DNA of 64,000 nucleotides from Actinopolyspora saharensis (GTDB lineage Bacteria > Actinomycetota > Actinomycetes > Mycobacteriales > Pseudonocardiaceae): assembly GCF_900100925.1 (NCBI RefSeq), contig NZ_FNKO01000002.1, positions 1,922,001 to 1,986,000 of the forward strand. The letters run 5' to 3'. The position numbers were made by a program, and so were the translations under genes. The notes beneath the pieces were generated by a model, which made no database searches, was not told the DNA's origin, and was given only the letters and a program-made list of their open reading frames with translations. Shown piece after piece: positions 1 through 64,000 of the stretch. Each line of letters starts with the position of its first letter. The first letter of the stretch is position 1.

Positions 1-287
1 CCAAGGGGGCGCAGGAGGTCTGTGACCGCCTCGTGCAGGCCGGTGTCCGGTGCGTTCTCAACTTCGCCCCCGTGGTTCTGCAGGTCCCCGAGGAGGTCGA
101 GGTGCGCAAGGTGGACCTCGCGGTGGAGATGCAGATCCTGTCCTTCCACGTCGCCCGTCGCAGCCAGGAGACCTCGGAGTCCACCACCTCCGAGGCCGAG
201 GCCGAGGCGGACGGCGCGGCGCAGTCGAAAACTCGTGATGTGAATGCCGGGGTCAACCCGGTGGACGGGATGGTGGTTCGGCCGTGA
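1..287 (+). CDS. rex: Redox-sensing transcriptional repressor Rex, C-terminal part
   Basis: Only the last ~94 codons are inside the window; the reading frame enters at base 3. The segment [14 protein letters not shown], then [11 protein letters not shown] and [20 protein letters not shown], is the conserved end of the Rossmann domain of Rex, the repressor that releases DNA when NADH is high. A variable acidic tail of about 40 residues follows. The stop TGA at 285-287 overlaps the GTG start of hemA, so rex and hemA are translationally coupled. In Streptomyces, Rex controls its own rex-hemACD operon, nuoA-N and cydABCD. Candidate Rex sites are present here near menJ and nuoA. Confidence 0.9.
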
Positions 288-1708
288 ATCTGCTCACCGT
301 CGGTCTGTCGCACCAGAGTTCCCCGGTACGGATGCTCGAACGTGTGGCTGTCGGTGCCGAGGACGTCGACAAACTGCTGCACGAGCTGCTGCGCAAGGAG
401 CACATCTGCGAGGCGCTGCTCGTGGCCACGTGCAACCGTGTCGAGGTCTACGCGGTGGCGGAGACGTTCCACGGGGGACTCGACGACGTGACCTCGGTGC
501 TGGCGCGGCACTCCGGCTCGGAGTTCGTGGAGCTGGCCGACCACCTCTACGTGCACTACGCGGGGGCCGCCGTCGAGCACATGTTCTCGGTGGCCTCGGG
601 ACTGGACTCCATGGTCGTCGGTGAGGCCCAGATCCTGGGGCAGCTCCGCCAGGCCTACGGCGACGCGGACCGCGCAGGAACGGTCGGCAAGACGCTGCAC
701 GAGCTGGCCCAGCAGGCGCTGCGCGTCGGCAAGCGGGTCCACTCCGAGACCGACATCGACTCGACCGGGGCCTCGGTCGTGTCCGAGGGACTGGCCGACG
801 CGGAACGCGCGCACGGAGGGCTGACGGGACGCTCCGCCCTGCTCGTCGGGGCGGGCTCCATGGGCGCGCTGGCAGCGGCGCAGCTCAAGCGCCTCGGGAT
901 CTCCGACGTGGTGATCGCCAACCGGACCCCCGAGAACGGGGCCAGGTTGGCCGAGTCCCTGCGGGCGGACGGCCTGGCCGCGGACACGGTGGCCCTGGAC
1001 GGGCTGACCCGGGCCGTGCGCGCGGCGGACGTGGTGGTCACCTGCACCGGCGCTGTCGGTGCCGTGGTCGACGCGGAGACCGTTTCGGCCGCCCTGGCCG
1101 AGCGCTCCTCCGAGCGGCCGCTGGTGTTCTGCGACCTCGGGCTGCCCAGGGACACCGAACCGGAAGTGGACGAGCTTCCGGGAGTCACCGTGGTGGATCT
1201 GGAATCGCTGCAGCGCAGACTCGCCGACGAGAACGGCGGCAGCGCGGAGCAGGACGCCTCGGCCATCCTCGCCGAGGAGGTCCGCTCCTACCTGGCCGCC
1301 CAGCGTTCCGCCGAGGTGACCCCGACGGTGACCGCGCTGCGCAAGCGGGCGGCCGAAGTGGTGGACTCCGAGCTGCTTCGCCTGGATTCGCGGCTGCCCG
1401 AACTCGACACCGACGTTCGCGAGGAGCTCACGCGCACTGTCCGCCGCGTGGTGGACAAACTGCTGCACACTCCGACCGTGCGGGTCAAGCAACTGGCGTC
1501 GGCGCCGGGTGGTTCCGGCTACGCCGACGCGCTCCGCGAGCTATTCGAACTGGATCCGCAGACCGCCGCCGCCATCGGTACTCCGCAGGCAGTGGAGGAC
1601 GGAGAACGGTCGAGCCAGGCTGTGAGCACCTCCGTCTCGCACGCCCAGCGGACGCAGGCCACGGCTGTCTCGCGAGATCGCTCCGAACAGGACGGTGAGG
1701 ACCGTTGA
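284..1708 (+). CDS. hemA: Glutamyl-tRNA reductase
   Basis: NADPH-dependent reduction of glutamyl-tRNA to glutamate-1-semialdehyde, the first committed step of C5-pathway haem synthesis in the cytoplasm. The 474-residue protein begins [15 protein letters not shown] and carries the motif ATCNRVEVY, with the catalytic cysteine at residue 50. The NADPH domain follows with VGAGSMG, and a C-terminal dimerisation helix region comes next. The last ~55 residues are a loose, low-conservation tail. The GTG start overlaps the rex stop (GTGA), and the next gene overlaps the hemA stop (TTGA). The product feeds HemL, whose gene lies at 8.1 kb. Confidence 0.97.
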
Positions 1709-2643
1709 CGAACACTCTCCGCATCGGCACCAGGGGAAGTGCTCTCGCCATGGCGCAGAGCACTGCGGTTGCCGAGGAGCTGGAGCGTGCGGGCTACACG
1801 ACCGAGCTGGTCCGGGTCTCCACCCCCGGTGACCAGTCGCAGGCCCCGATCAGCGAGATCGGTGTCGGCGTGTTCACCTCGGCGTTGCGCGAGGCGCTCG
1901 CCGCGGGTGAGGTCGATGTGGCGGTGCACTCCTACAAGGACCTGCCCACCGCTGCCGATCCCAGGCTCGCGCTGGCCGCGGTCCCCTCCAGGGAGGACCC
2001 GCGGGACGCGCTGTTGGCGAGGGACGGTCTGACGTTGGGCGAACTACCCCCGGGCTCCGTTGTGGGGACCGGTTCGCCGCGCCGCGCCAGCCAGCTCGAA
2101 GCCCTCGGACTGGGGCTGGAGGTGCGCGGTATTCGTGGCAATGTGGACACCCGTATGCGCAAGGTGACCGACGGTGAGCTGGACGCCGTCGTGCTCGCCC
2201 GCGCGGGTCTGGCCAGGGTGGGCCGACTCGAGGTGGTCACTGAATCGCTCGATCCGCTGCAGATGCTGCCCGCACCCGCCCAGGGCGCGTTGGCAGTGGA
2301 GTGCCGCGTCGAGGACGTGGACACCGAGCACTTGCTGCAGTCCGTGTTGGACGATGAGGCCAGCCGCGTCGCGGTGGCCGCCGAGCGCGCCATGCTGGCA
2401 GCGCTCGAGGCCGGCTGCAGTGCGCCCGTGGGCGCACTGGCCGGAGTGGTGGAGGACCTCGACGAGGACGGCCGCGCGGTACGGCGGCTGTCCATGCGCG
2501 GGGTGGCGGCAACCGAGGACAACGAGTTGCTTCGCGCATCCGCCACTGGTGAGACGACCGCCGCTGAGCAGCTGGGCAACGGCATCGCCGCCCAGCTGCT
2601 CGAAGCCGGGGCCGCGCTGCTCAGCGGGCCCGGCAGTAGTTGA
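1705..2643 (+). CDS. hemC: Porphobilinogen deaminase (hydroxymethylbilane synthase)
   Basis: Joins four porphobilinogen units into hydroxymethylbilane. The protein has 312 residues, normal for the family. It begins [19 protein letters not shown]; the motif HSYKDLP holds the catalytic Asp79, TGSPRR follows, and [10 protein letters not shown] holds Cys238, which anchors the dipyrromethane cofactor. The TTG start overlaps the hemA stop by four bases and the family N-terminus (LRIGTRGS) begins right after it, so no other start fits. It is the third gene of the rex-hemA-hemC-hemD unit. Confidence 0.97.
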
Positions 2644-2657
2644 TGGGGAGTGCCCTG

Positions 2658-4190
2658 ATGACCCGAGCACGTAATACCCCCGGACGAGTGGCATTCGTGG
2701 GCTCCGGCCCCGGTGATTCGGGCCTGCTCACCGTCCGGGCGAAGCATTTGCTCACACACGCGTCACTGGTGGTGACGGATCCGGACGTTCCGGCCGATGT
2801 GTCCGCGCTGGCGGACGAGGCCGCCGAGGTGCGTCCCGCCGTCGGCGAGCCGTCCGACGTTGCGGGCAACCTGGCCGAGGAGGCGCAGACCGGCAGGCCG
2901 GTGGTGCGCCTGGTTTCCGGGGACCCGTTCACCGCGGACGCGGTGGTTCGCGAAGTACAGGAGGTCGCCAAGACCGACGTCTCCTTCGAGGTGGTTCCCG
3001 GTGTGTCCGGCGGAACCGCGGTCCCGGCCTACGCGGGTGTCGCGCTCGGCTCCGCGCACGCCGAGGTGGATGTCCGGGGCGAGGTGGACTGGGCGGCGTT
3101 GGCCAACACCAACGGCCCCCTGGTGCTGCACGCCGCGGGCAGTCACCTGGCCGAGGCCGCTTCCGCGCTGGTCGAGCACGGGATGAACCCCCAGACCCCC
3201 GTCGCGGTCACCGCTTACGGGACCACCGTCTCGGAGCGCACCATCGACACCACGCTGTCCTCGATGGCCGGCGACGCCGGTGAGCTGCAGGGTTCGCTGG
3301 TCGTCACCGTCGGCCAGGTCGCCGGGAACCGCAGCGGGCTGTCCTGGTGGGAGACCAGGGCGCTGTACGGGTGGAAGGTGCTGGTCCCGCGGACCAAGGA
3401 CCAGGCGGGCGCGATGAGCGACCGGCTGTGGTCGCACGGCGCCGTCTCCCACGAGGTGCCCACGATCTCCGTCGAGCCCCCGCGCAGCCCGGCCCAGATG
3501 GAGCGGGCCGTGAAGGGGCTGGTGGACGGCCGCTACCAGTGGGTCGTGTTCACCTCGGCCAACGCGGTCCGCGCCGTGTGGGAGAAGTTCCACGAGTTCG
3601 GGCTGGACGCCAGGGCCTTCTCCGGCGTCAAGATCGCCTGCGTCGGCGAGGCCACCGCGGAGAAGGTGCGCTCCTTCGGCATCAACCCGGAGCTGCTGCC
3701 CTCCGGTGACCAGTCCAGCGAGGGGCTGCTCCAGGACTTCCCCCCGCACGACGAGGTCCTCGACCCGGTGGCCAGGGTGCTGCTGCCGCGGGCCGACATC
3801 GCCACCGAGACCCTTTCGGCCGGGCTGACCGAGCGCGGCTGGGAGGTGGACGACGTGACCGCCTACCGCACGGTCCGCGCCGCCCCGCCGCCGGCCGAGA
3901 CGCGCGAGATGATCAAGACCGGTGGTTTCGACGCGGTGTGCTTCACCTCGTCCTCCACCGTCCGGAACTTGGTCGGCATCGCCGGCAAGCCGCACGCCAG
4001 GACCCTGGTGGCCTGCATCGGGCCCAAGACGGCCGAGACGGCCAAGGAGTTCGGGCTGCGCGTGGACGTGCGGCCGGACGTGGCGCAGGTCCCCTCGCTG
4101 GTGGACTCGCTCGCCGAGCACGCGGCCCGGTTGCGGGCCGAGGGCGCGCTGCCGCCGCCGAAGAAGGCCAAGCGGACCCGGCGCTCCTGA
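2658..4190 (+). CDS. hemD: Uroporphyrinogen-III synthase fused to a CobA-like methyltransferase domain
   Basis: Two domains in 510 residues. The N-terminal ~235 residues resemble uroporphyrin-III C-methyltransferase (tetrapyrrole methylase): GSGPGDSGLLTVRA at the start and GVSGGTAVPAYAGVALG in the middle. The C-terminal ~260 residues are HemD-like (TSANAVRA, CVGEATAEK, TSSSTVRNL, CIGPKTAETAKEFG) and close hydroxymethylbilane with inversion of ring D. Such fusions are usual in actinobacteria. The methylase half looks degenerate: the usual DxLV segment reads SLVVTDPDV and the second motif is LVSGDPF. ATG 2658 is preferred because GGGGAG lies 7 nt upstream; an ATG at 2643 overlapping the hemC stop is possible. 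The lysine/arginine-rich end (KKAKRTRRS) is followed by a terminator. Confidence 0.9.
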   Translation: MTRARNTPGRVAFVGSGPGDSGLLTVRAKHLLTHASLVVTDPDVPADVSALADEAAEVRPAVGEPSDVAGNLAEEAQTGRPVVRLVSGDPFTADAVVREVQEVAKTDVSFEVVPGVSGGTAVPAYAGVALGSAHAEVDVRGEVDWAALANTNGPLVLHAAGSHLAEAASALVEHGMNPQTPVAVTAYGTTVSERTIDTTLSSMAGDAGELQGSLVVTVGQVAGNRSGLSWWETRALYGWKVLVPRTKDQAGAMSDRLWSHGAVSHEVPTISVEPPRSPAQMERAVKGLVDGRYQWVVFTSANAVRAVWEKFHEFGLDARAFSGVKIACVGEATAEKVRSFGINPELLPSGDQSSEGLLQDFPPHDEVLDPVARVLLPRADIATETLSAGLTERGWEVDDVTAYRTVRAAPPPAETREMIKTGGFDAVCFTSSSTVRNLVGIAGKPHARTLVACIGPKTAETAKEFGLRVDVRPDVAQVPSLVDSLAEHAARLRAEGALPPPKKAKRTRRS

Positions 4191-4196
4191 TCCGCG

Positions 4197-4224
4197 GGGT
4201 GGGGTTTCCCCGGAAACCCCACCC
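4197..4224 (+). terminator. Hairpin terminator after hemD
   Basis: GGGTGGGGTTTCC and GGAAACCCCACCC form a perfect 13-bp stem around a two-base centre, starting seven bases after the hemD stop. There is no T run, which is common for actinobacterial terminators. It separates the rex-hemACD unit from hemB, which has its own 247-bp upstream gap. Confidence 0.75.
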
Positions 4225-4437
4225 TCTCCCGGCCGGTTCGCGCTCGGGGCGCGGGAGCCCGTGCGGGCGTCGATCGAGGTCTCCGGGCGATCCCGCGGGC
4301 GGTTCGGGGGTTTCGGCGTGGTCGCGTCTACACGCACCGCCCGGGCCGGAACGCGCGTCCCGCCAGTCGGCACCGCCGCGGGACCACCCGAGCAAGCCAT
4401 GTTGCCAAGAATCCTTACTCCCACGTGAGGTGCTGCC

Positions 4438-5448
4438 ATGTATCCCGCAGTCCGTCCGCGCAGGCTGCGCCGCAACGCGGCGTTGCGCCGCCTCGTCTCC
4501 GAGACCGACGTCCGGCCCCGGCACCTGGTGCTGCCGATGTTCGTTCACGAGGGGGTGAGCGAGCCGGTGGAGATCCCCTCCATGCCGGGGGTGCTGCACC
4601 ACACCAGGGATTCGCTGCGCAGAGCGGCCGTGGATGCGGTCCGGGCCGGTGTCGGTGGGTTGATGCTGTTCGGCGTCCCCACGCGGCGGGACGCCTCCGG
4701 GTCGGCGGCCGCCGACCCGGAGGGCGTGCTCAACGTGGCGCTGCGGGACCTCGCCTCCGAGGTCGGGGACGAGACGGTGCTCATGGCCGACACCTGCCTG
4801 GACGAGTTCACCGACCACGGTCACTGCGGCGTGCTGGACGACGCGGGCAACGTGGACAACGACCGGACCCTGCGGCTGTACGGGGAGATGGCCCTGGCGC
4901 AGGCCGAGGCCGGTGCTCACGTGCTCGGCCCCAGCGGGATGATGGACGGCCAGATCGGCGCCATCCGGGAGTCGCTGGACGCTGCCGGTTTCCACGAGAC
5001 CTCGCTGTTCGCCTACTCCGCCAAGTACTCCTCCGCGTTCTTCGGCCCGTTCCGTGACGCCGTCGACTCCCAGCTCTCCGGGGACCGCAAGACCTATCAG
5101 CAGGATCCGGCCAACGGGCGGGAGGCCCGGCGCGAGGTGGAGCTGGACCTGGCCGAGGGCGCGGACATGGTGATGATCAAGCCGGGCACGTCCTACTTGG
5201 ACCTGGTCCGGCAGACGGCCGAGACCTCCCCGGTTCCGGTGGGGGCCTACCAGGTCTCGGGGGAGTACTCGATGGTCGAGGCCGCCGCCGAGCGCGGCTG
5301 GTTGGACCGGCAGCGGACCGTGCTGGAGATGTTGACCTCGGTGCGTCGTGCCGGGGCGGACATCGTGCTGACCTACTGGGCGACGCAGGCCGCGCGTTGG
5401 CTGCGCGACGAGCCTGCGGGTGACGAGTCCGCGGGGGACGCCTCGTGA
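4438..5448 (+). CDS. hemB: Delta-aminolevulinic acid dehydratase (porphobilinogen synthase)
   Basis: Condenses two 5-aminolevulinate molecules to porphobilinogen, the HemC substrate. The protein has 336 residues. The Schiff-base lysines are K196 in [11 protein letters not shown] and K248 in [12 protein letters not shown]. The metal-site stretch [14 protein letters not shown] has Cys120 and Cys130, but Asp at 122 where fully zinc-dependent enzymes have the middle cysteine of C-x-C-x7-C. It is therefore a mixed site between the zinc and magnesium classes. ATG 4438 has GAGG about 10 nt upstream. The stop overlaps the GTG of the following membrane gene. Confidence 0.97.
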
Positions 5449-6017
5449 CCACGGGATGGAACTCCGGCCCACCTCAGGGAGACCCGATGCGGGGGGACGG
5501 CGGGAACGCCCCCGCCTCCCCGCCCCGTTCGGTGTGGCTCGCCCGCTGGCTGTGGATCGCCGCGGCTGTGGTCGGCTTCGCGCGTTCGGTGATCCAGATG
5601 TCCGACCGCAGGGCGCTGGTCGAGGAGCTGCGCACGCTGAACCCCGAGCTGGCCCAGCACGAGGTGGACGCGGCCGTCAACGGCGGGATCATGTTCTCGC
5701 TGCTGCTCGTGCTCGCCGTGGCCGCGCTGTACGTGCTCATCGGGAACAAGATGGCGCGGGGTCGGAACTGGGCGCGGGTGGTCATCCTCGTGATCACGGG
5801 GATGCTCGTGGTCAGCACCGCTTTCACGCTGATCACCACGGGGTCGGGAACTCCGACCGCCTCGGTCGAGGGGGTGCCCGGCATGGCCCTGGGGCCGCTG
5901 AGCCTGGCCTTCGGAGTCGTGATCGCGCTGCTGGACGCGGCCGTGTTCGTGCTGCTGCTGCTGCGCCCGGAGTCGCGGAGGTTCTTCGCCGAGGTCAAGC
6001 GGAGCGGCGCTCGTTGA
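5445..6017 (+). CDS. Four-helix membrane protein, first of three tandem paralogues
   Basis: Unknown function. The 190-residue protein has a short Gly/Pro-rich cytoplasmic start and four predicted membrane segments at about residues 31-50, 78-98, 107-127 and 147-172. A soluble helical stretch lies between the first two. The motif [20 protein letters not shown] between helices 2 and 3 recurs, with changes, in the next two genes, and the end ([11 protein letters not shown]) resembles that of the second paralogue. The GTG start overlaps the hemB stop (GTGA), so it is probably co-translated with hemB. M. tuberculosis also has membrane proteins directly after hemB (Rv0513, Rv0514, from memory). Confidence 0.8.
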
Positions 6018-6201
6018 TCGAGACCTTCCGGGGCGGTCCGCTCGGTTGGCCGCGCCGCGACGGCACCGCTTGATCGGTGGTCGGGGCGCTCGCCGTTGGA
6101 CGGGAGGGCTGTGACGCTCGGGACTCGCCCGTGCTCGCAGCGCGTATAACGGTTGGTTACGACCGATGGACACGCCGGGCCCGGGTTTCTACTGTTTGCG
6201 C

Positions 6202-6957
6202 GTGACTTCTCCGCAGAATCCGTGGCAGCAGGACCCGTCCCAGCAGCCCGGGTACCAGTCCGGGACGCCCTCGGGCGGGTTCCCGCAGCAAGGCTATCCA
6301 CAGCAGCCCTATCAACAACAGCCCTACCCGCAGCAAGGATATCAGCAGCAGGGATATCAGCAGGGCGTCTACGGCGCCAACCCCTACGCGGCACCTCCGA
6401 TGCAGGGGGGCGAGCTCGCGGCCACGCACCGCCCGACGACGATCAACGTCGCCTTCTGGATCGCGATCATCGCCCCCATCGTGGTGACCCTGCTCACCGC
6501 CGGTGCCATGTTCTCGGTCACTCAGATGATCGACGATATCGTCGCGAATGCCGATATCGAGACGACCTCCCCGAACTCCCCGGACCCCGCCAGCGTCGCG
6601 AACGCCGCGGTCATGGTCATGTACGGTTTCGTCATCTTCCTCTACGCCGTGCTGACCGGGCTCTGGATCCTGTTCGGCTTCAAGATGCGGGCCGGACGCA
6701 ACTGGGCGCGGATCACGCTGACCGTGTTCGCCGGGATCTGGATCTTGTTCATGCTGCCCTCCCTGTTCGGCAGCGGCCTCACCTCGATGAACAGCACGAC
6801 GGTCCAGGGCGAGCAGGTGGATCTGGACCAGCCCGCTTCACTGGTGGCCTTGAACATCTCCGCCGGAGCGGTCAGCGTCATCGCGATGATCGCCTTCCTG
6901 GTCCTGGTGTGGATGCGGCCGTCCAACTGGTTCTTCAAGGCGGTGCGGCACGGCTGA
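6202..6957 (+). CDS. Gln/Pro/Tyr-rich four-helix membrane protein, second paralogue
   Basis: Unknown function. Of 251 residues, the first ~70 are a low-complexity cytoplasmic tail of PQQGYPQQPYQQQ-type repeats, as seen in many actinobacterial membrane proteins of the cell-pole and division type. Four hydrophobic segments follow (about 87-113, 145-171, 180-200, 222-245). GFKMRAGRNWARITLTVFAG sits between helices 2 and 3 and matches the flanking paralogues. GTG 6202 is chosen because MTSPQNPWQQ is a typical start for such tails; in-frame ATG 6166 would add an atypical 12 residues. An upstream promoter is likely in the 184-bp gap. Confidence 0.8.
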   Translation: MTSPQNPWQQDPSQQPGYQSGTPSGGFPQQGYPQQPYQQQPYPQQGYQQQGYQQGVYGANPYAAPPMQGGELAATHRPTTINVAFWIAIIAPIVVTLLTAGAMFSVTQMIDDIVANADIETTSPNSPDPASVANAAVMVMYGFVIFLYAVLTGLWILFGFKMRAGRNWARITLTVFAGIWILFMLPSLFGSGLTSMNSTTVQGEQVDLDQPASLVALNISAGAVSVIAMIAFLVLVWMRPSNWFFKAVRHG

Positions 6958-7041
6958 ACCGGAGCCCGAGCGCTCCGGCGGTGGCCGAGGAGCAGCACGC
7001 CGACCGCGAGGCGTGGGCCGTTCCGGGATACCTTCGGGAGG

Positions 7042-7485
7042 ATGGACACGTCGCGATCGTCGCTCGCCGGGGGCCCGCCCGCGTTGCGCGCAGGCCTCGG
7101 GCTCTGGGGCGCGCTGGGGGTATTCCTGATCGTCCGCGCGACGATCGCCTGGACCGAGTTCGGTTCGCTGCGGGACCGGCTGATCGACGTTCGCGACGTC
7201 CCCGCAGCCCAGGCCGGTTCCATGGTCCGGAACCTGCTGCTGGTGAACACCGCTGTCGCCGTGGCGCTGACCGCGGGCTACGTGGTGCTGGCCCTGCTGG
7301 TGCTGTGGCGGCGTTCCTGGGCACGCGTCCTGCTCACGGTGCTCGCGGGCGGGCACGTGCTGTTCGTGCTGGCCTTCGGCACGTGGACGCCCACGAACCT
7401 GGTCGTGCTGCTGCTCGCGGTGCTGGCCTGGGCCTGCTTCTGGCGCAGGAGCACCTCGGAGTGGTTGGCCGGTGACCGCGACTGA
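7042..7485 (+). CDS. Four-helix membrane protein, third paralogue
   Basis: Unknown function. The 147 residues contain four hydrophobic segments and the shortened family motif LWRRSWARVLLTVLAG between helices 2 and 3. The long acidic or Gln-rich N-terminal tail of the neighbours is missing. GGGAGG directly abuts ATG 7042, which is too close for a normal ribosome site, so the true start could be slightly inside. It lies in tandem with the two genes before it, which suggests duplication. Confidence 0.72.
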   Translation: MDTSRSSLAGGPPALRAGLGLWGALGVFLIVRATIAWTEFGSLRDRLIDVRDVPAAQAGSMVRNLLLVNTAVAVALTAGYVVLALLVLWRRSWARVLLTVLAGGHVLFVLAFGTWTPTNLVVLLLAVLAWACFWRRSTSEWLAGDRD

Positions 7486-7588
7486 CCGAGCTCTCCCGAC
7501 GCTTCCTGCTCGGTTCGCGCGAGGTGCGCACCGCGCCGGGAGAGCCGCCGGGGCCCTCCGCGGCGATCCGCCGTGCGATCCTGGCCGC

Positions 7589-7948
7589 GTGCGGGATTCC
7601 GAAAGCGCGGCGAGCTCGACCGGGACACGTCCGCCGGGGTTGCACCAGCCTCGGCGGCTGGTGGTCTTCGGGGGCGAGCTGGTGCTCGCCGCCCTGCTGG
7701 TCGCGGCGGCCTTCCCTGCCTGGGGGAACTCGGTGGTCCACATCGACCTCCCCGCGGCCTCCGGCGGGGTGGTCGTCTCCAGGATGCTGGGAAGCTGGGT
7801 CGTGCTGGCCGTGCTCGCGGTGACCGCGGCCGGTCTGCTGCTGCTGGACGGGCTCCGGCAGCTGATGCTTGGGGTGGGTGGACGCTCCGGCGCGCGGGAC
7901 TCCACGCAGCCGCCCATCGAGGACGAACCGCTCGACCACCCCTCCTGA
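7589..7948 (+). CDS. Small two-helix membrane protein
   Basis: Unknown. The 119 residues have membrane segments at about 25-45 and 65-87 joined by a short extracytoplasmic loop ([16 protein letters not shown]), and a hydrophilic acidic C-terminus. GTG 7589 is preferred because the upstream in-frame sequence reads like intergenic DNA (Arg/Pro/Gly-rich translation). A GTG at 7472, overlapping the previous gene, cannot be excluded. It lies between the paralogue group and hemL. Confidence 0.6.
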
Positions 7949-8100
7949 CCGGTTCCGCGTCGGAGTCCGCGGGACCGGTTCCCCGTCGTCCCGTGAGGGG
8001 GTTGCCCCCGGGGCCGCCCCGCTCCGAGGCGTGCAAGATGTACCACCCGGCGCGGGGGAGGCCCGAGCCCCCGGAGTTCTCCGGCTGGCAGACTGGAAGC

Positions 8101-9450
8101 GTGACTGCCGATACTCCCGCGAACTCCACGTCGTCCGCATCCGAAACCGCGCCACGCTCCGCGGAGCTGTTCGAACGCGCGGAGGCCGTGACGCCCGGCG
8201 GGGTCAACTCCCCGGTGCGCGCCTTCCACTCGGTGGGCGGGACACCGCGGTTCATGGTTCGCGGTGAGGGCGCCTACCTCTGGGACGCCGACGACAACCG
8301 CTTCGTGGACCTGGTCTCCTCGTGGGGCCCGATGGTCAACGGCCACGCGCACCCGGACGTGGTCGAGGCGGTGCGCGAGGTGGCCTCCAACGGGCTGTCC
8401 TTCGGCACCCCGGCCGCGGGGGAGATCGACCTCGCCCAGGAGATCATCGACCGGGTCGAGCCGGTCGAGCACGTGCGGCTGGTCAACTCGGGGACCGAGG
8501 GCACGATGACCGCGATCAGGCTGGCGCGCGCCTTCACCGGGCGCAGCAAGGTCGTCAAGTTCGCCGGTTGCTACCACGGGCACGTCGACTCGCTGCTGGC
8601 CGGAGCGGGCTCCGGGGTGGCGACTCTCGGACTGCCGAGCATTCCCGGGGTGACCGGCGCCCAGGCCGCCGACACCATCGTGGTCGACTACAACGACATC
8701 GAGGCCGTGCGCACGGTCTTCGCCGAGCACGGCGACGACATCGCCTGCGTGATCACCGAGGCCGCCGCGGGCAACATGGGGGCCGTGGCACCGCGCGAGG
8801 GCTTCAACGCCGAGCTGCGGGAGATCACCCGTTCCGCCGGTGCGCTGCTGGTGATGGACGAGGTGATGACGGGCTTCCGGGTGTCCAGGTCCGGCTGGTA
8901 CGGCCTCGACGGCGTCGCGGGCGATCTGTACATCTTCGGCAAGGTCATGTCCGGCGGGCTTCCCGCGGCCGCGTTCGGGGGACGCGCCGACGTGATGGAC
9001 CTGCTGGCCCCGCGGGGCCCGGTTTACCAGGCGGGGACCCTGGCCGGTAACCCGGTGGCCGTGGCCGCGGGGCTGGCCAACCTGCGCGCCGCCGACGACG
9101 CGGCCTACGCGGCCCTGGACCGCAACTCCGCCAGGCTCGGCGAGCTGCTCACGGAGTCGCTGAGCGCCCAGGGGGTGCCGCACCAGGTCTCCTTCGCCGG
9201 GAACATGCTCAGCGTCTTCTTCACCGAGACCCCGGTGCGCGACTTCGCCGGGGCGAAGTCGCAGCAGACCTGGAGGTTCCCCCCGTTCTTCCACGAGCTG
9301 CTGCGGCGCGGTGTCTACCCGCCGCCGAGCGCCTTCGAGTGCTGGTTCGTCAACTCGGCCATGGACGACACCGCTTTCGAGGTCATCGCGGAAGCGCTGC
9401 CGCACGCGGCGAGAGCGGCAGCTGCGGCCGGTTCGGAGGCGGGGAAGTGA
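8101..9450 (+). CDS. hemL: Glutamate-1-semialdehyde 2,1-aminomutase
   Basis: PLP enzyme that turns the HemA product glutamate-1-semialdehyde into 5-aminolevulinate. The protein has 449 residues. [12 protein letters not shown], then [16 protein letters not shown], then [16 protein letters not shown], then MDEVMTGFR define the aminotransferase class III fold. K281 in [18 protein letters not shown] is the PLP lysine. GTG 8101 gives MTADTPANS, and the conserved part begins at ~residue 20. There is no Shine-Dalgarno sequence, so the transcript may be leaderless. The stop overlaps the next gene by four bases. Longer readings would translate non-conserved upstream DNA. Confidence 0.96.
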
Positions 9451-10082
9451 GCGGAAGAACCACCGTCGTCCACTTCGTGCGTCACGGCGAGGTGCACAAC
9501 CCGGAGGGCATCCTGTACGGGCGCCTTCCCGGTTACCGGCTCTCCGAGGAGGGCCGGCGCCAGGCCAAGCTGGTCGCGGGCTTCCTCGCCGATCGCGACG
9601 TCAGGACGGTGCACGCTTCCCCGATGCAGCGGGCCGCGGAAACCGCCTCACCCGTGGCCGAGCAGCACGCCTTCGACATCACCACGGACGAGCGCCTCAT
9701 CGAGGCGGAGAACCGCTTCGAGGGGTGCAGGGTGTCGGTGGGGGACGGGGCGCTGCGTTCCCCCCGGCACTGGCCGAAGCTGTGGAACCCGCTCCGTCCG
9801 TCCTGGGGGGAGGCGTACCTGCGCATCGCCCACCGGATGCTGGCCGCTGCGCACCGGGCGCGTGACGCCGCGGGCACCGGCGAGGCCGTCTGCGTCTCGC
9901 ACCAGCTTCCGATCTGGACACTGCGGCGTTTCCTCGAGGGCAAGCCCCTGTGGCACGATCCGCGCAAGCGGCAGTGCTCGTTGGCCTCCGTGACCAGCCT
10001 GGTTTTCCGCGACGAGGAGTTCGAACGACTGTTCTACACCGAACCCGCGGGTGAGACGGACGCGAGAGCGAGTGGTGCATGA
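9447..10082 (+). CDS. Histidine phosphatase (phosphoglycerate mutase-like)
   Basis: The 211-residue protein of the histidine phosphatase superfamily begins with [29 protein letters not shown]. His13 of RHG is the phospho-acceptor, and [10 protein letters not shown] supplies the second histidine. The substrate is unknown; the family includes 2,3-bisphosphoglycerate-dependent mutases and general phosphatases. It sits between hemL and the thioredoxin-like resA with four-base overlaps on both sides (GTGA, ATGA), the same order as Rv0524-Rv0526 in M. tuberculosis (from memory). Confidence 0.88.
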
Positions 10083-10747
10083 AGTCGAACCGTCGGCGGC
10101 TTCGAGCCGGTAGGCGATGGCTGGTCCTGGCGACCGTGGCGTTGCTCGGTCTGCTGTCCGGATGCGCGGGCGGCGACGGGAGCGCGGTGAGCGAGAACGG
10201 GGAGTTCACCTTCGTCTCCCCGGGCGGCAGGACCAGGCTGTTCTACCCGCCGGACGAGCGCGGCCGGGTGACCGGCCTCAAGGGCGATTCCCTGGAGAAC
10301 TCGGACCGGCGGATCCGGCTGTCCGATTTCGAGGGCGAAGTCGTGGTGCTCAACGTCTGGGGCTCGTGGTGCCCGCCCTGCCGGGCCGAGGCCGAGGACC
10401 TGCAGGCGGTGCAGGACACCCTCGGTGACCAGGGGGTGCAGTTGCTCGGCATCGACGTGCGGGACAACCGGAACGCCGCGCAGGACTTCGTGAACAACTT
10501 CGGCGTCACCTATCCGTCGATCTTCGACCCCTCCGGGCGCGCCATGCTGGCCCTGGACGGCTTCCCGCGCAGCACGACTCCGGCGACCGTGGTGCTGGAC
10601 CGCGAGCACCGGGTGGCTGCGATCTACCTGACGGCGATCACCAAGGAGGAGCTGCTGCCCAAGGTGCGCGACATCGCGAACGAGGGCGCGGGGTCCGGCT
10701 CCGAGAAGACCGGCTCGAAGGGAGTCGGCTCCGGCGGCACGAACTAG
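10079..10747 (+). CDS. resA: ResA/TlpA-type thiol-disulfide lipoprotein
   Basis: The 222 residues carry an N-terminal Arg-rich lipoprotein signal with lipobox LLSGC (Cys29), then a thioredoxin fold. VWGSWCPPCRAE holds the redox pair Cys98 and Cys101. The active site faces outward and would keep the apocytochrome c haem-binding cysteines reduced, receiving electrons from CcdA. The C-terminal ~25 residues are a Gly/Ser/Lys linker of no known role. ATG 10079 overlaps the upstream stop. It belongs with ccdA-resB-ccsB downstream, although 244 bp separate it from ccdA. Confidence 0.93.
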   Translation: MKSNRRRLRAGRRWLVLATVALLGLLSGCAGGDGSAVSENGEFTFVSPGGRTRLFYPPDERGRVTGLKGDSLENSDRRIRLSDFEGEVVVLNVWGSWCPPCRAEAEDLQAVQDTLGDQGVQLLGIDVRDNRNAAQDFVNNFGVTYPSIFDPSGRAMLALDGFPRSTTPATVVLDREHRVAAIYLTAITKEELLPKVRDIANEGAGSGSEKTGSKGVGSGGTN

Positions 10748-10991
10748 CGGGACCCGCCGGCGGTCCGTCCCTGCGAGAACGCGAGAACGGTGGTGCGGTT
10801 CCGCCCACCGGCGCGGGTTTCAGCGCTCGCGCGGTTCGGCTCGCACGGGAGGGGGAGCGGGTGCGAAACCGCTCGCCCGTCGACCGCTCGGACCGAGCGG
10901 GTGCGCCTCCGACTTGCGCGGACATCTCGTGTGGTCCCGCTCACCAGGGGCGCTGTCTTCTCCCGCGAAAGGCTTACCTACCCTCGGCGGT

Positions 10992-11774
10992 GTGGATCCG
11001 CATGCGCTGGCAGAGTCCGGACCGCTGCTTCTGGCGGTCGGGTTCGCCGCGCTCGCCGGTGTGGTCAGCTTCGCCTCGCCCTGCGTGGTGCCGCTGGTCC
11101 CCGGCTATCTGGCCTATCTCGCCGGTGTGGTCGGAGCCGAGGCTCCCGCCGTCGACGTTTCGGAAACCGACGAGGCACGTCGCGGACGTTGGCGTGTGGC
11201 GGGCGCGGCGGCCCTGTTCATCCTCGGCTTCACGGTCGTGTTCCTGCTGACCACCATGCTCGTGTTCGGGCTCTCGGACGCGCTGCTGGCCAACGAGCCG
11301 GTGCTGCGCCGCGTCGGTGGGGTCGTCACAGTGCTCATGGGGCTGGTTTTCCTCGGAGCTTTCCCGGCCCTGCAGCGCGACGTGCGGATCCACCGCGTAC
11401 CACGTGGCGGTGTCTGGGGAGCCCCTTTGCTCGGTGCGGTGTTCGGTCTCGGCTGGACACCTTGCATCGGCCCCACTCTCGGTGGGGTGATCTCGCTGGC
11501 CTACACCACCGAAGCAGTCAACGGTGACGTGGTGCGGGGCGCGTTCCTGGTGCTGGTCTACTGCCTCGGCCTCGGCATCCCGTTCGTGGTGCTCGCCCTC
11601 GGCGCGCGTTGGGCGGTGCGGAGCACCGGGTGGCTGCGCAGACACGGCCGGGCCATTCAGCTCGTCGGCGGAGGCCTGCTGGTGCTGGTCGGCCTGCTGC
11701 TGGTCACCGGCCTCTGGGGAAACATGATCGCCGAACTGCGCGTCCCGATCAACGGATTCGAGTTGCCGATTTGA
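10992..11774 (+). CDS. ccdA: Cytochrome c biogenesis protein CcdA (DsbD-like thiol transporter)
   Basis: The 260-residue membrane protein has six or seven hydrophobic segments. It moves reducing equivalents across the membrane to ResA. The two redox cysteines lie in the family motifs FASPCVVPLVPGY (Cys31) and GWTPCIGPTLGG (Cys158). GTG 10992 gives MDPHALAESGPL and places the first helix normally. TACCCT lies ~10 nt upstream as a possible -10, consistent with a leaderless transcript. The stop TGA shares its last base with the resB ATG. Confidence 0.93.
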   Translation: MDPHALAESGPLLLAVGFAALAGVVSFASPCVVPLVPGYLAYLAGVVGAEAPAVDVSETDEARRGRWRVAGAAALFILGFTVVFLLTTMLVFGLSDALLANEPVLRRVGGVVTVLMGLVFLGAFPALQRDVRIHRVPRGGVWGAPLLGAVFGLGWTPCIGPTLGGVISLAYTTEAVNGDVVRGAFLVLVYCLGLGIPFVVLALGARWAVRSTGWLRRHGRAIQLVGGGLLVLVGLLLVTGLWGNMIAELRVPINGFELPI

Positions 11775-13417
11775 TGAGCACTTCGTTCTTGCGGCGCACC
11801 CTGAGCTTCCTGCGCAACACCTGGCGCGGGTTGACCTCCATGCGCACCGCCCTGGTCCTGCTTTTCCTGCTCGCGCTCGCGGCGCTGCCCGGAGCGCTGC
11901 TGCCGCAGTGGTCGCTGAACGAGGACAACGTCAGGGAGTTCTCCGACAACTACCCGACCCTGGCGAAGGTCCTGGACGCCGTCGGGGCGTTCAACGTCTT
12001 CAGCTCCGTCTGGTTCGCGGCCATCTACGTGCTGCTGTTCGTGTCACTGATCGGGTGCCTGCTGCCGCGCAGCGTGCACTACCTGCGTCAGCTGCGCGCG
12101 CGTCCGGTGCGCACGCCGCGGAACCTGGCGAGGATGCCGCATCACGCGAGCGGGACCGTCGACCGCTCCGCGGAGGAGATGACCGCGGTCGTCCGGCGCA
12201 GGCTGCGCCGCTGGCGGACCGAGGAGGCGACCGAGGCGGACGGCTCGCGCACGATCAGCGCCGAGCGCGGTTACCTGCGGGAAGCGGGCAACCTGGTCTT
12301 CCACTTCGCCCTCGTCGGGCTGCTGATCACTGTCGCCGGTGGTCAGCTCATGCGTTACGAGGGCCAGGTCGTGGTGCAGGCCGACGGGTCGAGCTTCTGC
12401 AACTCGGGCACGTACAACTACGACTCCTTCCAGGCAGGCCCCACCGTGGACGGAACCAGCCTGAGCGAGTTCTGCCTGCGGGTGAAGGACTTCGACGTGC
12501 GCTACCTGGCTTCCGGCCAGCCCAACAACTTCCACGCCGACATCGAGTACCAGTCGGGCGAGGCGCTGGAGACCGGCAACTGGAAACCGCACCACCTCGA
12601 GGTGAACAATCCGCTGCGCACGGCCGGGGACCGGGTTTACCTCACGGGCAACGGTTACACCCCGGTGTTCACGGTGACCTTCCCGGACGGGCAGCAGCGA
12701 ACCAAGAAGACCCAGTGGAAACCGGTCAACACCGGCACCATGCTCTCGCAGGGGGCCACCAAGTTCGACCGGCCGGACATGCCCGACGAGCAGCGGCGGC
12801 ACCAGAACCAACTGGCGATCAGGGGACTGTTCGCGCCGACGGCGCAGCTGAACGGCAAGGTGCTCAGCTCGAGCTTTCCCGCGCTGAACGACCCGATGGT
12901 CGCCGTGGACGTGCTCAAGGGCAAGCTCGGTTTCGCCACCGGGGAGAGCCAGTCGATCTTCAACGTGAACCAGGAACTGATCGACTCCGGGCAGCTGGAG
13001 CGGGTCGACCGGCAGAACCTGGCCGTCGGCGATTCGGTGCGTCTGGAAGACGGGACCACCATCAGGTTCGACGGTGTGCAACGGTGGGTGAACCTGCAGG
13101 TCTCGCACAACCCGTTCCAGCAGTACGTCCTGGTGTTCGCGCTGACGGTCGTCGTCGGTCTCGGCGCCTCGCTGAGCATCAAGCGGCGCAGGATCTGGGT
13201 GCGGATCACTCCGGCCGGAGCGGGAACCGGAACCACCGAAGCGGACGCGGAGGAGTCGGACGGCAACACTTCCGTCGAGATCGGCGGACTCGCCCGTACC
13301 GATCAGGCCGGATACGGCGAGGAGTTCACCAGAATCGTCGAAGAGCTGCTGGTGAGCGGGCGTGGGTCCACCTCCTCCCCGGTGGCGGGGGACAACTCCC
13401 GCGGAAGGAGTAGTTGA
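11774..13417 (+). CDS. resB: ResB-like cytochrome c biogenesis protein
   Basis: The 547-residue protein of the system II haem-delivery complex has three N-terminal membrane helices (about residues 23-45, 72-95, 170-190). A large extracytoplasmic domain and one C-terminal helix near residue 455 (YVLVFALTVVVGLGAS) follow, then an acidic cytoplasmic tail. It pairs with CcsB to bring haem to apocytochrome c. The ATG overlaps the ccdA stop by one base, and the stop overlaps the ccsB start in the same way, indicating coupled translation. Confidence 0.93.
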   Translation: MSTSFLRRTLSFLRNTWRGLTSMRTALVLLFLLALAALPGALLPQWSLNEDNVREFSDNYPTLAKVLDAVGAFNVFSSVWFAAIYVLLFVSLIGCLLPRSVHYLRQLRARPVRTPRNLARMPHHASGTVDRSAEEMTAVVRRRLRRWRTEEATEADGSRTISAERGYLREAGNLVFHFALVGLLITVAGGQLMRYEGQVVVQADGSSFCNSGTYNYDSFQAGPTVDGTSLSEFCLRVKDFDVRYLASGQPNNFHADIEYQSGEALETGNWKPHHLEVNNPLRTAGDRVYLTGNGYTPVFTVTFPDGQQRTKKTQWKPVNTGTMLSQGATKFDRPDMPDEQRRHQNQLAIRGLFAPTAQLNGKVLSSSFPALNDPMVAVDVLKGKLGFATGESQSIFNVNQELIDSGQLERVDRQNLAVGDSVRLEDGTTIRFDGVQRWVNLQVSHNPFQQYVLVFALTVVVGLGASLSIKRRRIWVRITPAGAGTGTTEADAEESDGNTSVEIGGLARTDQAGYGEEFTRIVEELLVSGRGSTSSPVAGDNSRGRSS

Positions 13418-14430
13418 TGCAGGTCAACGGGACGCTGTCTACGTTGAGCGACATGGCTTTCGCGACTTCGGTCGCCGTCTACGTTCTCGCCATGCTGCTG
13501 TACTTCGCCGAGTTCGCCTCCGCGCGAGCGCGGGACGCGGCGGAGGAGAGCGCGGCCGAGCCCGTGCCCGCGGGCGGGGGCGGCTCCACGGCGGGGGGAT
13601 CGCAAGGTCCCGTCGTGGGACGGCTGGAACCGGAGCCGCGCAAGCCGTGGTCCGAACGCTTCGGCGGGATGGCCGTGGCCGTCACGGTGCTCGCGGCTCT
13701 CGTGCACGCCTTCTCCCTGGTGACCCGCGGCTTCGCCGTGGGGCGCGTGCCCTGGGGGAACATGTACGAGTTCGGTTCGGCCATCTGCCTGGTCGCCGTC
13801 GTGGCGTGGTTGGTGGTGCTCTACCGGCAGTCCCGCCCCCGGCGCAAGGCCACCACCGCTCCCCGCCTGCGCGGCCTCGGCGGGTTCGTGCTGCTGCCGA
13901 CCACGCTGCTGCTGTTCCTGTCCGGGACGGCGCTGTACGCCAAGGCCTCCCAGCTGCAGCCCGCGCTGCAGTCCTACTGGATCTGGATCCACGTTTCCGC
14001 CGCCATCGTCTCCACCGGCGTCTTCATGGTGGCCGGTGTCACCAGCATGATGTTCCTCGTCCGGCTGCGGTACGAGAACAACCCGCTGAAGTCGGAGCGG
14101 ATCGGCAGCAGGCTGCCCGCCAGCCAGATGTTGGACCGGGTGGCCTACCGGGCCACCGTGCTGATCATGCCGGTGTGGACGTTCGCGATCATCGCGGGCG
14201 CGATCTGGGCCGAAGCCGCGTGGGGACGTTTCTGGGGCTGGGACCCCAAGGAGACCTGCTCCTTCATCGCGTGGATCGTCTACGCGGCCTACCTGCACGC
14301 CCGGGCGACCTCGGGGTGGCGCGGCACCCGCGCGGCCTGGATCAACATCTTCGGACTGGCCGTGATGGTGTTCAACCTGTTCTTCATCAACATCGTCATC
14401 TCCGGGCTGCACTCCTACGCGGGGCTGTGA
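13417..14430 (+). CDS. ccsB: Cytochrome c maturation protein CcsB/ResC (haem handling)
   Basis: The 337-residue membrane protein has about eight hydrophobic segments. The tryptophan-rich haem-handling motif WGRFWGWDPKETCSFIAW starts at residue 269. The usual W after KET is C here. A hydrophilic Ala/Glu/Gly-rich insert lies at residues 28-70. It forms the system II haem lyase with ResB. ATG 13417 has GGAAGGAG six bases upstream and overlaps the resB stop; an in-frame TTG one codon earlier is less likely. Confidence 0.94.
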   Translation: MQVNGTLSTLSDMAFATSVAVYVLAMLLYFAEFASARARDAAEESAAEPVPAGGGGSTAGGSQGPVVGRLEPEPRKPWSERFGGMAVAVTVLAALVHAFSLVTRGFAVGRVPWGNMYEFGSAICLVAVVAWLVVLYRQSRPRRKATTAPRLRGLGGFVLLPTTLLLFLSGTALYAKASQLQPALQSYWIWIHVSAAIVSTGVFMVAGVTSMMFLVRLRYENNPLKSERIGSRLPASQMLDRVAYRATVLIMPVWTFAIIAGAIWAEAAWGRFWGWDPKETCSFIAWIVYAAYLHARATSGWRGTRAAWINIFGLAVMVFNLFFINIVISGLHSYAGL

Positions 14431-14653
14431 GACCCGCGGGCGGAGGAGTCGGGGCGGGGCAGGGTCCTCGCGCACCGGTCGACACCGTCCGTAAGATCGC
14501 GGTTGCCGTGCCCGGTCCGATGCCCGGACCGGTTTCGCGCCGCGGTGGACGACCGCTTCCGGCGAGTGCCGTCCGGCGCGGACTCGGCCTCACCCGCGAA
14601 CTGCCGTGCGCGCGGACCGGTGGCTCTCGATTCGTTCTTGGAGGATTCGAACG

Positions 14654-16156
14654 GTGACCGGAAGACAGGACGAGCCGGGGCCCCGCTGGGACTCGGAACA
14701 GGGCTCCTCCGACGCGACGCCGAACCCGAACGCCGCTGCCGCCGAGAGCGGTTCCCGGCCGGAGCACTCGGTGCCCGACTACGGTGCCGGTTCCGGGGCG
14801 AGCGCTCCCCAGGGGGGCGATCCCGCCGCCGGTGCGAATCCGGACCGGTCCGCCCCGAATCCGTCCGGGGACGCGGGGGCGCATCAGCAGCAGCCGGGGG
14901 CGCCCGGCGGAGCTCCTCCTCCGCAGCAGGTTCCGGGACAGCCGTACTCCGGTCCCAATCCCGTGGTGCCGCCCTACGTGAACCCCGCGGCTTCGGGGCC
15001 TCAGCAGGCTCCTGGAGCGGAGCAGTACCGCATGCAGTCCGGGCCTTATCAGACCCCGGGCTCTTCCGGCGCGCACCAGGTGTGGGGCGGACAGTCCGGG
15101 CCCTACCCGGCCCCTCCCGGACAGCAGCCCCATCCTCCGCAGGGGTATCCGCAGGGGAACCCGCAGCCGCAGCAGGGGCAGTCCTTCCCGGCGCAGCAGC
15201 AGGTTCCCGGCCAGCACGACCCGGCACTGGGGCAGGACCTCTCCTCGGCGCAGCTGGTGCGGCAGGTCAAACGGCCCCCGCAGTCCGGCTGGCGACGTGC
15301 CGTCTACCTGGCCAGCGGGAAGACGATCAATCCGGGGGAGAGCCCGGCCGACGTCCGCAGGCGCGAACTGATCAACCGCATCAACCAACCGCTGCAGGGC
15401 TGCTACAAGATCGCGATGCTCAGCCTGAAGGGCGGGGTGGGCAAGACCACCACCACGGCCACGCTCGGCTCCACGTTCTCCTCGCTGCGCGGTGACCGCG
15501 TGATCGCGGTGGACGCGAACCCGGACCGGGGGACGCTGGGGCAGAAGATCCCGATGGAGACCACGGCGACGGTGCGGCACCTGCTGCGCGACGCCCAGCG
15601 CATCCGCAAGTACAGCGACGTCCGCTCGTATACCTCGCAGGGGCCGAGCAGGCTCGAGGTGCTGGCCAGCGAGCAGGACCCGGCCGTTTCGGAGGCCTTC
15701 AGCGAGTCCGACTACCACACCACGGTGTCGCTGCTGGAGCACTTCTACAACATGGTGCTCACCGACTGCGGAACAGGTCTGATGCACTCGGCCATGAAGG
15801 GCGTGCTCGACGTGGCCGACTCCCTGGTGATCGTCTCACCGGGTTCGGTCGACGGCGCGCGCAGCGCTTCGGCCACACTGGACTGGCTGGACGCGCACGG
15901 TTACGGCGACCTGGTCGCGCGCTCCGTGGCGGTGATCAACTCGGTGCGGCCGGGGTCGGGCAAGGTCGATGTGGACAAACTGGCCGCGCACTTCGGGGCC
16001 AGGTGCCGCTCGGTCTCCCGGATTCCGTTCGACCCCCATCTCGAGGAGGGCGCCGAGGTGGACCTGGACCAGCTCGCCGCGCCCACCAGGCTGGCCCTGC
16101 TCGAGCTCGCCGCGAGTGTTGCCGATGACTTCCCCCACGCCGCAGGCAGGCAGTAG
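14654..16156 (+). CDS. EspI-like protein: disordered Pro/Gln-rich region plus MinD/ParA-type ATPase
   Basis: Of 500 residues, the first ~215 are low-complexity Gly/Pro/Gln with QSGPYQTPG and QGYPQGNPQPQQ blocks. A basic linker (RPPQSGWRRAVYLASG) leads to an ATPase domain beginning GCYKIAMLSLKGGVGKTTTTATLG, whose deviant Walker A starts at K259. VIAVDANPDRGTL and VLTDCGTGLMHSA follow. This arrangement matches EspI-type ATPases linked to type VII (ESX) secretion. GTG 14654 has GGAGG nine bases upstream. No ESX membrane core is in the window, but ESX-like small proteins lie 2.7 kb downstream. The exact role is inferred only from the family. Confidence 0.85.
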   Translation: MTGRQDEPGPRWDSEQGSSDATPNPNAAAAESGSRPEHSVPDYGAGSGASAPQGGDPAAGANPDRSAPNPSGDAGAHQQQPGAPGGAPPPQQVPGQPYSGPNPVVPPYVNPAASGPQQAPGAEQYRMQSGPYQTPGSSGAHQVWGGQSGPYPAPPGQQPHPPQGYPQGNPQPQQGQSFPAQQQVPGQHDPALGQDLSSAQLVRQVKRPPQSGWRRAVYLASGKTINPGESPADVRRRELINRINQPLQGCYKIAMLSLKGGVGKTTTTATLGSTFSSLRGDRVIAVDANPDRGTLGQKIPMETTATVRHLLRDAQRIRKYSDVRSYTSQGPSRLEVLASEQDPAVSEAFSESDYHTTVSLLEHFYNMVLTDCGTGLMHSAMKGVLDVADSLVIVSPGSVDGARSASATLDWLDAHGYGDLVARSVAVINSVRPGSGKVDVDKLAAHFGARCRSVSRIPFDPHLEEGAEVDLDQLAAPTRLALLELAASVADDFPHAAGRQ

Positions 16157-16193
16157 GAACTCTGGGTGGGTCCTGTTGCTTGGTGGGTCGCTT

Positions 16194-16367
16194 GGCGGAA
16201 CCTCTCGCGGGCTCTCGCTCCGGGAGGCCCGACATCGGGTAGCGACCTACACAACGTCGGGCCTTCCTTGCGAGAGCACCACGAGAGAACCCGCGGCGGT
16301 GCTGACTGCTCGGGCTCAAAGCGCCTGCGTTGAGCGGAGGCTTTCGCCGGGAGTTCCTGTCTGGGAG
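16194..16367 (+). repeat. Intergenic hairpin repeat, copy A
   Basis: The first ~105 bases are nearly identical to copy B (57224-57402). Nested arms are GCTCTCGC (16211) with GCGAGAGC (16270), GGCCCGAC (16226) with GTCGGGCC (16256), and an apical GTAG-CGAC-CTAC (16239-16250). A ~60-nt tail around 16310-16367 (AGCGCCTGCGTTGAGCGGAG and beyond) is shared with copies B and C. It lies in a convergent gap just before a strong hairpin terminator. Its role is unknown: it could be a REP/MITE-like element, a structured RNA or part of a terminator. Confidence 0.88.
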
Positions 16368-16450
16368 CCCTTGTCCGGTGGGGCTGGCTGCGTAGACGGT
16401 GTTTCGGCGCTGCGCGCCGGGAAGAGATCGGGTCAAACCGGCGGTGCCGG

Positions 16451-16500
16451 TTGATCGGGTGGTGATGAGCGGCCGACGCCGCTCACCACCACCCGATCAA
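16451..16500. terminator. Bidirectional hairpin terminator
   Basis: A 22-bp stem with one mismatch and a six-base loop: the left arm 16451-16472 starts TTGATCGGGTGGTG and the right arm 16479-16500 ends CCACCCGATCAA. It lies between two convergent genes, ending four bases from the stop of the minus-strand gene, so it can serve both. Confidence 0.85.
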
Positions 16501-16504
16501 CTGT

Positions 16505-16705
16505 TCAGCGGTTGTCCTCACCGGGTTTGTTCTGCTGCTCCGCGATCCTGCGGAGGAATTCCGGATCGTCGTCGGGAGCCGGGCGTCCGGGCTGTGCGTC
16601 CTCCCGCTGTTCGAGTGCTTCGCGCACCGGGCCGAAGCCCTTCCACAGGAGCACGACCAGTGTCACCGCACCGATCGCAGCCAGGGCGTAGAGCATCGTG
16701 GCCAC
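16505..16705 (-). CDS. Small single-pass membrane protein
   Basis: The 66 residues comprise one N-terminal hydrophobic helix (MLYALAAIGAVTLVVLLW), then a charged cytoplasmic tail (LEQREDAQPGRPAPDDDPEFLRR). No recognised domain. It is read as a real gene because it has a clean ATG with GGAGG 5-9 bases upstream (plus-strand CCTCC at 16706-16710), a terminator at its end and a length typical of conserved small membrane proteins of this group. It is convergent with the EspI-like gene. Confidence 0.65.
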   Translation of the reverse strand: MATMLYALAAIGAVTLVVLLWKGFGPVREALEQREDAQPGRPAPDDDPEFLRRIAEQQNKPGEDNR

Positions 16706-17002
16706 CTCCGTTCTCTCCCCGCTCCCAGGTTAGCGGAACACGCTCGGAACGGACAGACACCTACTGTGTACGGTCGCACACCGAACGAGTTCAGTGGCGG
16801 CTTCTCGCGGACCTCTTCCGGACCGGCGCTCGAAGTTCCGAGCGCCTGCTCGGGACTCCGGCTCGTCCGAAAAGAACTCTTGGTCCGCTTCGTGTCGGTT
16901 TCACGATACCCGCCTCGGGAAGCGGAAATCGAGCGCGACCTCGAGAAGGGCGGTCAGCTCGGCTTCGGCGAACCCGCGACGACAGCCACGCGGGTGAGTT
17001 CG
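16706..17002. other. Gap between two minus-strand genes, no gene seen
   Basis: About 300 bp between the small membrane gene and bldC. It must hold the promoter of the small gene. TAGCGGAACACGCTCGG and ACTGTGTACGG are the only notable words. No convincing coding sequence, repeat or RNA fold was found. Confidence 0.4.
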
Positions 17003-17233
17003 TCAGCCTCCGTTCACCGCGTCCACATCGCTGGTCAGCTCGGCGAGCATGGTGCGGACCTCGGATTCGCGGAACCTGCGGTGCCCGCCCGGCGTGCGAA
17101 TCGACCCGATCCGACCGGCGGTGGCCCACCTGGTCACTGTCTTCGGGTCGACGCGGAACATAGCGGCGACCTCTCCTGGAGTGAGCAGTTGATCCTGGCT
17201 GTTCTGCGGAAGCTGCTGGGTCGACGCTGTCAC
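17003..17233 (-). CDS. bldC: BldC-family MerR-like DNA-binding regulator
   Basis: The 76 residues end in a winged helix-turn-helix LLTPGEVAAMFRVDPKTVTRWATAGRIGSIRTPGGHRRFRESEV, nearly the full length of Streptomyces BldC, a small regulator that binds tandem DNA repeats and holds back development. GTG 17233 is preferred over an upstream ATG at 17269 because GGAGG lies six bases before it. It is divergent from the DUF4229 gene across a 338-bp region that must contain both promoters. M. tuberculosis has a similar small protein in the same general region. Confidence 0.92.
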   Translation of the reverse strand: MTASTQQLPQNSQDQLLTPGEVAAMFRVDPKTVTRWATAGRIGSIRTPGGHRRFRESEVRTMLAELTSDVDAVNGG

Positions 17234-17342
17234 TGATGACCTCCACGGTCGAAGTTGGTATCCGGGCATTCCGGTCGCATCCTGGCACTCCTCATCCCGG
17301 GTACTCGAACAGTTGGGTCCAGGTAAAGGGAAAGTAAGGGAC

Positions 17343-17377
17343 GAAAAGTGCGGTTCGGGCGACCTGCGACTTTTCGG
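17343..17377. promoter_or_regulatory. Inverted repeat in the bldC / DUF4229 divergent region
   Basis: CGAAAAGT (17343-17350) and ACTTTTCG (17370-17377) are perfect inverted 8-mers 19 bases apart, in an A-rich patch unusual for this DNA (GGTAAAGGGAAAGTAAGG just upstream at 17322-17340). It could be an operator or a leader hairpin. The rest of 17234-17571 has no supported gene. Confidence 0.45.
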
Positions 17378-17571
17378 AACGCACCGGTCTTCGCGGCGCC
17401 CGCCGGCCTGGTTCGCGGTCGATTGCTCCGAACGTGTTTCGAGTCACTTCTGCCCGGAGTGCTCCGGCCGCCGGTTCCGCTTCGGGAGGAGTCAGCGGCG
17501 GGATCTCCTCCCGAAGGCGTTTCGCGGAACGGGCGGTTCCGCGTTCGCGGCCGTCCTCTACCCTGGCTGAG

Positions 17572-17967
17572 GTGCAGCAACAGCAGGGAACCCCCGACTT
17601 CGAGTCGGGTGACCAGAACTCTCGGGAGGAGCGGAAGTCGAACCGGCTGGCGCTCGACATCGCTCTTTACACCGTGGCCCGCTTCGGCCTGCTCGCCGTG
17701 CTGGCGGGGGTGCTCGTGCTTTTCCGGGTTCCGCTGCTCGTGGCCCTGGCCGTTGCCGTGGTGGTGGCGATGCCGCTGTCCCTGGTGATCTTCTCGGGGC
17801 TGCGCCGCCGAGTGGCCGAGGGGATGGCCGAGCGAAGCCGTGTACGTCGCGAGCGCAAGGAGCGACTGCGCGCGCAGCTCCGCGGAACGGCCGATCCCTC
17901 GCCGGTGGAACCCGATGCGGTGGAGCCCGATTCGCAGGACTCGGAACCGGACCGCGGCCAGGAGTGA
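17572..17967 (+). CDS. DUF4229 membrane protein
   Basis: The 131 residues begin with a Gln/Glu-rich start (MQQQQGTPDFESG). Two adjacent hydrophobic helices follow at about residues 28-72 (ALYTVARFGLLAVLAGVLVLFRVPLLVALAVAVVVAMPLSL), then a basic coiled segment (RRRVAEGMAERSRVRRERKERLRAQL) and an acidic tail. The layout matches DUF4229, a family often found near the cytochrome c maturation and menA genes (Rv0531-like, from memory). GTG 17572 follows TACCCT by ~6-7 bases, which suggests a leaderless transcript. Confidence 0.8.
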   Translation: MQQQQGTPDFESGDQNSREERKSNRLALDIALYTVARFGLLAVLAGVLVLFRVPLLVALAVAVVVAMPLSLVIFSGLRRRVAEGMAERSRVRRERKERLRAQLRGTADPSPVEPDAVEPDSQDSEPDRGQE

Positions 17968-18085
17968 GCACGGGTCGGCGCTGGGCGCTCGCAGCAGGGC
18001 GGTGGGGGAAGTCCGTGGCGAGTTCACCCGGGCGAGTGCCCATGACGACCGCGGCGGAAAATCCCCGTCAGGCATCCTGAGGTCC

Positions 18086-18676
18086 ATGTCTCGTGAATCA
18101 GGTGTCGGTTTCCCGCGTGGATCGACGGGTACGGTGGGCGTTTCCCTGTGCGTCGGGGTGCTGTTGGTCACTCTCGCCGGGTGCTCCGGTGGCGGCTCCA
18201 CCACGAACGGACCCGGGAGCTCCTCCGCGACCTCCCCCAGTTCCTCCGGCGTTTCGACCACACGGGAGGTTCCCGAGCAGGAGCGGGAACGACTGGGGAG
18301 GTTGTCCGCCGGGCGGCTGTGCGAACTGGTGGGACCGGAAGAACTGGGGCGCTCGGCCTTCCCGGTGGAGTCCGGAAGCTCGGAGGAGGTGAGCTTCAAC
18401 CCGCCGGTGCGGGGATGTCGCTTCCCCGAGCGGGAAGGCGAGCGTTCCGTGCTGATCGCCGCGCAGCCGGACGGCTACCACGAGCTCGGTGGCGAGGAGG
18501 TCACCTCGTTGCCGGTTACCGCTTCGAGCGCGTCGCACGTCAACGACTGCACCGTCTACTCCGATGTAGCCGGGGCGACTCTGCAGGTAACGGTGACCGC
18601 TCCTGACGCGGACTCCGCGCAGTGCGACACGGCGACCGAGGTGTCGCGTCGCGTGCTGCGCCCGCTGGCCTACTGA
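18086..18676 (+). CDS. DUF3558-like lipoprotein
   Basis: The 196-residue protein has an export signal and lipobox TLAGC (Cys33), then a Ser/Thr-rich linker. A small domain with four paired-looking cysteines (LCELVGPEELG, RGCRFPE, HVNDCTVY, AQCDTATEVSRRVL) follows. The pattern fits DUF3558, secreted lipoproteins of actinobacteria with no settled function. ATG 18086 puts the signal at the normal place; the longer upstream frame is Arg/Glu-rich and not convincing. It stands alone between the DUF4229 gene and the ESX-like group. Confidence 0.78.
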   Translation: MSRESGVGFPRGSTGTVGVSLCVGVLLVTLAGCSGGGSTTNGPGSSSATSPSSSGVSTTREVPEQERERLGRLSAGRLCELVGPEELGRSAFPVESGSSEEVSFNPPVRGCRFPEREGERSVLIAAQPDGYHELGGEEVTSLPVTASSASHVNDCTVYSDVAGATLQVTVTAPDADSAQCDTATEVSRRVLRPLAY

Positions 18677-18842
18677 CCGGGGCGCTGTCCGCCTCCCGCT
18701 GCGGGGGCCGTGCTGCGGAGGTTCCTGCGGACCGGATCCGAACATTACGAAAAGGAAACATTTTCAGCGTATTCGCGAACCTCCGCACGGGCGATTGCTA
18801 GGCAGAGTCCCGACATCACCGCAGCGATCGGCAGGAGAGGCG

Positions 18843-19172
18843 TTGACGGCACTGGCGCGGGTGACGACTACCCAGTTGCAGGGGTATGGCGAACTGCTGC
18901 AACGCAACGCGGAGTACTTCGGCAAGATCGAGGAGTACACCAACCAGACGGCCTCGGACACCAGCGGCTTCACCGGGGTCATGGCGGCCCTGATCCCCGT
19001 GGTGGAGGGGGTGACCACCCTGTACTCCGAGACCTTGCAGCTGGCCAAGTCCCGTCTCACTCAGGTCCGGGAGGAACTGGACAAGACGGCCGAGGAGTAC
19101 GAGGAGCGCGAGCAGAAGATCAAGGTGATGCTCGACAAGATCTCCTCGGAACTCGACGGGATGCGGGTCTGA
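18843..19172 (+). CDS. Helical protein resembling type VII secretion-associated EspC/DUF2580 proteins
   Basis: The 109 residues are almost entirely helical by composition: TTTQLQGYGELLQRNAEYF, a hydrophobic middle (FTGVMAALIPVVEGVTTLY) and a charged coiled end (VREELDKTAEEYEEREQKIK). The size and two-helix pattern fit small ESX-secreted or ESX-associated proteins, but there is no clear W-x-G. TTG 18843 has AGGAG five bases upstream. It heads a group of at least three genes, and a short AT-rich patch about 70-110 bp upstream probably holds the promoter. Function is inferred from fold type and neighbour only. Confidence 0.65.
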   Translation: MTALARVTTTQLQGYGELLQRNAEYFGKIEEYTNQTASDTSGFTGVMAALIPVVEGVTTLYSETLQLAKSRLTQVREELDKTAEEYEEREQKIKVMLDKISSELDGMRV

Positions 19173-19301
19173 GCCCGCTTACCGGGAGGGCCGGGTCCCG
19201 GAAGCGGGTTCGGCGCTCGGTGCCGACCGCCCGCGGCGCGGCCAGCTGCGCGCGGCGGACGTCGGCGTTTTCGCTCACGGACGAGGAGAAGGGGGAACTC
19301 A

Positions 19302-20300
19302 GTGGCGTTGTTCGAGGACACTGCCGATCCGTTGGCCAAGCTCGATGCCGAGACGAACCAGGACAGTTCGGAAGGGCTCAAGTCGGCGATCGAGGGGGCC
19401 AGCTGGCAGGTTCAGGGGATCAACTGGATCTACGAGCAGGTGACCGGTCAGAACCTGGTCGAGTCGTTGATCTCGCCGATCACCGGCGATTTCGCCAAGA
19501 TCGGACAGAACGCCGAAGCGTGGACGGCCGTGGGCGAGTCGCTGCGGGCGATTCGGAAGAACATCAATCACGGTGCCAGTGATCTGCGCGAGAGCTGGGA
19601 GGGCGAGGCCGCGGCCTCCTTCGAGGCCATGATCGTCGGGACCTGGACCGTTGCCCTCGAGGCCGACGCCGCGGTGGCCGATCTGATCAGCCAGGGCTTC
19701 AAGAAAGCGGCCGAGACCTCGCAGATGCTGTGCTCGAAGATCCTCGAGCTGCTGACCAAGCTGGTCAACAGGCTGATCCAGGCCGCCTGCACCGCCTGGA
19801 TCCCGGTCGGGGGCTGGGCGAACGCGGTGCGTCTCGTGCTGCAGTGCGTCGACCTCGTTTTCATGATCATGGACATGATCGCTGCGCTCCAGCAGATGTA
19901 CGAGGGCGTCCAGCAGATGATCAACGGGGTCAAGAACGCGGGCACCTCGCTGTCCAAGATAAAGGAGATCGCCAGCGGTGACGGTCCGCGCAGCACCGGG
20001 GACGCCGTCAACGCGGTCCTGGACCAGAGCAGCGAGCTCAGCAGCGCCGTGTCCGGGGTGAAGGACGGGGCCACGCAGGTGGCCGACGGGGCCACGCAGG
20101 TGCGGGACGGGGCCACGCAGGCGCGCCAGGACGCCCCGCAGATACGCGACCAGGCCTCCCAGGTGCGGCAGACCTACTCCGAGATGCGCAGCGGTGACGG
20201 TTCCGCGCAGCAGGACGGTTCCGCTTCCACCTCGTCCTCCGGCTCCCGGGACGACGGTGGGACCTCGGGCTATCAGACGTCCATGTCGGGGACCCTGTAG
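19302..20300 (+). CDS. Large WXG-type putative type VII secretion substrate
   Basis: 332 residues. An N-terminal helical part contains the WXG-like turn LRESWEGEAAASFEAM near residue 100. Amphipathic and hydrophobic helices follow (LLTKLVNRLIQAACTAWIPVGGW; LVFMIMDMIAALQQMYEGV), then short repeats DGATQVADGATQVRDGATQ, and a Ser/Gly/Asp tail that looks disordered. This resembles long ESX substrates. GTG 19302 lies shortly after GGGGGAA. The gene before it is a small helical partner candidate, which would be the usual pairing of type VII substrates. No secretion apparatus is nearby. Confidence 0.7.
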   Translation: MALFEDTADPLAKLDAETNQDSSEGLKSAIEGASWQVQGINWIYEQVTGQNLVESLISPITGDFAKIGQNAEAWTAVGESLRAIRKNINHGASDLRESWEGEAAASFEAMIVGTWTVALEADAAVADLISQGFKKAAETSQMLCSKILELLTKLVNRLIQAACTAWIPVGGWANAVRLVLQCVDLVFMIMDMIAALQQMYEGVQQMINGVKNAGTSLSKIKEIASGDGPRSTGDAVNAVLDQSSELSSAVSGVKDGATQVADGATQVRDGATQARQDAPQIRDQASQVRQTYSEMRSGDGSAQQDGSASTSSSGSRDDGGTSGYQTSMSGTL

Positions 20301-20384
20301 CGGGCTCGTCGCGTTCGTGAGGGAGGAGTTCGTGCGGAAGCGCCCGCTTTTCGCGCGAGAGCAGTCGAACGGTCGGGGGAACAA

Positions 20385-20774
20385 GTGAACGAGGACTGGA
20401 AGACCCAGGAGATCCGGGACGCCGAGGCCGCGCTGGAGGAGGCGCTGGCCAATGCCGAACGCGTCGGCGCCCGCGCGGACGAGATGAACCGGGAGCTGTC
20501 CGAGTCCAAGCTCTCGGAGGAGCAGACCGAGCGGATCGAGCAGTTCGTCCGCGGGGGGCAGGCCCCGGAGGGGATCGTCGAACTGCAACGGCGCATCGAT
20601 GAGGGCGAGCTGAGCTGGGACGACGTGGCCGAGGGGCGCGCGCTGCAGGACGAGGGGGTGCAGTCGGCCTTCGCCTCCGGAGTGCCCAACATGCAGCAGG
20701 CCAAGGAAATGATCGACGAGGGCCACGAGATCGACGAGATCATCGAGAACGATCCGAACCGTCCGCCCGAGTGA
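20385..20774 (+). CDS. Acidic coiled protein of unknown function
   Basis: The 129-residue protein is strongly acidic and largely helical (AEAALEEALANAERVGARADEMNRELSE; KEMIDEGHEIDEIIENDP), with no membrane segment or signal. GTG 20385 has GGGGG just upstream. It lies in the same direction as the WXG-type gene, 84 bp downstream, so a chaperone-like or regulatory role for that substrate is possible but unproven. Confidence 0.6.
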   Translation: MNEDWKTQEIRDAEAALEEALANAERVGARADEMNRELSESKLSEEQTERIEQFVRGGQAPEGIVELQRRIDEGELSWDDVAEGRALQDEGVQSAFASGVPNMQQAKEMIDEGHEIDEIIENDPNRPPE

Positions 20775-20820
20775 GGGGCGGAACTCTCCTCCGCGTGGAG
20801 GAAACGGCGAGAGAGGACGA

Positions 20821-21309
20821 ATGTTAAAGAAAGTGGTGCTCGGCCTTGGTGTCGGTTGGCTCGTGCTCGTGCTCGCCAGCTACGGCGTGCTCTACGGAAT
20901 CGGAGCGTTGAACTACACCACGCTTCATGTGACCGAGTACAGCCCCGAGAGGATGACCGAGCAGTATCACTGGGACGGCGGCAGGATCGCGATCAGTGAC
21001 AACGAGAGGAAGAGAGGGAAGAAGACAGGATTCGTGTCCTGCGAGGTCAGGCCGGAAAACGGTGAAATGCGCCATATCGAGACCCAGGGGCGCATCAACG
21101 TGATGCACAGGGACTACGAGCCCTGGTTCACGGGGTCGGCGACCATGACCTGCAGAGACCAGGTGACTGTCCGCAGCGGAACCACTCTGCGAATATACGA
21201 GTTGGTCAATTCGCGGTTGGGTCAACTGGCTTTCGCCGTGGTGGGTGCGGTGCCGTTCATTCTCGCTCTCATCTGGTCGACCGGACTGGTGCGGATCCGG
21301 CGGCGCTGA
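20821..21309 (+). CDS. Membrane protein with two terminal helices
   Basis: The 162 residues have a hydrophobic helix at the N-terminus (VVLGLGVGWLVLVLASYGVLYGIGAL) and another near the C-terminus (LAFAVVGAVPFILALIWSTGLV). An extracytoplasmic domain of ~90 residues with two cysteines lies between them. No recognised family. ATG 20821 is preceded by GAGAGAGG. Its codon use is slightly lower in GC than the neighbours (AATGTTAAAGAAAGT at the start). It is last in the ESX-like group and convergent with menA. Confidence 0.65.
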   Translation: MLKKVVLGLGVGWLVLVLASYGVLYGIGALNYTTLHVTEYSPERMTEQYHWDGGRIAISDNERKRGKKTGFVSCEVRPENGEMRHIETQGRINVMHRDYEPWFTGSATMTCRDQVTVRSGTTLRIYELVNSRLGQLAFAVVGAVPFILALIWSTGLVRIRRR

Positions 21310-21334
21310 GGTCGAATCCGCACCGTCCCGCGTT

Positions 21335-21372
21335 TCCGCGCGGGTTTGCCGTCCGGCCGGGACCCGCGCGGA
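21335..21372. terminator. Bidirectional hairpin terminator before menA
   Basis: TCCGCGCGGGT (21335-21345) pairs perfectly with ACCCGCGCGGA (21362-21372) around a 16-base loop. It sits between two convergent genes that are 79 bp apart. Confidence 0.75.
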
Positions 21373-21388
21373 GGAGCGTGAGTCCCGG

Positions 21389-22261
21389 TCAGGCGACGGC
21401 GAATCCTATGGCCGTGGCCACGGCCCACAGCAGCATGGCCAGTCCCGTGTCGCGCAGCACGGGAAGCAGGCTCAGCCCGGTCCTGCCGCCCACCACCGTC
21501 CGCAGTGGAGTTATGACCAGCGGCAGGGCCAGGAAGCCGAGCAGCGCGGGCAGGATCCGCAGCGCGGTGAGCGTGGTGATCAGGAACGGCAGCAGCATGA
21601 GCAGCACGTACAGGGTCCTGGTGTCCCTGTCGCCGAGCAGCACGGCCAGGGTGCGCTTGCCGCTGGCTGTGTCGGTGGGGATGTCGCGCAGGTTGTTGGC
21701 CACCAGCACCGCGCTGGAGAACGATCCCATAGCCACGGCTGCCCCGATCCCGGAGCCGTTGACGGTGTCGGCCTGCACGTACATCGTGCCCAGCACCGCG
21801 GCGGGGCCGAAGAAGCAGAAGACGGCCAGCTCGCCGAGCCCCGCGTAGCCGTAGGGGTGCTTGCCCCCGGTGTAGAACCAGGCGCCCGCGATGCTGGCCG
21901 CGCCGAGCAGCAGCAGCCACCAGTGCCCGCTCAGGTACAGCACGGCCAACCCGGCGATCGCTGCCAGCCCGAAGCAGGTCAGGGCCGCCGCGAGCACGTT
22001 GCGCGGGTTGGCCGCCCCCGAACCGACGAGGCGTTGCGGGCCGGTCCGCTCCTCGTCAGTGCCGCGGATGCCGTCGGAGTAGTCGTTGGCGAAGTTGACG
22101 CCCGTGATCAGCAGCAGTGACACGGCCAGGGCCAACAAGGCCAGCGGGAAGTCGAACCCGGAGGTGCCGAGCGCGGCGCCGCTGCCCGCGATCACGGGGG
22201 CGATCGCGTTCGGCAGCGTGCGGATGCGGGCACCTTCCACCCATTCAGCGACTGAGGCCAT
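21389..22261 (-). CDS. menA: 1,4-dihydroxy-2-naphthoate polyprenyltransferase
   Basis: UbiA-family membrane enzyme that attaches the polyprenyl chain to dihydroxynaphthoate, giving demethylmenaquinone. The 290 residues have about eight or nine hydrophobic helices. The metal-binding motif NFANDYSDGIRGTDEERTGP and the second motif NNLRDIPTDTASGKRT are clear. ATG 22261 is preferred, with GAAG nine bases upstream; ATG 22270 is an alternative. Its start overlaps the end of menE by 17 bases, so the two are coupled. The lipid substrate probably comes from the synthase at 54.7 kb and the product goes to MenG. Confidence 0.95.
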   Translation of the reverse strand: MASVAEWVEGARIRTLPNAIAPVIAGSGAALGTSGFDFPLALLALAVSLLLITGVNFANDYSDGIRGTDEERTGPQRLVGSGAANPRNVLAAALTCFGLAAIAGLAVLYLSGHWWLLLLGAASIAGAWFYTGGKHPYGYAGLGELAVFCFFGPAAVLGTMYVQADTVNGSGIGAAVAMGSFSSAVLVANNLRDIPTDTASGKRTLAVLLGDRDTRTLYVLLMLLPFLITTLTALRILPALLGFLALPLVITPLRTVVGGRTGLSLLPVLRDTGLAMLLWAVATAIGFAVA

Positions 22262-23519
22262 GGGGGTCATCTTCGCGCATCGGACTCCCCGACCCGTTGG
22301 ACAGTCCCGCCGAGGGGTCGTGCGCACCGTCTTCGGCGAACATGTCGAGAAGCGCCGTCCTGTCCGGTTTGCCCGGGCCCCTGCGGGGCAGTTCGTCCAG
22401 CACGGCGAAGCGCTTGGGGACGCACGCGGCTCCGGCCCGCTCGCGCACGGCCGCGCGCAGCTCCTCGAGCGGGGGAGCTTCCCCAGCGGGGACCACGGCG
22501 GCCAGCACGGCCTGCCCCCACTCCTGGTCCGGGCCGCCCAGCACGCAGGTCTCCCGGACCAGCGGGTGTTCGCTCAGCGCGCGCTCGACCACGGCCGGGG
22601 CCACGTTGACTCCGCCGGTGATGATCAGATCGTCCGTCCGGCCCAGGACGTCGAGCAGGCCGTCGCGCCACTCGCCCAGGTCACCGGTGCGGAACCAGCC
22701 GTCGGCGAAGGCGGTGTCGTCTCCGGAGCGGCGGTAGCCGCGCGCCAGGGTCGGCCCGGACAGGCTGATGGCGCCGGGGGAGGGGGTATCGACGTGCACC
22801 TCGACTCCGGGCAGGGGCTTTCCGTCGTAGACGCACCCGCCCGCGGTCTCGCTCATCCCGTAGGTGGTGACCACGTTCACGCCGGCTCGCCGCGCGCTGT
22901 CCAGCAGGCTCGGCGCGATGGCCGAGCCGCCGACCAGCACCGCGTCGAAGGCGCGCAGCGCACGCAGCCCGCGCGGATCGCTCTCGGGAGCGAGCAGCCT
23001 GCCCAGCTGGGTGGGCACCAGCGCCGTGTAGTGCCTGTCCGGCACGGACAGCACCTCCTCGGCCGCGTCCGCGAAGACCTCGGGGCGAAAGCCGCCCGTC
23101 GAGTCGACGGCGCGGGCGGGGCGGTCCGCCAGCAGCGAGCGGATCAGCACCTGGATGCCCGCGATGTGGTGAGCGGGCATGGCCAGCAGCCACCGCCCCG
23201 GTCCGCCCAGGTGGTGGTGGGTGGCCCGCGCGGAGGCGCGCAGCGCGGCTGAGGAGAGCAACACCCCCTTGGGACGGCCGGTGGAACCGGAGGTCGCGAT
23301 CACGAGCGCGGTCGGGTCCACCGGGGAGTCCTCCTCCGGGGCCAGCGGTTCGTCGACTCCGAGCGCCCCGGCGGTTTCCGCGGCGAGCGGGTCCTGCTCC
23401 GGAACCGGAAGCAGGGCCGGGCCAGCGCCGTCCAGCGCCCGGCGCAGCTCGGGGAGGACCTCCGGGGCACGGGCGCCGTCGGGGATCTTCAGGGGCCGGA
23501 GTTTCCGCGTGCTGCTCAT
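22245..23519 (-). CDS. menE: o-Succinylbenzoate-CoA ligase
   Basis: AMP-forming acyl-CoA ligase that activates o-succinylbenzoate for MenB. 424 residues. The nucleotide loop ATSGSTGRPKGVLLS, the motif TYGMSETAGGCVYDG, and FRTGDLGEW with GRTDDLIITGGVNVAP are in order. The C-terminal catalytic lysine region is LPRRGPGKPDR. It is shorter at the N-terminus than average acyl-CoA ligases, as usual for actinobacterial MenE. ATG 23519 (MSSTRKLRPLKIPDG) is the only reasonable start. It is co-directed with menB, 164 bp downstream of it. Confidence 0.94.
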   Translation of the reverse strand: MSSTRKLRPLKIPDGARAPEVLPELRRALDGAGPALLPVPEQDPLAAETAGALGVDEPLAPEEDSPVDPTALVIATSGSTGRPKGVLLSSAALRASARATHHHLGGPGRWLLAMPAHHIAGIQVLIRSLLADRPARAVDSTGGFRPEVFADAAEEVLSVPDRHYTALVPTQLGRLLAPESDPRGLRALRAFDAVLVGGSAIAPSLLDSARRAGVNVVTTYGMSETAGGCVYDGKPLPGVEVHVDTPSPGAISLSGPTLARGYRRSGDDTAFADGWFRTGDLGEWRDGLLDVLGRTDDLIITGGVNVAPAVVERALSEHPLVRETCVLGGPDQEWGQAVLAAVVPAGEAPPLEELRAAVRERAGAACVPKRFAVLDELPRRGPGKPDRTALLDMFAEDGAHDPSAGLSNGSGSPMREDDPHGLSR

Positions 23520-23683
23520 ACCGGCATTGTCCGCCGGGGTGCTCCCGCGCCGGACCGTGCCCGGGGACGATGTGAGCTGCCTGTCGCCGTCGCGGAGTTC
23601 CCGGGGCCACCGTCGGGGCGGTACCGCCGCCCGGCGGCGCCGGAACGCCCCGAGGCACCCGGCCGGACGAGCGGGGTCGTCCC

Positions 23684-24619
<936 letters not shown>

Positions 24620-24776
24620 ATGCCGGGCGGTGGCCCGCGCGGGAGCACCCGAGCAGGCAGCGCCCGAGCAGACAGCGCGGGACGGAAGGCGCGGGAGCAC
24701 ACCGCCGACCTGCTCGTCCTCGCCTCGACTAGTCTGTTCCCGAGTCGCACCCCCACCGCGAAGCTGGAGTGCTCGT

Positions 24777-26453
24777 TTGAATCCCGCGACGGCGCAGGCC
24801 CAGGTCATGGTCGACGAACTCGTGCGCGACGGCGTGCGTCACGTGGTGCTGTCGCCGGGTTCCCGCAACGCGGCGCTGGCCTTCGCGCTGCAGCGGGCCG
24901 AGGTCGCCGGGCGGGTCCGGCTGCACGTGCGCATCGACGAGCGCAGCGCCGGGTACCTGGCGCTGGGGCTCGCGGCGGGCGGGACTCCCGTGGCGGTGGT
25001 GTGCACTTCGGGCACGGCGGCGGCGAACCTGCACCCCGTGGTCAGCGAGGCCCGGCACGCCGGGGTGCCGTTGGTCCTGCTCACCGCCGACCGGCCTCCG
25101 GAGCTGCGCGCGGCCGGGGCCAACCAGTCGATCGACCAGAACCGGCTCTACACCTCGGCGGTGCGGTGGTTCGACGAGATCGCCGTGGCCGAGAACCGCC
25201 CGGGGCAGAACGCGTACTGGCGCAGTCAGGTCTGCCGCGCGGTGCACACCGCCGCGGGCGGGGGCCGCCAGTGCGCGCCGGTGCACCTCAACGTTCCGTT
25301 CCGGGAGCCCCTGGTTCCGGACGAGGACGGCGGTGCTGAGTGGTGCGAGTCCCTGGAGGGGCGTGCCGACGGCGGGCCCTGGACCGGTTTCGGCGCGGCC
25401 GCCGCGGCCTCCGCGGTGGCCGAGGTGCGTTCCGCGCGTGGTCTGGTGCTGCTCGCCGACCGGGACGCCGCGGAGCGGGCCGCCGGATGGGCGCGGGAGC
25501 TCGGTTGGCCGCTGCTGTCCGAGACGGGCGGGGTCGGGGCCGGGGAGAACGCGCTGCCGACCGGGATGTGGCTGCTCGCGCTGCCGGAGTTCGTGCGGCA
25601 GCACCGCCCGGAACAGGTGGTCTGCGTCGGTCGCCCGACCGTGTTCCGCCAGGTCCAGCGGCTGCTCGCCGACAGCGGGGTCGAGGTGATCCTGGTGCAC
25701 TCCGACCCGGACGGCTGGCCCGCGCCGGCGCACGACGTCTCTGCGGTGGCGGACGGGTTGGGCACCACGGCCGTGACCCCCGACCCGGAGTGGCTGGACT
25801 CCTGGCGCGCCGCGGACCACGAGGCGCGCACCGAGTTGAGCGCCGCGCTGGAGCGGGAGGAGGTCGACAGCGGGCCGGTCGTGGCCGGGCGGCTGGTCGA
25901 GGGGCTGCCCGCGGACTCGCTGCTGGTGCTGGGGTCGTCCAACCCGGCCCGGGACGTCGCGCTGTGCGGGGTGCGCAGGCCGGACGTCCGGGTGCACCGC
26001 AACCGCGGTGCGGCCGGCATCGACGGGCTGGTTTCCACGGCGGTGGGCGTGGCGCTGGAGAGCTCGGGGCCGAACTACGCGCTGCTGGGCGACCTCGGTT
26101 TCCTGCACGACTCCAACGGTCTGCTGCTCGGGCCGCAAGAGCGCCGTCCCGATCTGACGATCGTGGTGTACAACGACGACGGCGGCGGGATCTTCAGCCT
26201 GCTCGAGCAGGGGCGTTCCGCGCGTTCGGCGACGTTCGAGCGCGTTTTCGGCACGCCGCACGGGACGGATCTGGCAGCGCTGTGCGCGGCGCACCGCGTT
26301 CCCCACGAGCTGGTGACCGCTCGGGAGGAGCTGGCTTCAGCCCTGCGGTACCGGCCGGGGCTGCGGGTGGTGGAGGTCCGCGCGCCGCGGGAGGGGCTGC
26401 ACGGGGTCCACGATCGACTGCACGAGGCGGTTTCGGCCGCCGTGCTCGGCTGA
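24777..26453 (+). CDS. menD: SEPHCHC synthase (menaquinone biosynthesis, ThDP-dependent)
   Basis: Adds 2-oxoglutarate-derived succinic semialdehyde to isochorismate, the step after MenF. 558 residues. LSPGSRNAALAFAL and IDERSAGYLALGLA lie in the N-terminal ThDP domain, TSGTAAANLHP in the next, and NRGAAGIDGLVSTAVGVAL with LLGDLGFLHDSNGLL form the diphosphate site. TTG 24777 has GGAG seven bases upstream and leads directly into NPATAQAQVMVDELV, the family N-terminus. It is divergent from menB. Confidence 0.95.
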   Translation: MNPATAQAQVMVDELVRDGVRHVVLSPGSRNAALAFALQRAEVAGRVRLHVRIDERSAGYLALGLAAGGTPVAVVCTSGTAAANLHPVVSEARHAGVPLVLLTADRPPELRAAGANQSIDQNRLYTSAVRWFDEIAVAENRPGQNAYWRSQVCRAVHTAAGGGRQCAPVHLNVPFREPLVPDEDGGAEWCESLEGRADGGPWTGFGAAAAASAVAEVRSARGLVLLADRDAAERAAGWARELGWPLLSETGGVGAGENALPTGMWLLALPEFVRQHRPEQVVCVGRPTVFRQVQRLLADSGVEVILVHSDPDGWPAPAHDVSAVADGLGTTAVTPDPEWLDSWRAADHEARTELSAALEREEVDSGPVVAGRLVEGLPADSLLVLGSSNPARDVALCGVRRPDVRVHRNRGAAGIDGLVSTAVGVALESSGPNYALLGDLGFLHDSNGLLLGPQERRPDLTIVVYNDDGGGIFSLLEQGRSARSATFERVFGTPHGTDLAALCAAHRVPHELVTAREELASALRYRPGLRVVEVRAPREGLHGVHDRLHEAVSAAVLG

Positions 26454-26739
26454 GCTCCTTCACCGCGCCCGGACCGACCGGCTCCGCGTCCCGCGGCCGT
26501 GGCCGTTCGCGGTGCTGTGCGACGGGAAGCGGACCCGCGGAAGCACCGGCCGCTGTGGACCGGCGGGTGGCTGTGCCGCCGCTCTTCGCGGGAGCGCGGC
26601 GAATTCCGCGACTCCGTCGTGTTCGGCCGGAAGTGGCGACTTCCCGTCGGAGTGCGCTGCTGATGCGGCGTGATCGCACTGGGTGGGCGTACGATCACCT
26701 CGCGTGTTCGCGTCGAGCAGTGTTCGAGGAGGTAACCAC

Positions 26740-28260
26740 GTGTTGCGGAGACGAGGTCTGCGCACCGCCGCAGCCACCTGCGGTGCCATGGCGGTTTTCG
26801 CCGCCCCCGCGCTGGCCGGCAGCGCGAGCCCTGGGGCGCCGGGTGTCGGTGACCCGTACTACCCGGAGGCGGGCAACGGCGGCTACGACGTGTCGCACTA
26901 CGACGTCAAGCTGCGCTACCAGCCGAAGAACGACCAGCTGCGGGGGACCACGACCATCGTGGCCGAACCGACCGAGGACCTCAGCAGCTTCAACCTGGAC
27001 TTCGCGCTGAACATCCGGTCGGTGCGGGTCAACGGCAAGCCCGCCGAGGTAGCCCGCGAGAACGCGACCGAGGTGCGGGTCGAGCCGAAGGAGTCCCTGC
27101 GTGCGGGAAGTCTGGCCACTTTCGTGGTCGAGTACGCGGACAAACCGTCCGAGGTGGAGGCCGGTGGGAAGAGCCCCTGGAAGCACACCGGAACGGGGGC
27201 GGTGGCGGTGGGGCAGCCGCAGATCGCCGAGTGGTGGTACCCCAGCAGCGATCACCCCAGTGACAAGGCGAGCTTCGACATCTCGGTGGCGGTGCCGAAC
27301 GGCACGGAGGTGCTGTCCAACGGAAGGATGACCGGCCGCACCGAGCTGGGGGATTGGACCAGGTGGAACTGGCGGATGCCCAGCCGTTCCGCCACCTACC
27401 TGGCCTTCCTGGCCATCGGGCAGTACGAGGTCAGCGGCAAGACCGGTGCCTTCGACCAGCCGATGGTCACGGCCTACGCCGACGGTCTGGGAGACCTGAA
27501 GGGGCCCGCCAAGGCCAGCGTGGAGCGCACTCCCGAGGTGCTGGACTTCCTGTCCGGCTTCTTCGGCGAGTACCCGTTCGAGTCCCAGGGCGGTGTGGTT
27601 CCGGCCGAGGGACTCGGGTTCGCGCTGGAGACGCAGACCCGTCCCGTCTACAGCCCGGGCTTCTTCAGGATCGGCTCGAACACTTCGGTGGTCACCCACG
27701 AGCTCGCCCACCAGTGGTTCGGGGACTCGGTGGCGGTGCAGGACTGGTCGCAGATCTGGCTCAACGAGGGCTTCGCCAGCTACGCCGAGTGGTTGTGGGC
27801 CGAGCACCAGGGCAACGGAACGGCCCAGGAGCTGTTCGACCACTACTACTCCGCCCATCCGGCCGGTGACGAGTTCTGGCAGGTCGAGCCCGGTGCTCCT
27901 GGCGAGGAGAACCTGTTCCACAGCGCCGTCTACGACCGGGGCGCCATGACGCTGCACGCGCTGCGCAACCGCATCGGTGATCAGGCCATGCTGCGCACGG
28001 TGCGGAGCTGGTACGAGCAGAACCGGGGCGGCAACGCCGCGGTGGACGAGTTCATCGCGCTGACCGAGCGGATCTCGGGACAGCAGCTCGACGGGTTCTT
28101 CGACGAGTGGCTGTTCAGCTCGGGCAAGCCGCAGGTGGGCGAGAGGACCGGTGTGCCGCGCGCGGCAGCCGCCACCGCCCGCACCGCCGCCGCGCCGAAG
28201 GCGGTGGAGCAGCTGGATCACACGCACCGGATGCTGGCCCGCAGGCACAACGCGGGCTGA
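26740..28260 (+). CDS. Secreted M1-family metallopeptidase
   Basis: 506 residues with an N-terminal export signal (LRRRGLRTAAATCGAMAVFAAPALAGSA). The zinc motif H320ELAH with E343 (WLNEGFASYAEW) is the M1 signature; the substrate motif reads EGLGFALETQTRPVY, so the classical G-x-M-E-N is modified, as in related actinobacterial secreted enzymes. The C-terminal ~110 residues are helical, ending in an Ala/Arg-rich tail. GTG 26740 has GAGGAGG seven bases upstream. It probably trims peptides outside the cell and is unrelated to the men genes around it. A likely -10 is TACGAT at ~26690. Confidence 0.92.
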   Translation: MLRRRGLRTAAATCGAMAVFAAPALAGSASPGAPGVGDPYYPEAGNGGYDVSHYDVKLRYQPKNDQLRGTTTIVAEPTEDLSSFNLDFALNIRSVRVNGKPAEVARENATEVRVEPKESLRAGSLATFVVEYADKPSEVEAGGKSPWKHTGTGAVAVGQPQIAEWWYPSSDHPSDKASFDISVAVPNGTEVLSNGRMTGRTELGDWTRWNWRMPSRSATYLAFLAIGQYEVSGKTGAFDQPMVTAYADGLGDLKGPAKASVERTPEVLDFLSGFFGEYPFESQGGVVPAEGLGFALETQTRPVYSPGFFRIGSNTSVVTHELAHQWFGDSVAVQDWSQIWLNEGFASYAEWLWAEHQGNGTAQELFDHYYSAHPAGDEFWQVEPGAPGEENLFHSAVYDRGAMTLHALRNRIGDQAMLRTVRSWYEQNRGGNAAVDEFIALTERISGQQLDGFFDEWLFSSGKPQVGERTGVPRAAAATARTAAAPKAVEQLDHTHRMLARRHNAG

Positions 28261-28279
28261 GTTCCGGCGGGAAGTTCCG

Positions 28280-28309
28280 ACCGTCCCCGTCCTCCTCGGG
28301 CGGGGCGGT
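28280..28309 (+). terminator. Probable hairpin terminator after the M1 peptidase
   Basis: ACCGTCCCCG (28280) can pair with CGGGGCGGT (28301) with one bulged base, followed by TTTC. It begins 20 bases after the stop. Confidence 0.45.
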
Positions 28310-28343
28310 TTCCCGGTCCCCTGAGTCGGGGTTGCACCTTCGC

Positions 28344-28363
28344 GTGAACTTAGGACGGTTCAC
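28344..28363. promoter_or_regulatory. Inverted repeat GTGAAC-N8-GTTCAC, candidate operator
   Basis: GTGAAC (28344) and GTTCAC (28358) are perfect inverted 6-mers eight bases apart. TAGCCT at 28387-28392 could be the -10 of the following PqqD-like gene, placing the repeat in its promoter. The half-sites resemble those of the Rex site at 36.1 kb but the spacing (8 instead of 2) is different. Confidence 0.45.
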
Positions 28364-28434
28364 TGTGGTGGGCTCTGCGCCGTGGTTAGCCTCGGAGGTG
28401 GATTCCGTGCTCGCGGGAGGTGCCGAGTTTTCGT

Positions 28435-28632
28435 ATGGGACTGCTGCGTGACGAGCCCACCGCCCGGTTGAACGAAACCGCTGCGTGGGTGCTGCGGGAC
28501 CTGGTCGGGGGAGAGACCCCCGAGCGGGTGGTGGGCAAGCTGGTCACCGCCTACCGCGTGGAGCCGGACGCCGCCCGGCGGGACGTTGCCGCGGTGGCCG
28601 AGCGGCTGCGCCTGGCCAGGCACGTTTCCTGA
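28435..28632 (+). CDS. PqqD-like small protein
   Basis: 65 residues: TARLNETAAWVLRDLVGGETPERVVGKLVTAYRVEPDAARRDVAAVAERLR follows the PqqD pattern (LNETAA, D/GG, then V--L---Y-V----A--DV------L). PqqD domains bind leader peptides of ribosomal peptide products for a partner enzyme. Here no radical-SAM, cyclase or protease gene adjoins it, so a partner elsewhere or another role is likely. ATG 28435 is used, with GGGAGG 14 bases upstream; GTG 28420 is an alternative start. It is short at the N-terminus compared with free PqqD (about 90 residues). Confidence 0.65.
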   Translation: MGLLRDEPTARLNETAAWVLRDLVGGETPERVVGKLVTAYRVEPDAARRDVAAVAERLRLARHVS

Positions 28633-28639
28633 ACGGAAG

Positions 28640-28853
28640 TCGCACGACTGCGCGATCTCCGGCTGTGAAACCGACCCGGCGTTCGATGTCGTGTACCTGG
28701 AACAGCACCACGGCGGGTATTAACGTGGAGGCTCCTGAGCGGATCGCGAAGTACCGCACGTTGTGGGAACAGCACGAGGCGGTCGCGCTCGGTCCGGAAC
28801 AGACCGGACGTTTCCTGCTCGAGCTCCAGGTGCTGGGAAGGACTGCGGAAGCG
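28640..28853 (+). pseudogene. Remnant of a DUF5753 (Scr1-type) regulator C-terminus, frameshifted
   Basis: One frame reads CETDPAFDVVYLE and then runs into a stop at 28719-28721. From ~28704 another frame reads NSTTAGINVEAPERIAKYRTLWEQHEAVALGPEQ. Joined, they match the end of DUF5753 regulators (...VVYLE-(8-10)-Y---W-----AL-PE-). No helix-turn-helix part remains upstream. The second frame runs without a stop into the DUF397 gene. Such regulators normally precede a DUF397 partner, which supports the call. Confidence 0.6.
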
Positions 28854-29078
28854 ATGCACGGCGAGAACGACGCAACGGGCGGGCACGTGCACGAGCACGC
28901 GTGGCGCAAGTCCAGCCGGAGTCATCCCCACAACGACTGCGTCGAAGTGGGGCTCGCCGAGGACGCGGTGCTGGTGAGGGACACCAAGGACCGCGCGGGT
29001 GGAACCCTGGTGTTCACGCGCCGGCAGTGGCGCCGGTTCCGCGCGGATCCGGGGCTCACCGGCGCTTCCGGGCAGTAG
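28854..29078 (+). CDS. DUF397 protein
   Basis: 74 residues. AWRKSSRSHPHNDCVEVGLAEDAVLVRDTKDRAGGTLVFTRRQWRRF is the DUF397 pattern (W-KSS-S---CVEV, V-VRDSK---G--L-F----W--F). DUF397 proteins are partners, often antagonists, of XRE/DUF5753 regulators in mycelial actinomycetes. The regulator next to this one is broken, so this copy is probably an orphan or works with a distant regulator. ATG 28854 is inferred; the frame is open further upstream into the pseudogene. Confidence 0.8.
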   Translation: MHGENDATGGHVHEHAWRKSSRSHPHNDCVEVGLAEDAVLVRDTKDRAGGTLVFTRRQWRRFRADPGLTGASGQ

Positions 29079-29123
29079 CAGTGCTGTGCTGTCCGGCGAG
29101 GTCGGGGTCCCGGTGCGGCGCGG

Positions 29124-30410
29124 TCAGCGGAGCCCTTCCAGCGCTTCCCGCACCGGCAGCATCTTCGCCTCGGCCTCGGCCACCTCGGTGTCCGGGTCCG
29201 AGTCCGCGACGACCCCGCAGCCCGCGAACAGGCGTGCCCGGGAACCGCCGTCCGCGTCCTCGGTGATCCGGGCGCACCGCAGGGCTATGCCGAACTCCCC
29301 GTTGCCCTCGGCGTCCTGCCAGCCCACCGGCCCGCTGTAGCGTCCCCGGTCCATCTCCTCCAGCTCGTCGATCAGCTCGATGGCCCGCGCCGTGGGGGTT
29401 CCGCCGACGGCGGCGGTGGGGTGCACCGCGCGGGTCAGCCGCAGCAGCCCCGCTTCCCCGTTCTCCACCAGCGCCGGGTCGAGCCTGCCCGAGACGTCCG
29501 AGGCGAGGTGGAGCACGTTTCGCAACCGCAGCACCTCGGGAGTGGAGGGGACGTCCAACTCCTTGCAGAAGGGTTCGAGCTCCCGGGCCAGCGAACGCAC
29601 GGCGTGCGTGTGCTCGCCCCGGTTCTTGGCCGAGTCGATCAGCTCGGTGACGAGCTGGTGCTGGGGTCGTCCGTCGCGCGGCCAGGCCGTCCCGGCCAGC
29701 ACGCGCGAGTTGACCTCGTCCCCGGCGCGCCGCAGCAGCAGCTCCGGGGTGGCCCCGACCAGACCGTCCACCGCGAAGGTCCAGCAGTCCGGGTAGCGGC
29801 GGGTGAGGTTGTCGAGCAGGTATCTGCCGCGCAGCGGTTCGGAGGTCGTGGCGAGCAGGTCGTGTGCCAGTACCACCTTGTCCAGCGATTCCGACTCCCG
29901 CATCCGGTGCACCGCCTCGGCCACCGCCTGCCCGTAGCGGGTGGCCGGGAAGTTCCCGTCGGAGTAGCGGACGGTTCCGGGAGCGGCCGCGGGCGGTGCC
30001 TCGCGCACCTCGCGCCGCCCTCCGCCGATGGTGGTGATCCAGCGAACCCCGGCGCGCTGACCGATGACGACCTCGGGCACGATCAGCACCGACGAGCCGG
30101 GATCGTCGGCGAAGGCGATGCTCGTGAAGGCGACCGGCCCGGTGCCTGGCAGCCCCACCTCGTCGTCGACGTCCATCCCCGCGACCAGCTCGCGCCACCG
30201 CTCGTCGGCCTCGACGAACCGTTCGCCGCCGCTCGTCTCGACGCGGGCCGCTTCGCCCCAGCCCACGAGCCCGGAACCGTTCCTGATCCAGCAGACGGGA
30301 TCCGTGTCCGGGGAGACGCCCTCGGGCAGCGACTCCAGGAGGTCGGGGAGTTCCTGCCCGGGTGGAACCGCGCGTGTGCGGACAGTGAGGTTGCGCTGGA
30401 AATACTCCAC
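29124..30410 (-). CDS. menF: Isochorismate synthase
   Basis: Converts chorismate to isochorismate, the substrate of MenD. 428 residues of the chorismate-utilising family: LDKVVLAHDLLATTSEPL, LVGATPELLLRR, TAWPRDGRPQHQLVTELIDSAKNRGEHTHAVRSLA, LHPTAAVGGTPT-type core (here AVHPTAAVGGTP), and RGRYSGPVGW followed by ALRCARI. A siderophore role (EntC type) is possible in principle, but the men context favours menaquinone. GTG 30410 (MEYFQRNLTVRT) is used; no Shine-Dalgarno sequence is seen, so it may be leaderless. Confidence 0.9.
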   Translation of the reverse strand: MEYFQRNLTVRTRAVPPGQELPDLLESLPEGVSPDTDPVCWIRNGSGLVGWGEAARVETSGGERFVEADERWRELVAGMDVDDEVGLPGTGPVAFTSIAFADDPGSSVLIVPEVVIGQRAGVRWITTIGGGRREVREAPPAAAPGTVRYSDGNFPATRYGQAVAEAVHRMRESESLDKVVLAHDLLATTSEPLRGRYLLDNLTRRYPDCWTFAVDGLVGATPELLLRRAGDEVNSRVLAGTAWPRDGRPQHQLVTELIDSAKNRGEHTHAVRSLARELEPFCKELDVPSTPEVLRLRNVLHLASDVSGRLDPALVENGEAGLLRLTRAVHPTAAVGGTPTARAIELIDELEEMDRGRYSGPVGWQDAEGNGEFGIALRCARITEDADGGSRARLFAGCGVVADSDPDTEVAEAEAKMLPVREALEGLR

Positions 30411-30495
30411 GGCTCGAGGGTAGGTCTCCCGCGCACGTGGCGAGGCACACCCGCCGGAGCCCACCGGATGCTCCGTGCGGGTGGAACGCTTGGCC

Positions 30496-30501
30496 TACAA
30501 T
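30496..30501 (+). promoter_or_regulatory. -10 element of the DUF3592 gene
   Basis: TACAAT matches the sigma-70-type -10 consensus in five of six bases, a rarity in this GC-rich DNA. It ends eight bases before GTG 30510, so the mRNA is probably leaderless. No good -35 is seen. Confidence 0.6.
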
Positions 30502-30509
30502 CACCGGCC

Positions 30510-31034
30510 GTGGCTGTTGAAACGCACACCCGAGGAGCGGACGGTCCCACCGGCGGGCCGGACTCCTCGGACGGCGGTCCGAATCCCCCGCGCGGGCGGC
30601 GGAGGTTCGGACGCCTCGCCCCGCGGCTGGTGCTGGCGCTGGGTGGGCTCCTCACCGCGCTCGCGGCCGCCCTGCTGCTGGCCTGCCACATAAACGACCG
30701 CACCATCGAGGAGTCCCGCGGTACCGCCGTGGCGGAAGTGGTGGAGAAGTCCTACTTCCGCACCGTCGTGCGGTTCAACACCGACGAGGGCAGGGTCTAC
30801 GTCCCGCCGGGAGGGGTCCTCTACCCGGAGGACCTCCAGGAGGGGCAGCTCGTCCGGGTCGAGTTCGACACCCGCAATCCCGATCTCGTCCGGGTGCAGG
30901 ACCGGAACATGAGCGTGGCGCTCCTTCCCGTCGGCAGCGCCACGGCCGTGGTCTGGGCCGTGCTGCTGCCCACCTACTGGCTGCTGCGCAGGAGGGCGCC
31001 CGCCGCTCCACGGCAGGACCGGGCGCGGAGCTGA
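30510..31034 (+). CDS. DUF3592 membrane protein
   Basis: 174 residues: a disordered Gly/Pro/Asp start, helix LVLALGGLLTALAAALLLACHI, an extracytoplasmic beta-rich domain (GTAVAEVVEKSYFRTVVRFNTDEGRVYVPPGGVLYPEDLQEGQLVRVEFD) and a last helix before a basic end. The middle fits DUF3592, whose function is unknown. GTG 30510 follows a clear -10 by eight bases. It is divergent from menF. Confidence 0.8.
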   Translation: MAVETHTRGADGPTGGPDSSDGGPNPPRGRRRFGRLAPRLVLALGGLLTALAAALLLACHINDRTIEESRGTAVAEVVEKSYFRTVVRFNTDEGRVYVPPGGVLYPEDLQEGQLVRVEFDTRNPDLVRVQDRNMSVALLPVGSATAVVWAVLLPTYWLLRRRAPAAPRQDRARS

Positions 31035-31388
31035 GCTCCCGGGGCGGTCCCGCGCCCGGCTCGCGCGGGTGCGCGCTCGGCGGTGTCGCCCGCCCGGGCG
31101 AGGTTTCGCCGGTTCCGCTGCGCGGAGCAGCGAGCGCTCGGGCGGTTTTCCCCGAACGCGTGGTTGGGGCTCACCGGTGTGCGGTGCGACACTGGGGGTG
31201 CGCTTTCCGATGGTCCTCGACCGATCGCCGACCCCGGATCCCCTCGAACTCGCTCACCCCGGAGTCGGCAGAACCGGCGCCGGAACGTGATCGCCCCGCA
31301 GTCCTTTCCACCCTCACCGGGTGAGCGCCTCACCCGCAGTGCTTCGGCGATCGCGTCCTCGGCCCAGCGGCACGGAATCGAGGTGGTC
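31035..31388. other. Gap of 354 bp before the PaaC-like gene
   Basis: The frame of the next gene stays open through this stretch, but its translation is Arg/Ser/Pro-rich and unlike a conserved protein. GACACT near 31190 is a weak -10 candidate. Nothing else was recognised. Confidence 0.4.
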
Positions 31389-32309
31389 ATGAACTCTTCG
31401 GGTTTCGGAGGCGGGACCGAGCAGTTCCCCCGAGCGCGGGAGCGAACCCCGGAGCCTCGGCCGTCCCCCGGCTGGGAGGTGCGCCCGGCCGCGAACAACC
31501 CCCTGGCCGGAGTGGACCGCGGGGTTCCCACCGATGTGTCCGTGGCGGACCTCTCGGCCTACTGCCTGATGCTCGGCGACGACGCCCTGGTGCTGTCGTG
31601 GCGCTTGGCCCAGTGGTGCCACCGCGGTCCCGACCTGGAGGAGGACCAGGTGCGGGCCCGCATCCTGCTGGAGCTGATCGGCCACGCGCGGGAGCTGTTG
31701 AGTCGGGCGGCGACGGTGGAGGGCGGAGCTCGGGACGAGAACGTCCTGGCGCACTCCCGCGACTCCGAGCAGTTCCGCAACGTGCGGCTCACCGAGCTCG
31801 ACTGCGGTCCCGGTGCGGGCGGGGACTTCGCCGCTTCGGTCGCGCGGCTGCTGGTCTGCGCGGCGTGGCGCAGCGCGCTGCTGCGCAGGCTGACGGACAG
31901 CCGTGACCCCGTGCTGGCCGGGCTCGCCGGGGTGGCCTGGCCCGAGGCCCGCGAACACCGGGACCACGCAGCGCGGTGGGTCATACGGCTGGGCGACGGG
32001 ACGGCGGGCAGCAGGGAACGGATGCGTGCCGGACTGGCCCGCGTCTGGCCCATGACGCGGGAGCTCTTCGCGACGCACCCCGTGGAGCGGCGCCTGGCCG
32101 ATGCCGGCTACGCCGTGGATCCGGGCGGGCTGCGCACCGAAGTCGCGGACCTGGTCGACGAGGTGCTCTCCGTCGCCCGGTTGGACTTCCCCGATCCCCG
32201 GGTGTTCTCCGGGCAGGAGGAACCGAGCGGACGCGGCGGAGCGCACACCGCGGCGCTGGACTTCCTGCTCGCCGCGACCCGCCGCGAGGCTGACCTCGAG
32301 TTCGGGTAG
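31389..32309 (+). CDS. PaaC-like subunit (phenylacetyl-CoA epoxidase family), orphan
   Basis: 306 residues. After a ~45-residue disordered start, AYCLMLGDDALVLSWRLAQWCHRGPDLEEDQVRARILLELIGHARELL, DENVLAHSRDSEQFRNVRLTEL, then WVIRLGDGTAGSRERMRAGLARVWPMTRELF follow PaaC along its length. PaaC is the non-catalytic ferritin-like partner of PaaA in the epoxidase that starts aerobic phenylacetate degradation. No paaA, paaB, paaD or paaE is next to it, so it is either an orphan structural homologue or works with a distant set. ATG 31389 has GAGG five bases upstream. Confidence 0.82.
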   Translation: MNSSGFGGGTEQFPRARERTPEPRPSPGWEVRPAANNPLAGVDRGVPTDVSVADLSAYCLMLGDDALVLSWRLAQWCHRGPDLEEDQVRARILLELIGHARELLSRAATVEGGARDENVLAHSRDSEQFRNVRLTELDCGPGAGGDFAASVARLLVCAAWRSALLRRLTDSRDPVLAGLAGVAWPEAREHRDHAARWVIRLGDGTAGSRERMRAGLARVWPMTRELFATHPVERRLADAGYAVDPGGLRTEVADLVDEVLSVARLDFPDPRVFSGQEEPSGRGGAHTAALDFLLAATRREADLEFG

Positions 32310-32388
32310 GGAGCGCGCTGAGCTCTCAGGAGTTCACGCTCACCCCGGAGCGCGGGCCCGGCGCAGGCGCGCTCACGAGATCCAGTGA

Positions 32389-32429
32389 TTTCGAATTTTT
32401 CGAATAGATGCGCACACTGGTACGTGCCA
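32389..32429. promoter_or_regulatory. Candidate operator of the antitoxin gene
   Basis: An AT-rich direct repeat TTTCGAAT-T-TTTCGAAT (32389-32405) is followed by the near-palindrome TGGTACGTGCCA (32418-32429). It lies 50-90 bases before the antitoxin start, where autoregulated toxin-antitoxin genes carry their operator. Confidence 0.45.
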
Positions 32430-32478
32430 GGGAGCGAGTGGTCCTCGTGAACCGCTGCGCATCGAGGGAGGGTCACCC

Positions 32479-32958
32479 ATGACCGCGACGATGCAGGACC
32501 AGACTGTGCTTCCCCCGTCCGCGGGGGAGGACCAGCACCTGTTGGGGGCGTTGGCCGAACAGTTAGCCGACGACGGGCAAGACGGACGTGCGCTGCTGTT
32601 GGGCCCCGACGGCAGCGGGATCGAGCTACCGGCCCCCGTGTTCCAGGCGCTGCGTGACGTCGTCAGCGCGATGTCGCAGGGTTTGGCCATCACGGTGGCT
32701 CCGCACAACACGATGCTCACCACCCAGGAGGCTGCCGATCTGTTGGGGATCTCGCGGCCGACGTTGGTCAAACGGCTCGAGGCCGGCGAGATTCCCTATG
32801 TGCTCCACGGACGTCATCGGAAGATGCGGCTGAAAGACGTCGTCGCCTATCAGCGTCGTGCGTGGCAGGAGCGCGAGGACGCACTCGACGAGATGGCCAC
32901 CGCCGCTCAGGAAGCCGGTTTCTACGACGACACCCTGCAACCCCTGCCACAGGAGTAG
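32479..32958 (+). CDS. Excisionase-type HTH antitoxin of a PIN-toxin pair
   Basis: 159 residues. An N-terminal helical region precedes a MerR/excisionase helix-turn-helix: MLTTQEAADLLGISRPTLVKRLEAGEIPYVLHGRHRKMRLKDVVAYQRR (about residues 79-127), then a charged tail ending FYDDTLQPLPQE. Proteins of this kind are encoded directly before PIN-domain ribonuclease toxins. Here the next frame starts 12 bases after the stop and is a truncated PIN domain, so the antitoxin survives its toxin. ATG 32479 follows GAGGGAGG. Confidence 0.82.
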   Translation: MTATMQDQTVLPPSAGEDQHLLGALAEQLADDGQDGRALLLGPDGSGIELPAPVFQALRDVVSAMSQGLAITVAPHNTMLTTQEAADLLGISRPTLVKRLEAGEIPYVLHGRHRKMRLKDVVAYQRRAWQEREDALDEMATAAQEAGFYDDTLQPLPQE

Positions 32959-32970
32959 GAGCGATCCGCG

Positions 32971-33148
32971 GTGGCCTTCCCCGCCTTTCTGGACACGTGT
33001 GTACTTGTTCCGGGCTATCTCAACGACACACTGCTGCGGCTGCCGTGCTGCGGAGACGTATCGCCCGCTGCCCGGGAAACCTCGTGATCCCGTGAAGCGC
33101 GTCCCGCCATTTGAGTACTTTTCCCCAAGCCACCCCCCGTCCGCGTGA
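32971..33148 (+). pseudogene. Truncated and frameshifted PIN-domain toxin
   Basis: GTG 32971 reads VAFPAFLDTCVLVPGYLNDTLLRL, the start of a PIN ribonuclease with its first acidic residue (FLDTCVL), and then hits a stop at 33085-33087. Moving to another frame near 33043 gives RAAETYRPLPG, matching the next part of such toxins (LAEAGTYRPLWS type). Nothing of the remaining ~140 residues is present. It is a dead toxin gene. Confidence 0.72.
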
Positions 33149-33221
33149 TGCACAGTTGTCAGATGGCGTAATGCGCGCCGCACACGGCAATGGGGGAGTC
33201 GAGTGAAGGGCACCGCGGACA

Positions 33222-33902
33222 ATGAGCGGATTCGTGACGCACCTGATCGTGGCGCTGCTCGCGGGGGCGTTCGGAACGCTGCTGGGGCTGTCGTTCCGCC
33301 GCTCGTCGAGTGAGCCCACGCGGGCACGGCGCGCGCGGCAGCGGACGTCACCCGCCGCGGAAGCGGTCCCGAGCAGCGAGCAGCGCGCGAGCCGGCACCG
33401 GAACCGGGATCGGTGGTTGTGCGAGCTCAACCGCTGTGAGCAGGCGGTTCGCCGGGCGGTGCGCGCGGCGGACACGGTCTCCTCGCAGCCGGTGCGTCGT
33501 GGACTGCGGCAGGTGGTCCACCGGATGGACGCCGAGCTGCCCACGATGCGCACGCTGGTGGAACTGGGGCGCGAGTTCGACTCCGCCGCCGCGGAGGCGG
33601 AACCGGGCGCGGGCGGGGTGGCACCCGCGGAGCAGGACAGCTCGGAACGGCGGGCCACCTCGTGGCGGCTGCACCGGCGGGCCCGGGAGGCCTCCGCCGA
33701 GTTCACGAGTTTCGCCGACCGGCTCACCGAGGTGGTGGCCGAGCTCAACGCCGAAGGCGATCCGGAGCACGCGCAGACCCGGATCAGCGGCCTGCGGGAG
33801 CGGTTCCCCCTGCTGCCCTCGATGTCGGAGATCCTCACCGCGCGGCAGGAGCGGAGGCGGCCGCGCTCCGCGGAGGACGAGCTCCTGAGCGAGACCCGCT
33901 GA
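33222..33902 (+). CDS. Membrane-anchored helical protein of unknown function
   Basis: 226 residues: an N-terminal helix (FVTHLIVALLAGAFGTLLGLSF), a basic linker (RRARQRTSPAAEA), then a cytoplasmic or secreted helical body (NRCEQAVRRAVRAADTVSSQPVRRGLRQVVHRMDAELPTM; ADRLTEVVAELNAEGD). No family recognised. ATG 33222 lies after GGGGGAG at a distance of ~25, so the start is uncertain; GTG and ATG choices nearby change little. Confidence 0.55.
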   Translation: MSGFVTHLIVALLAGAFGTLLGLSFRRSSSEPTRARRARQRTSPAAEAVPSSEQRASRHRNRDRWLCELNRCEQAVRRAVRAADTVSSQPVRRGLRQVVHRMDAELPTMRTLVELGREFDSAAAEAEPGAGGVAPAEQDSSERRATSWRLHRRAREASAEFTSFADRLTEVVAELNAEGDPEHAQTRISGLRERFPLLPSMSEILTARQERRRPRSAEDELLSETR

Positions 33903-33911
33903 AGCCGGTTC

Positions 33912-33942
33912 GGACTCGCCGCACCCCGGGTGGGCGGAGTCC
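33912..33942. terminator. Hairpin between convergent genes
   Basis: GGACTC (33912) pairs with GAGTCC (33937), with further pairing of CACCC with GGGTG inside. It lies 10 bases after one stop and 48 before the stop of the inositol-phosphatase-like gene on the other strand. Confidence 0.6.
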
Positions 33943-33989
33943 TGCGGGACAGCGGCGCGGTCGCCGACCAGGCAGCTGCGGGTGACCGC

Positions 33990-34874
33990 CTACTCCGGTG
34001 TTCCGGAGACCGCCCCGGCCTCCGGTGTCTCCGCGACGGCCTGCGAAGCCTGCCGCCACCACCCGAAGGCGGTCGCGGTCATCTCGGGAGCGGCGACCAG
34101 CAGGCCGTCCCTCGGCAGGGTGGCCGGGTGCCCGCTCCGGTCCAGCACGGTGGCCCCGGCCTCGACGGCCAGGGCGAGCGCGCCCGCCACGTCCCACTCG
34201 CCGTAGCTCGGCAGCACGGCGGCCGTCGCCTGTCCCAGCGCCACCTGGGTGATGGCCAGCGCGGGCGAACCGAGCACCCGCACGCCGACCTGGTCGGCCG
34301 CTGCGTTGGTTATGAAGCGGTCCATGCCCTCCCAGGGGCCGTACCTGGTGAACTCGGTGCAGACGAGCCCGGACCCCTCCCTGCGGCGCTCAGCCAACCG
34401 CACCGGCTTGCCGTTGGCGCGCATCCCCCTGCCCCGCGCCGCCGCGTAGATCTGCGTGCGGTACGGATCGGCGACCACCCCGACCACCGGCCCGTGGTCG
34501 TCCAGCATGGCCAGGCTGTACGCGCACCAGGGCACCCCGGCCGAGTAGTTCGCCGTGCCGTCCACCGGGTCGACGACCCACCGCAGGCCCGTGGCGTCCT
34601 CGCCGAAGGTGGAAGCGTCGAACTCGTCCCCGAACACCGGGACACCGGGGAAGTTGTCGGCGAGGACTCGCCGGGTGTGCCGCTCGAGGGTGCGGCCGGT
34701 GTCGGTCACCCAGTCGAACGGCGGATCGGCGGCCTGCGGCGACCGCGGGTCCTTGCCTGCCGTGGCCGTGATGACGTCGGCGGCCTCGTTGGCCAGGCGG
34801 CCCGCTGTTTCCAGGGCGTGCGACACCAGCGCGGGTTCCGCGCGCCCGGCCCGTTGGGAAGAAGAGACGTCCAT
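33990..34874 (-). CDS. Inositol monophosphatase family protein
   Basis: Mg-dependent sugar or inositol phosphatase, 294 residues. Metal-site motifs are FGDEFD (Glu84) and WVVDPVDGTANYSAGVP (Asp102 to Thr107); a further one is GEWDVAGALALAVEAGA. Substrates in this family include inositol phosphate, histidinol phosphate and fructose bisphosphate, and the sequence does not decide. ATG 34874 (MDVSSSQRAG) is used. It is divergent from menG with a 160-bp gap. Confidence 0.9.
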   Translation of the reverse strand: MDVSSSQRAGRAEPALVSHALETAGRLANEAADVITATAGKDPRSPQAADPPFDWVTDTGRTLERHTRRVLADNFPGVPVFGDEFDASTFGEDATGLRWVVDPVDGTANYSAGVPWCAYSLAMLDDHGPVVGVVADPYRTQIYAAARGRGMRANGKPVRLAERRREGSGLVCTEFTRYGPWEGMDRFITNAAADQVGVRVLGSPALAITQVALGQATAAVLPSYGEWDVAGALALAVEAGATVLDRSGHPATLPRDGLLVAAPEMTATAFGWWRQASQAVAETPEAGAVSGTPE

Positions 34875-35034
34875 CCCGACACATGGTCGCGTTCCGGGGT
34901 GACGAGCAGGAGACGTGCGAGTGGACACCAGGAGATGTTCCGGTCAAAACGGCACCGCGCGGGCGGTGCCGGTCGGGGGAGCTCGAGCGGAACCGCTCAC
35001 CGGAAGGGGGGGAGCGGGGACGTAGGCTGCGGGT

Positions 35035-35745
35035 GTGTCTCGTGCCGACCTGGACAGGGATCCGCGTGCCGTGGCCGCGATGTTCGACGACGTCGCGCGC
35101 CGCTACGACCTCGCCAACACGGTGCTCTCGCTCGGTCTGGATCGGCACTGGAGGGAAGTGACCCGGCGCGCGCTGTCGCCCGCGAGCGGGGAGCGCATCC
35201 TGGACCTGGCGGCGGGAACCGGCGTGTCCACTGCCGAGTTCGCCCGTTCGGGGGCCAAGTGCGTGGCCGCCGACTTCTCCTTCGGCATGCTCTCGGCGGG
35301 GTACAGCAGGGGGCTGCCCATGGTCGCGGCCGACGCGCTGAACCTGCCCTTCGCCGACGCCACCTTCGACGGGGTGGCGATGCTGTTCGGCCTGCGAAAT
35401 CTGGCGGACACCGCGGCGGGCCTGCGGGAGATGGCCCGGGTGGTCCGTCCGGGGGGCAGGCTGGTGATCTGCGAGTTCTCCACCCCGACCCGGCAGGCGT
35501 TGCGTTCCGTTTACCGCAACCTCGCCCTGCGCGCGGTCCCTCCGGTGGCCCGCGCCGTCTCGAGCAACCCGGACGCCTACGTCTACCTGGCCGAGTCGAT
35601 CCTGGCCTGGCCGGACCAGCCGAGCCTGGCCGCCGAGATCGGTCGCGCCGGGTGGTCGGAAGTGGCCTGGCGTGACCTGACCGGGGGGATCGTCGCCGTG
35701 CACCGGGCCGTCAAACCTTATGACTCACAACGGGACTCCGCGTAG
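35035..35745 (+). CDS. menG: Demethylmenaquinone methyltransferase
   Basis: SAM-dependent C-methylation of demethylmenaquinone, the last step to menaquinone. 236 residues. [20 protein letters not shown] is the UbiE/MenG start signature, [15 protein letters not shown] (residues 57-70) the SAM motif, and FGLRNLAD plus [21 protein letters not shown] follow. GTG 35035 is preceded by TAGGCT about 7 bases away, suggesting a leaderless mRNA. Its substrate comes from MenA (21.4 kb). A hairpin repeat copy begins 20 bases after the stop. Confidence 0.95.
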
Positions 35746-35764
35746 CCGCCTCGGGTAGCCGTCA

Positions 35765-35935
35765 CGTGAGTCGGCGCCTTGCTGCGTTGGAGGGCACCTC
35801 GAGTAGCGGCCTACGCCACGTGCCCTCCCGTCTTGCAATGCATCCGACTCACGCACCGGAGCTCCTCGTCCTGCCTGGGCTGAAGCGCTCGCGTCGAACG
35901 GAGTGCCTTCCACTGGAAGTTCCTGACGGGAGTTC
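35765..35935 (+). repeat. Intergenic hairpin repeat, copy C (divergent stems)
   Basis: Same plan as copies A and B with other stem sequences: CGTGAGTCGG (35765) with CCGACTCACG (35844), GGAGGGCAC (35789) with GTGCCCTCC (35820), and the conserved apical GTAG-CGGC-CTAC (35803-35814). The tail from ~35876 (GCTGAAGCGCTCGCGTCGAA, then GGAAGTTCCTGACGGGAGTTC to 35935) is alignable with the tails of A and B. The change of both arms together indicates that the pairing is kept. The rest of 35936-36277 has no gene; it holds the Rex-type site. Confidence 0.85.
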
Positions 35936-36147
35936 GGCAGCTCGGTTGGCGGAGCCTTCCCCCGGGCACCCGCGTCTCGTCTCCTTCGGGATCCGCGGCC
36001 ACGAAGCGGACCTTTCGCGTGAAACGTACTTTCCGGAATCGTTCCAGGGTGAATGTCCCGCGCGGAACCGCCACGTGTGCGCGGTGTCATCGCGAGTCGT
36101 GTGCCTGCGATGCCTCGATCGTGCGAGACGTCCGTCCTAGACTTACT

Positions 36148-36163
36148 AGTGAACTCGTTCACA
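36148..36163. promoter_or_regulatory. Candidate Rex operator upstream of menJ
   Basis: AGTGAACTCGTTCACA matches the Streptomyces Rex operator TGTGAACGCGTTCACA in 14 of 16 bases, with a perfect GTGAAC/GTTCAC pair two bases apart. TAGACT (36138-36143), a possible -10, lies just upstream, so binding would block transcription of menJ. The Rex gene itself lies at the left end of the window. Confidence 0.72.
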
Positions 36164-36277
36164 AGCGGCGGACGTCCCGAGGCCTGCGAAAAGTCAGGTC
36201 CGCGAAGACGCTCCGGCGCGTTGTGGCGGTCGGACCGGTGCTCACCGGTCCGGGGAACGACGAACACAAGGAGTGTC

Positions 36278-37576
36278 ATGACAACGACCCCCGGTCGAAC
36301 AGGAAACACCGATGACGCCGAGGTGATCGTCGTCGGAGCGGGACCGGCGGGGGCCACGGCCGCGGCTTACCTGGCCCAGGCGGGACTGGACGTGCTCGTG
36401 CTGGAGAAGAGCGCCTTCCCGCGGGAGAAGGTGTGCGGGGACGGCCTCACCCCGCGCGGGGTCAAGGAACTCATCGATCTCGGGGTGGACACTCGCGAGG
36501 AGGCGGGCTGGCTGCACAACCGGGGGCTGCGCGTGGTCTCGGGCGGGGTCCGCCTGGAGCTGGACTGGCCGGAGCTGGCCGATTACCCGCCCTACGGGGT
36601 GGTGCGGCCCCGGCACGACTTCGACGACCTCCTCGCGCGGCACGCCCAGCAGGCGGGCGCCCGGCTGGTGGAGCGGACCTCGGTGAACTCGGCCCTGGTC
36701 GACGAGCGCACCGGCCGGATCGCCGGGGTGCACGCCAAGTCGGGCCCGGAGCGCACCGAGGTCACCTACCGGGCTCCGTTGGTGGTCTCCTGCGACGGGG
36801 TATCCGGCAGGCTCGCGCTCTCCATGGGGCTGCAGCGCAAGGAGGACCGCCCGATGGGGGTGGCGGTCCGGCGCTACTACGAGAGCCCGCGCACCGCTGA
36901 CGACTACCTGGAGTCGCACATGGAGCTGTGGGACCGCTCCAACCCGGCCGAGCCGAAGCTGCTCCCCGGGTACGGCTGGATCTTCGGCATGGGGGACGGC
37001 ACGGTCAACGTCGGTCTCGGAGCGCTTTCCAGCTCGAAGGCCTACGGCAAGACCAACTACCGCTCACTGCTGCGCACCTGGCTGGAAGGAACCCCCGACG
37101 AGTGGGGGTTGCGGGAGGACAACGCCACGGGCAAGATCGGCGGGGCCGCACTGCCCATGGGGTTCAACCGCAAGCCGCACTACGGTTCCGGCCTGTTGCT
37201 GGTGGGCGACTCCGGCGGAATGGTGAATCCGTTCAACGGCGAGGGGATCGCCTACGCCATGGAGTCGGCGCGCCTGGCCGCCGAGTGCGTGGTGCAGGCC
37301 CGGGCCCGGCCCGAGGGGATGGCCCGCGAGCGGGCGCTGGCCCGTTACCCGGACGCGGTCGCCGAATCGCTCGGTGGCTACTTCCGGATGGGGAACCTGT
37401 TCAGCAAGATCATCGGTCACCCGACCGTGCTGCACATGGCCACCAAGTACGGAATGCCGCGGGTGACCCTGATGCGCTTCGTGCTCAAGTTGATGGGCAA
37501 CCTCTACGACCGGAGGGGCGGTGACGTGATGGATCGTGTGATAAGTGCCACTACTCGTCTCACGCCTAGCGCCTGA
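36278..37576 (+). CDS. menJ: Geranylgeranyl reductase family flavoprotein, menaquinone reductase
   Basis: 432 residues. An FAD-binding start AEVIVVGAGPAGATAAAYLAQAG (G20-AGPAG), then KVCGDGLTPRGV, YGWIFGMGDGTVNVGLG, and the second FAD motif GSGLLLVGDSGGMVNPFNGEGIAYAMESARLAA define the family. In mycobacteria the homologue (Rv0561c, MenJ) saturates one isoprene unit of menaquinone, and the position next to menG and the polyprenyl synthase supports that here. ATG 36278 has AAGGAG four bases upstream. A long leader (~125 nt) separates it from the Rex-type site. Confidence 0.9.
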   Translation: MTTTPGRTGNTDDAEVIVVGAGPAGATAAAYLAQAGLDVLVLEKSAFPREKVCGDGLTPRGVKELIDLGVDTREEAGWLHNRGLRVVSGGVRLELDWPELADYPPYGVVRPRHDFDDLLARHAQQAGARLVERTSVNSALVDERTGRIAGVHAKSGPERTEVTYRAPLVVSCDGVSGRLALSMGLQRKEDRPMGVAVRRYYESPRTADDYLESHMELWDRSNPAEPKLLPGYGWIFGMGDGTVNVGLGALSSSKAYGKTNYRSLLRTWLEGTPDEWGLREDNATGKIGGAALPMGFNRKPHYGSGLLLVGDSGGMVNPFNGEGIAYAMESARLAAECVVQARARPEGMARERALARYPDAVAESLGGYFRMGNLFSKIIGHPTVLHMATKYGMPRVTLMRFVLKLMGNLYDRRGGDVMDRVISATTRLTPSA

Positions 37577-37606
37577 GGGGTCGTGTCTGATCAGATTCCA
37601 CCGGCC

Positions 37607-37624
37607 TTGTGTGGTAATTCATAA
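37607..37624. promoter_or_regulatory. Candidate Rex operator of the nuo operon
   Basis: TTGTGTGGTAATTCATAA agrees with the general Rex box TTGTGA-N6-TCACAA in 10 of 12 defined positions. It lies 114 bases before nuoA and overlaps a plausible promoter (TTGTGT as -35, TAGGTT 37628-37633 as -10, spacing short at 15). The nuo operon is a known Rex target in Streptomyces. Confidence 0.6.
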
Positions 37625-37737
37625 AGTTAGGTTCACCTCAATACGGGGTGGACCCAACCGACCGCATACAGTGCCGAACAACGGTCACCGAGTTCGCTCG
37701 GGGCGTCGCGGGAACTGGAGTTAAGGAGGCGGGCACG

Positions 37738-38103
37738 GTGCTGGATCCATACATCCCGCTGGTGCTGATGTTCGCGTTGGCGTTCGGTTTCGCCGTGTTC
37801 TCCGTCGCGATCGCGCCGTTGGTCGGTCCGCGCCGGTACAACAGGGCCAAGCTCGACGCCTACGAGTGCGGTATCGAACCCTCACCGCAGCCGGTCGGGG
37901 GCGGCGGCCGGATGCCGGTCGCCTACTACCTGACGGCGATGATGTTCATCCTCTTCGACATCGAGATGGTCTTCCTGTTCCCGTACGCGGTCTCCGCCGA
38001 CGCGCTCGGGCTCTACGGCGTGGTCGCGGTGATCCTGTTCATCGTCACGTTCGGATTCGCCGATCTCTACGTGTGGCGGCGTGGTGGCTTCGATTGGGAC
38101 TGA
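37738..38103 (+). CDS. nuoA: NADH-quinone oxidoreductase subunit A
   Basis: 121 residues, three membrane helices, first gene of the 14-gene complex I operon. Conserved stretches are KLDAYECGIEP in the loop between helices 1 and 2, and YYLTAMMFILFDIEMVFLFPYA in helix 2. GTG 37738 has a strong AAGGAGG eight bases upstream; longer readings from 37648 are not conserved. Subunit A helps form the quinone channel with NuoH. Confidence 0.96.
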   Translation: MLDPYIPLVLMFALAFGFAVFSVAIAPLVGPRRYNRAKLDAYECGIEPSPQPVGGGGRMPVAYYLTAMMFILFDIEMVFLFPYAVSADALGLYGVVAVILFIVTFGFADLYVWRRGGFDWD

Positions 38104-38181
38104 ACGTGAGGGCGAACCGCGGAGACGTCCGGATCGGCGTCGTCCCGTGGGGCGGGGCCACTCGTGGAAGGGAGTGCCGAG

Positions 38182-38886
38182 ATGGGGCTTGAGGAAAGCC
38201 TGCCCAACGGCATCCTGCTGGCCAATGTGGAAAAACTCGTCAACTGGACCCGCAAGACCTCGATGTGGCCTGCGACCTTCGGGTTGGCCTGCTGCGCGAT
38301 CGAGATGATGACGGTGGGCGGGTCCCGCTACGACATCGCGCGGTTCGGGATGGAGAGATTCTCGGCCACCCCGCGCCAGGCCGATCTGATGATCGTGGCG
38401 GGGCGGGTCACAAACAAGATGGCGCCGGTGCTGCGGCAGATCTACGACCAGATGCCCGAACCCCGCTGGGTGCTGGCCATGGGCGTGTGCGCCTCCACCG
38501 GGGGGATGTTCAACAACTACGCGGTGGTGCAGGGCGTGGACCACGTGGTTCCGGTGGACATGTACCTGCCCGGGTGCCCTCCCCGCCCGGAGATGCTGCT
38601 CGACGCGATTCTCAAGCTGCACGCCAAGGTCATGGACGAGCCGATCAACGGCAAGCGTGCCGCGCTCCAGGTCGAGGAGGGCAAGCGCACGGAGCTGACC
38701 GCCTCCTCGGAGAAGTACGCCCCGAAGCGGGCGGGCAAGCGCCGGATGGCCGAGAGGCAGCAGGACGCGCAGCGGCGCGAGATGGGCGCCGAGGGAGCGC
38801 TGGGTGCCGCGGGCGTGGAGGGGCTGCCGCCCGGCGGCGGTTCCGGGGACCAGCGGCGACGCGAAGAGAAGTCGACGGGTAGGTGA
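38182..38886 (+). CDS. nuoB: NADH-quinone oxidoreductase subunit B (cluster N2)
   Basis: 234 residues. Cluster N2, the last iron-sulfur centre before quinone, is held by Cys37, Cys38 ([10 protein letters not shown]), Cys103 ([20 protein letters not shown]) and Cys132 (LPGCPPRPE), with the same spacing as in other bacteria. The body ends near residue 155; the last ~75 residues are a charged, low-complexity tail. ATG 38182 has GGGAG seven bases upstream. Confidence 0.97.
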
Positions 38887-38892
38887 TTGTCG

Positions 38893-39648
38893 ATGAGCGG
38901 TGACGGGACCGCGGGCGGTCTTCCCGAGACCGCGGCGGAGCATGGCGGTCCGCCCGATCAGGACCCGGCTGCCGACGAGCAGCCGGTGGTCGCCGGGCGC
39001 CCCCGCGAGGGGATGTTCGGGGTCACGGGCCCCGGCGACACCTCGGGGTACGGCGGCCTGCGAGTGCCCGCCTACGTGCCGCCCGCAGCGGAGCGCCCCT
39101 TCGGCGGCTGGTTCGACGAGGTCGCCGACGGGCTGTTCGACGGGATGAGCCGCCGGGGGGTCCCCTCCGACGCGGTGCTGCGCATCACCGTGGACAGAGG
39201 CGAGATCACCTTCTACGTCGACCGGAGGCACCTGCTCGAGATCTGCCGCACTTTCCGGGACGAGCCGGATCTGCGGTTCGAGTTCTGCAGCAGCTTGTCC
39301 GGTGTGGACTACGGTCCCGACGTCCCGCAGCGGCTGCACTCGGTCTGCCACCTCACGTCCATGACCTACCGGCGCAGGATCAGGGTGGAGGTGGCCGTCG
39401 ACGTCGCGGACCCGCGGATCCCCTCGGTCGTGGAGGTGTACCCCACGGCGGACTTCCAGGAGCGCGAGGCCTGGGACATGTACGGAATCGTCTACGACGA
39501 CCACCCCTCCCTGACCCGCATCCTCATGCCGGACGACTGGGAGGGCCATCCGCAGCGGAAGGACTACCCGCTCGGCGGCATCCCGGTGGAGTACAAGGGC
39601 GAGGGCGCCGAGGTCCCCCCGCCCGACCAGCGCAGGTCCTACACGTGA
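38893..39648 (+). CDS. nuoC: NADH-quinone oxidoreductase subunit C
   Basis: 251 residues. A ~60-residue acidic/Gly-rich N-terminal extension precedes the 30-kDa-subunit fold: FEFCSSLSGVDYG, RIRVEVAVDVADPRIPSVVEVYPTADFQEREAWDMYGI, then HPSLTRILMPDDWEGHPQRKDYPLGG. It belongs to the quinone-side arm. ATG 38893 has AGGTG seven bases upstream; TTG 38887 is less likely. It is separate from NuoD, not fused as in enterobacteria. Confidence 0.95.
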   Translation: MSGDGTAGGLPETAAEHGGPPDQDPAADEQPVVAGRPREGMFGVTGPGDTSGYGGLRVPAYVPPAAERPFGGWFDEVADGLFDGMSRRGVPSDAVLRITVDRGEITFYVDRRHLLEICRTFRDEPDLRFEFCSSLSGVDYGPDVPQRLHSVCHLTSMTYRRRIRVEVAVDVADPRIPSVVEVYPTADFQEREAWDMYGIVYDDHPSLTRILMPDDWEGHPQRKDYPLGGIPVEYKGEGAEVPPPDQRRSYT

Positions 39649-39718
39649 GCGGGTGTGAACCCGTCGGGTGCGATCACCGGGCCGCAGGCCGGACGGTCGC
39701 GCTGTTCGAGGAGGACGC

Positions 39719-41071
39719 ATGAGTATCGACGCCGAACAGGACGGCGGAGCCCGCTCCGGGGCGGACCCGTTCTCGGCCGAGGCCAGGGAGACCACCGAGG
39801 GAAGGGTCTACACGGTCACCGGGGGTGACTGGGAGGACTTCCTGGACGACGCGGAGCAGGAGGAGCGCGTCGTCATCAACCTGGGGCCGCAGCACCCCTC
39901 GACCCACGGCGTGCTGCGGCTGGTGCTGGAACTGGAGGGCGAACGGGTAACCAAGGCCCGCTCGGTGATCGGCTACCTGCACACCGGCATCGAGAAGAAC
40001 ACCGAGTACCGCACCTGGACCCAGGGCGTCACCTTCGTCACGCGGATGGACTACCTGGCGCCGCTGTACAACGAGGCCGCCTACTCCATGGGCGTGGAGA
40101 AGCTGCTGCGGATCTCCGCGCCGAAGAGGGCGGAGACGATCCGGGTGCTGCTGATGGAGCTGAACCGCATCTCCTCGCACCTGGTCTTTCTGGCCACCGG
40201 CGCCATGGAGCTGGGCTCCACCACCGGTATGACCCTCGGGTTCAGGGACCGGGAGGAGGTGCTGCACCTGCTGGAGTTCCTCACCGGGCTGCGGATGAAC
40301 CACGCGTTCATCCGTCCGGGGGGAGTCGCCCAGGACCTTCCGGAGAACTACCGGGAGAAGATCCTGGAGTTCTGCAAGGTCATGGACAGCAGGCTGACCG
40401 ACTACGACAAGCTGTTCTCCGGGCAGCCGATCTGGAAGCAGCGGTTGAGCGGGGTGGGCTACCTCCCGCTGGACTCGTGCCTGGCGCTGGGCACCAGCGG
40501 CCCGATCCTGCGCTCGGCCGGGCTCGGCTGGGACCTGCGCAAGGTGCAGCCGTACTGCGGCTACGAGGAGTACGACTTCGACGTCCCGACCAGCACCGAC
40601 GCCGACTGCTTCTCCCGGTTCCTGCTGCGGGTCGAGGAGATCAGGCAGTCGCTGCGGATCGTGCGGCAGTGCGTGGACAAGATGGAGTCGGGGCCGGTCA
40701 TGGTGGACGACCCCAAGATCGCCTGGCCCGCGCAGCTGACGATCGGGCCGGACGGCATGGGCAACTCGCTCGACCACGTGCGCAAGATCATGGGTCAGTC
40801 GATGGAGTCGCTGATCCACCACTTCAAGCTGGTCACCGAAGGGTTCGACGTTCCACCGGGGCAGGCCTACGTGCCGGTGGAGGCGCCGCGCGGCGAGCTC
40901 GGCTACCACGTGGTCTCCGACGGGGGCACCCGACCGATGCGGGTGCACGTGCGCGACCCCAGCTTCGTGAATTTGCAGGCGTTCCCCGCGATGGCCGAGG
41001 GCGGCCTGGTCGCGGACGTGATCGCCGTCGTTGCCTCGATCGATCCGGTGATGGGTGGGGTGGATCGTTAG
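39719..41071 (+). CDS. nuoD: NADH-quinone oxidoreductase subunit D (49 kDa)
   Basis: 450 residues. [22 protein letters not shown] at the start of the fold, [32 protein letters not shown], and the C-terminal [27 protein letters not shown] segment (here [14 protein letters not shown]) are family motifs. It forms the quinone pocket with NuoB. ATG 39719 has GAGGAGG close upstream. The stop TAG is directly followed by the nuoE ATG. Confidence 0.97.
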
Positions 41072-41851
41072 ATGACCGAGCAGTTCGACTACACCACGAC
41101 CGAGCACGTGGTCGGCCCCGAAGCGGGCGACCAGGGCGCGGAGGAGACGGTCTTCGACGAGCGGGTGCGCACCGAGGCCCGACTCGTCGTGGAGCGCTAC
41201 CCGGAGTCGCGCTCGGCGCTGCTGCCCATGCTGCACCTGGTGCAGTCGGTGCAGGGGCACGTCACCCCGGAGGGGATGAACTTCTGCGCCGAGCAGCTCG
41301 CGCTGTCCACGGCCGAGGTCAACGCGGTCGCCACGTTCTACACGATGTACAAGCGCCGACCGTGCGGGCAGTTCCTGGTCAGCGTCTGCACCAACACGCT
41401 GTGCGCCGCCATGGGCGGTGACGAGATATACCGCGCGCTGTCCGAGGAGCTCGGGGCCGGGCACGAGGAGACGGCGGGCACCCCCGGAGCCGAGGGCTCG
41501 GTGACGCTGGAGCACGCCGAGTGCCTGGCCGCCTGCGACTTCGCCCCGGTGCTGCAGGTCAACTACGAGTACTTCGACAACCAGACGGTGGACGAGGCGC
41601 TGGAAACGGTTCGCGCCCTGCGGCGGGGCGAACGCCGGTCCCCGACCCGCGGGGCACCGCTGACCGACTTCCGCGACACCGAACGTCAGCTCGCCGGGTT
41701 CTTCGACGGTCCGGGGGCGGAGGAGGCCACCACGGCGTCCGCCGCGGCCCCGGAGACGGTCCGCGGTGCCGAGCAGGCCCGCGAGCGCGGTTGGACGGCC
41801 CCGCCGATGCCCGACGAAGTCGAACTTCCGCCGATTCCGGACAAGAAGTGA
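41072..41851 (+). CDS. nuoE: NADH-quinone oxidoreductase subunit E (cluster N1a)
   Basis: 259 residues. The thioredoxin-like [2Fe-2S] domain has Cys106 and Cys111 (SVCTNTLCAAMG) and Cys151 and Cys155 (EHAECLAACDFAP). The C-terminal ~85 residues after the domain are Pro/Glu/Ala-rich and not conserved. ATG 41072 follows the nuoD stop with no gap. With NuoF and NuoG it makes the NADH-oxidising module. Confidence 0.96.
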   Translation: MTEQFDYTTTEHVVGPEAGDQGAEETVFDERVRTEARLVVERYPESRSALLPMLHLVQSVQGHVTPEGMNFCAEQLALSTAEVNAVATFYTMYKRRPCGQFLVSVCTNTLCAAMGGDEIYRALSEELGAGHEETAGTPGAEGSVTLEHAECLAACDFAPVLQVNYEYFDNQTVDEALETVRALRRGERRSPTRGAPLTDFRDTERQLAGFFDGPGAEEATTASAAAPETVRGAEQARERGWTAPPMPDEVELPPIPDKK

Positions 41852-41860
41852 GGGCAGGCG

Positions 41861-43207
41861 ATGAGCGAAGCGAACGCCCACGAGGTCGAGGGGCGCGCGG
41901 CGACCAACCCGCTCACCCCGGTGCTTACCCGGCGCTGGCTGTCGCCGGAGTCCTGGTCACTGCGCACCTACGAGGAGCTGGAGGGCTACACCGCCCTGCG
42001 CACCGCTCTGGCGGCCCATCCCGACCAGCTCATCGAGCTGGTCAAGGCGGCCGGGTTGCGCGGCAGGGGCGGGGCCGGGTTCCCCTCCGGCGTCAAGTGG
42101 GGCTTCATGCCCAAGGACCCGTCCAAGCCGCACTACCTGGTCATAAACGCCGACGAGGGCGAGCCGGGAACGTGCAAGGACGTCCCGCTGATGATGGCCG
42201 ACCCGCACTCGCTGATCGAGGGGTGCGTCATCGCCGCCTACGCGATGCGCGCCAACCACTGCATGATCTACGTGCGGGGCGAGGCGCTGCACTGCATGCG
42301 CAGGCTGCACCAGGCCGTGCAGGAGGCCTACTCGGCGGGCTACCTCGGCGAGAACATCCTCGACTCCGGGTTCGACCTGGACGTGGTCGTGCACGCGGGG
42401 GCGGGAGCCTACATCTGCGGTGAGGAGACGGCGCTGCTGGACTCCCTCGAGGGGAAGCGCGGGCAGCCGAGGCTGAAACCGCCGTTCCCCGCGCAGGCCG
42501 GGCTCTACTCCTGCCCGACCACGGTCAACAACGTCGAGACGATCGCCACGGTGCCCTACATCGTCAACGGCGGGGTGGACTGGTTCCGCTCCATGGGGCG
42601 CGAGAAGTCCCCCGGCCCGAAGATCTTCTCGCTGTCCGGGCACGTCGAACGCCCGGGCCAGTACGAGGCCCCGCTGGGGACGACGCTGCGGGAGCTGCTC
42701 GAAATGGCCGGCGGGATGAAGGACGGCATCCCGCTGAAGTTCTGGACGCCGGGAGGTTCCTCGACTCCGCTGTTCACGGCCGACCACCTCGACGTGCCGC
42801 TGGACTTCGAGGGAGCGACCGAGGCCGGGTCGATGCTGGGCACCACGGCGCTGATGATCTTCAACGAGACGGTCTCGGTCCCGTGGGCGGTGATGAAGTG
42901 GACCCAGTTCTACGAGCACGAGTCCTGCGGCAAGTGCACCCCGTGCCGCGAGGGCTGCTTCTGGCTGGCCCAGGTGCTGGAACGGATGGTCGAGGGCCGC
43001 GGGACCGAGGAGGACATCGACACCCTGCTCGACGTCTGCGACAACGTGCTGGGCCGTTCGTTCTGCGCGCTCGGTGACGGCGCGGTCAGCCCCATCACCA
43101 GCGGTATCAAGTACTTCCGCGAGGAGTTCCGCGCGCTGTGCGCGAGCAATCGCGGTCAGGACACGACAGAGGCTTCCGAATCCGCGTTGGCAGGAGTGGC
43201 CCGATGA
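41861..43207 (+). CDS. nuoF: NADH-quinone oxidoreductase subunit F (NADH, FMN, cluster N3)
   Basis: 448 residues. [16 protein letters not shown] binds [18 protein letters not shown] and [19 protein letters not shown] line the FMN site, and Cys356, Cys359, Cys362 ([12 protein letters not shown]) with Cys402 hold N3. It is the entry point for electrons from NADH. ATG 41861 comes nine bases after the nuoE stop with AGGGCAGG before it. Its TGA overlaps the nuoG ATG. Confidence 0.97.
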
Positions 43208-45885
43208 CGGTGGCATCCGCGTCCGGAAACGACACCGCGGAGAACCGGCCGGTGCCCGAGGGGCACGTCCGACTGACGATCGACGGGATCGAGGTGGACG
43301 CCCCGAAGGGGGAGCTGGTTATCCGCACGGCCGAGCGGCTGGGCATCGTGGTTCCGCGTTTCTGCGACCACCCGCTGCTCGACCCGGCAGGCGCCTGCAG
43401 GCAGTGCCTGGTGGAGATCGAGGTCAACGGCAAGCCCATGCCCAAGCCCGCGGCCTCCTGCACGATGGCGGTCGCCGACGGGATGGTCGTCCACACCCAG
43501 CAGACCTCGGCGGTGGCGGACAAGGCCCAGCAGGGCGTGATGGAGCTGCTGCTGATCAACCACCCGCTGGACTGCCCGATCTGCGACAAGGGCGGGGAGT
43601 GCCCGCTGCAGAACCAGGCGCTCAAGCACGGGCGCGCCGACTCGCGCTTCGTGGACAAGAAGCGGACGTTCGCGAAGCCGGTTTCGATCTCCTCGCAGAT
43701 CCTGCTCGACCGGGAGCGCTGCGTGCTGTGCCAGCGCTGCACCCGCTTCTCCAAGCAGATAGCCGGTGACCCGTTCATCGAGATGCTGGAACGCGGTGCG
43801 CTGCAGCAGATAGGTACCGGCGAGCAGCAGCCCTTCCAGTCCTACTTCTCCGGCAACACCATCCAGATCTGCCCGGTGGGGGCGTTGACCAGCGCGGCCT
43901 ACCGGTTCCGCTCCCGACCCTTCGACCTCGTCTCCACACCGGGGGTCTGCGAGCACTGCTCCGCGGGGTGCTCCCAGCGCACGGACTGGCGCCGCGGGAA
44001 GGTGATGCGCAGGCTCGCCGGGGACGACCCCGAGGTCAACGAGGAGTGGAACTGCGACAAGGGCCGCTTCGCGTTCCGCTACGCCACGGCGGCCGACCGG
44101 TTCACCCGGCCGCTGGTGCGGGACCGCCGGTCGGGACGGCTGCGGGAGACCTCCTGGACCGAGGCGCTGCGCGTGGCGGCCGACGGGCTGCTCAGCGCCC
44201 GCGACTCCGGAGGGGTCGGGGTGCTGCCCGGCGGCAGGCTCACCCGCGAGGACGCCTACGCCTACGGGAAGTTCGCCCGGGTGGCGCTGCGCACCAACGA
44301 CATCGACCACCGCGCCAGGCCGCACTCCACGGAGGAGCTCGACTTCCTCGGCGCCGCCGTCGTCGGAACCGGCCCGGAGGACGGGGTCACCTACGCGGGG
44401 ATCGAGTCCGCCCCGACGGTGCTGTGCGTGGCCTTCGAACCGGAGGAGGAGTCCCCGATCGTCTTCCTGCGGCTGCGCAAGGCGGCCAGGGACAAGGGGA
44501 CCAGGGTGCACCACCTCGGGCAGTGGGGCTCGCCGGGGGTGGAGAAGACCACCGAGATCGCCGACGCGGGCAGCCCGATCCACAGCGGGGAGCTGCTGCG
44601 GTGCCTTCCCGGCGAGGAGGCGGCCGTGCTCTCCGAGCTCCCGGAGGAGATCGAGCGGGAACTGAGCGAACCGGGCTCGGTGCTGCTGCTTGGCGAGCGC
44701 TGCGCCCAGGTGCCCGGCCTGTACTCGGCAGCGATGCGCGTGGCCGAGCGCACCGGTGCGCGCCCGGCCTGGATCCCGCGCCGCGCGGGCGAGCGCGGCG
44801 CCGTGGAGGCGGGAACCCTGCCGACGCTGCTGCCGAACGGACGCCCGGTCTCGGACTCGGTCGTGCGGGCCGACGTCGAGCGGCAGTGGGGGATGGACGA
44901 GGGCGGCATCCCCGGTCTCCCCGGCAAGGATCTGGAGGGAATCCTCTCCGCGACCGAGTCGGGGGAGCTGTCCGGGTTGCTGGTTGGCGGAGTCGAACCG
45001 GACGACCTGCCCGATCCCGCGCAGGCTGAGCGGGCGCTGCGGGCGGCCGACTTCGTCGTCAGCCTCGAGCTGCGCCCGAGCGGCGTGACCGAGTTGGCCG
45101 ACGTGGTGCTGCCCGTGGCCCCGACCGTCGAGAAGTCGGGGACCTTCCTGAACTGGGAGGGCCGTGCCCGCGAGTTCGAGGTGACCATCGAGGGGACCGG
45201 GGCGCTGCCGGACTGCCGCGTGCTGGACACGCTCGCGGTCGAGATGGACGTGGACCTGTTCACCCAGACCCCGGCCGCGGTGGCGGGTGAGCTGGCCAGG
45301 CTCGGGCCGAATCCCGGAGCGCGGCCGAAGCCCCCGGACGTCCCGGCGACCCGCCCCGGAAGTCCGGGTGAGGGCAGGGCGCTGCTGGCCACCTGGAGGC
45401 ACCTGCTGGACAACGGGAGCCTGCAGGTCGAGGAGCCGAACCTCGCCGGAACGGCCCGCCCCCCGGTGGCGCGGGTGTCCGCCGGAACGGCGCGGCGGCT
45501 GGGCCTGGCCTCCGGCCGGACGGTGCGGGTCAGCACCGCGCACGGGGAGCTGACGCTGGAGTCCGAAGTGGTCGAGATGCCGGACGAGGTGGTGTGGCTG
45601 CCCGGGAACTCGGGTTCGGCGCGGCTGAACCGGGTGCTCGGGGCCGGGCACGGTTCCGTGGTGAGCATCGCGGTCGGGCCGGTTCCGGCGCCGCGCAGCG
45701 CCCCCTCCGGAGCGGACGAGGCGGCCGGGGCGGAGATCCCGGCCGGGACGGTGGAGCGGGAGGGCGCGGTCTCCGCGCCTGCATCGGTCCGCGGTCCCAA
45801 CGGTCACGGTTCCGAGCACGGCGGCTTGAACGGTTCCGGGCGCAACGGGACCGGCCGTGCGGACACCGACGGGGGTGACGCGTGA
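43204..45885 (+). CDS. nuoG: NADH-quinone oxidoreductase subunit G
   Basis: 893 residues. The N-terminal [2Fe-2S] domain has Cys54, Cys65, Cys68, Cys86; [16 protein letters not shown] and [19 protein letters not shown] carry the [4Fe-4S] clusters. [41 protein letters not shown] has the four cysteines of the additional N7 cluster. A degenerate molybdopterin-oxidoreductase-like body follows, then a ~85-residue Gly/Ala/Asn-rich tail. The ATG overlaps the nuoF stop (ATGA). It is somewhat longer than other actinobacterial NuoG because of that tail. Confidence 0.96.
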
Positions 45886-47222
45886 ACATGAACGAGACGG
45901 CACGCCTGATCGGGGACGACCCCATCTGGCTGATCCTGATCAAGGTAGTGGGGACCTTCGCGTTCCTCGTCGTGATGACCCTGCTGACCATCTGGGCGGA
46001 GCGCAGGGTCATCGGCAGGATGCAGCAGCGCCCCGGGCCGAACAGGGCCGGTCCGTTCGGGATGCTGCAGTCCCTCGCGGACGGCCTCAAGCTCGCGTTC
46101 AAGGAGGACATACGTCCGGTCCTGGCCGACAAGTGGATCTACATCCTGGCTCCGGTCGTGTCGGCCACCCCGGCGCTGGTGGCGTTCTCGGTGATCCCCG
46201 TCGGCGGTGAGGTGACCATCTTCGGGGAGCGCACCGCCCTGCAGCTGGTGGAGCTGCCGGTGAGCCTGCTCGTGGTGCTCGCCTGCGCCTCGGTCGGGGT
46301 CTACGGCATCGTGCTGGCGGGCTGGTCCTCCGGATCGCCGTACCCGCTGCTGGGTGCGCTGCGCTCGGCCGCGCAGGTGATCTCCTACGAGATCGCGATG
46401 GGGCTGTCGTTCATCGCGGTCATCCTCTACGCGGGAACGCTGTCCACATCGGGCATAGTGGCGGCCCAGGAGAACGGCTGGTTCTTCGCGCTGCTGCCGT
46501 TCAGCTTCGTCGTCTACGCCATCGCCATGGTCGGTGAGACCAACCGCGCTCCCTTCGACCTGCCCGAGGCCGAGTCGGAGCTGGTCGGCGGTTTCCACAC
46601 CGAGTACTCCTCGCTGAAGTTCGCGCTGTTCTTCCTCGCCGAGTACATCAACATGGTCACCGTCTCCGCGCTGGCGACCACGCTGTTCCTCGGCGGGTGG
46701 CACGCGCCGTGGCCGCTCTACCTGGTCGGCGACGGGGTGCTGAACACGGGCTGGTGGCCGGTGCTGTGGTTCCTGCTCAAGACGATGCTCTTCCTGTTCG
46801 TGTTCGTCTGGCTGCGCGGCACGCTGCCGAGGTTGCGCTACGACCAGTTCATGAACCTGGGGTGGAAGGTGCTGGTCCCGCTGAGCCTGGTGTGGATCTG
46901 CGCCGTCACCGCGATAAGGGGGATCCGCAACGCCGACCTGCTCGGTTCGCAGCAGTTCCTGTTCATCGGCGGCGGTGTGGTCGTGGCCCTGCTGATCCTG
47001 GCCTTCCTCGTTCCGGACCGCAAACCTCCGGAGGAGGAGACCGCCGAGAACGAAGTGCCGCTCTCCGGAGGCGGTTACCCGGTACCTCCCACGGACCTGA
47101 GGGTCCCGGAGAACCCGCGCGCGACCACGGTCCCGACTGCTTCGGGGACGCGTTCCCGGCTGCCGGAGGCCGGACAGGAGCCCACCAGCTCAACTAAGGA
47201 GGCACCCGATGGGAATGACTGA
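45882..47222 (+). CDS. nuoH: NADH-quinone oxidoreductase subunit H
   Basis: 446 residues, about eight or nine membrane helices. [40 protein letters not shown] and [27 protein letters not shown] are the signatures of the subunit that closes the quinone chamber. The last ~75 residues are a hydrophilic Pro/Glu/Thr tail. GTG 45882 overlaps the nuoG stop; ATG 45888, two codons on, fits the upstream GGGGGTG better in spacing, so the start is uncertain by two residues. Confidence 0.96.
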
Positions 47223-47775
47223 TCCCCTGAAGGGCTTCGGAGTCACGCTGTCCAAGATGTTCAAAACGGTGCTCACGGAGGAGTACCCGGAGGTCAAGAA
47301 GATCCCCGCCCCGCGGTTCCACGGCAAGCACCAGCTCAACAGGCATCCGGACGGGCTGGAGAAGTGCGTGGGCTGCGAGCTGTGCGCCTGGGCGTGCCCG
47401 GCCGACGCGATATTCGTCGAGGGCGGGACCAACACCGACGAGGAGCGCTACTCGCCGGGCGAGCGCTACGGGTTCGACTACCAGATCAACTACCTGAGGT
47501 GCATCGGTTGCGGGCTCTGCATCGAGGCGTGCCCCACCAGGGCGCTGACGATGACCAACGAGTACGAGACCGCCGACGACGACCGCCAGAACCTGATCTA
47601 CACCAAGGAGGACCTGCTGGCCCCGCTGCTGCCCGGCATGGAGCAGCCCCCGCACGACATGCGGCTCGGTGAGAACGAGCAGGACTACTACGTCAACGGT
47701 CCGGAACTCGCCCGTCAGCAGGGAGTGCCCTCCGACACGACGGTCGAGACCGGTGGCGAGGAGGCCGTGCGGTGA
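47209..47775 (+). CDS. nuoI: NADH-quinone oxidoreductase subunit I (two [4Fe-4S] clusters)
   Basis: 188 residues. Two ferredoxin motifs: Cys53, 56, 59, 63 ([12 protein letters not shown]) and Cys98, 101, 104, 108 ([12 protein letters not shown]), for N6a and N6b. ATG 47209 has AAGGAGG six bases upstream and lies inside the end of nuoH (14-base overlap). The acidic C-terminus ([25 protein letters not shown]) is usual in actinobacteria. Confidence 0.97.
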
Positions 47776-48902
47776 TGACCTTGGCGGTTTCCGGCGCGAC
47801 GCTCGCGCAGACGACGCTGGCCCAGCAGGGTGTGGTGGGCACGGGCGAGACCGTGGTCTTCTGGATCCTCGGGCCGCTGGCGCTGCTCGGGGCGCTGGGC
47901 ATGGTGTTCGCGCGCAGCGCGGTGCACTCGGCGCTGTGGCTGGTGCTGACGATGCTGAGCCTGGGCGTGCTCTACATGGCCCAGAGCGCCCAGTTCCTCG
48001 GGTTCACCCAGATCATCGTCTACACCGGCGCGATCATGATGCTGTTCCTGTTCGTGCTGATGGTGGTCGGCAGGGACGCCTCCGACTCGGTGGTCGAGGT
48101 CCTGCGCGGTCAGCGCCTGGCCGCTGCCGTGCTCGGAGTGGCGTTCGCGGCGCTGCTGGTGGCGGGGCTGGCCCGCTCGTTGACCGACGTGGTCCCCGCC
48201 GCCCCGCTCAACCCGTGGGCTCCGGGAGGCGGCGCCGCTGGCGGCCTCGGTCAGGTGATCTTCACCGACTACCTCTTCCCGTTCGAGCTCACCTCGGCGC
48301 TGCTGATCACCGCCTCGCTCGGTGCGATGGTGCTGGCCTACGGCGGCAAGGGGCGCAAGCCGCGCATGGGGCAGCGGGAGACCGTGGAGGCGCGCTTCCG
48401 CGGTGAGTACTCCCGCCCCTCGCCGCTTCCGGGGCCCGGGGTCTACGCCACGGCGAACTCCGTGGCCACGCCCGCGCTGCTGCCGGACGGCTCGGTTGCC
48501 GAGGACTCGCTGTCGGACATCTTGGACACCACTCCCGTGGAGCGGCTGCGCGCCGATCGGACCGCGGTCTCCGGCCGCACCGGGCAACCCGATGCGCACG
48601 CGCTGACCGGACAACCCACCCGGGCGGGCGGTGCCGACGGGAGCACCGAGCGGCCCGCCGACGCGGACGCCGCCGGCGCTGCGGACAGGTCGGAAACCGC
48701 GGGGGACGGGCCTGCGAGCGGTTCCGCCGAACAGGGCGGTTCCCCCGGCGGCAGCGCGGCGAGCGGCGGCGGAACCGACGACGGCGCGACCAACGGCAAG
48801 AACGGTCGGGGCGAGGACAACGGCTCCGCCCCGGCGGGCAACGACGGCGTCCCCGACAACCCCGGGACCGACGCCGACTCACCCGAGGAGGTCAGGCAGT
48901 GA
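47772..48902 (+). CDS. nuoJ: NADH-quinone oxidoreductase subunit J, long C-terminal tail
   Basis: 376 residues. Five membrane helices in the first ~195 ([61 protein letters not shown]) match NuoJ. The remaining ~180 residues are hydrophilic and low-complexity (Gly/Ser/Ala/Asp), making this protein well over 100 residues longer than usual family members. GTG 47772 overlaps the nuoI stop; ATG 47775 is equally plausible. Confidence 0.93.
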
Positions 48903-49198
48903 CCCCCACTCATTACCTGCTGCTCTCGGCGCTGCTGTTCACCATCGGCACGGTCGGGGTGCTGGTGCGGCGGAACGCGATCGTGCTGTTCATGTGCGTG
49001 GAGCTGATGCTCAACGCGGTCAACCTCTCGCTGGTCACCTTCGCCCGGATCGAGGGAACGATCGACGGCCAGGTCATGGCCTTCTTCGTGATGGTCGTCG
49101 CCGCGGCCGAGGTGGTCGTCGGCCTGGCGATCATCATGTCCATCTTCCGGACCCGCCGATCCGCCTCCGTCGACGACGCCAACCTGCTGAAGTACTAG
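48899..49198 (+). CDS. nuoK: NADH-quinone oxidoreductase subunit K
   Basis: 99 residues, three helices. [41 protein letters not shown] carries the conserved membrane glutamate (CVEL), and [14 protein letters not shown] the second part. It is an antiporter-like (MrpC-type) subunit in proton pumping. The GTG start overlaps the nuoJ stop (GTGA). Confidence 0.96.
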
Positions 49199-49253
49199 CC
49201 CACACCGAACGGACGCACAGCGAATGGACCCACGGAACGGATGGGGAGACAGC

Positions 49254-51236
49254 GTGACGACTTCCATTCTGGCCGCTCCGGAGCCGGTACAGGCAGCTCA
49301 GGGGGCGATCCAGGGCAACGCGTGGCTGATCATCGCGATACCGCTGCTCGGTGCGGCGGTGCTGCTGCTGGCAGGCAAGCGCGCCGACGGATGGGGGCAC
49401 CTGCTCGGCTGTGCCACGGTGATCGCCTCCTTCGGGTACTCCCTGGCCCTGTTCTCCTCCGCCGCGGGCGGGGAAGCGGCGGCCCGCTCGGTGCACCTGT
49501 TCTCCTGGATCCCCGTCAACGCCCTGAGCGTGGACTTCGGACTCCGGATCGACCCGCTGTCGCTGGTCTTCGTGCTGCTGATCACCGGGGTCGGTGCGCT
49601 GATCCACATCTACTCGATCGGCTACATGGCGCACGACCAGCAGGGCAGGTCCGGAAGCGCCAACACCGAGCGCCGCCGGTTCTTCGGCTACCTCAACCTG
49701 TTCGTCGCGGCGATGCTGATCCTGGTGCTCGGCAACAGCTTCGTCACGCTGTACCTGGGTTGGGAGGGCGTGGGACTCGCCTCCTACCTGCTGATCGGGT
49801 TCTGGCAGCAGCGGGCCTCGGCCGCGGGGGCGGCCACCAAGGCGTTCGTCATGAACCGGGTCGGCGACGTCGGCCTGGCGCTGGCGATCTTCCTGATGTT
49901 CGCCCACCTCGGAACCACGCGGTACTCCGAGGTCTTCGCGCGCGCCGGTGAGCTGCCCGCGGGGGTGCTGCTGGCCATCGCCCTGTTGCTGCTGCTCGGT
50001 GCCTGCGGCAAGTCCGGCCAGGTTCCGCTGCAGGCCTGGCTCCCCGACGCGATGGAAGGCCCGACCCCGGTCTCGGCGCTGATCCACGCGGCGACGATGG
50101 TCACCGCCGGTGTCTACCTGATCGCCAGGGCCAACCCGCTCTACAGCCTGACCGGGACGGGGCAGCTGGTCGTGGCGCTGGTCGGAGCGGTGACCCTGCT
50201 GGTCGGTTGCGTGATCGGTTGCGCCTACGACGACATCAAGAAGGTGCTGGCCTACTCCACGGTCAGCCAGATCGGCTACATGATGCTCGCCGTCGGACTG
50301 GGTCCGGCCGGCTACGCGCTGGGCATCATGCACCTGCTCACGCACGGCTTCTTCAAGGCGGGGCTGTTCCTCGGGGCGGGCTCGGTCATGCACGGCATGA
50401 ACGACGAGGTGAACATGCGCCGCTTCGGCGGGCTGTACCGCTACATGCCCGTCACCTTCGTCACCTTCGGGCTCGGGTACCTGGCGCTGATCGGTTTCCC
50501 GTTCCTGTCCGGGTACTACTCCAAGGAGGCGATCGTCTCCGCGGCCTTCGAAGCGCCGGGATGGCAGGGCTGGGCGCTCGGCGGTGCCGCCGTGCTCGGC
50601 GCGGGGCTGACCGCCTTCTACATGACCCGCCTGATGCTGATGACCTTCTTCGGCGAGCGGCGCTGGGAGAACCGCACCACCGCGGACGGCAGGTCGTTCC
50701 ACCCGCACGAGTCCCCGCCGGTGATGACCGGCCCCATGATCGTGCTGGCCGTCGGCTCCGTCGCGGCTGGCCTGGTGTTCACCAGGGGGGAAATGCTGGT
50801 GGACTTCCTCTCCCCGGCTCTCGGGGAGGCGCCCGAGGGGCACGCGGTCCTGCCGCACTCGGTGATCCCGGTGCTGACGCTGGGGCTCTCCGCGCTCGGT
50901 GTGCTGCTGGCCTGGCTGGTGGTCGGACGCGGCCCCGTCTCCGAGACCCGCCCGCAGCGGGTGTCGCCGCTGGTCCGCGCGGCCCGCGCCGACCTGTACG
51001 GCAACGCGCTGAACCGCGCCGTGGCCGTGCGCCCGACCGTGGGGCTGGCCGACGGTCTGGCCCGGTTCGACCGCGCCGGGGTCGACGGCGCGGTCAACGG
51101 GATGGCCTCGACGTTCGGCGCCACTTCGCAGGTGCTGCGCCGGTGGCAGACGGGATTCGTCCGGTCCTACGCGATGTCCATGTTGGTCGGCGGTGTCCTG
51201 CTGGTCGCCGCCCTGCTCTCGGTGGGGACCCCATGA
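49254..51236 (+). CDS. nuoL: NADH-quinone oxidoreductase subunit L
   Basis: 660 residues, about 16 helices. [63 protein letters not shown] and [21 protein letters not shown] are the signatures of this proton-pumping subunit. GTG 49254 ([12 protein letters not shown]) has GGGGAG five bases upstream; an ATG at 49224 lacks a ribosome site and is rejected as the main start. The C-terminal long lateral helix region is present ([18 protein letters not shown]). Confidence 0.95.
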
Positions 51237-51288
51237 CGGTGATCCGCCGGTCGAATCCACGCGAAATAGCCGGAGAAGAGGGGACGCG

Positions 51289-52887
51289 ATGAACCTGCTC
51301 CTCGCGCTGATCCTGTTGCCGCTGCTCGGCGCGGTGGTCGTCGCGCTGCTGCGCGGCAACGAGCGCGCGGCGAAACCGGTCGCGCTGGTCTGCGCACTGC
51401 TCGAGATCGTGCTCGCCGCCGCGGCGTGGGTGGTCCACGAGCCGGGCGGCGCGCGGATGCAACTCGCCGGTTCGGTGGAATGGATCCCGCACTACGGGGT
51501 GAGCCTGTCCTTCGGGCTCGACGGCATCGCCCTGGTCATGGTCGCGGTGATCGCGCTGCTCGTGCCGCTGGTGCTCGCCTTCAGCTGGGACGAGCGGCTC
51601 CCCGCCGGACGCACGCGGGGAGGCTTCTTCGCGCTGCTGCTGCTCGAACAGGCCCTGACCGTGGCGGTGTTCGCGGCGACCGACGTCTTCGTGTTCTACG
51701 TGCTGTTCGAGATCATGCTGATCCCGATGTACTTCCTCATCGGAGGTTACGGGGGGCAGCGGCGGCAGTACGCCGCGATGAAGTTCTTCCTGTACTCCTT
51801 CCTCGGTGGCCTGATCATGCTGGCCTCCGCGATCGGCGCCTACGCCTACGCGGCCGAGACCACCGGGGTCGGAACCTTCGACTGGGCGACGCTGCGGACG
51901 GTCCTCGCCGACGCCCCGACCGAGGTGCAGGTGTGGATCTTCCTCGGCTTCTTCGCCGCCTTCGCGATCAAGGCCCCGCTGGTTCCGCTGCACACCTGGC
52001 TGCCCGACGCGGCGGAGCAGGCCCCGATCGGGGTGGTCGTCCTCGTGGTCGGGGTGCTCGACAAGGTCGGCACCTTCGGCTTCCTGCGCTACAGCCTGCC
52101 GCTGGCCCCGGACGCCTCCCAGCTGCTGGCCCCGCTGGTGCTCACGCTGGGCGTGATCGGTGTGCTCTACGGCTCGCTGCAGGCCTTCGCCCAGACCGAC
52201 CTGAAGCGTCTGATCGCCTACGTCTCGATCGCGCACTTCGGGTTCATAGCGCTGGGGATCTTCGCGTTCACCTCGCAGGCCCAGGTGGGCGCGGCCTCGT
52301 ACATGGTCAACCACAGCATCGCCACGGGAATGCTGGTGCTGGTGGTCGGGATGATCATCGCGCGCGGTGGTTCCACGCGGATCGCCGACTACGGGGGGAT
52401 GGCCGGGGCGACCCCGCTGCTCGGGGGGATGCTGCTGATCGCGGGACTGAGCACCCTCTCCCTGCCGGGGACCAACTCCTTCATCAGCGAGTTCCTGGTG
52501 CTGATCGGCTCGTTCGCCACCAGGCCCGTCTTCACGACCCTGGCCACGCTCGGGCTGGTGCTGGCAGCCGCCTACGTGCTGCGCCTGTACCAGCGCGTCA
52601 TGCAGGGGCCGCCCTCGGGAACGGCGGTGCTCGACGCGGTCGGCGGCCCCGGAGCCGCGACCGACCCGGAAACCCTCCCGCGGGGCGACTCCGGAGGTGC
52701 GACCGCGCGCGGGAACCTGCGCGATCTCAGCGGAAGGGAGATCGGCCTGCTGACCCCCCTGGTGGTGCTGGTCGTGCTGCTCGGCGTCTATCCCGCGCCG
52801 GTGCTGGACGTGATCACACCGTCGGTGGAAGCAACGATGAGCGAGGTCGGCGTTACCGACCCCGTGACCTCTCAGGGAGGTAACTGA
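51289..52887 (+). CDS. nuoM: NADH-quinone oxidoreductase subunit M
   Basis: 532 residues, about 14 helices. FYVLFEIMLIPMYFLIGGYGGQRRQYAAMKFFLYSF, AFAIKAPLVPLHTWLPDAAEQAP, and QTDLKRLIAYVSIAHFGFI are family motifs with the conserved membrane Glu and Lys. A hydrophilic insert (GTAVLDAVGGPGAATDPETLPRGD) lies before the last helix. ATG 51289 follows AGAGGGG by five bases. Confidence 0.95.
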   Translation: MNLLLALILLPLLGAVVVALLRGNERAAKPVALVCALLEIVLAAAAWVVHEPGGARMQLAGSVEWIPHYGVSLSFGLDGIALVMVAVIALLVPLVLAFSWDERLPAGRTRGGFFALLLLEQALTVAVFAATDVFVFYVLFEIMLIPMYFLIGGYGGQRRQYAAMKFFLYSFLGGLIMLASAIGAYAYAAETTGVGTFDWATLRTVLADAPTEVQVWIFLGFFAAFAIKAPLVPLHTWLPDAAEQAPIGVVVLVVGVLDKVGTFGFLRYSLPLAPDASQLLAPLVLTLGVIGVLYGSLQAFAQTDLKRLIAYVSIAHFGFIALGIFAFTSQAQVGAASYMVNHSIATGMLVLVVGMIIARGGSTRIADYGGMAGATPLLGGMLLIAGLSTLSLPGTNSFISEFLVLIGSFATRPVFTTLATLGLVLAAAYVLRLYQRVMQGPPSGTAVLDAVGGPGAATDPETLPRGDSGGATARGNLRDLSGREIGLLTPLVVLVVLLGVYPAPVLDVITPSVEATMSEVGVTDPVTSQGGN

Positions 52888-52889
52888 AA

Positions 52890-54533
52890 GTGGGAGTGGT
52901 AGCGCAAGCGGGAGCTGCTCTGCCCCCGCGCTCGGGAGTGCTGGCCCAGCAGTCCACCGAGATGCCGTCGATCCAGTACGCGGCGGTGGCGCCGCTGATG
53001 ATCGTGCTGGGGGCGGCCTGCATCGGGGTGCTGGTCGAGGCCTTCGCCCCCGCCGGTCGGCGATGGCCCGTTCAGGTGGGGATCAGTCTGCTCGCCGTGC
53101 TCCTGGCCGGGGTCTTCCTCGGGGTGCACGCGCAGGGGATCAACACCGGGGCGACGACCCTGGCCGAGACCCTCGCGGTGGGGCCGGCCACCCTGTTCCT
53201 GTGGGGAACCCTGCTGGCCCTGTCCTTCGGGGCGATCCTGCTGATCGCGGACAGGTCGATCGAGCCGGGAGGCGCGTTCGTCGCCGAGACGAACAGCGTG
53301 CCCGAGGCGCGGGCGCCCGGGGCGACCCCGGTGGACGCGCCGGGAGCCGCCTCGTCGGCCGTGATGGAGCGCGCAGCCGGGGCGGTGGGGATGCGCACCG
53401 AGGTCTTCCCGCTGACGCTGTTCTCGCTCGGCGGGATGATGGTGTTCTGCGCCGCTAACGATCTGCTCACGATGTTCGTGGCGCTGGAGGTGCTGAGCCT
53501 GCCGCTGTACCTGCTCTGCGGGCTGGCCAGGAGGCGCAGGCTGCTGTCCCAGGAGGCGGCGGTCAAGTACTTCCTGCTCGGGGCCTTCGCCTCGGCCTTC
53601 TTCCTCTACGGGCTGGCGCTGCTGTACGGCTACGCGGGCTCGGTGCAGCTGTCCGAGATATCCGCCGCGACGGCGGGGAGCCTGCGCTCGGACACCCTGC
53701 TGTTCGCGGGCCTGGGCCTGGTGGTGATGGGGCTGCTGTTCAAGGGATCGGTCGGGCCGTTCCACCTGTGGACCCCGGACGTCTACCACGGCGCGCCGAC
53801 CTCGGTCACCGGCTTCATGGCGGCCTGCACCAAGGTCGCGGCGTTCGGCGGGCTGCTGCGGCTGCTGCACGTGGCCTTCGAGGCCTCCAGCTGGGAGTGG
53901 CACTGGGTGCTGTGGACCGTGGCCGTGCTCTCCATGGTCATCGGCGTGGTGCTCGGGCTGACCCAGCAGGACGTCAAGCGCATGATCGCCTACTCGTCGA
54001 TAGCCCATGCGGGATTTCTCATGGTCGGTTCGATCACCCTGACGGACCGGGGGCTGGCGGCGACGCTGTTCTACCTGCTCGCCTACGGCTTCACCACACT
54101 GGCGGTCTTCGGCGTCGTCAGCCTGGTGCGCACCTCCGAGGGCGAGGCGACCAACCTCTCCGACTGGGCCGGGCTGGCCAAGCGCTCCCCGCTGGTGGCC
54201 GGGGTGTTCACCTTCCTGCTGCTCGCCCTGGCCGGCATCCCGGCGACCAGCGGATTCATGGGCAAGTTCGCGGTCTTCTCGGCGGCGTTCTCCGCCGGAA
54301 TGGCCCCGCTGGTGGTCATCGCCCTGCTGGCCAGCGCGCTGGCGGCCTACCTCTACATCCGGCTCATCGTGCTGATGTTCTTCCACGATCCGGACCCGAA
54401 CGGGCCGACCGTCAGCGTGCCCGGGGCGTTCACCACGGCGGCTGTCACGCTGGGCGTGGTGATGACCCTGCTGCTCGGAGTGGTTCCGATGCTGGCGCTG
54501 GACTGGGCGAGTGTCGGTGGCTTCGTGTCGTAG
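52890..54533 (+). CDS. nuoN: NADH-quinone oxidoreductase subunit N
   Basis: 547 residues, about 14 helices, last gene of the operon. LTMFVALEVLSLPLYLLCGLARRR, KYFLLGAFASAFFLYGLALLYG, KGSVGPFHLWTPDVYHGAPTSVTGFMAACTKVAAF and QQDVKRMIAYSSIAHAGFLMVG identify NuoN. A ~40-residue hydrophilic insert lies at about residues 130-170. GTG 52890 has GGGAGG nine bases upstream. The polyprenyl synthase frame begins 47 bases after the stop. Confidence 0.95.
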   Translation: MGVVAQAGAALPPRSGVLAQQSTEMPSIQYAAVAPLMIVLGAACIGVLVEAFAPAGRRWPVQVGISLLAVLLAGVFLGVHAQGINTGATTLAETLAVGPATLFLWGTLLALSFGAILLIADRSIEPGGAFVAETNSVPEARAPGATPVDAPGAASSAVMERAAGAVGMRTEVFPLTLFSLGGMMVFCAANDLLTMFVALEVLSLPLYLLCGLARRRRLLSQEAAVKYFLLGAFASAFFLYGLALLYGYAGSVQLSEISAATAGSLRSDTLLFAGLGLVVMGLLFKGSVGPFHLWTPDVYHGAPTSVTGFMAACTKVAAFGGLLRLLHVAFEASSWEWHWVLWTVAVLSMVIGVVLGLTQQDVKRMIAYSSIAHAGFLMVGSITLTDRGLAATLFYLLAYGFTTLAVFGVVSLVRTSEGEATNLSDWAGLAKRSPLVAGVFTFLLLALAGIPATSGFMGKFAVFSAAFSAGMAPLVVIALLASALAAYLYIRLIVLMFFHDPDPNGPTVSVPGAFTTAAVTLGVVMTLLLGVVPMLALDWASVGGFVS

Positions 54534-54690
54534 GGTGTCCCTCGCAGGGCATTTCCGGGGGAGACGAAGGCGACGGTGACGTGACCAGCCCAGTTGGTGA
54601 TCCGACGAGCGGTGTGCCGTGGGAAGCGGCCACCGCCGTCGGCGGTTTCGACATTGCTGATTCGGCGCTCGCCGAGTCGGTGCGCGGGGG

Positions 54691-55617
54691 ATGGCTCAGG
54701 TCGAGCGACTGCTGCACGAGGCGGTGGACAGCGACCTGGACTTCGCGACCCGCGCCTCGCTGCATCTCGTGGAAGCGGGAGGCAAGAGGTTCCGCCCGCT
54801 GTTCACGCTGCTGGCGGCGGAGTTCGGCGAATCGGACCGGGAGGGCGTCGTCAAGGCGGCGGCCGTGCTCGAGATGGTCCACCTGGCCACGCTCTACCAC
54901 GACGACGTGATGGACGAGGCGACCATGCGGCGCGGCGCGACCAGTGCCAACGCGCGGTGGGACAACTCGGTGGCCATCCTCACCGGCGACTTCCTCTTCG
55001 CGCAGGCCTCCCGGATCGCGGCCGATCTCGGCGGGGACGCGGTGCGCTCCCTGGCGCGAACCTTCGAGTCGCTGGTGACCGGCCAGATGCGGGAGACCGT
55101 GGGAGCCGAGTCGGACGACGGTCTCGTGGACCACTACCTGGAGGTTATCTACGAGAAGACCGGATCGCTGATCGCCACCTGCGGGCGCTTCGGGGCCATG
55201 TTCGCGGGGCTCGATGCGGAGCGGGTCGAAGTGCTGGAGAACGTCGGCAAGATCGTGGGCACGGCGTTCCAGATATCCGACGACATCATCGACATCGCCT
55301 CCCCGCCCGACGAGTCGGGCAAGACGCCGGGCACGGATCTCAGAGAGGGAGTGCGCACGCTTCCGATGCTGTGCGAGCTCACCGAACCCGACGCCGATCC
55401 CCGGCTGCGCGAGCTGCTCTCGGGGACCCTCGAGACGGACGACGACGTGCAGGAGGCGCTGCGCGGGCTGCGCGACTCGGTCGGTTTGAAACGAGCTCGT
55501 GAGACCCTGGACGAGTACGCCGAGCGGGCCAACGCGGAGCTGGCCCGACTACCGGATTCCCCGCCGCGTGACGCGCTCTGCGCCCTGGTCGACTACGTGG
55601 TGGCTCGTACCCGGTGA
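54691..55617 (+). CDS. Polyprenyl diphosphate synthase, N-terminus in another frame
   Basis: Makes the isoprenoid chain, most likely for menaquinone. The 308 residues from ATG 54691 contain GGKRFRPLFTL, the first aspartate-rich motif HDDVMDE (Asp71, 72, 75) and the second QISDDIIDI with KTPGTDLREGVRTLPML, so the catalytic core is whole. The expected N-terminus is found in a different frame: GTG 54581 reads MTSPVGDPTSG and ends GFDIADSALAESVRGG, matching GrcC1-type proteins up to the G run at 54686-54690 (five G). A sixth G, or a -1 slip there, would join the two. ATG 54691 has no spaced ribosome site. Confidence 0.88.
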   Translation: MAQVERLLHEAVDSDLDFATRASLHLVEAGGKRFRPLFTLLAAEFGESDREGVVKAAAVLEMVHLATLYHDDVMDEATMRRGATSANARWDNSVAILTGDFLFAQASRIAADLGGDAVRSLARTFESLVTGQMRETVGAESDDGLVDHYLEVIYEKTGSLIATCGRFGAMFAGLDAERVEVLENVGKIVGTAFQISDDIIDIASPPDESGKTPGTDLREGVRTLPMLCELTEPDADPRLRELLSGTLETDDDVQEALRGLRDSVGLKRARETLDEYAERANAELARLPDSPPRDALCALVDYVVARTR

Positions 55618-55707
55618 GTTGACGCTGCGCACCTCCGGCTACCGCGCAGGGGTGCACCGCGGTCATACTCGTGTCCCGGCAGCGTCGCGAGAGAAAGGAC
55701 CGCAGCG

Positions 55708-57195
55708 GTGACGTGGCTGTTTACCCAGGTCTGGTTGTGGAGCTTCGCAGGCTTCCTGTGCGGTGTGGGGCTGACCTGGCTGCTGTTCGTCCGCCCCGCC
55801 CATCGCCAGCTCAGGCAGCTGCGCGAGCGGCAACGAGCGGCCGAGTGGGACGCGACGGGTCCGGCCGAGCGCGCGGAGGACGACGCCTTCCCGCGGGAGG
55901 AGTCCGACACGGCCGTGTGGGACCTGCTGGACGTGGACTCCGCGGACGATGCGGCCTTCGGGGGGCCTACCGGGGACCGGCCGTTCCGCGTGTCCGGCAC
56001 CGCGGAGCGGAGCGTGGCGGGGAGCTCGGTGGAGGAGAGCTCCTCCGAGCAGTCGAGCGCGCAGCCCCCGGACGATGGGCGCGGACGCTGGATGGAGGTC
56101 GCCGCCGGTGACTTCGGTGGCCAGGCTTTCGCCGCCGAGCACACCGGTGCGCAACCGGGGCGGGGTGAGCAGGAGCTCGCGTCCACGGCCACGGAGTGGC
56201 AGCCCGTCCAGGAAACCCCGGGGACGGCGGATGGACCCCCCGTGGAGGACTCCGAGCTGCGGTTGGAACGGGACCGCGAGACCACCCCGAACCTTCCTCG
56301 GGCCTCCGTGAGCAGGGAGGAACGTGCCGATCCGCCCACGGCGCCCGCCGAGTTGGCCCCGGGGGCCGAGCTCGCGGGCGCGGGTCGGGAGAACACGTGG
56401 TTCGCCGCCTCGGAATTCGACATGTACGACACCGACAGCGTCGAGCAGTCGCAGCCCGAATCCCCCGCGGTCGACGCGGCCCCGCGATGGAACGAATCGG
56501 CCCCGGCGACGGGGGGTGCGCACGACGAATCGACGGAGACGCTCGCGGCACCCGAGCGGGAGGAGTCCGAGGGCGAGCTGACCGGCAGGCTCCGCTCGCT
56601 GTTCGAACCGCTCGCCGCCCCGGGGATCGAACCGGACCGGGAAGGGGTCGAGCTCCCGGTGCACACCCCCGCTGCGGAGGAGGAGACGTCCTCGGGGGAG
56701 CCCGAGCGCTCCGCTGAACAGCCCCCGGAGCACGGCAGTGCGGAGCCGGCGGAAGGGAACGCGGCCGACTCGGTGGGCGAATCCGGCACCGCGGAGGAAA
56801 CCGGTGCGGGCGAGGATCTGCCCAGGCGGGTTCCGGGAAGCACCGACAGGCCGGGGACCCCGCCCAACGCCCGCCCGGTGATGACGGGCAGAGTGCTCGA
56901 CATGCCCGAGGACGCCGCCGTCGCCCCGACGCTGGGACGCCCTCCGAACTCCGAGCAGACGGGCGAGGGGAACTCGACCGCCGGTGACCGCCCCCAGGAG
57001 TGGTACCCGGACGAGCAACTTCCCGACCAGGAACGACCGGACGCGAGCTACACGGTCAAGGGCCAGTTCGGCTCCCGGCAGTACCACACCCCCGACTCGC
57101 CGTACTTCGACCACGTGGTCGCCGAGGTCTGGTTCCGCAGTGCTGCCGATGCGGAGCAGGCGGGTTTTGAGCCCTGGGACTCCCATTCGGAGTGA
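55708..57195 (+). CDS. Membrane-anchored protein with disordered middle and C-terminal sunset-type domain (ArfC-like)
   Basis: 495 residues. An N-terminal helix (FTQVWLWSFAGFLCGVGLTWLLFV), then ~390 residues of acidic, Ser/Glu/Pro-rich low-complexity sequence. A small conserved end follows: YTVKGQFGSRQYHTPDSPYFDHVVAEVWFRSAADAEQAGFEPW. That end is the short 'sunset' module seen in actinobacterial ArfC-type channel accessory proteins (recognition from memory). GTG 55708 starts MTWLFTQVW, normal for these proteins. It stands alone between the polyprenyl synthase and copy B of the hairpin repeat. The function is not established. Confidence 0.75.
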   Translation: MTWLFTQVWLWSFAGFLCGVGLTWLLFVRPAHRQLRQLRERQRAAEWDATGPAERAEDDAFPREESDTAVWDLLDVDSADDAAFGGPTGDRPFRVSGTAERSVAGSSVEESSSEQSSAQPPDDGRGRWMEVAAGDFGGQAFAAEHTGAQPGRGEQELASTATEWQPVQETPGTADGPPVEDSELRLERDRETTPNLPRASVSREERADPPTAPAELAPGAELAGAGRENTWFAASEFDMYDTDSVEQSQPESPAVDAAPRWNESAPATGGAHDESTETLAAPEREESEGELTGRLRSLFEPLAAPGIEPDREGVELPVHTPAAEEETSSGEPERSAEQPPEHGSAEPAEGNAADSVGESGTAEETGAGEDLPRRVPGSTDRPGTPPNARPVMTGRVLDMPEDAAVAPTLGRPPNSEQTGEGNSTAGDRPQEWYPDEQLPDQERPDASYTVKGQFGSRQYHTPDSPYFDHVVAEVWFRSAADAEQAGFEPWDSHSE

Positions 57196-57223
57196 GCGGC
57201 TCAGCTTGCGTAGGTGTTTCCGT

Positions 57224-57402
57224 GGCGGAACCTCTCGCGGGCTCTCGCTCCGGGGAGGCCCGACATCGGGTAGCGGCCTACACAACGTCGGGCCTTCCTC
57301 GCGAGAGCACCACGAGAGAACCCGCGGCGGTGCCGGTTGCTCAGGCTCGTAAGCGCCTGCGTTGGATGGAGCCCTTCTTCCGGAAGTTCCTGGCGGGAGT
57401 TC
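57224..57402 (+). repeat. Intergenic hairpin repeat, copy B
   Basis: Nearly the same as copy A over the first ~105 bases: GCTCTCGC (57241) with GCGAGAGC (57301), GGCCCGAC with GTCGGGCC, apical GTAG-CGGC-CTAC. The tail (AAGCGCCTGCGTTGGATGGA, then GGAAGTTCCTGGCGGGAGTTC to 57402) is closest to copy C. It fills the convergent gap between the sunset-domain gene and lrp, as copy A fills another convergent gap. Confidence 0.88.
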
Positions 57403-57432
57403 ATCTGCTCGGTTTGCTCGGCGGTGCGGGTA

Positions 57433-57460
57433 GTGGGACGTCTCGCGTGAAACGTCCCAC
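57433..57460. terminator. Hairpin terminator between sunset-domain gene and lrp
   Basis: GTGGGACGT (57433) pairs perfectly with ACGTCCCAC (57452) around a 10-base loop, and CGTTTTC follows. It can serve both strands. Confidence 0.75.
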
Positions 57461-57474
57461 CGTTTTCGGGGAAG

Positions 57475-57915
57475 TCAGGCCTGCGGCGGGCGGTCGAGCA
57501 GGCGGGAGAGCACCACGGTGGAGACGGTCCTGTTGATGAACTCCACGGCGCGCAACCGCTCCAGCGCCGTCTCCAGGTGGTGGATGTCGGCGGCGCGCAG
57601 GTGCACGATCGCGTCCGCCTCTCCCGAGACGGTGTAGGCGCGGACGACCTCGGGAAGCGGTTCCAACCCGGCCAGCAGCCTCTCGGTCGGCACGTTCCCG
57701 TGGCAGTGCACCTCCACGAAGGCCTCGGTCCCCCAGCCGAGGGCCTCCGGGTCAACCACGGCGGTGAAGCCCTGCAGGATGCCCGTGTCGAGCAGCTTGT
57801 CCACGCGCCTCTTCACGGCCGGGGCGGAGAGGCCGACCTCGTGGCCGATCTCGGCGTAACTGGCTCGGGCATCCGTGACGAGTTGCGAAACGATTCGCTG
57901 GTCCAGGGGGTCCAT
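57475..57915 (-). CDS. Lrp/AsnC-family regulator
   Basis: 146 residues. MDPLDQRIVSQLVTDARASYAEIGHEVGLSAPAVKRRVDKLLDTGIL is the N-terminal helix-turn-helix; an amino-acid-binding (RAM) domain follows (EAFVEVHCHGNVPTERLLAGLEPLPEVVRAYTVSGEADAIVHLRA). It is divergent from the DDAH-like gene with a 75-bp promoter region that contains a palindrome, so it probably regulates that gene and itself, perhaps in response to arginine, citrulline or ornithine. ATG 57924, three codons upstream, is an alternative start. Confidence 0.9.
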   Translation of the reverse strand: MDPLDQRIVSQLVTDARASYAEIGHEVGLSAPAVKRRVDKLLDTGILQGFTAVVDPEALGWGTEAFVEVHCHGNVPTERLLAGLEPLPEVVRAYTVSGEADAIVHLRAADIHHLETALERLRAVEFINRTVSTVVLSRLLDRPPQA

Positions 57916-57950
57916 GTGCAACATTCTGCCGCATCCACCGCAATGAAGGC

Positions 57951-57961
57951 GCATTGAATGC
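57951..57961. promoter_or_regulatory. Palindrome in the lrp / DDAH promoter region
   Basis: GCATTGAATGC is a perfect 11-base palindrome. A related word GCATCCACCGCAATG lies just left (57931-57945). TAGATT (57978-57983) is a likely -10 eight bases before the DDAH-like ATG. Lrp-family proteins usually bind such sites next to their own gene. Confidence 0.5.
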
Positions 57962-57990
57962 AGTGGTGAACGAGGATTAGATTGCGAATC

Positions 57991-58863
57991 ATGTCGGTGC
58001 CCACTACCGCTGTGCCCAACGCCGTCCCCCGAGCCGAGGACGACGCCGTCCTCGCCACCCGGCGTCACTACGTGATGTGCCCACCCGAGCACTTCGCGGT
58101 GGAGTACTCCATAAACCCGTGGATGGATCCGAACGCGCCCGTGGACACCGAGCTGGCGATGGCCCAGTGGCGTGCGCTGAAGGACATCTACCTGAACCTG
58201 GGGCACACGGTGGAGACCGTTCCGCCCCAGCCCGGCCTGCCGGACATGGTGTTCTCCGCGAACTCGGCCACCGTCATCGAGGGGAAGGTGCTCGGGGCTC
58301 GTTTCCGCTCCGCGGAGCGCGCCCCGGAGGCGGAGCACTTCCGTCGCTGGTTCTCCACCGAGGGGTACCGGGACCTGGTGATGCCCTCCAGCATCAACGA
58401 GGCGGAGGGCGACTTCGCCTGGACGGGGCAGCTGCTGCTCGCGGGCAGTGGTTTCCGGACCGACCCGGGCGCGCACTCCGAGGCGCAGGAGGTGCTCGGC
58501 GTGCCGGTGGTCTCGCTCGGGCTGACCGATCCTCGCTACTACCACCTGGACACGGCGCTGTTCGTGCTGAGCAAGGGCCCGCGCCCCCAGGTGGCCTACT
58601 ACCCGGAGGCCTTCTCCGCGGGCTCCCAGCGGGTGCTGCGCAGGCTCTTCCCCGACGCGGTCATCGCCGATTCCGCCGACGCCGAGTGCCTCGGGCTGAA
58701 CGGGGTCTCCGACGGCAAGCACGTGGTGCTGCCCAGCGAGGCGACCGGCCTGGCGCGCAGCTTGGAAGGGCGGGGCTATGAGCCGGTGCTGACCGACGTC
58801 TCGGAGCTGCGCAAGTCCGGCGGTGGCCCCAAGTGCTGCACAATGGAATTGCACGGGGAGTGA
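57991..58863 (+). CDS. ddaH: Dimethylarginine dimethylaminohydrolase-like amidinotransferase-fold enzyme
   Basis: 290 residues of the arginine-modifying superfamily. MVFSANSATV, NEAEGDFAWTGQ, DPRYYHLDTALFVL and ECLGLNGVSDGKHVVLPSEA give the substrate and catalytic Asp/His regions. The catalytic cysteine is near the end, GGPKCCTMELHGE (Cys282 or Cys283). It probably hydrolyses an arginine derivative to citrulline; the exact substrate is not decided. ATG 57991 suits a leaderless mRNA; TTG 57982 is possible with GAGGA five bases upstream. Confidence 0.83.
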   Translation: MSVPTTAVPNAVPRAEDDAVLATRRHYVMCPPEHFAVEYSINPWMDPNAPVDTELAMAQWRALKDIYLNLGHTVETVPPQPGLPDMVFSANSATVIEGKVLGARFRSAERAPEAEHFRRWFSTEGYRDLVMPSSINEAEGDFAWTGQLLLAGSGFRTDPGAHSEAQEVLGVPVVSLGLTDPRYYHLDTALFVLSKGPRPQVAYYPEAFSAGSQRVLRRLFPDAVIADSADAECLGLNGVSDGKHVVLPSEATGLARSLEGRGYEPVLTDVSELRKSGGGPKCCTMELHGE

Positions 58864-59007
58864 CCCCGGGGGCGGGCCGACGTTCTCGAACGGGGGACCG
58901 CGCGGACGGCACCGGGCGAGCGGGTGGTGCCGCGTTGCCCGGTCCCGCCGCCCCGCGACGTGCCGGTCCGGAACGCTGCCCGGAGGCGACGACGCGGGCG
59001 GCGCGGC

Positions 59008-59901
59008 TCACTCCTCCAGCACGGCCTGGATGTCCAGCTTCACCTGAACGGTGGGGCCAACCACGCCGATCCCCTTGTTCAACAGCTGCTGCCAGTTGAC
59101 CGCGAAGTCCTCCCGCCGCAGTTCGGTGGCGCAGTGGCAGGCGGTGCGGGTGCCGTTCCAGCTCCTGGTGCCGAGATAGGTGGTTTCCAGCTGGACCGGG
59201 CTGGAGTTCCCGCGCAGCGTGAGGTTGCCGCTGACCTGCCACTTGTCCCCGCGCAGCTGGGTGATCCTGTCGCTGCGGAAGTACAGCTTCGGGTGATTGG
59301 CGACGTCCAGGAAGTCCGCCGAGCGCAGGTGCTCGTCACGCATGCGCACTCCGGTGTCGATGCTGGAGGCGTCTATGGCGACCTCGACCTTCGACTCCTC
59401 GAAGGGCTCGCGCACCATGATGCGCCCCTCGAGGTCCCGGAAGGCGCCGTGCACCTTCGACATGCCGATGTGCTGTGCGATGAACCGTATCTCGCTGTGG
59501 TCCGGGTCGAAGGTCCACACGCCGGGTTCGGGCAGGGTGGCGCTCTCGGGGTCGCGCGTCAGCCGCACGGCACCGATGGAGGTGTGCCGGTTGGTGCGGA
59601 TCTCCACCCGCGTGCCCAACCGCTGATAGCCGCCCGCGGTGACGGAGACCTTGTGCTGTCCGGGGGGAACCGTGGCGAGGAAGAAGCCGTACCCGTCGGT
59701 GGTGCCGACGGCGGCCTGCTGGTTGAGTCGGTTGACCACGGTGACGGTCGCGTCGGGGAGCGGACGATCAGCCTCGTCGTGCACCTGGCAGCTCAACGTC
59801 CCGCCGTCGAGAGGTGTCGGGGGCAGCGCGTTGCTCGCACCCTCTCGGCCCGGTTTCCTGGAGCGGGTGAAACCACGTTGACGCAGTTTGGACAAGACCA
59901 T
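59008..59901 (-). CDS. YceI-like protein with N-terminal carboxypeptidase-regulatory-type domain
   Basis: 297 residues. After a basic start, residues ~36-115 form a CnaB/carboxypeptidase regulatory-like fold (LSCQVHDEADRPLPDATVTVVN, GTTDGYGFFLATVPPGQHKVSVTAGGY). The rest is a YceI lipocalin-like domain (GVWTFDPDHSEIRFIAQHIGMSKVHGAFRDLEGRI; VEVAIDASSIDTGVRMRDEHLRSADFLDVANHPKLYFRS). YceI proteins bind long isoprenoid or amphiphilic molecules, which is suggestive next to quinone genes. No export signal is seen. ATG 59901 has GGAGAGG eight bases upstream. Confidence 0.88.
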   Translation of the reverse strand: MVLSKLRQRGFTRSRKPGREGASNALPPTPLDGGTLSCQVHDEADRPLPDATVTVVNRLNQQAAVGTTDGYGFFLATVPPGQHKVSVTAGGYQRLGTRVEIRTNRHTSIGAVRLTRDPESATLPEPGVWTFDPDHSEIRFIAQHIGMSKVHGAFRDLEGRIMVREPFEESKVEVAIDASSIDTGVRMRDEHLRSADFLDVANHPKLYFRSDRITQLRGDKWQVSGNLTLRGNSSPVQLETTYLGTRSWNGTRTACHCATELRREDFAVNWQQLLNKGIGVVGPTVQVKLDIQAVLEE

Positions 59902-60035
59902 CCGAAAATCCTCTCCGCCGCCGGTCACCGGTTCGGTGCTCGGCGACAGTACACAGGAGCCCGTTCGTCAATCGTGAGCACGGTCGTCGGAGAAGTCCGT
60001 GCGGTTCTACGGGGTCATTACGAGACGAACCTTCA

Positions 60036-60117
60036 ACTGATCAGTAGTTTAGTTTGCCGGGAAGGCAAAGATGATCGGTGGTGGTCGTGTTCACGATCGT
60101 CGGTGGTCACATGTGAC
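60036..60117. promoter_or_regulatory. Cluster of palindromes in the YceI / htpX divergent region
   Basis: Three separate symmetric words lie in 82 bases: ACTGATCAGT (60036-60045, perfect), TTTGCC-GGGAA-GGCAAA (60053-60069), and GTCACATGTGAC (60106-60117, perfect 12-mer). They lie in the 435-bp gap that must hold both promoters. The rest of the gap shows no gene. Confidence 0.5.
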
Positions 60118-60336
60118 GTGTTCGTCGTCGGGGAGCGCGGAACTAGGGGAGGACGCACGACGTTGACCAGGTGAGTTCTCCGCGAGGTGCCCGGAGACGG
60201 GCACGAGCCTCGGAGGGCGCCCGCGGAGTCGGGGCGTGGACGGGGCCACCGGATCGGGTGGGCGTGGTTCGCGGCCCCGGTTCCGCCGCGGAGTACTCGC
60301 CGAACGGTTCGGAGTCCGGACGAAGGCGGGAGCACA

Positions 60337-61209
60337 GTGCACAGGCAGTGGAACGGAGTCAAGACGGCGCTCTTGCTGGGAGGCATGAGCGCGCTCATCG
60401 TGCTGATCGGAGCTCTGTTCGGTCGGACCGGGATGGTCGTGGCGCTGTTGGTCGCCCTCGGCGTGAACGGTTACGCCTACTTCAACTCTGCCAACCTCGC
60501 GCTGCGTTCGATGCGGGCCCGCCCGGTCTCGGAGGCGGAGCAGCCGGGGATGTACCGCATAGTCCGGGAACTGGCCACGTCAGCCAAGCAGCCCATGCCC
60601 ACCTTGTACGTCAGCCCGACGAAGGCGCCCAACGCCTTCGCCACCGGACGCAACCCGCGCAACGCGGCCGTGTGCGCGACGGCGGGCATCCTGGAGCTGC
60701 TGGACGAGCGCGAGCTGCGCGCCGTGCTCGGTCACGAGCTCTCGCACGTGTACAACCGCGACATCCTGATCTCCAGCGTGGCCGGGGCGCTGGCCAGCGC
60801 GGTCACCTTCCTGGCCAACTTCGGGATGCTCTTCGCGCACTTCGGGGGCGATGACGAGGACCGGCCGAGTCTGGCCATGATGTTGCTCGTCTCCCTGCTC
60901 GGTCCGATAGCGGCCGCCGTGATCCAGATGGCGGTGAGCCGTTCCCGGGAGTACCAGGCCGACTCCTCGGGCGCGGAGCTGACCGGGGATCCGCTCGGCC
61001 TGGCCTCGGCGTTGCGCAAGCTGGAGCGCGGGACCCAGGAGGCCCCGCTCGCGGCCGAGCCGGGACTGGTCAGCGAGTCCCACCTGATGATCGCCAACCC
61101 GTTCCGCCCGGGTGAGCGCATGGCGCGGTTGTTCTCCACCCATCCGCCGATCTCGGACCGGGTGCAGCGCCTGGAGGGGATGGCTGGTCGCAGGCTGCCC
61201 TCTTACTGA
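60337..61209 (+). CDS. htpX: Membrane zinc metalloprotease HtpX
   Basis: 290 residues, M48 family, membrane protein quality control. Two N-terminal helices ([34 protein letters not shown]), the zinc motif H133ELSH in [17 protein letters not shown], and the third ligand Glu205 in [20 protein letters not shown]-type end ([17 protein letters not shown]) is present. GTG 60337 has GGGAG ~5 bases upstream. In M. tuberculosis htpX follows grcC1 directly; here several genes intervene. Confidence 0.95.
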
Positions 61210-61291
61210 TCCGGTCCGGCCCGATCCCGGTCCGGAGGGGCGGGGCACCTCGCCGGACCACCCGAGCGGAACCGAGCGGATGCTCCGCTGC

Positions 61292-62182
61292 TCAGTCCGG
61301 TGCCGGGGCGTCGGCCACGCTCCGGGCCACCTCCATGACGTACTGACCGTAGCCGGACTTGGCCAGTCCGGCCCCGAGCTCGTAGCAGGCCTCCGCGGAG
61401 ATGTAGCCCATTCGCAGGGCGATCTCCTCCAGGCAGGCGATGCGCACGCCCTGGCGGTTCTCCAGCACCTGCACGAACTGTCCCGCCTCCAGCAGTGACT
61501 CGTGCGTGCCGGTGTCCAACCAGGCGTAGCCGCGTCCCAGCTCGGTGAGCCTGGCCCTGTCCCGCTTCAGGTACTCCGAGTTGATGTCGGTGATCTCCAG
61601 CTCGCCCCGCGCGGAGGGGGTCAGCGAGCGCGCGATGTCCACGACCTCGTTGTCGTAGAAGTACAGCCCGGTGATCGCCTTGTCGGAGCGCGGTTGGCTC
61701 GGTTTCTCCTCCAGGGAGACCAGACGTCCGGAGGAGTCGGTCTCGCCGACCCCGTAGCGCTGGGGGTCGCGCACCGAGTAGCCGAACAGGGTGCATCCGT
61801 CCAGCTCGCGGGCGCTGCGCTGCAGCAGCTTCGAGAAGCCCTGGCCGTAGAAGATGTTGTCCCCGAGGACGAGGGCCACCGAGTCGTCACCGATGAAGTC
61901 GGCACCGATCACGAAAGCCTCGGCCAGGCCGTTGGGCTCGTGTTGGACGGTGTAGTGGATGTTGAGCCCGAGGTGGCTTCCGTCGCCGAACAGCCTGCGG
62001 AAGAGCGGCAGGTCGGCCGGTGTGGAGATCAGCAGGACGTCCCTGATGCCCGCGAGCATCAGCACCGACAACGGGTAGTACACCATCGGTTTGTCGTAGA
62101 CGGGCAGCAGCTGCTTGGAAACCACCTGCGTGACCGGGTGCAGACGTGTTCCGTTGCCTCCTGCGAGCACGATCCCCTTCAC
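61292..62182 (-). CDS. rfbA: Glucose-1-phosphate thymidylyltransferase
   Basis: Makes dTDP-glucose, the first step toward dTDP-rhamnose for the cell wall linker or other glycans. 296 residues. [38 protein letters not shown] is the nucleotide site, [11 protein letters not shown] and [19 protein letters not shown] the sugar-phosphate site, and [12 protein letters not shown] then [17 protein letters not shown] complete the family pattern. ATG 62182 is unambiguous, with GGAAGGAG a few bases upstream. No other rfb genes are in the window. Confidence 0.95.
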
Positions 62183-62253
62183 GTGGCTCCTTCCGTCGGG
62201 TCACCGGCGCCCTCGTCCCCGCGGCGGGGACGGTTCAGCGGGCGTTCGAGGTG

Positions 62254-62745
62254 TCAACGATAGTTCTCGAACTGGAGCGCCACGTCGAAGTCGCTGTTCT
62301 TCAGCAGCGAGATGACGTCCTGCAGGTCGTCCTTCTTCTTGCCGGACACGCGCAGCTGGTCCCCCTGGATCTGGGCCTGCACGCCCTTGGGGGCCTCGTC
62401 CCTGATCTTCTTGGAGATCTTCTTGGCCGTCTCCTGGGCGATGCCCTGCTTGAGGTTGCCGGTGACCTTGTGCACCTGGCCCGAGCTGATCGGTTCGCCC
62501 AGGTCCACGGCCTTCAGGGACACCCCGCGCTTGACGAGCTTCTCCTTGAAGACCTCCACGGCGGCCTTGCAGCGTTCCTCGGTCTCAGACTCGAGGGTCA
62601 CGCTCTCCTCGCCGGCCCAGCTGATCCTGGTTCCGGTGCCCCTGAAGTCGAAGCGGTTGGCCAGTTCCTTGGCGGCCTGGTTGAGCGCGTTGTCCACCTC
62701 CTGGCGGTCGACCTTGCTCACGACGTCGAACGACGGGTCGGCCAT
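62254..62745 (-). CDS. yajQ: YajQ family nucleotide-binding protein
   Basis: 163 residues of the UPF0234 family: [39 protein letters not shown] at the start and [27 protein letters not shown] at the end. Members bind RNA or cyclic di-GMP in other bacteria; the role here is not known. ATG 62745 has GAGGAG six bases upstream. It is upstream of rfbA on the same strand (71 bp apart), and tRNA-Tyr is transcribed away from it. M. tuberculosis Rv0566c holds the same place near htpX. Confidence 0.95.
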
Positions 62746-62803
62746 GTTCAACTCCTCGCCTTCGGTTGCGCTTGTGGTGCCCGAACACGCTACCCGCCCC
62801 CCG

Positions 62804-62834
62804 TTGTGAAGGCGCGTCCGACGGTGTGTATGAT
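62804..62834 (+). promoter_or_regulatory. Probable promoter of tRNA-Tyr
   Basis: TATGAT (62829-62834) is a near-consensus -10 and TTGTGA (62804-62809) a fair -35, 19 bases apart. It lies 33 bases before the tRNA 5' end. Confidence 0.55.
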
Positions 62835-62866
62835 TTGAGTACAAGCCAACAGCGGATGGCTAACAA

Positions 62867-62950
62867 GCCGGGTTGCCCGAGCGGCCAAAGGGAGCTGACT
62901 GTAAATCAGCCGCGCAAGCTTCAGAGGTTCGAATCCTCTACCCGGCACCA
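62867..62950 (+). tRNA. tRNA-Tyr (anticodon GTA)
   Basis: The acceptor arms GCCGGGT and ACCCGGC pair perfectly. The anticodon stem GCTGA/TCAGC carries loop CTGTAAA with anticodon GTA at 62901-62903. A long variable arm (CGCGCAAGCTTC) marks a class II tRNA, and the T arm is AGAGG-TTCGAAT-CCTCT. The CCA end (62948-62950) is encoded. A promoter and a terminator flank it, so it is a single transcription unit. Confidence 0.97.
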
Positions 62951-62956
62951 TCGGCG

Positions 62957-63000
62957 AAACCGCCCTCTGACCCGCGAAGACGGGACAGGGGGCGGTTTTT
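62957..63000 (+). terminator. Rho-independent terminator of tRNA-Tyr
   Basis: AAACCGCCC (62957) pairs with GGGCGGTTT (62990), with an inner CCCG/CGGG pair, and ends in a five-T run (62996-63000). It starts seven bases after the tRNA CCA. Confidence 0.88.
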
Positions 63001-63158
63001 CGTGTGTCCGGCCGTCCCCGGAGTTCCCCGGGTTCGCCCGGCTGTCTGCGGCCAATGCGTGGCCACGCCGCGCCAAATGTGCGCCAAGACCTCGGCGGGA
63101 CGCTCCTGCGGGGACGTCGCTGTGGTCGCCGCGGCCCGTGCGGTTGTAGCGTCCGCAC

Positions 63159-64000
63159 ATGCGCGTGTTGACCACCCCGCAGGAAGCTTTCGAGCGGGTC
63201 ACCGGATTCGACTACCAGCCGTACTACGCCGAGGTGCCCGACCAGGACGGCGGGACGCTGCGGATGTCCTACGTGGACGAAGGACCGCGGCAGGGGCCCG
63301 TCGTGCTGTTGCTGCACGGGGAACCGAGCTGGTCGTTCCTGTACCGGAAGGTCGTCCCGGTGCTCACCGGCGCGGGGATCCGCGCCGTGGCCCCCGACCT
63401 GGTCGGTTTCGGCCGTTCGGACAAGCCGGCCGACCCCGCCGACCACAGTTACGCCCGCCACGTCGAGTGGGTCCGCTCCCTGGCCTTCGACGTGCTGGAC
63501 CTGCGCGGGGTGACGCTGGTCGGTCAGGACTGGGGCGGGCTGATCGGCCTGCGGCTGCTGGCGGAGCACCCGGAGCGGTTCGCGGGTGCCGTGGCGGCCA
63601 ACACCGGGATGCCCACCGGGGATCGCGACATGCCCGAGGTGTGGTGGCGCTTCCGCCGCACGGTCGAGAAGGCCGAGAACCTCGATGTCGGTCGGCTGGT
63701 CGAGGGCGGATGCGCCCGTCCGGTCGCCGAGGAGGTCCGGGCGGCCTACGACGCCCCGTTCCCCGACGAGTCCCACAAGGTGGGGCCGCGCGTCATGCCC
63801 ACCCTCGTTCCCACGAGCCCGGACGACCCGGCCACCGAGGCCAACCGGACGGCCTGGCGGGCACTGGCCGCGAGCCGGATCCCGCTGCTCACCGCTTTCG
63901 GGGACAGCGACCCGATAACCGGGGCGATGGGCCCGGTGCTGCGTGGGAAGGTCCCGGGAGCCGAGGGGCAGAACCACACCACGCTCGAGAACGCGGGGCA
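63159..64000 (+). CDS. Haloalkane dehalogenase (partial, runs off the window)
   Basis: 280 codons are present with no stop. Alpha/beta hydrolase: LLLHGEPSWSFLYRKV holds the oxyanion residue, VGQDWGG holds the nucleophile Asp124 with halide-binding Trp125, the same numbering as in the classical enzyme DhlA. FGDSDPIT probably gives the acid. The catalytic histidine should lie just past the window end (GAEGQNHTTLENAG is the last part seen). It belongs to the subfamily with DhlA/DhmA by these motifs. ATG 63159 is six bases after TAGCGT, so the mRNA is probably leaderless. True halogenated substrates are unproven. Confidence 0.9.
   Translation, partial: MRVLTTPQEAFERVTGFDYQPYYAEVPDQDGGTLRMSYVDEGPRQGPVVLLLHGEPSWSFLYRKVVPVLTGAGIRAVAPDLVGFGRSDKPADPADHSYARHVEWVRSLAFDVLDLRGVTLVGQDWGGLIGLRLLAEHPERFAGAVAANTGMPTGDRDMPEVWWRFRRTVEKAENLDVGRLVEGGCARPVAEEVRAAYDAPFPDESHKVGPRVMPTLVPTSPDDPATEANRTAWRALAASRIPLLTAFGDSDPITGAMGPVLRGKVPGAEGQNHTTLENAG

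Follow-up and report, generated by a model that had tools for sequence, protein, structure and literature searches.

A stem-covarying hairpin element behind stop codons of Actinopolyspora saharensis, with transposon-like unit ends in Saccharopolyspora

The window analysed here, 64,000 nucleotides of the Actinopolyspora saharensis genome (contig NZ_FNKO01000002.1, positions 1,922,001 to 1,986,000), contains three copies of an intergenic hairpin element, all read on the forward strand: copy A (16194-16367), copy B (35765-35935) and copy C (57224-57402). Copy A follows a gene for a ParA/MinD-like ATPase (~15032-16156; AAA_31/CbiA domains, with MinD-like matches below cut-off) whose TAG stop codon occupies 16154-16156. 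A leader containing GTTGCTTGGTGGGTCGCTTGG (16157-16194), of the kind found at the other copies, connects the stop codon to a type 1 hairpin (16195-16294; 138.3 bits with covariance model R1) built from a GCGG/CCGC foot, an AAC/AAC internal loop, outer, middle and inner stems and a GTAG-CGAC-CTAC apex, and a tail beginning GGCGGTGCTGACTGCTCGGGCTCAAAGCGCCTGCGTTG (16295-16367) completes the copy. Copy C is arranged in the same way behind the TGA stop codon (57193-57195) of an open reading frame ending at 57195, with a similar leader (57196-57224), a type 1 hairpin nearly identical to that of copy A (57225-57329; 127.5 bits) and a tail running from GGCGGTGCCGGTTGCTCAGGCTCGTAAGCGCCTGCGTTGG to GGAAGTTCCTGGCGGGAGTT (57330-57402). 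The tails were delimited from the sequence and the three-copy alignment. Genes were called with a home-made GC-frame script that is adequate for GC-rich genes, is uncurated and misses some genes at locus edges.

Copy B stands behind menG (called 35080-35745), whose TAG stop codon was placed at 35743-35745 by the gene call and by comparison with congeners. It carries a type 2 hairpin (35759-35859; 122.1 bits) with a CCG/CGG foot, an outer stem CGTGAGTCGG/CCGACTCACG, an inner stem GAGGGCAC/GTGCCCTC and a GTAG-CGGC-CTAC apex, followed by a tail that extends from AGCTCCTCGTCCTGCCTGGGCTGAAGCGCTCGCGTC to GGAAGTTCCTGACGGGAGTT (35860-35935). By eye, the end of menG (window 35715-35745) appears one base short relative to congeners, both here and in the congener genome G005, which would shift the stop codon ~20 nt downstream, as far as the element. 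The gap is co-directional, between menG and a geranylgeranyl-reductase-family gene, whereas the other two copies occupy convergent gaps, as the initial annotation had noted (at 16194 the opposing small gene was seen by eye). The protein encoded downstream of copy B is closest, among the named loci listed, to those of Actinopolyspora xinjiangensis (87%) and A. righensis (85%), and the menG flank in the records of these two species is the same in the congeners G008 and G004.

The three copies can be aligned over ~200 columns, and alignment and folds bear out the common plan that had been proposed for them. The near-twins are the copies at 16194 and 57224, which share the arms CTCTCG../GCTCTCGC/GCCCGAC, and the divergent copy is that at 35765; the initial annotation, which described A and B as near-identical and C as divergent, had these labels swapped. 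Its tail motif GGAAGTTCCTG-CGGGAGTT is indeed present at 35765 and 57224. Folded singly, each copy adopts a single extended hairpin of three stem stages that is more stable than 200 of 200 dinucleotide shuffles (z = -4.3 for A, -2.6 for B and -4.0 for C). An apical GTAG-N4-CTAC appears in the folds of copies A and C, and the single-sequence fold of copy B draws the apex differently. A search of the window against Rfam 15 returned a tRNA as the sole match, and eight related loci gave, at E ≤1, a tRNA and one match far below its gathering score; the element is thus a structured-RNA candidate unmatched in Rfam 15 across the window and these eight loci.

Further copies are abundant in the genome (G000, 4.68 Mb in two contigs, C1 and C2), which clearly contradicts the possibility, raised in the initial annotation, that there might be none. 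In blastn searches at E ≤10, copy C as query produced 70 matches and copy B produced 50, a part of which are short or weak. The covariance model R1, built from 60 copies and used only to find copies, identified at least 147 places at E ≤0.01, 142 of them at E ≤1.4e-10; since scoring was confined to the best 150 of 6355 candidates, 147 is a floor. The RNAalifold structure of R1 is poor (21 pairs), since its alignment had to accommodate both type 1 and type 2 copies. A check in 40 stretches of 20 kb from both contigs, some of those on contig 1 placed on known matches, produced 30 non-overlapping matches above 50 bits, of which 29 were already listed and one was additional (L149 5435, 53.7 bits). 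Ordinary intrinsic terminators that resemble one another by chance would share the position behind stop codons, but the copies have leader, internal loops and tail in common at no fewer than 147 places at E <0.01, and by eye none of the window copies has a T-run directly 3′ of the hairpin. The probability of that explanation is negligible, and chance-alike terminators are refuted as the source of the common sequence.

The copies occupy a strikingly regular position. All 147 lie outside called genes, behind a co-oriented gene in 119 cases and behind an opposed one in 25; three could be assigned to neither. Convergent gaps house 68 of the co-oriented copies and co-directional gaps 51; in sample stretches, convergent gaps make up 83 of 509 gaps. 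Among co-oriented copies without another copy just upstream, 89/106 start 35-50 nt 3′ of the stop codon (distances on the minus strand may be off by one), a near-fixed place behind ~90 genes in the genome. The close host stop codons are TGA in 70/94 cases, and TAG and TAA together show a modest enrichment (24/94 versus 74/531; Fisher p 0.008). Eleven pairs of neighbouring copies within 300 bp are oppositely oriented, with a spacing of 211-217 bp in nine and of 167 bp (involving a weak copy) and 238 bp in the others.

On the scale of the chromosome the distribution is uneven: contig 1 beyond 0.4 Mb (1.65 Mb, 35% of the genome) holds only 4/147 copies, and the density of convergent gaps is alike in this copy-poor part (33 in 15 stretches versus 38 in 20). 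If the end of contig 2 joins the start of contig 1, the copies would mark ~1.5 Mb on each side of dnaA. On contig 2, 92/129 copies lie on the leading strand as reckoned from dnaA, compared with 170/272 genes.

Inspection by eye gave the same order of parts across genera. A stop codon is followed by a ~37-nt leader with TTGCGTRGNGGT, a GCGG/CCGC foot and a symmetric AAC/AAC internal loop, above which come the outer and middle stems, an asymmetric TGC loop, a short G-G stretch and the inner stem; a TCGA or TCAT loop opposite CCACG comes next, and an apical stem carrying a small loop closes the structure. The fold is thus a three-stage hairpin of ~100 nt with fixed internal-loop motifs. Its apex is GTAG/CTAC in A. 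saharensis and GTAT/ATAC, GAAT/ATTC or GACC/GGTC in other genera, and type 2, represented by copy B, follows the type 1 plan with CA/CA in place of AAC/AAC. The letters of the internal loops, which lie outside the arms, are conserved across genera. The stems behave as blocks that occur in many combinations, with 27 different 5′ combinations among 96 rows, and at least two copies (C2:730836 and C2:1163439) appear by eye to be chimeras, made of halves of different types with incomplete pairing.

Covariation was assessed in alignment A3, which comprises 40 distinct rows, 28 from Actinopolyspora and 12 from five other genera. Starting from 41 non-redundant picks, 14 were left out: the reverse-strand-like L264, four copies of type 2, and others that were truncated, chimeric or degenerate. 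Another 13 rows came in, namely copies A and C of the window together with 11 congener copies from loci A and B, so A3 does not contain window copy B. Standard pairs fill 94.2% of 1300 cells, a percentage raised by the picking of rows and the dropping of degenerate and type 2 copies, and 24 of 33 pairs show changes on both sides. The covariation of 0.396 exceeded that of 500/500 shuffles (mean 0.109) and that of six slid versions of the structure (0.055 to 0.081), although the slid control somewhat favours the structure used, that of covariance model R2, which was built from a cleaner alignment and takes its structure from majority single-row folds of A3's own rows. Moreover, at the orthologous site behind the ParA/MinD-like gene in nine species, pair 4 of the outer stem is variously T-A, G-T, G-C, T-G and, in one species, G-G, and pair 5 is C-G or G-C. 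Taken together, covariation against two controls and stepwise paired changes at one orthologous site support the conclusion, which the initial annotation had suggested, that the hairpin fold is under selection for structure.

Whether the fold acts as RNA or as DNA was approached through non-standard pairs. Across the 33 pairs of A3, G-U cells number 37 and A-C cells 43, and a post hoc count without four edge pairs gives 34 versus 11; in alignment A4 the figures are 58 versus 78 (83 rows) and 86 versus 107 (130 rows), which leans against RNA. With G-U no more frequent than A-C in the full sets, these counts do not single out RNA as the molecule under selection. Linkage between arms was measured in a set of 96 rows, in which at least two copies are present twice through overlapping loci. 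For the inner stem the uncertainty coefficient between the two arms is 0.79, compared with 0.44 and 0.38 with same-side neighbours. For the outer stem the link between arms (0.55) is weaker than that to the neighbouring stem (0.72), which favours neither compensation nor the copying of arms.

These data bear on the explanation that the element is selfish and has no host role, insertions elsewhere having been purged and the arms having been matched by template switching in replication. The arms do swap as blocks, most clearly in the inner stem, and some copies of the same genome, such as copy C and that at C2:176940 (97%), are by eye more similar than orthologous copies in close relatives; pneumococcal repeats are likewise enriched in convergent gaps, which is taken as tolerance (PMC3049150). 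However, an orientation bias of 119 to 25 is unexpected of a harmless insert, the single-pair intermediates at an orthologous site, including T-G, resemble stepwise compensation rather than arm copying, and the conserved internal-loop letters lie beyond the arms. We therefore consider a purely selfish origin of the pattern rather unlikely.

Within the genus, R1 found at least 53 matches in each of eight of the nine other genomes and three in G006 (four with R2). An element stands behind the ParA/MinD-like gene in 9/10 congeners and behind menG in 7/10, and at both loci its type differs between species, with stems exchanged and compensated; at the menG site G001 has an apparent remnant, and the element is absent from G003 and G006. 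Seven sites that bear the element elsewhere were inspected in G006, the ParA/MinD-like locus among them, and none contained it. At five of the sites (L222, where it is weak, L223, L225, L236 and L238) a plain GC-rich hairpin lies 3′ of the stop codon instead, such as CCGCGGGCGCGGGCTCGTCCCCGCGCCCGCGG in L225, and there is none at L234. The comparison with G006 is loose for site C2:2512063, which lies behind a tRNA copy.

Beyond the genus, a scan of the Pseudonocardiaceae with R2, in which the best 13 candidates per genome were scored at E ≤1e-5 with stricter filters, detected the element in 78/297 genomes and 15/46 genera, Saccharopolyspora among them, and no match in the other 219 genomes. In the low-copy genus g56 a copy behind gatB is kept in 4/6 genomes examined. 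Among 67 loci from other genera, counted without weak or unoriented cases (L248, L255, L262, L268, L314-L316, L319-L321, L331 and L340), a co-oriented gene lies upstream in 52, in 39 of these at 20-60 nt from its stop codon, and 28/67 fall outside the tight sense position. In 80 named loci around the FAD gene, R2 found nothing at E <0.01 beyond two Actinopolyspora loci; R1 gave one weak match there (L093, E 0.00013) that R2 did not repeat. The plasmid and phage collections yielded no match to the Saccharopolyspora unit described below.

The limits of the element are clearest in the Saccharopolyspora genome G307, where five distinct copies are discrete units of 201-203 bp, counting flanking TAs. 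The copies are 0.96-1.00 identical within the unit, and identity falls to 0.13-0.47 over the 60 nt flanking each end. The ends, RGGCCTGTTTCG and GGACGTGTTTTA, form short imperfect terminal inverted repeats, and TA is present at both ends in 5/5 copies, a comparison of filled sites only. One copy (L377) adjoins an apparent TAG stop codon, and by eye the TA together with the first G of the element restores TAG. When the 5′ end of the unit was used as a search pattern, G307 also proved to contain an insertion sequence 936-938 bp long, present in five copies, with ends GGGYCTGTTTCA and TA on both sides. The 5′ end of the unit agrees with the end of this insertion sequence at 11/12 letters in the best case, and its 3′ repeat has diverged from it. 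Two open pieces of the insertion sequence carry DUF4096 and DDE_Tnp_1 domains and match NCBIfam models of IS5-family transposases; we take the insertion sequence to be IS427-like. The likeness of the hairpin unit to the IS5 family therefore lies in its 5′ terminal repeat and TA flanks, and the unit differs from such elements in having no transposase gene and a diverged 3′ repeat.

Other genomes show related or looser arrangements. Among seven stretches fetched from genome G142 there are four copies of a similar insertion sequence and one 126-bp derivative (C1:1956685-1956810, L380) that has both IS5-family ends (GGGCCTGTTTCA) without the hairpin core; it is a second MITE of the same insertion sequence. 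In G248 the ends differ (GAGCCTGTCTTTGAAC), and by eye the three bases on either side agree (TCA) in only 1/4 copies. The Actinopolyspora copies yielded no target duplication and no clear 3′ terminal repeat; their leader after the stop codon resembles the 5′ end of the G307 unit only loosely, and their 3′ end is unrecognisable. When 1.31 Mb of the A. saharensis genome (with overlaps) was searched by tblastn for the transposase pieces of G307, one IS5-like element was detected, with ends that do not match. This element, at G000:C1:506155-507021 (L166 6155-7021), is an IS5-family-like insertion sequence with repeats GACCGTGTCCTACGTGGT and TA flanks, and its ends are unlike those of the hairpin element.

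The initial annotation had also proposed a REP- or MITE-like mobile unit; the MITE part is supported by the discrete ends in Saccharopolyspora, and the RAYT-type REP part is not supported. REP sequences are extragenic palindromes that form composites and reach high copy numbers, and they carry GTAG at the foot of a hairpin of 20-40 nt. The present element is likewise palindromic, extragenic and numerous, forms opposite-oriented composites and has a GTAG/CTAC motif, so that a REP/BIME moved by a RAYT (Y1) transposase could be envisaged. Here, however, GTAG sits at the apex rather than the foot, and the much longer unit (~200 bp) is bounded by TA in G307. A search for PF01797 gave no match in the A. 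saharensis genome and was positive in 5/14 control genomes, which rejects a RAYT origin for this genome unless it has a Y1 transposase that the Pfam model misses. A REP/BIME identity is accordingly very improbable.

We conclude that the element is probably a MITE family whose structured core is under selection and whose copies have been kept in Actinopolyspora as putative 3′-UTR hairpins. The ends that define a MITE are observed in Saccharopolyspora, and the assignment would extend to Actinopolyspora through homology of the core. A model can be drawn in which the unit is mobilised in trans by an IS5-family transposase and inserts at sites that contain TA, among which stop codons and CTAG would be natural targets in GC-rich genomes. 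Insertion at the TA of a stop codon would place the element directly behind a gene and leave the gene undamaged, and copies in sense orientation would be retained because the hairpin serves the end of the transcript. Most likely the fold would act as part of the mRNA 3′ end, either stopping transcription or protecting the 3′ end, and would take the place of plain GC hairpins such as those at several of these sites in the element-poor G006; homogenisation may also occur among copies. Since a palindromic TA target should impose no orientation, the bias of 119 to 25 suggests that the fold is used after insertion. None of the five G307 copies is in a tight co-oriented position (0/5), which fits later sorting, albeit with few copies, and the bias for the stop-codon position may arise by later selection rather than by targeting of insertion. 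As a counterpoint to a TA target, the TGA majority of host stop codons (70/94) is not directly explained by TA.

The main alternative to a mobile origin is a native, non-mobile RNA motif of the 3′-UTR, such as a terminator or a site for an RNA-binding protein, that was spread among paralogous gene ends by gene conversion, the Saccharopolyspora ends then reflecting later capture by a transposon. Such a motif would account for a position common to most congeners at two loci (9/10 and 7/10), for the strict distance and orientation, for internal loops conserved across genera and for the gatB copy shared by 4/6 genomes of g56. It fits poorly with the patchy occurrence in 15/46 genera, with near absence from G006 and with the sharp 201-203-bp units of G307 with TA at both ends, and we judge it unlikely.

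The MITE reading may be taken one step further, although we do so tentatively and regard this extension as possible rather than expected. The element could be a mobile 3′ end, that is, a functional RNA fold that predates the genera in which it occurs, brought to stop codons by a TA-targeting element as a ready-made transcript end, so that native terminators were exchanged at scores of Actinopolyspora genes; a host factor would read the fold, and the copies would depend on that factor. If so, what is read would be the AAC/AAC and TGC internal loops and the GTAG/CTAC or GTAT/ATAC apex, and lineages that lose the host factor would lose their copies together.

Several repeat families described elsewhere are comparable. 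RUP is a 107-bp element with 108 copies, a TA target and terminal repeats like those of IS630-Spn1 from the same cell, and BOX consists of modules A, B and C, is folded, is over-represented between convergent genes and supplies a stop codon in 36 cases (PMC2229807, PMC3049150). NEMIS/Correia and ERIC are small TA-bounded repeats with terminal repeats whose transcripts form long stem-loops, and NEMIS has been proposed to act on the neighbouring mRNA via RNase III (PMC2229807). RUP, BOX, Correia and ERIC are all small, mostly TA-bounded and strongly folded, and judged by such properties the present element works in a similar way. It differs from RUP and BOX in the match of its 5′ end to an IS5-family element (seen in G307), in its GC-rich genome, in a core fold found in 15 genera, in covarying stems and in the near-fixed distance behind stop codons of most A. 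saharensis copies. Set against Correia/NEMIS and ERIC by properties, the combination of conserved internal loops, covarying stems and stop-codon position is distinctive.

The literature searched, from which most subscription journals lie outside coverage, contained no description of this hairpin family. Occurrence in 15 genera with compensated stems, fixed internal loops and a strict place after the stop codon is unusual. Bacterial MITEs are usually regarded as species-level debris. The ~90 copies in a near-fixed place after stop codons would offer natural replicates of a transposable element joining gene expression, and in the element-rich genomes (at least 147 copies here and 139 in G022) varied stems around the same loops make a role of the fold statistically testable.

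Additional small palindromes were observed downstream of the main hairpin. In the window, a near-perfect hairpin of ~24 bp (GGTTGATCGGGTGGTG...CACCACCCGATCAAC) lies 3′ of copy A at ~16449-16501; it is kept in the two closest congeners (L273 and L274), and its start resembles the tail of the element. A different small palindrome, GGCGATTTCGCGAGAAATCGAC, and its variants occur downstream of the element behind loci A and B in other Actinopolyspora species (L277, L279, L280, L286, L288). Outside the genus, the tails of L251, L258, L261, L266, L267, L310, L318 and others contain a further small hairpin such as AAGCGGCTCCGCCGCTT, which comes after the main hairpin and before the unit's 3′ end; it is terminator-like, without a T-run.
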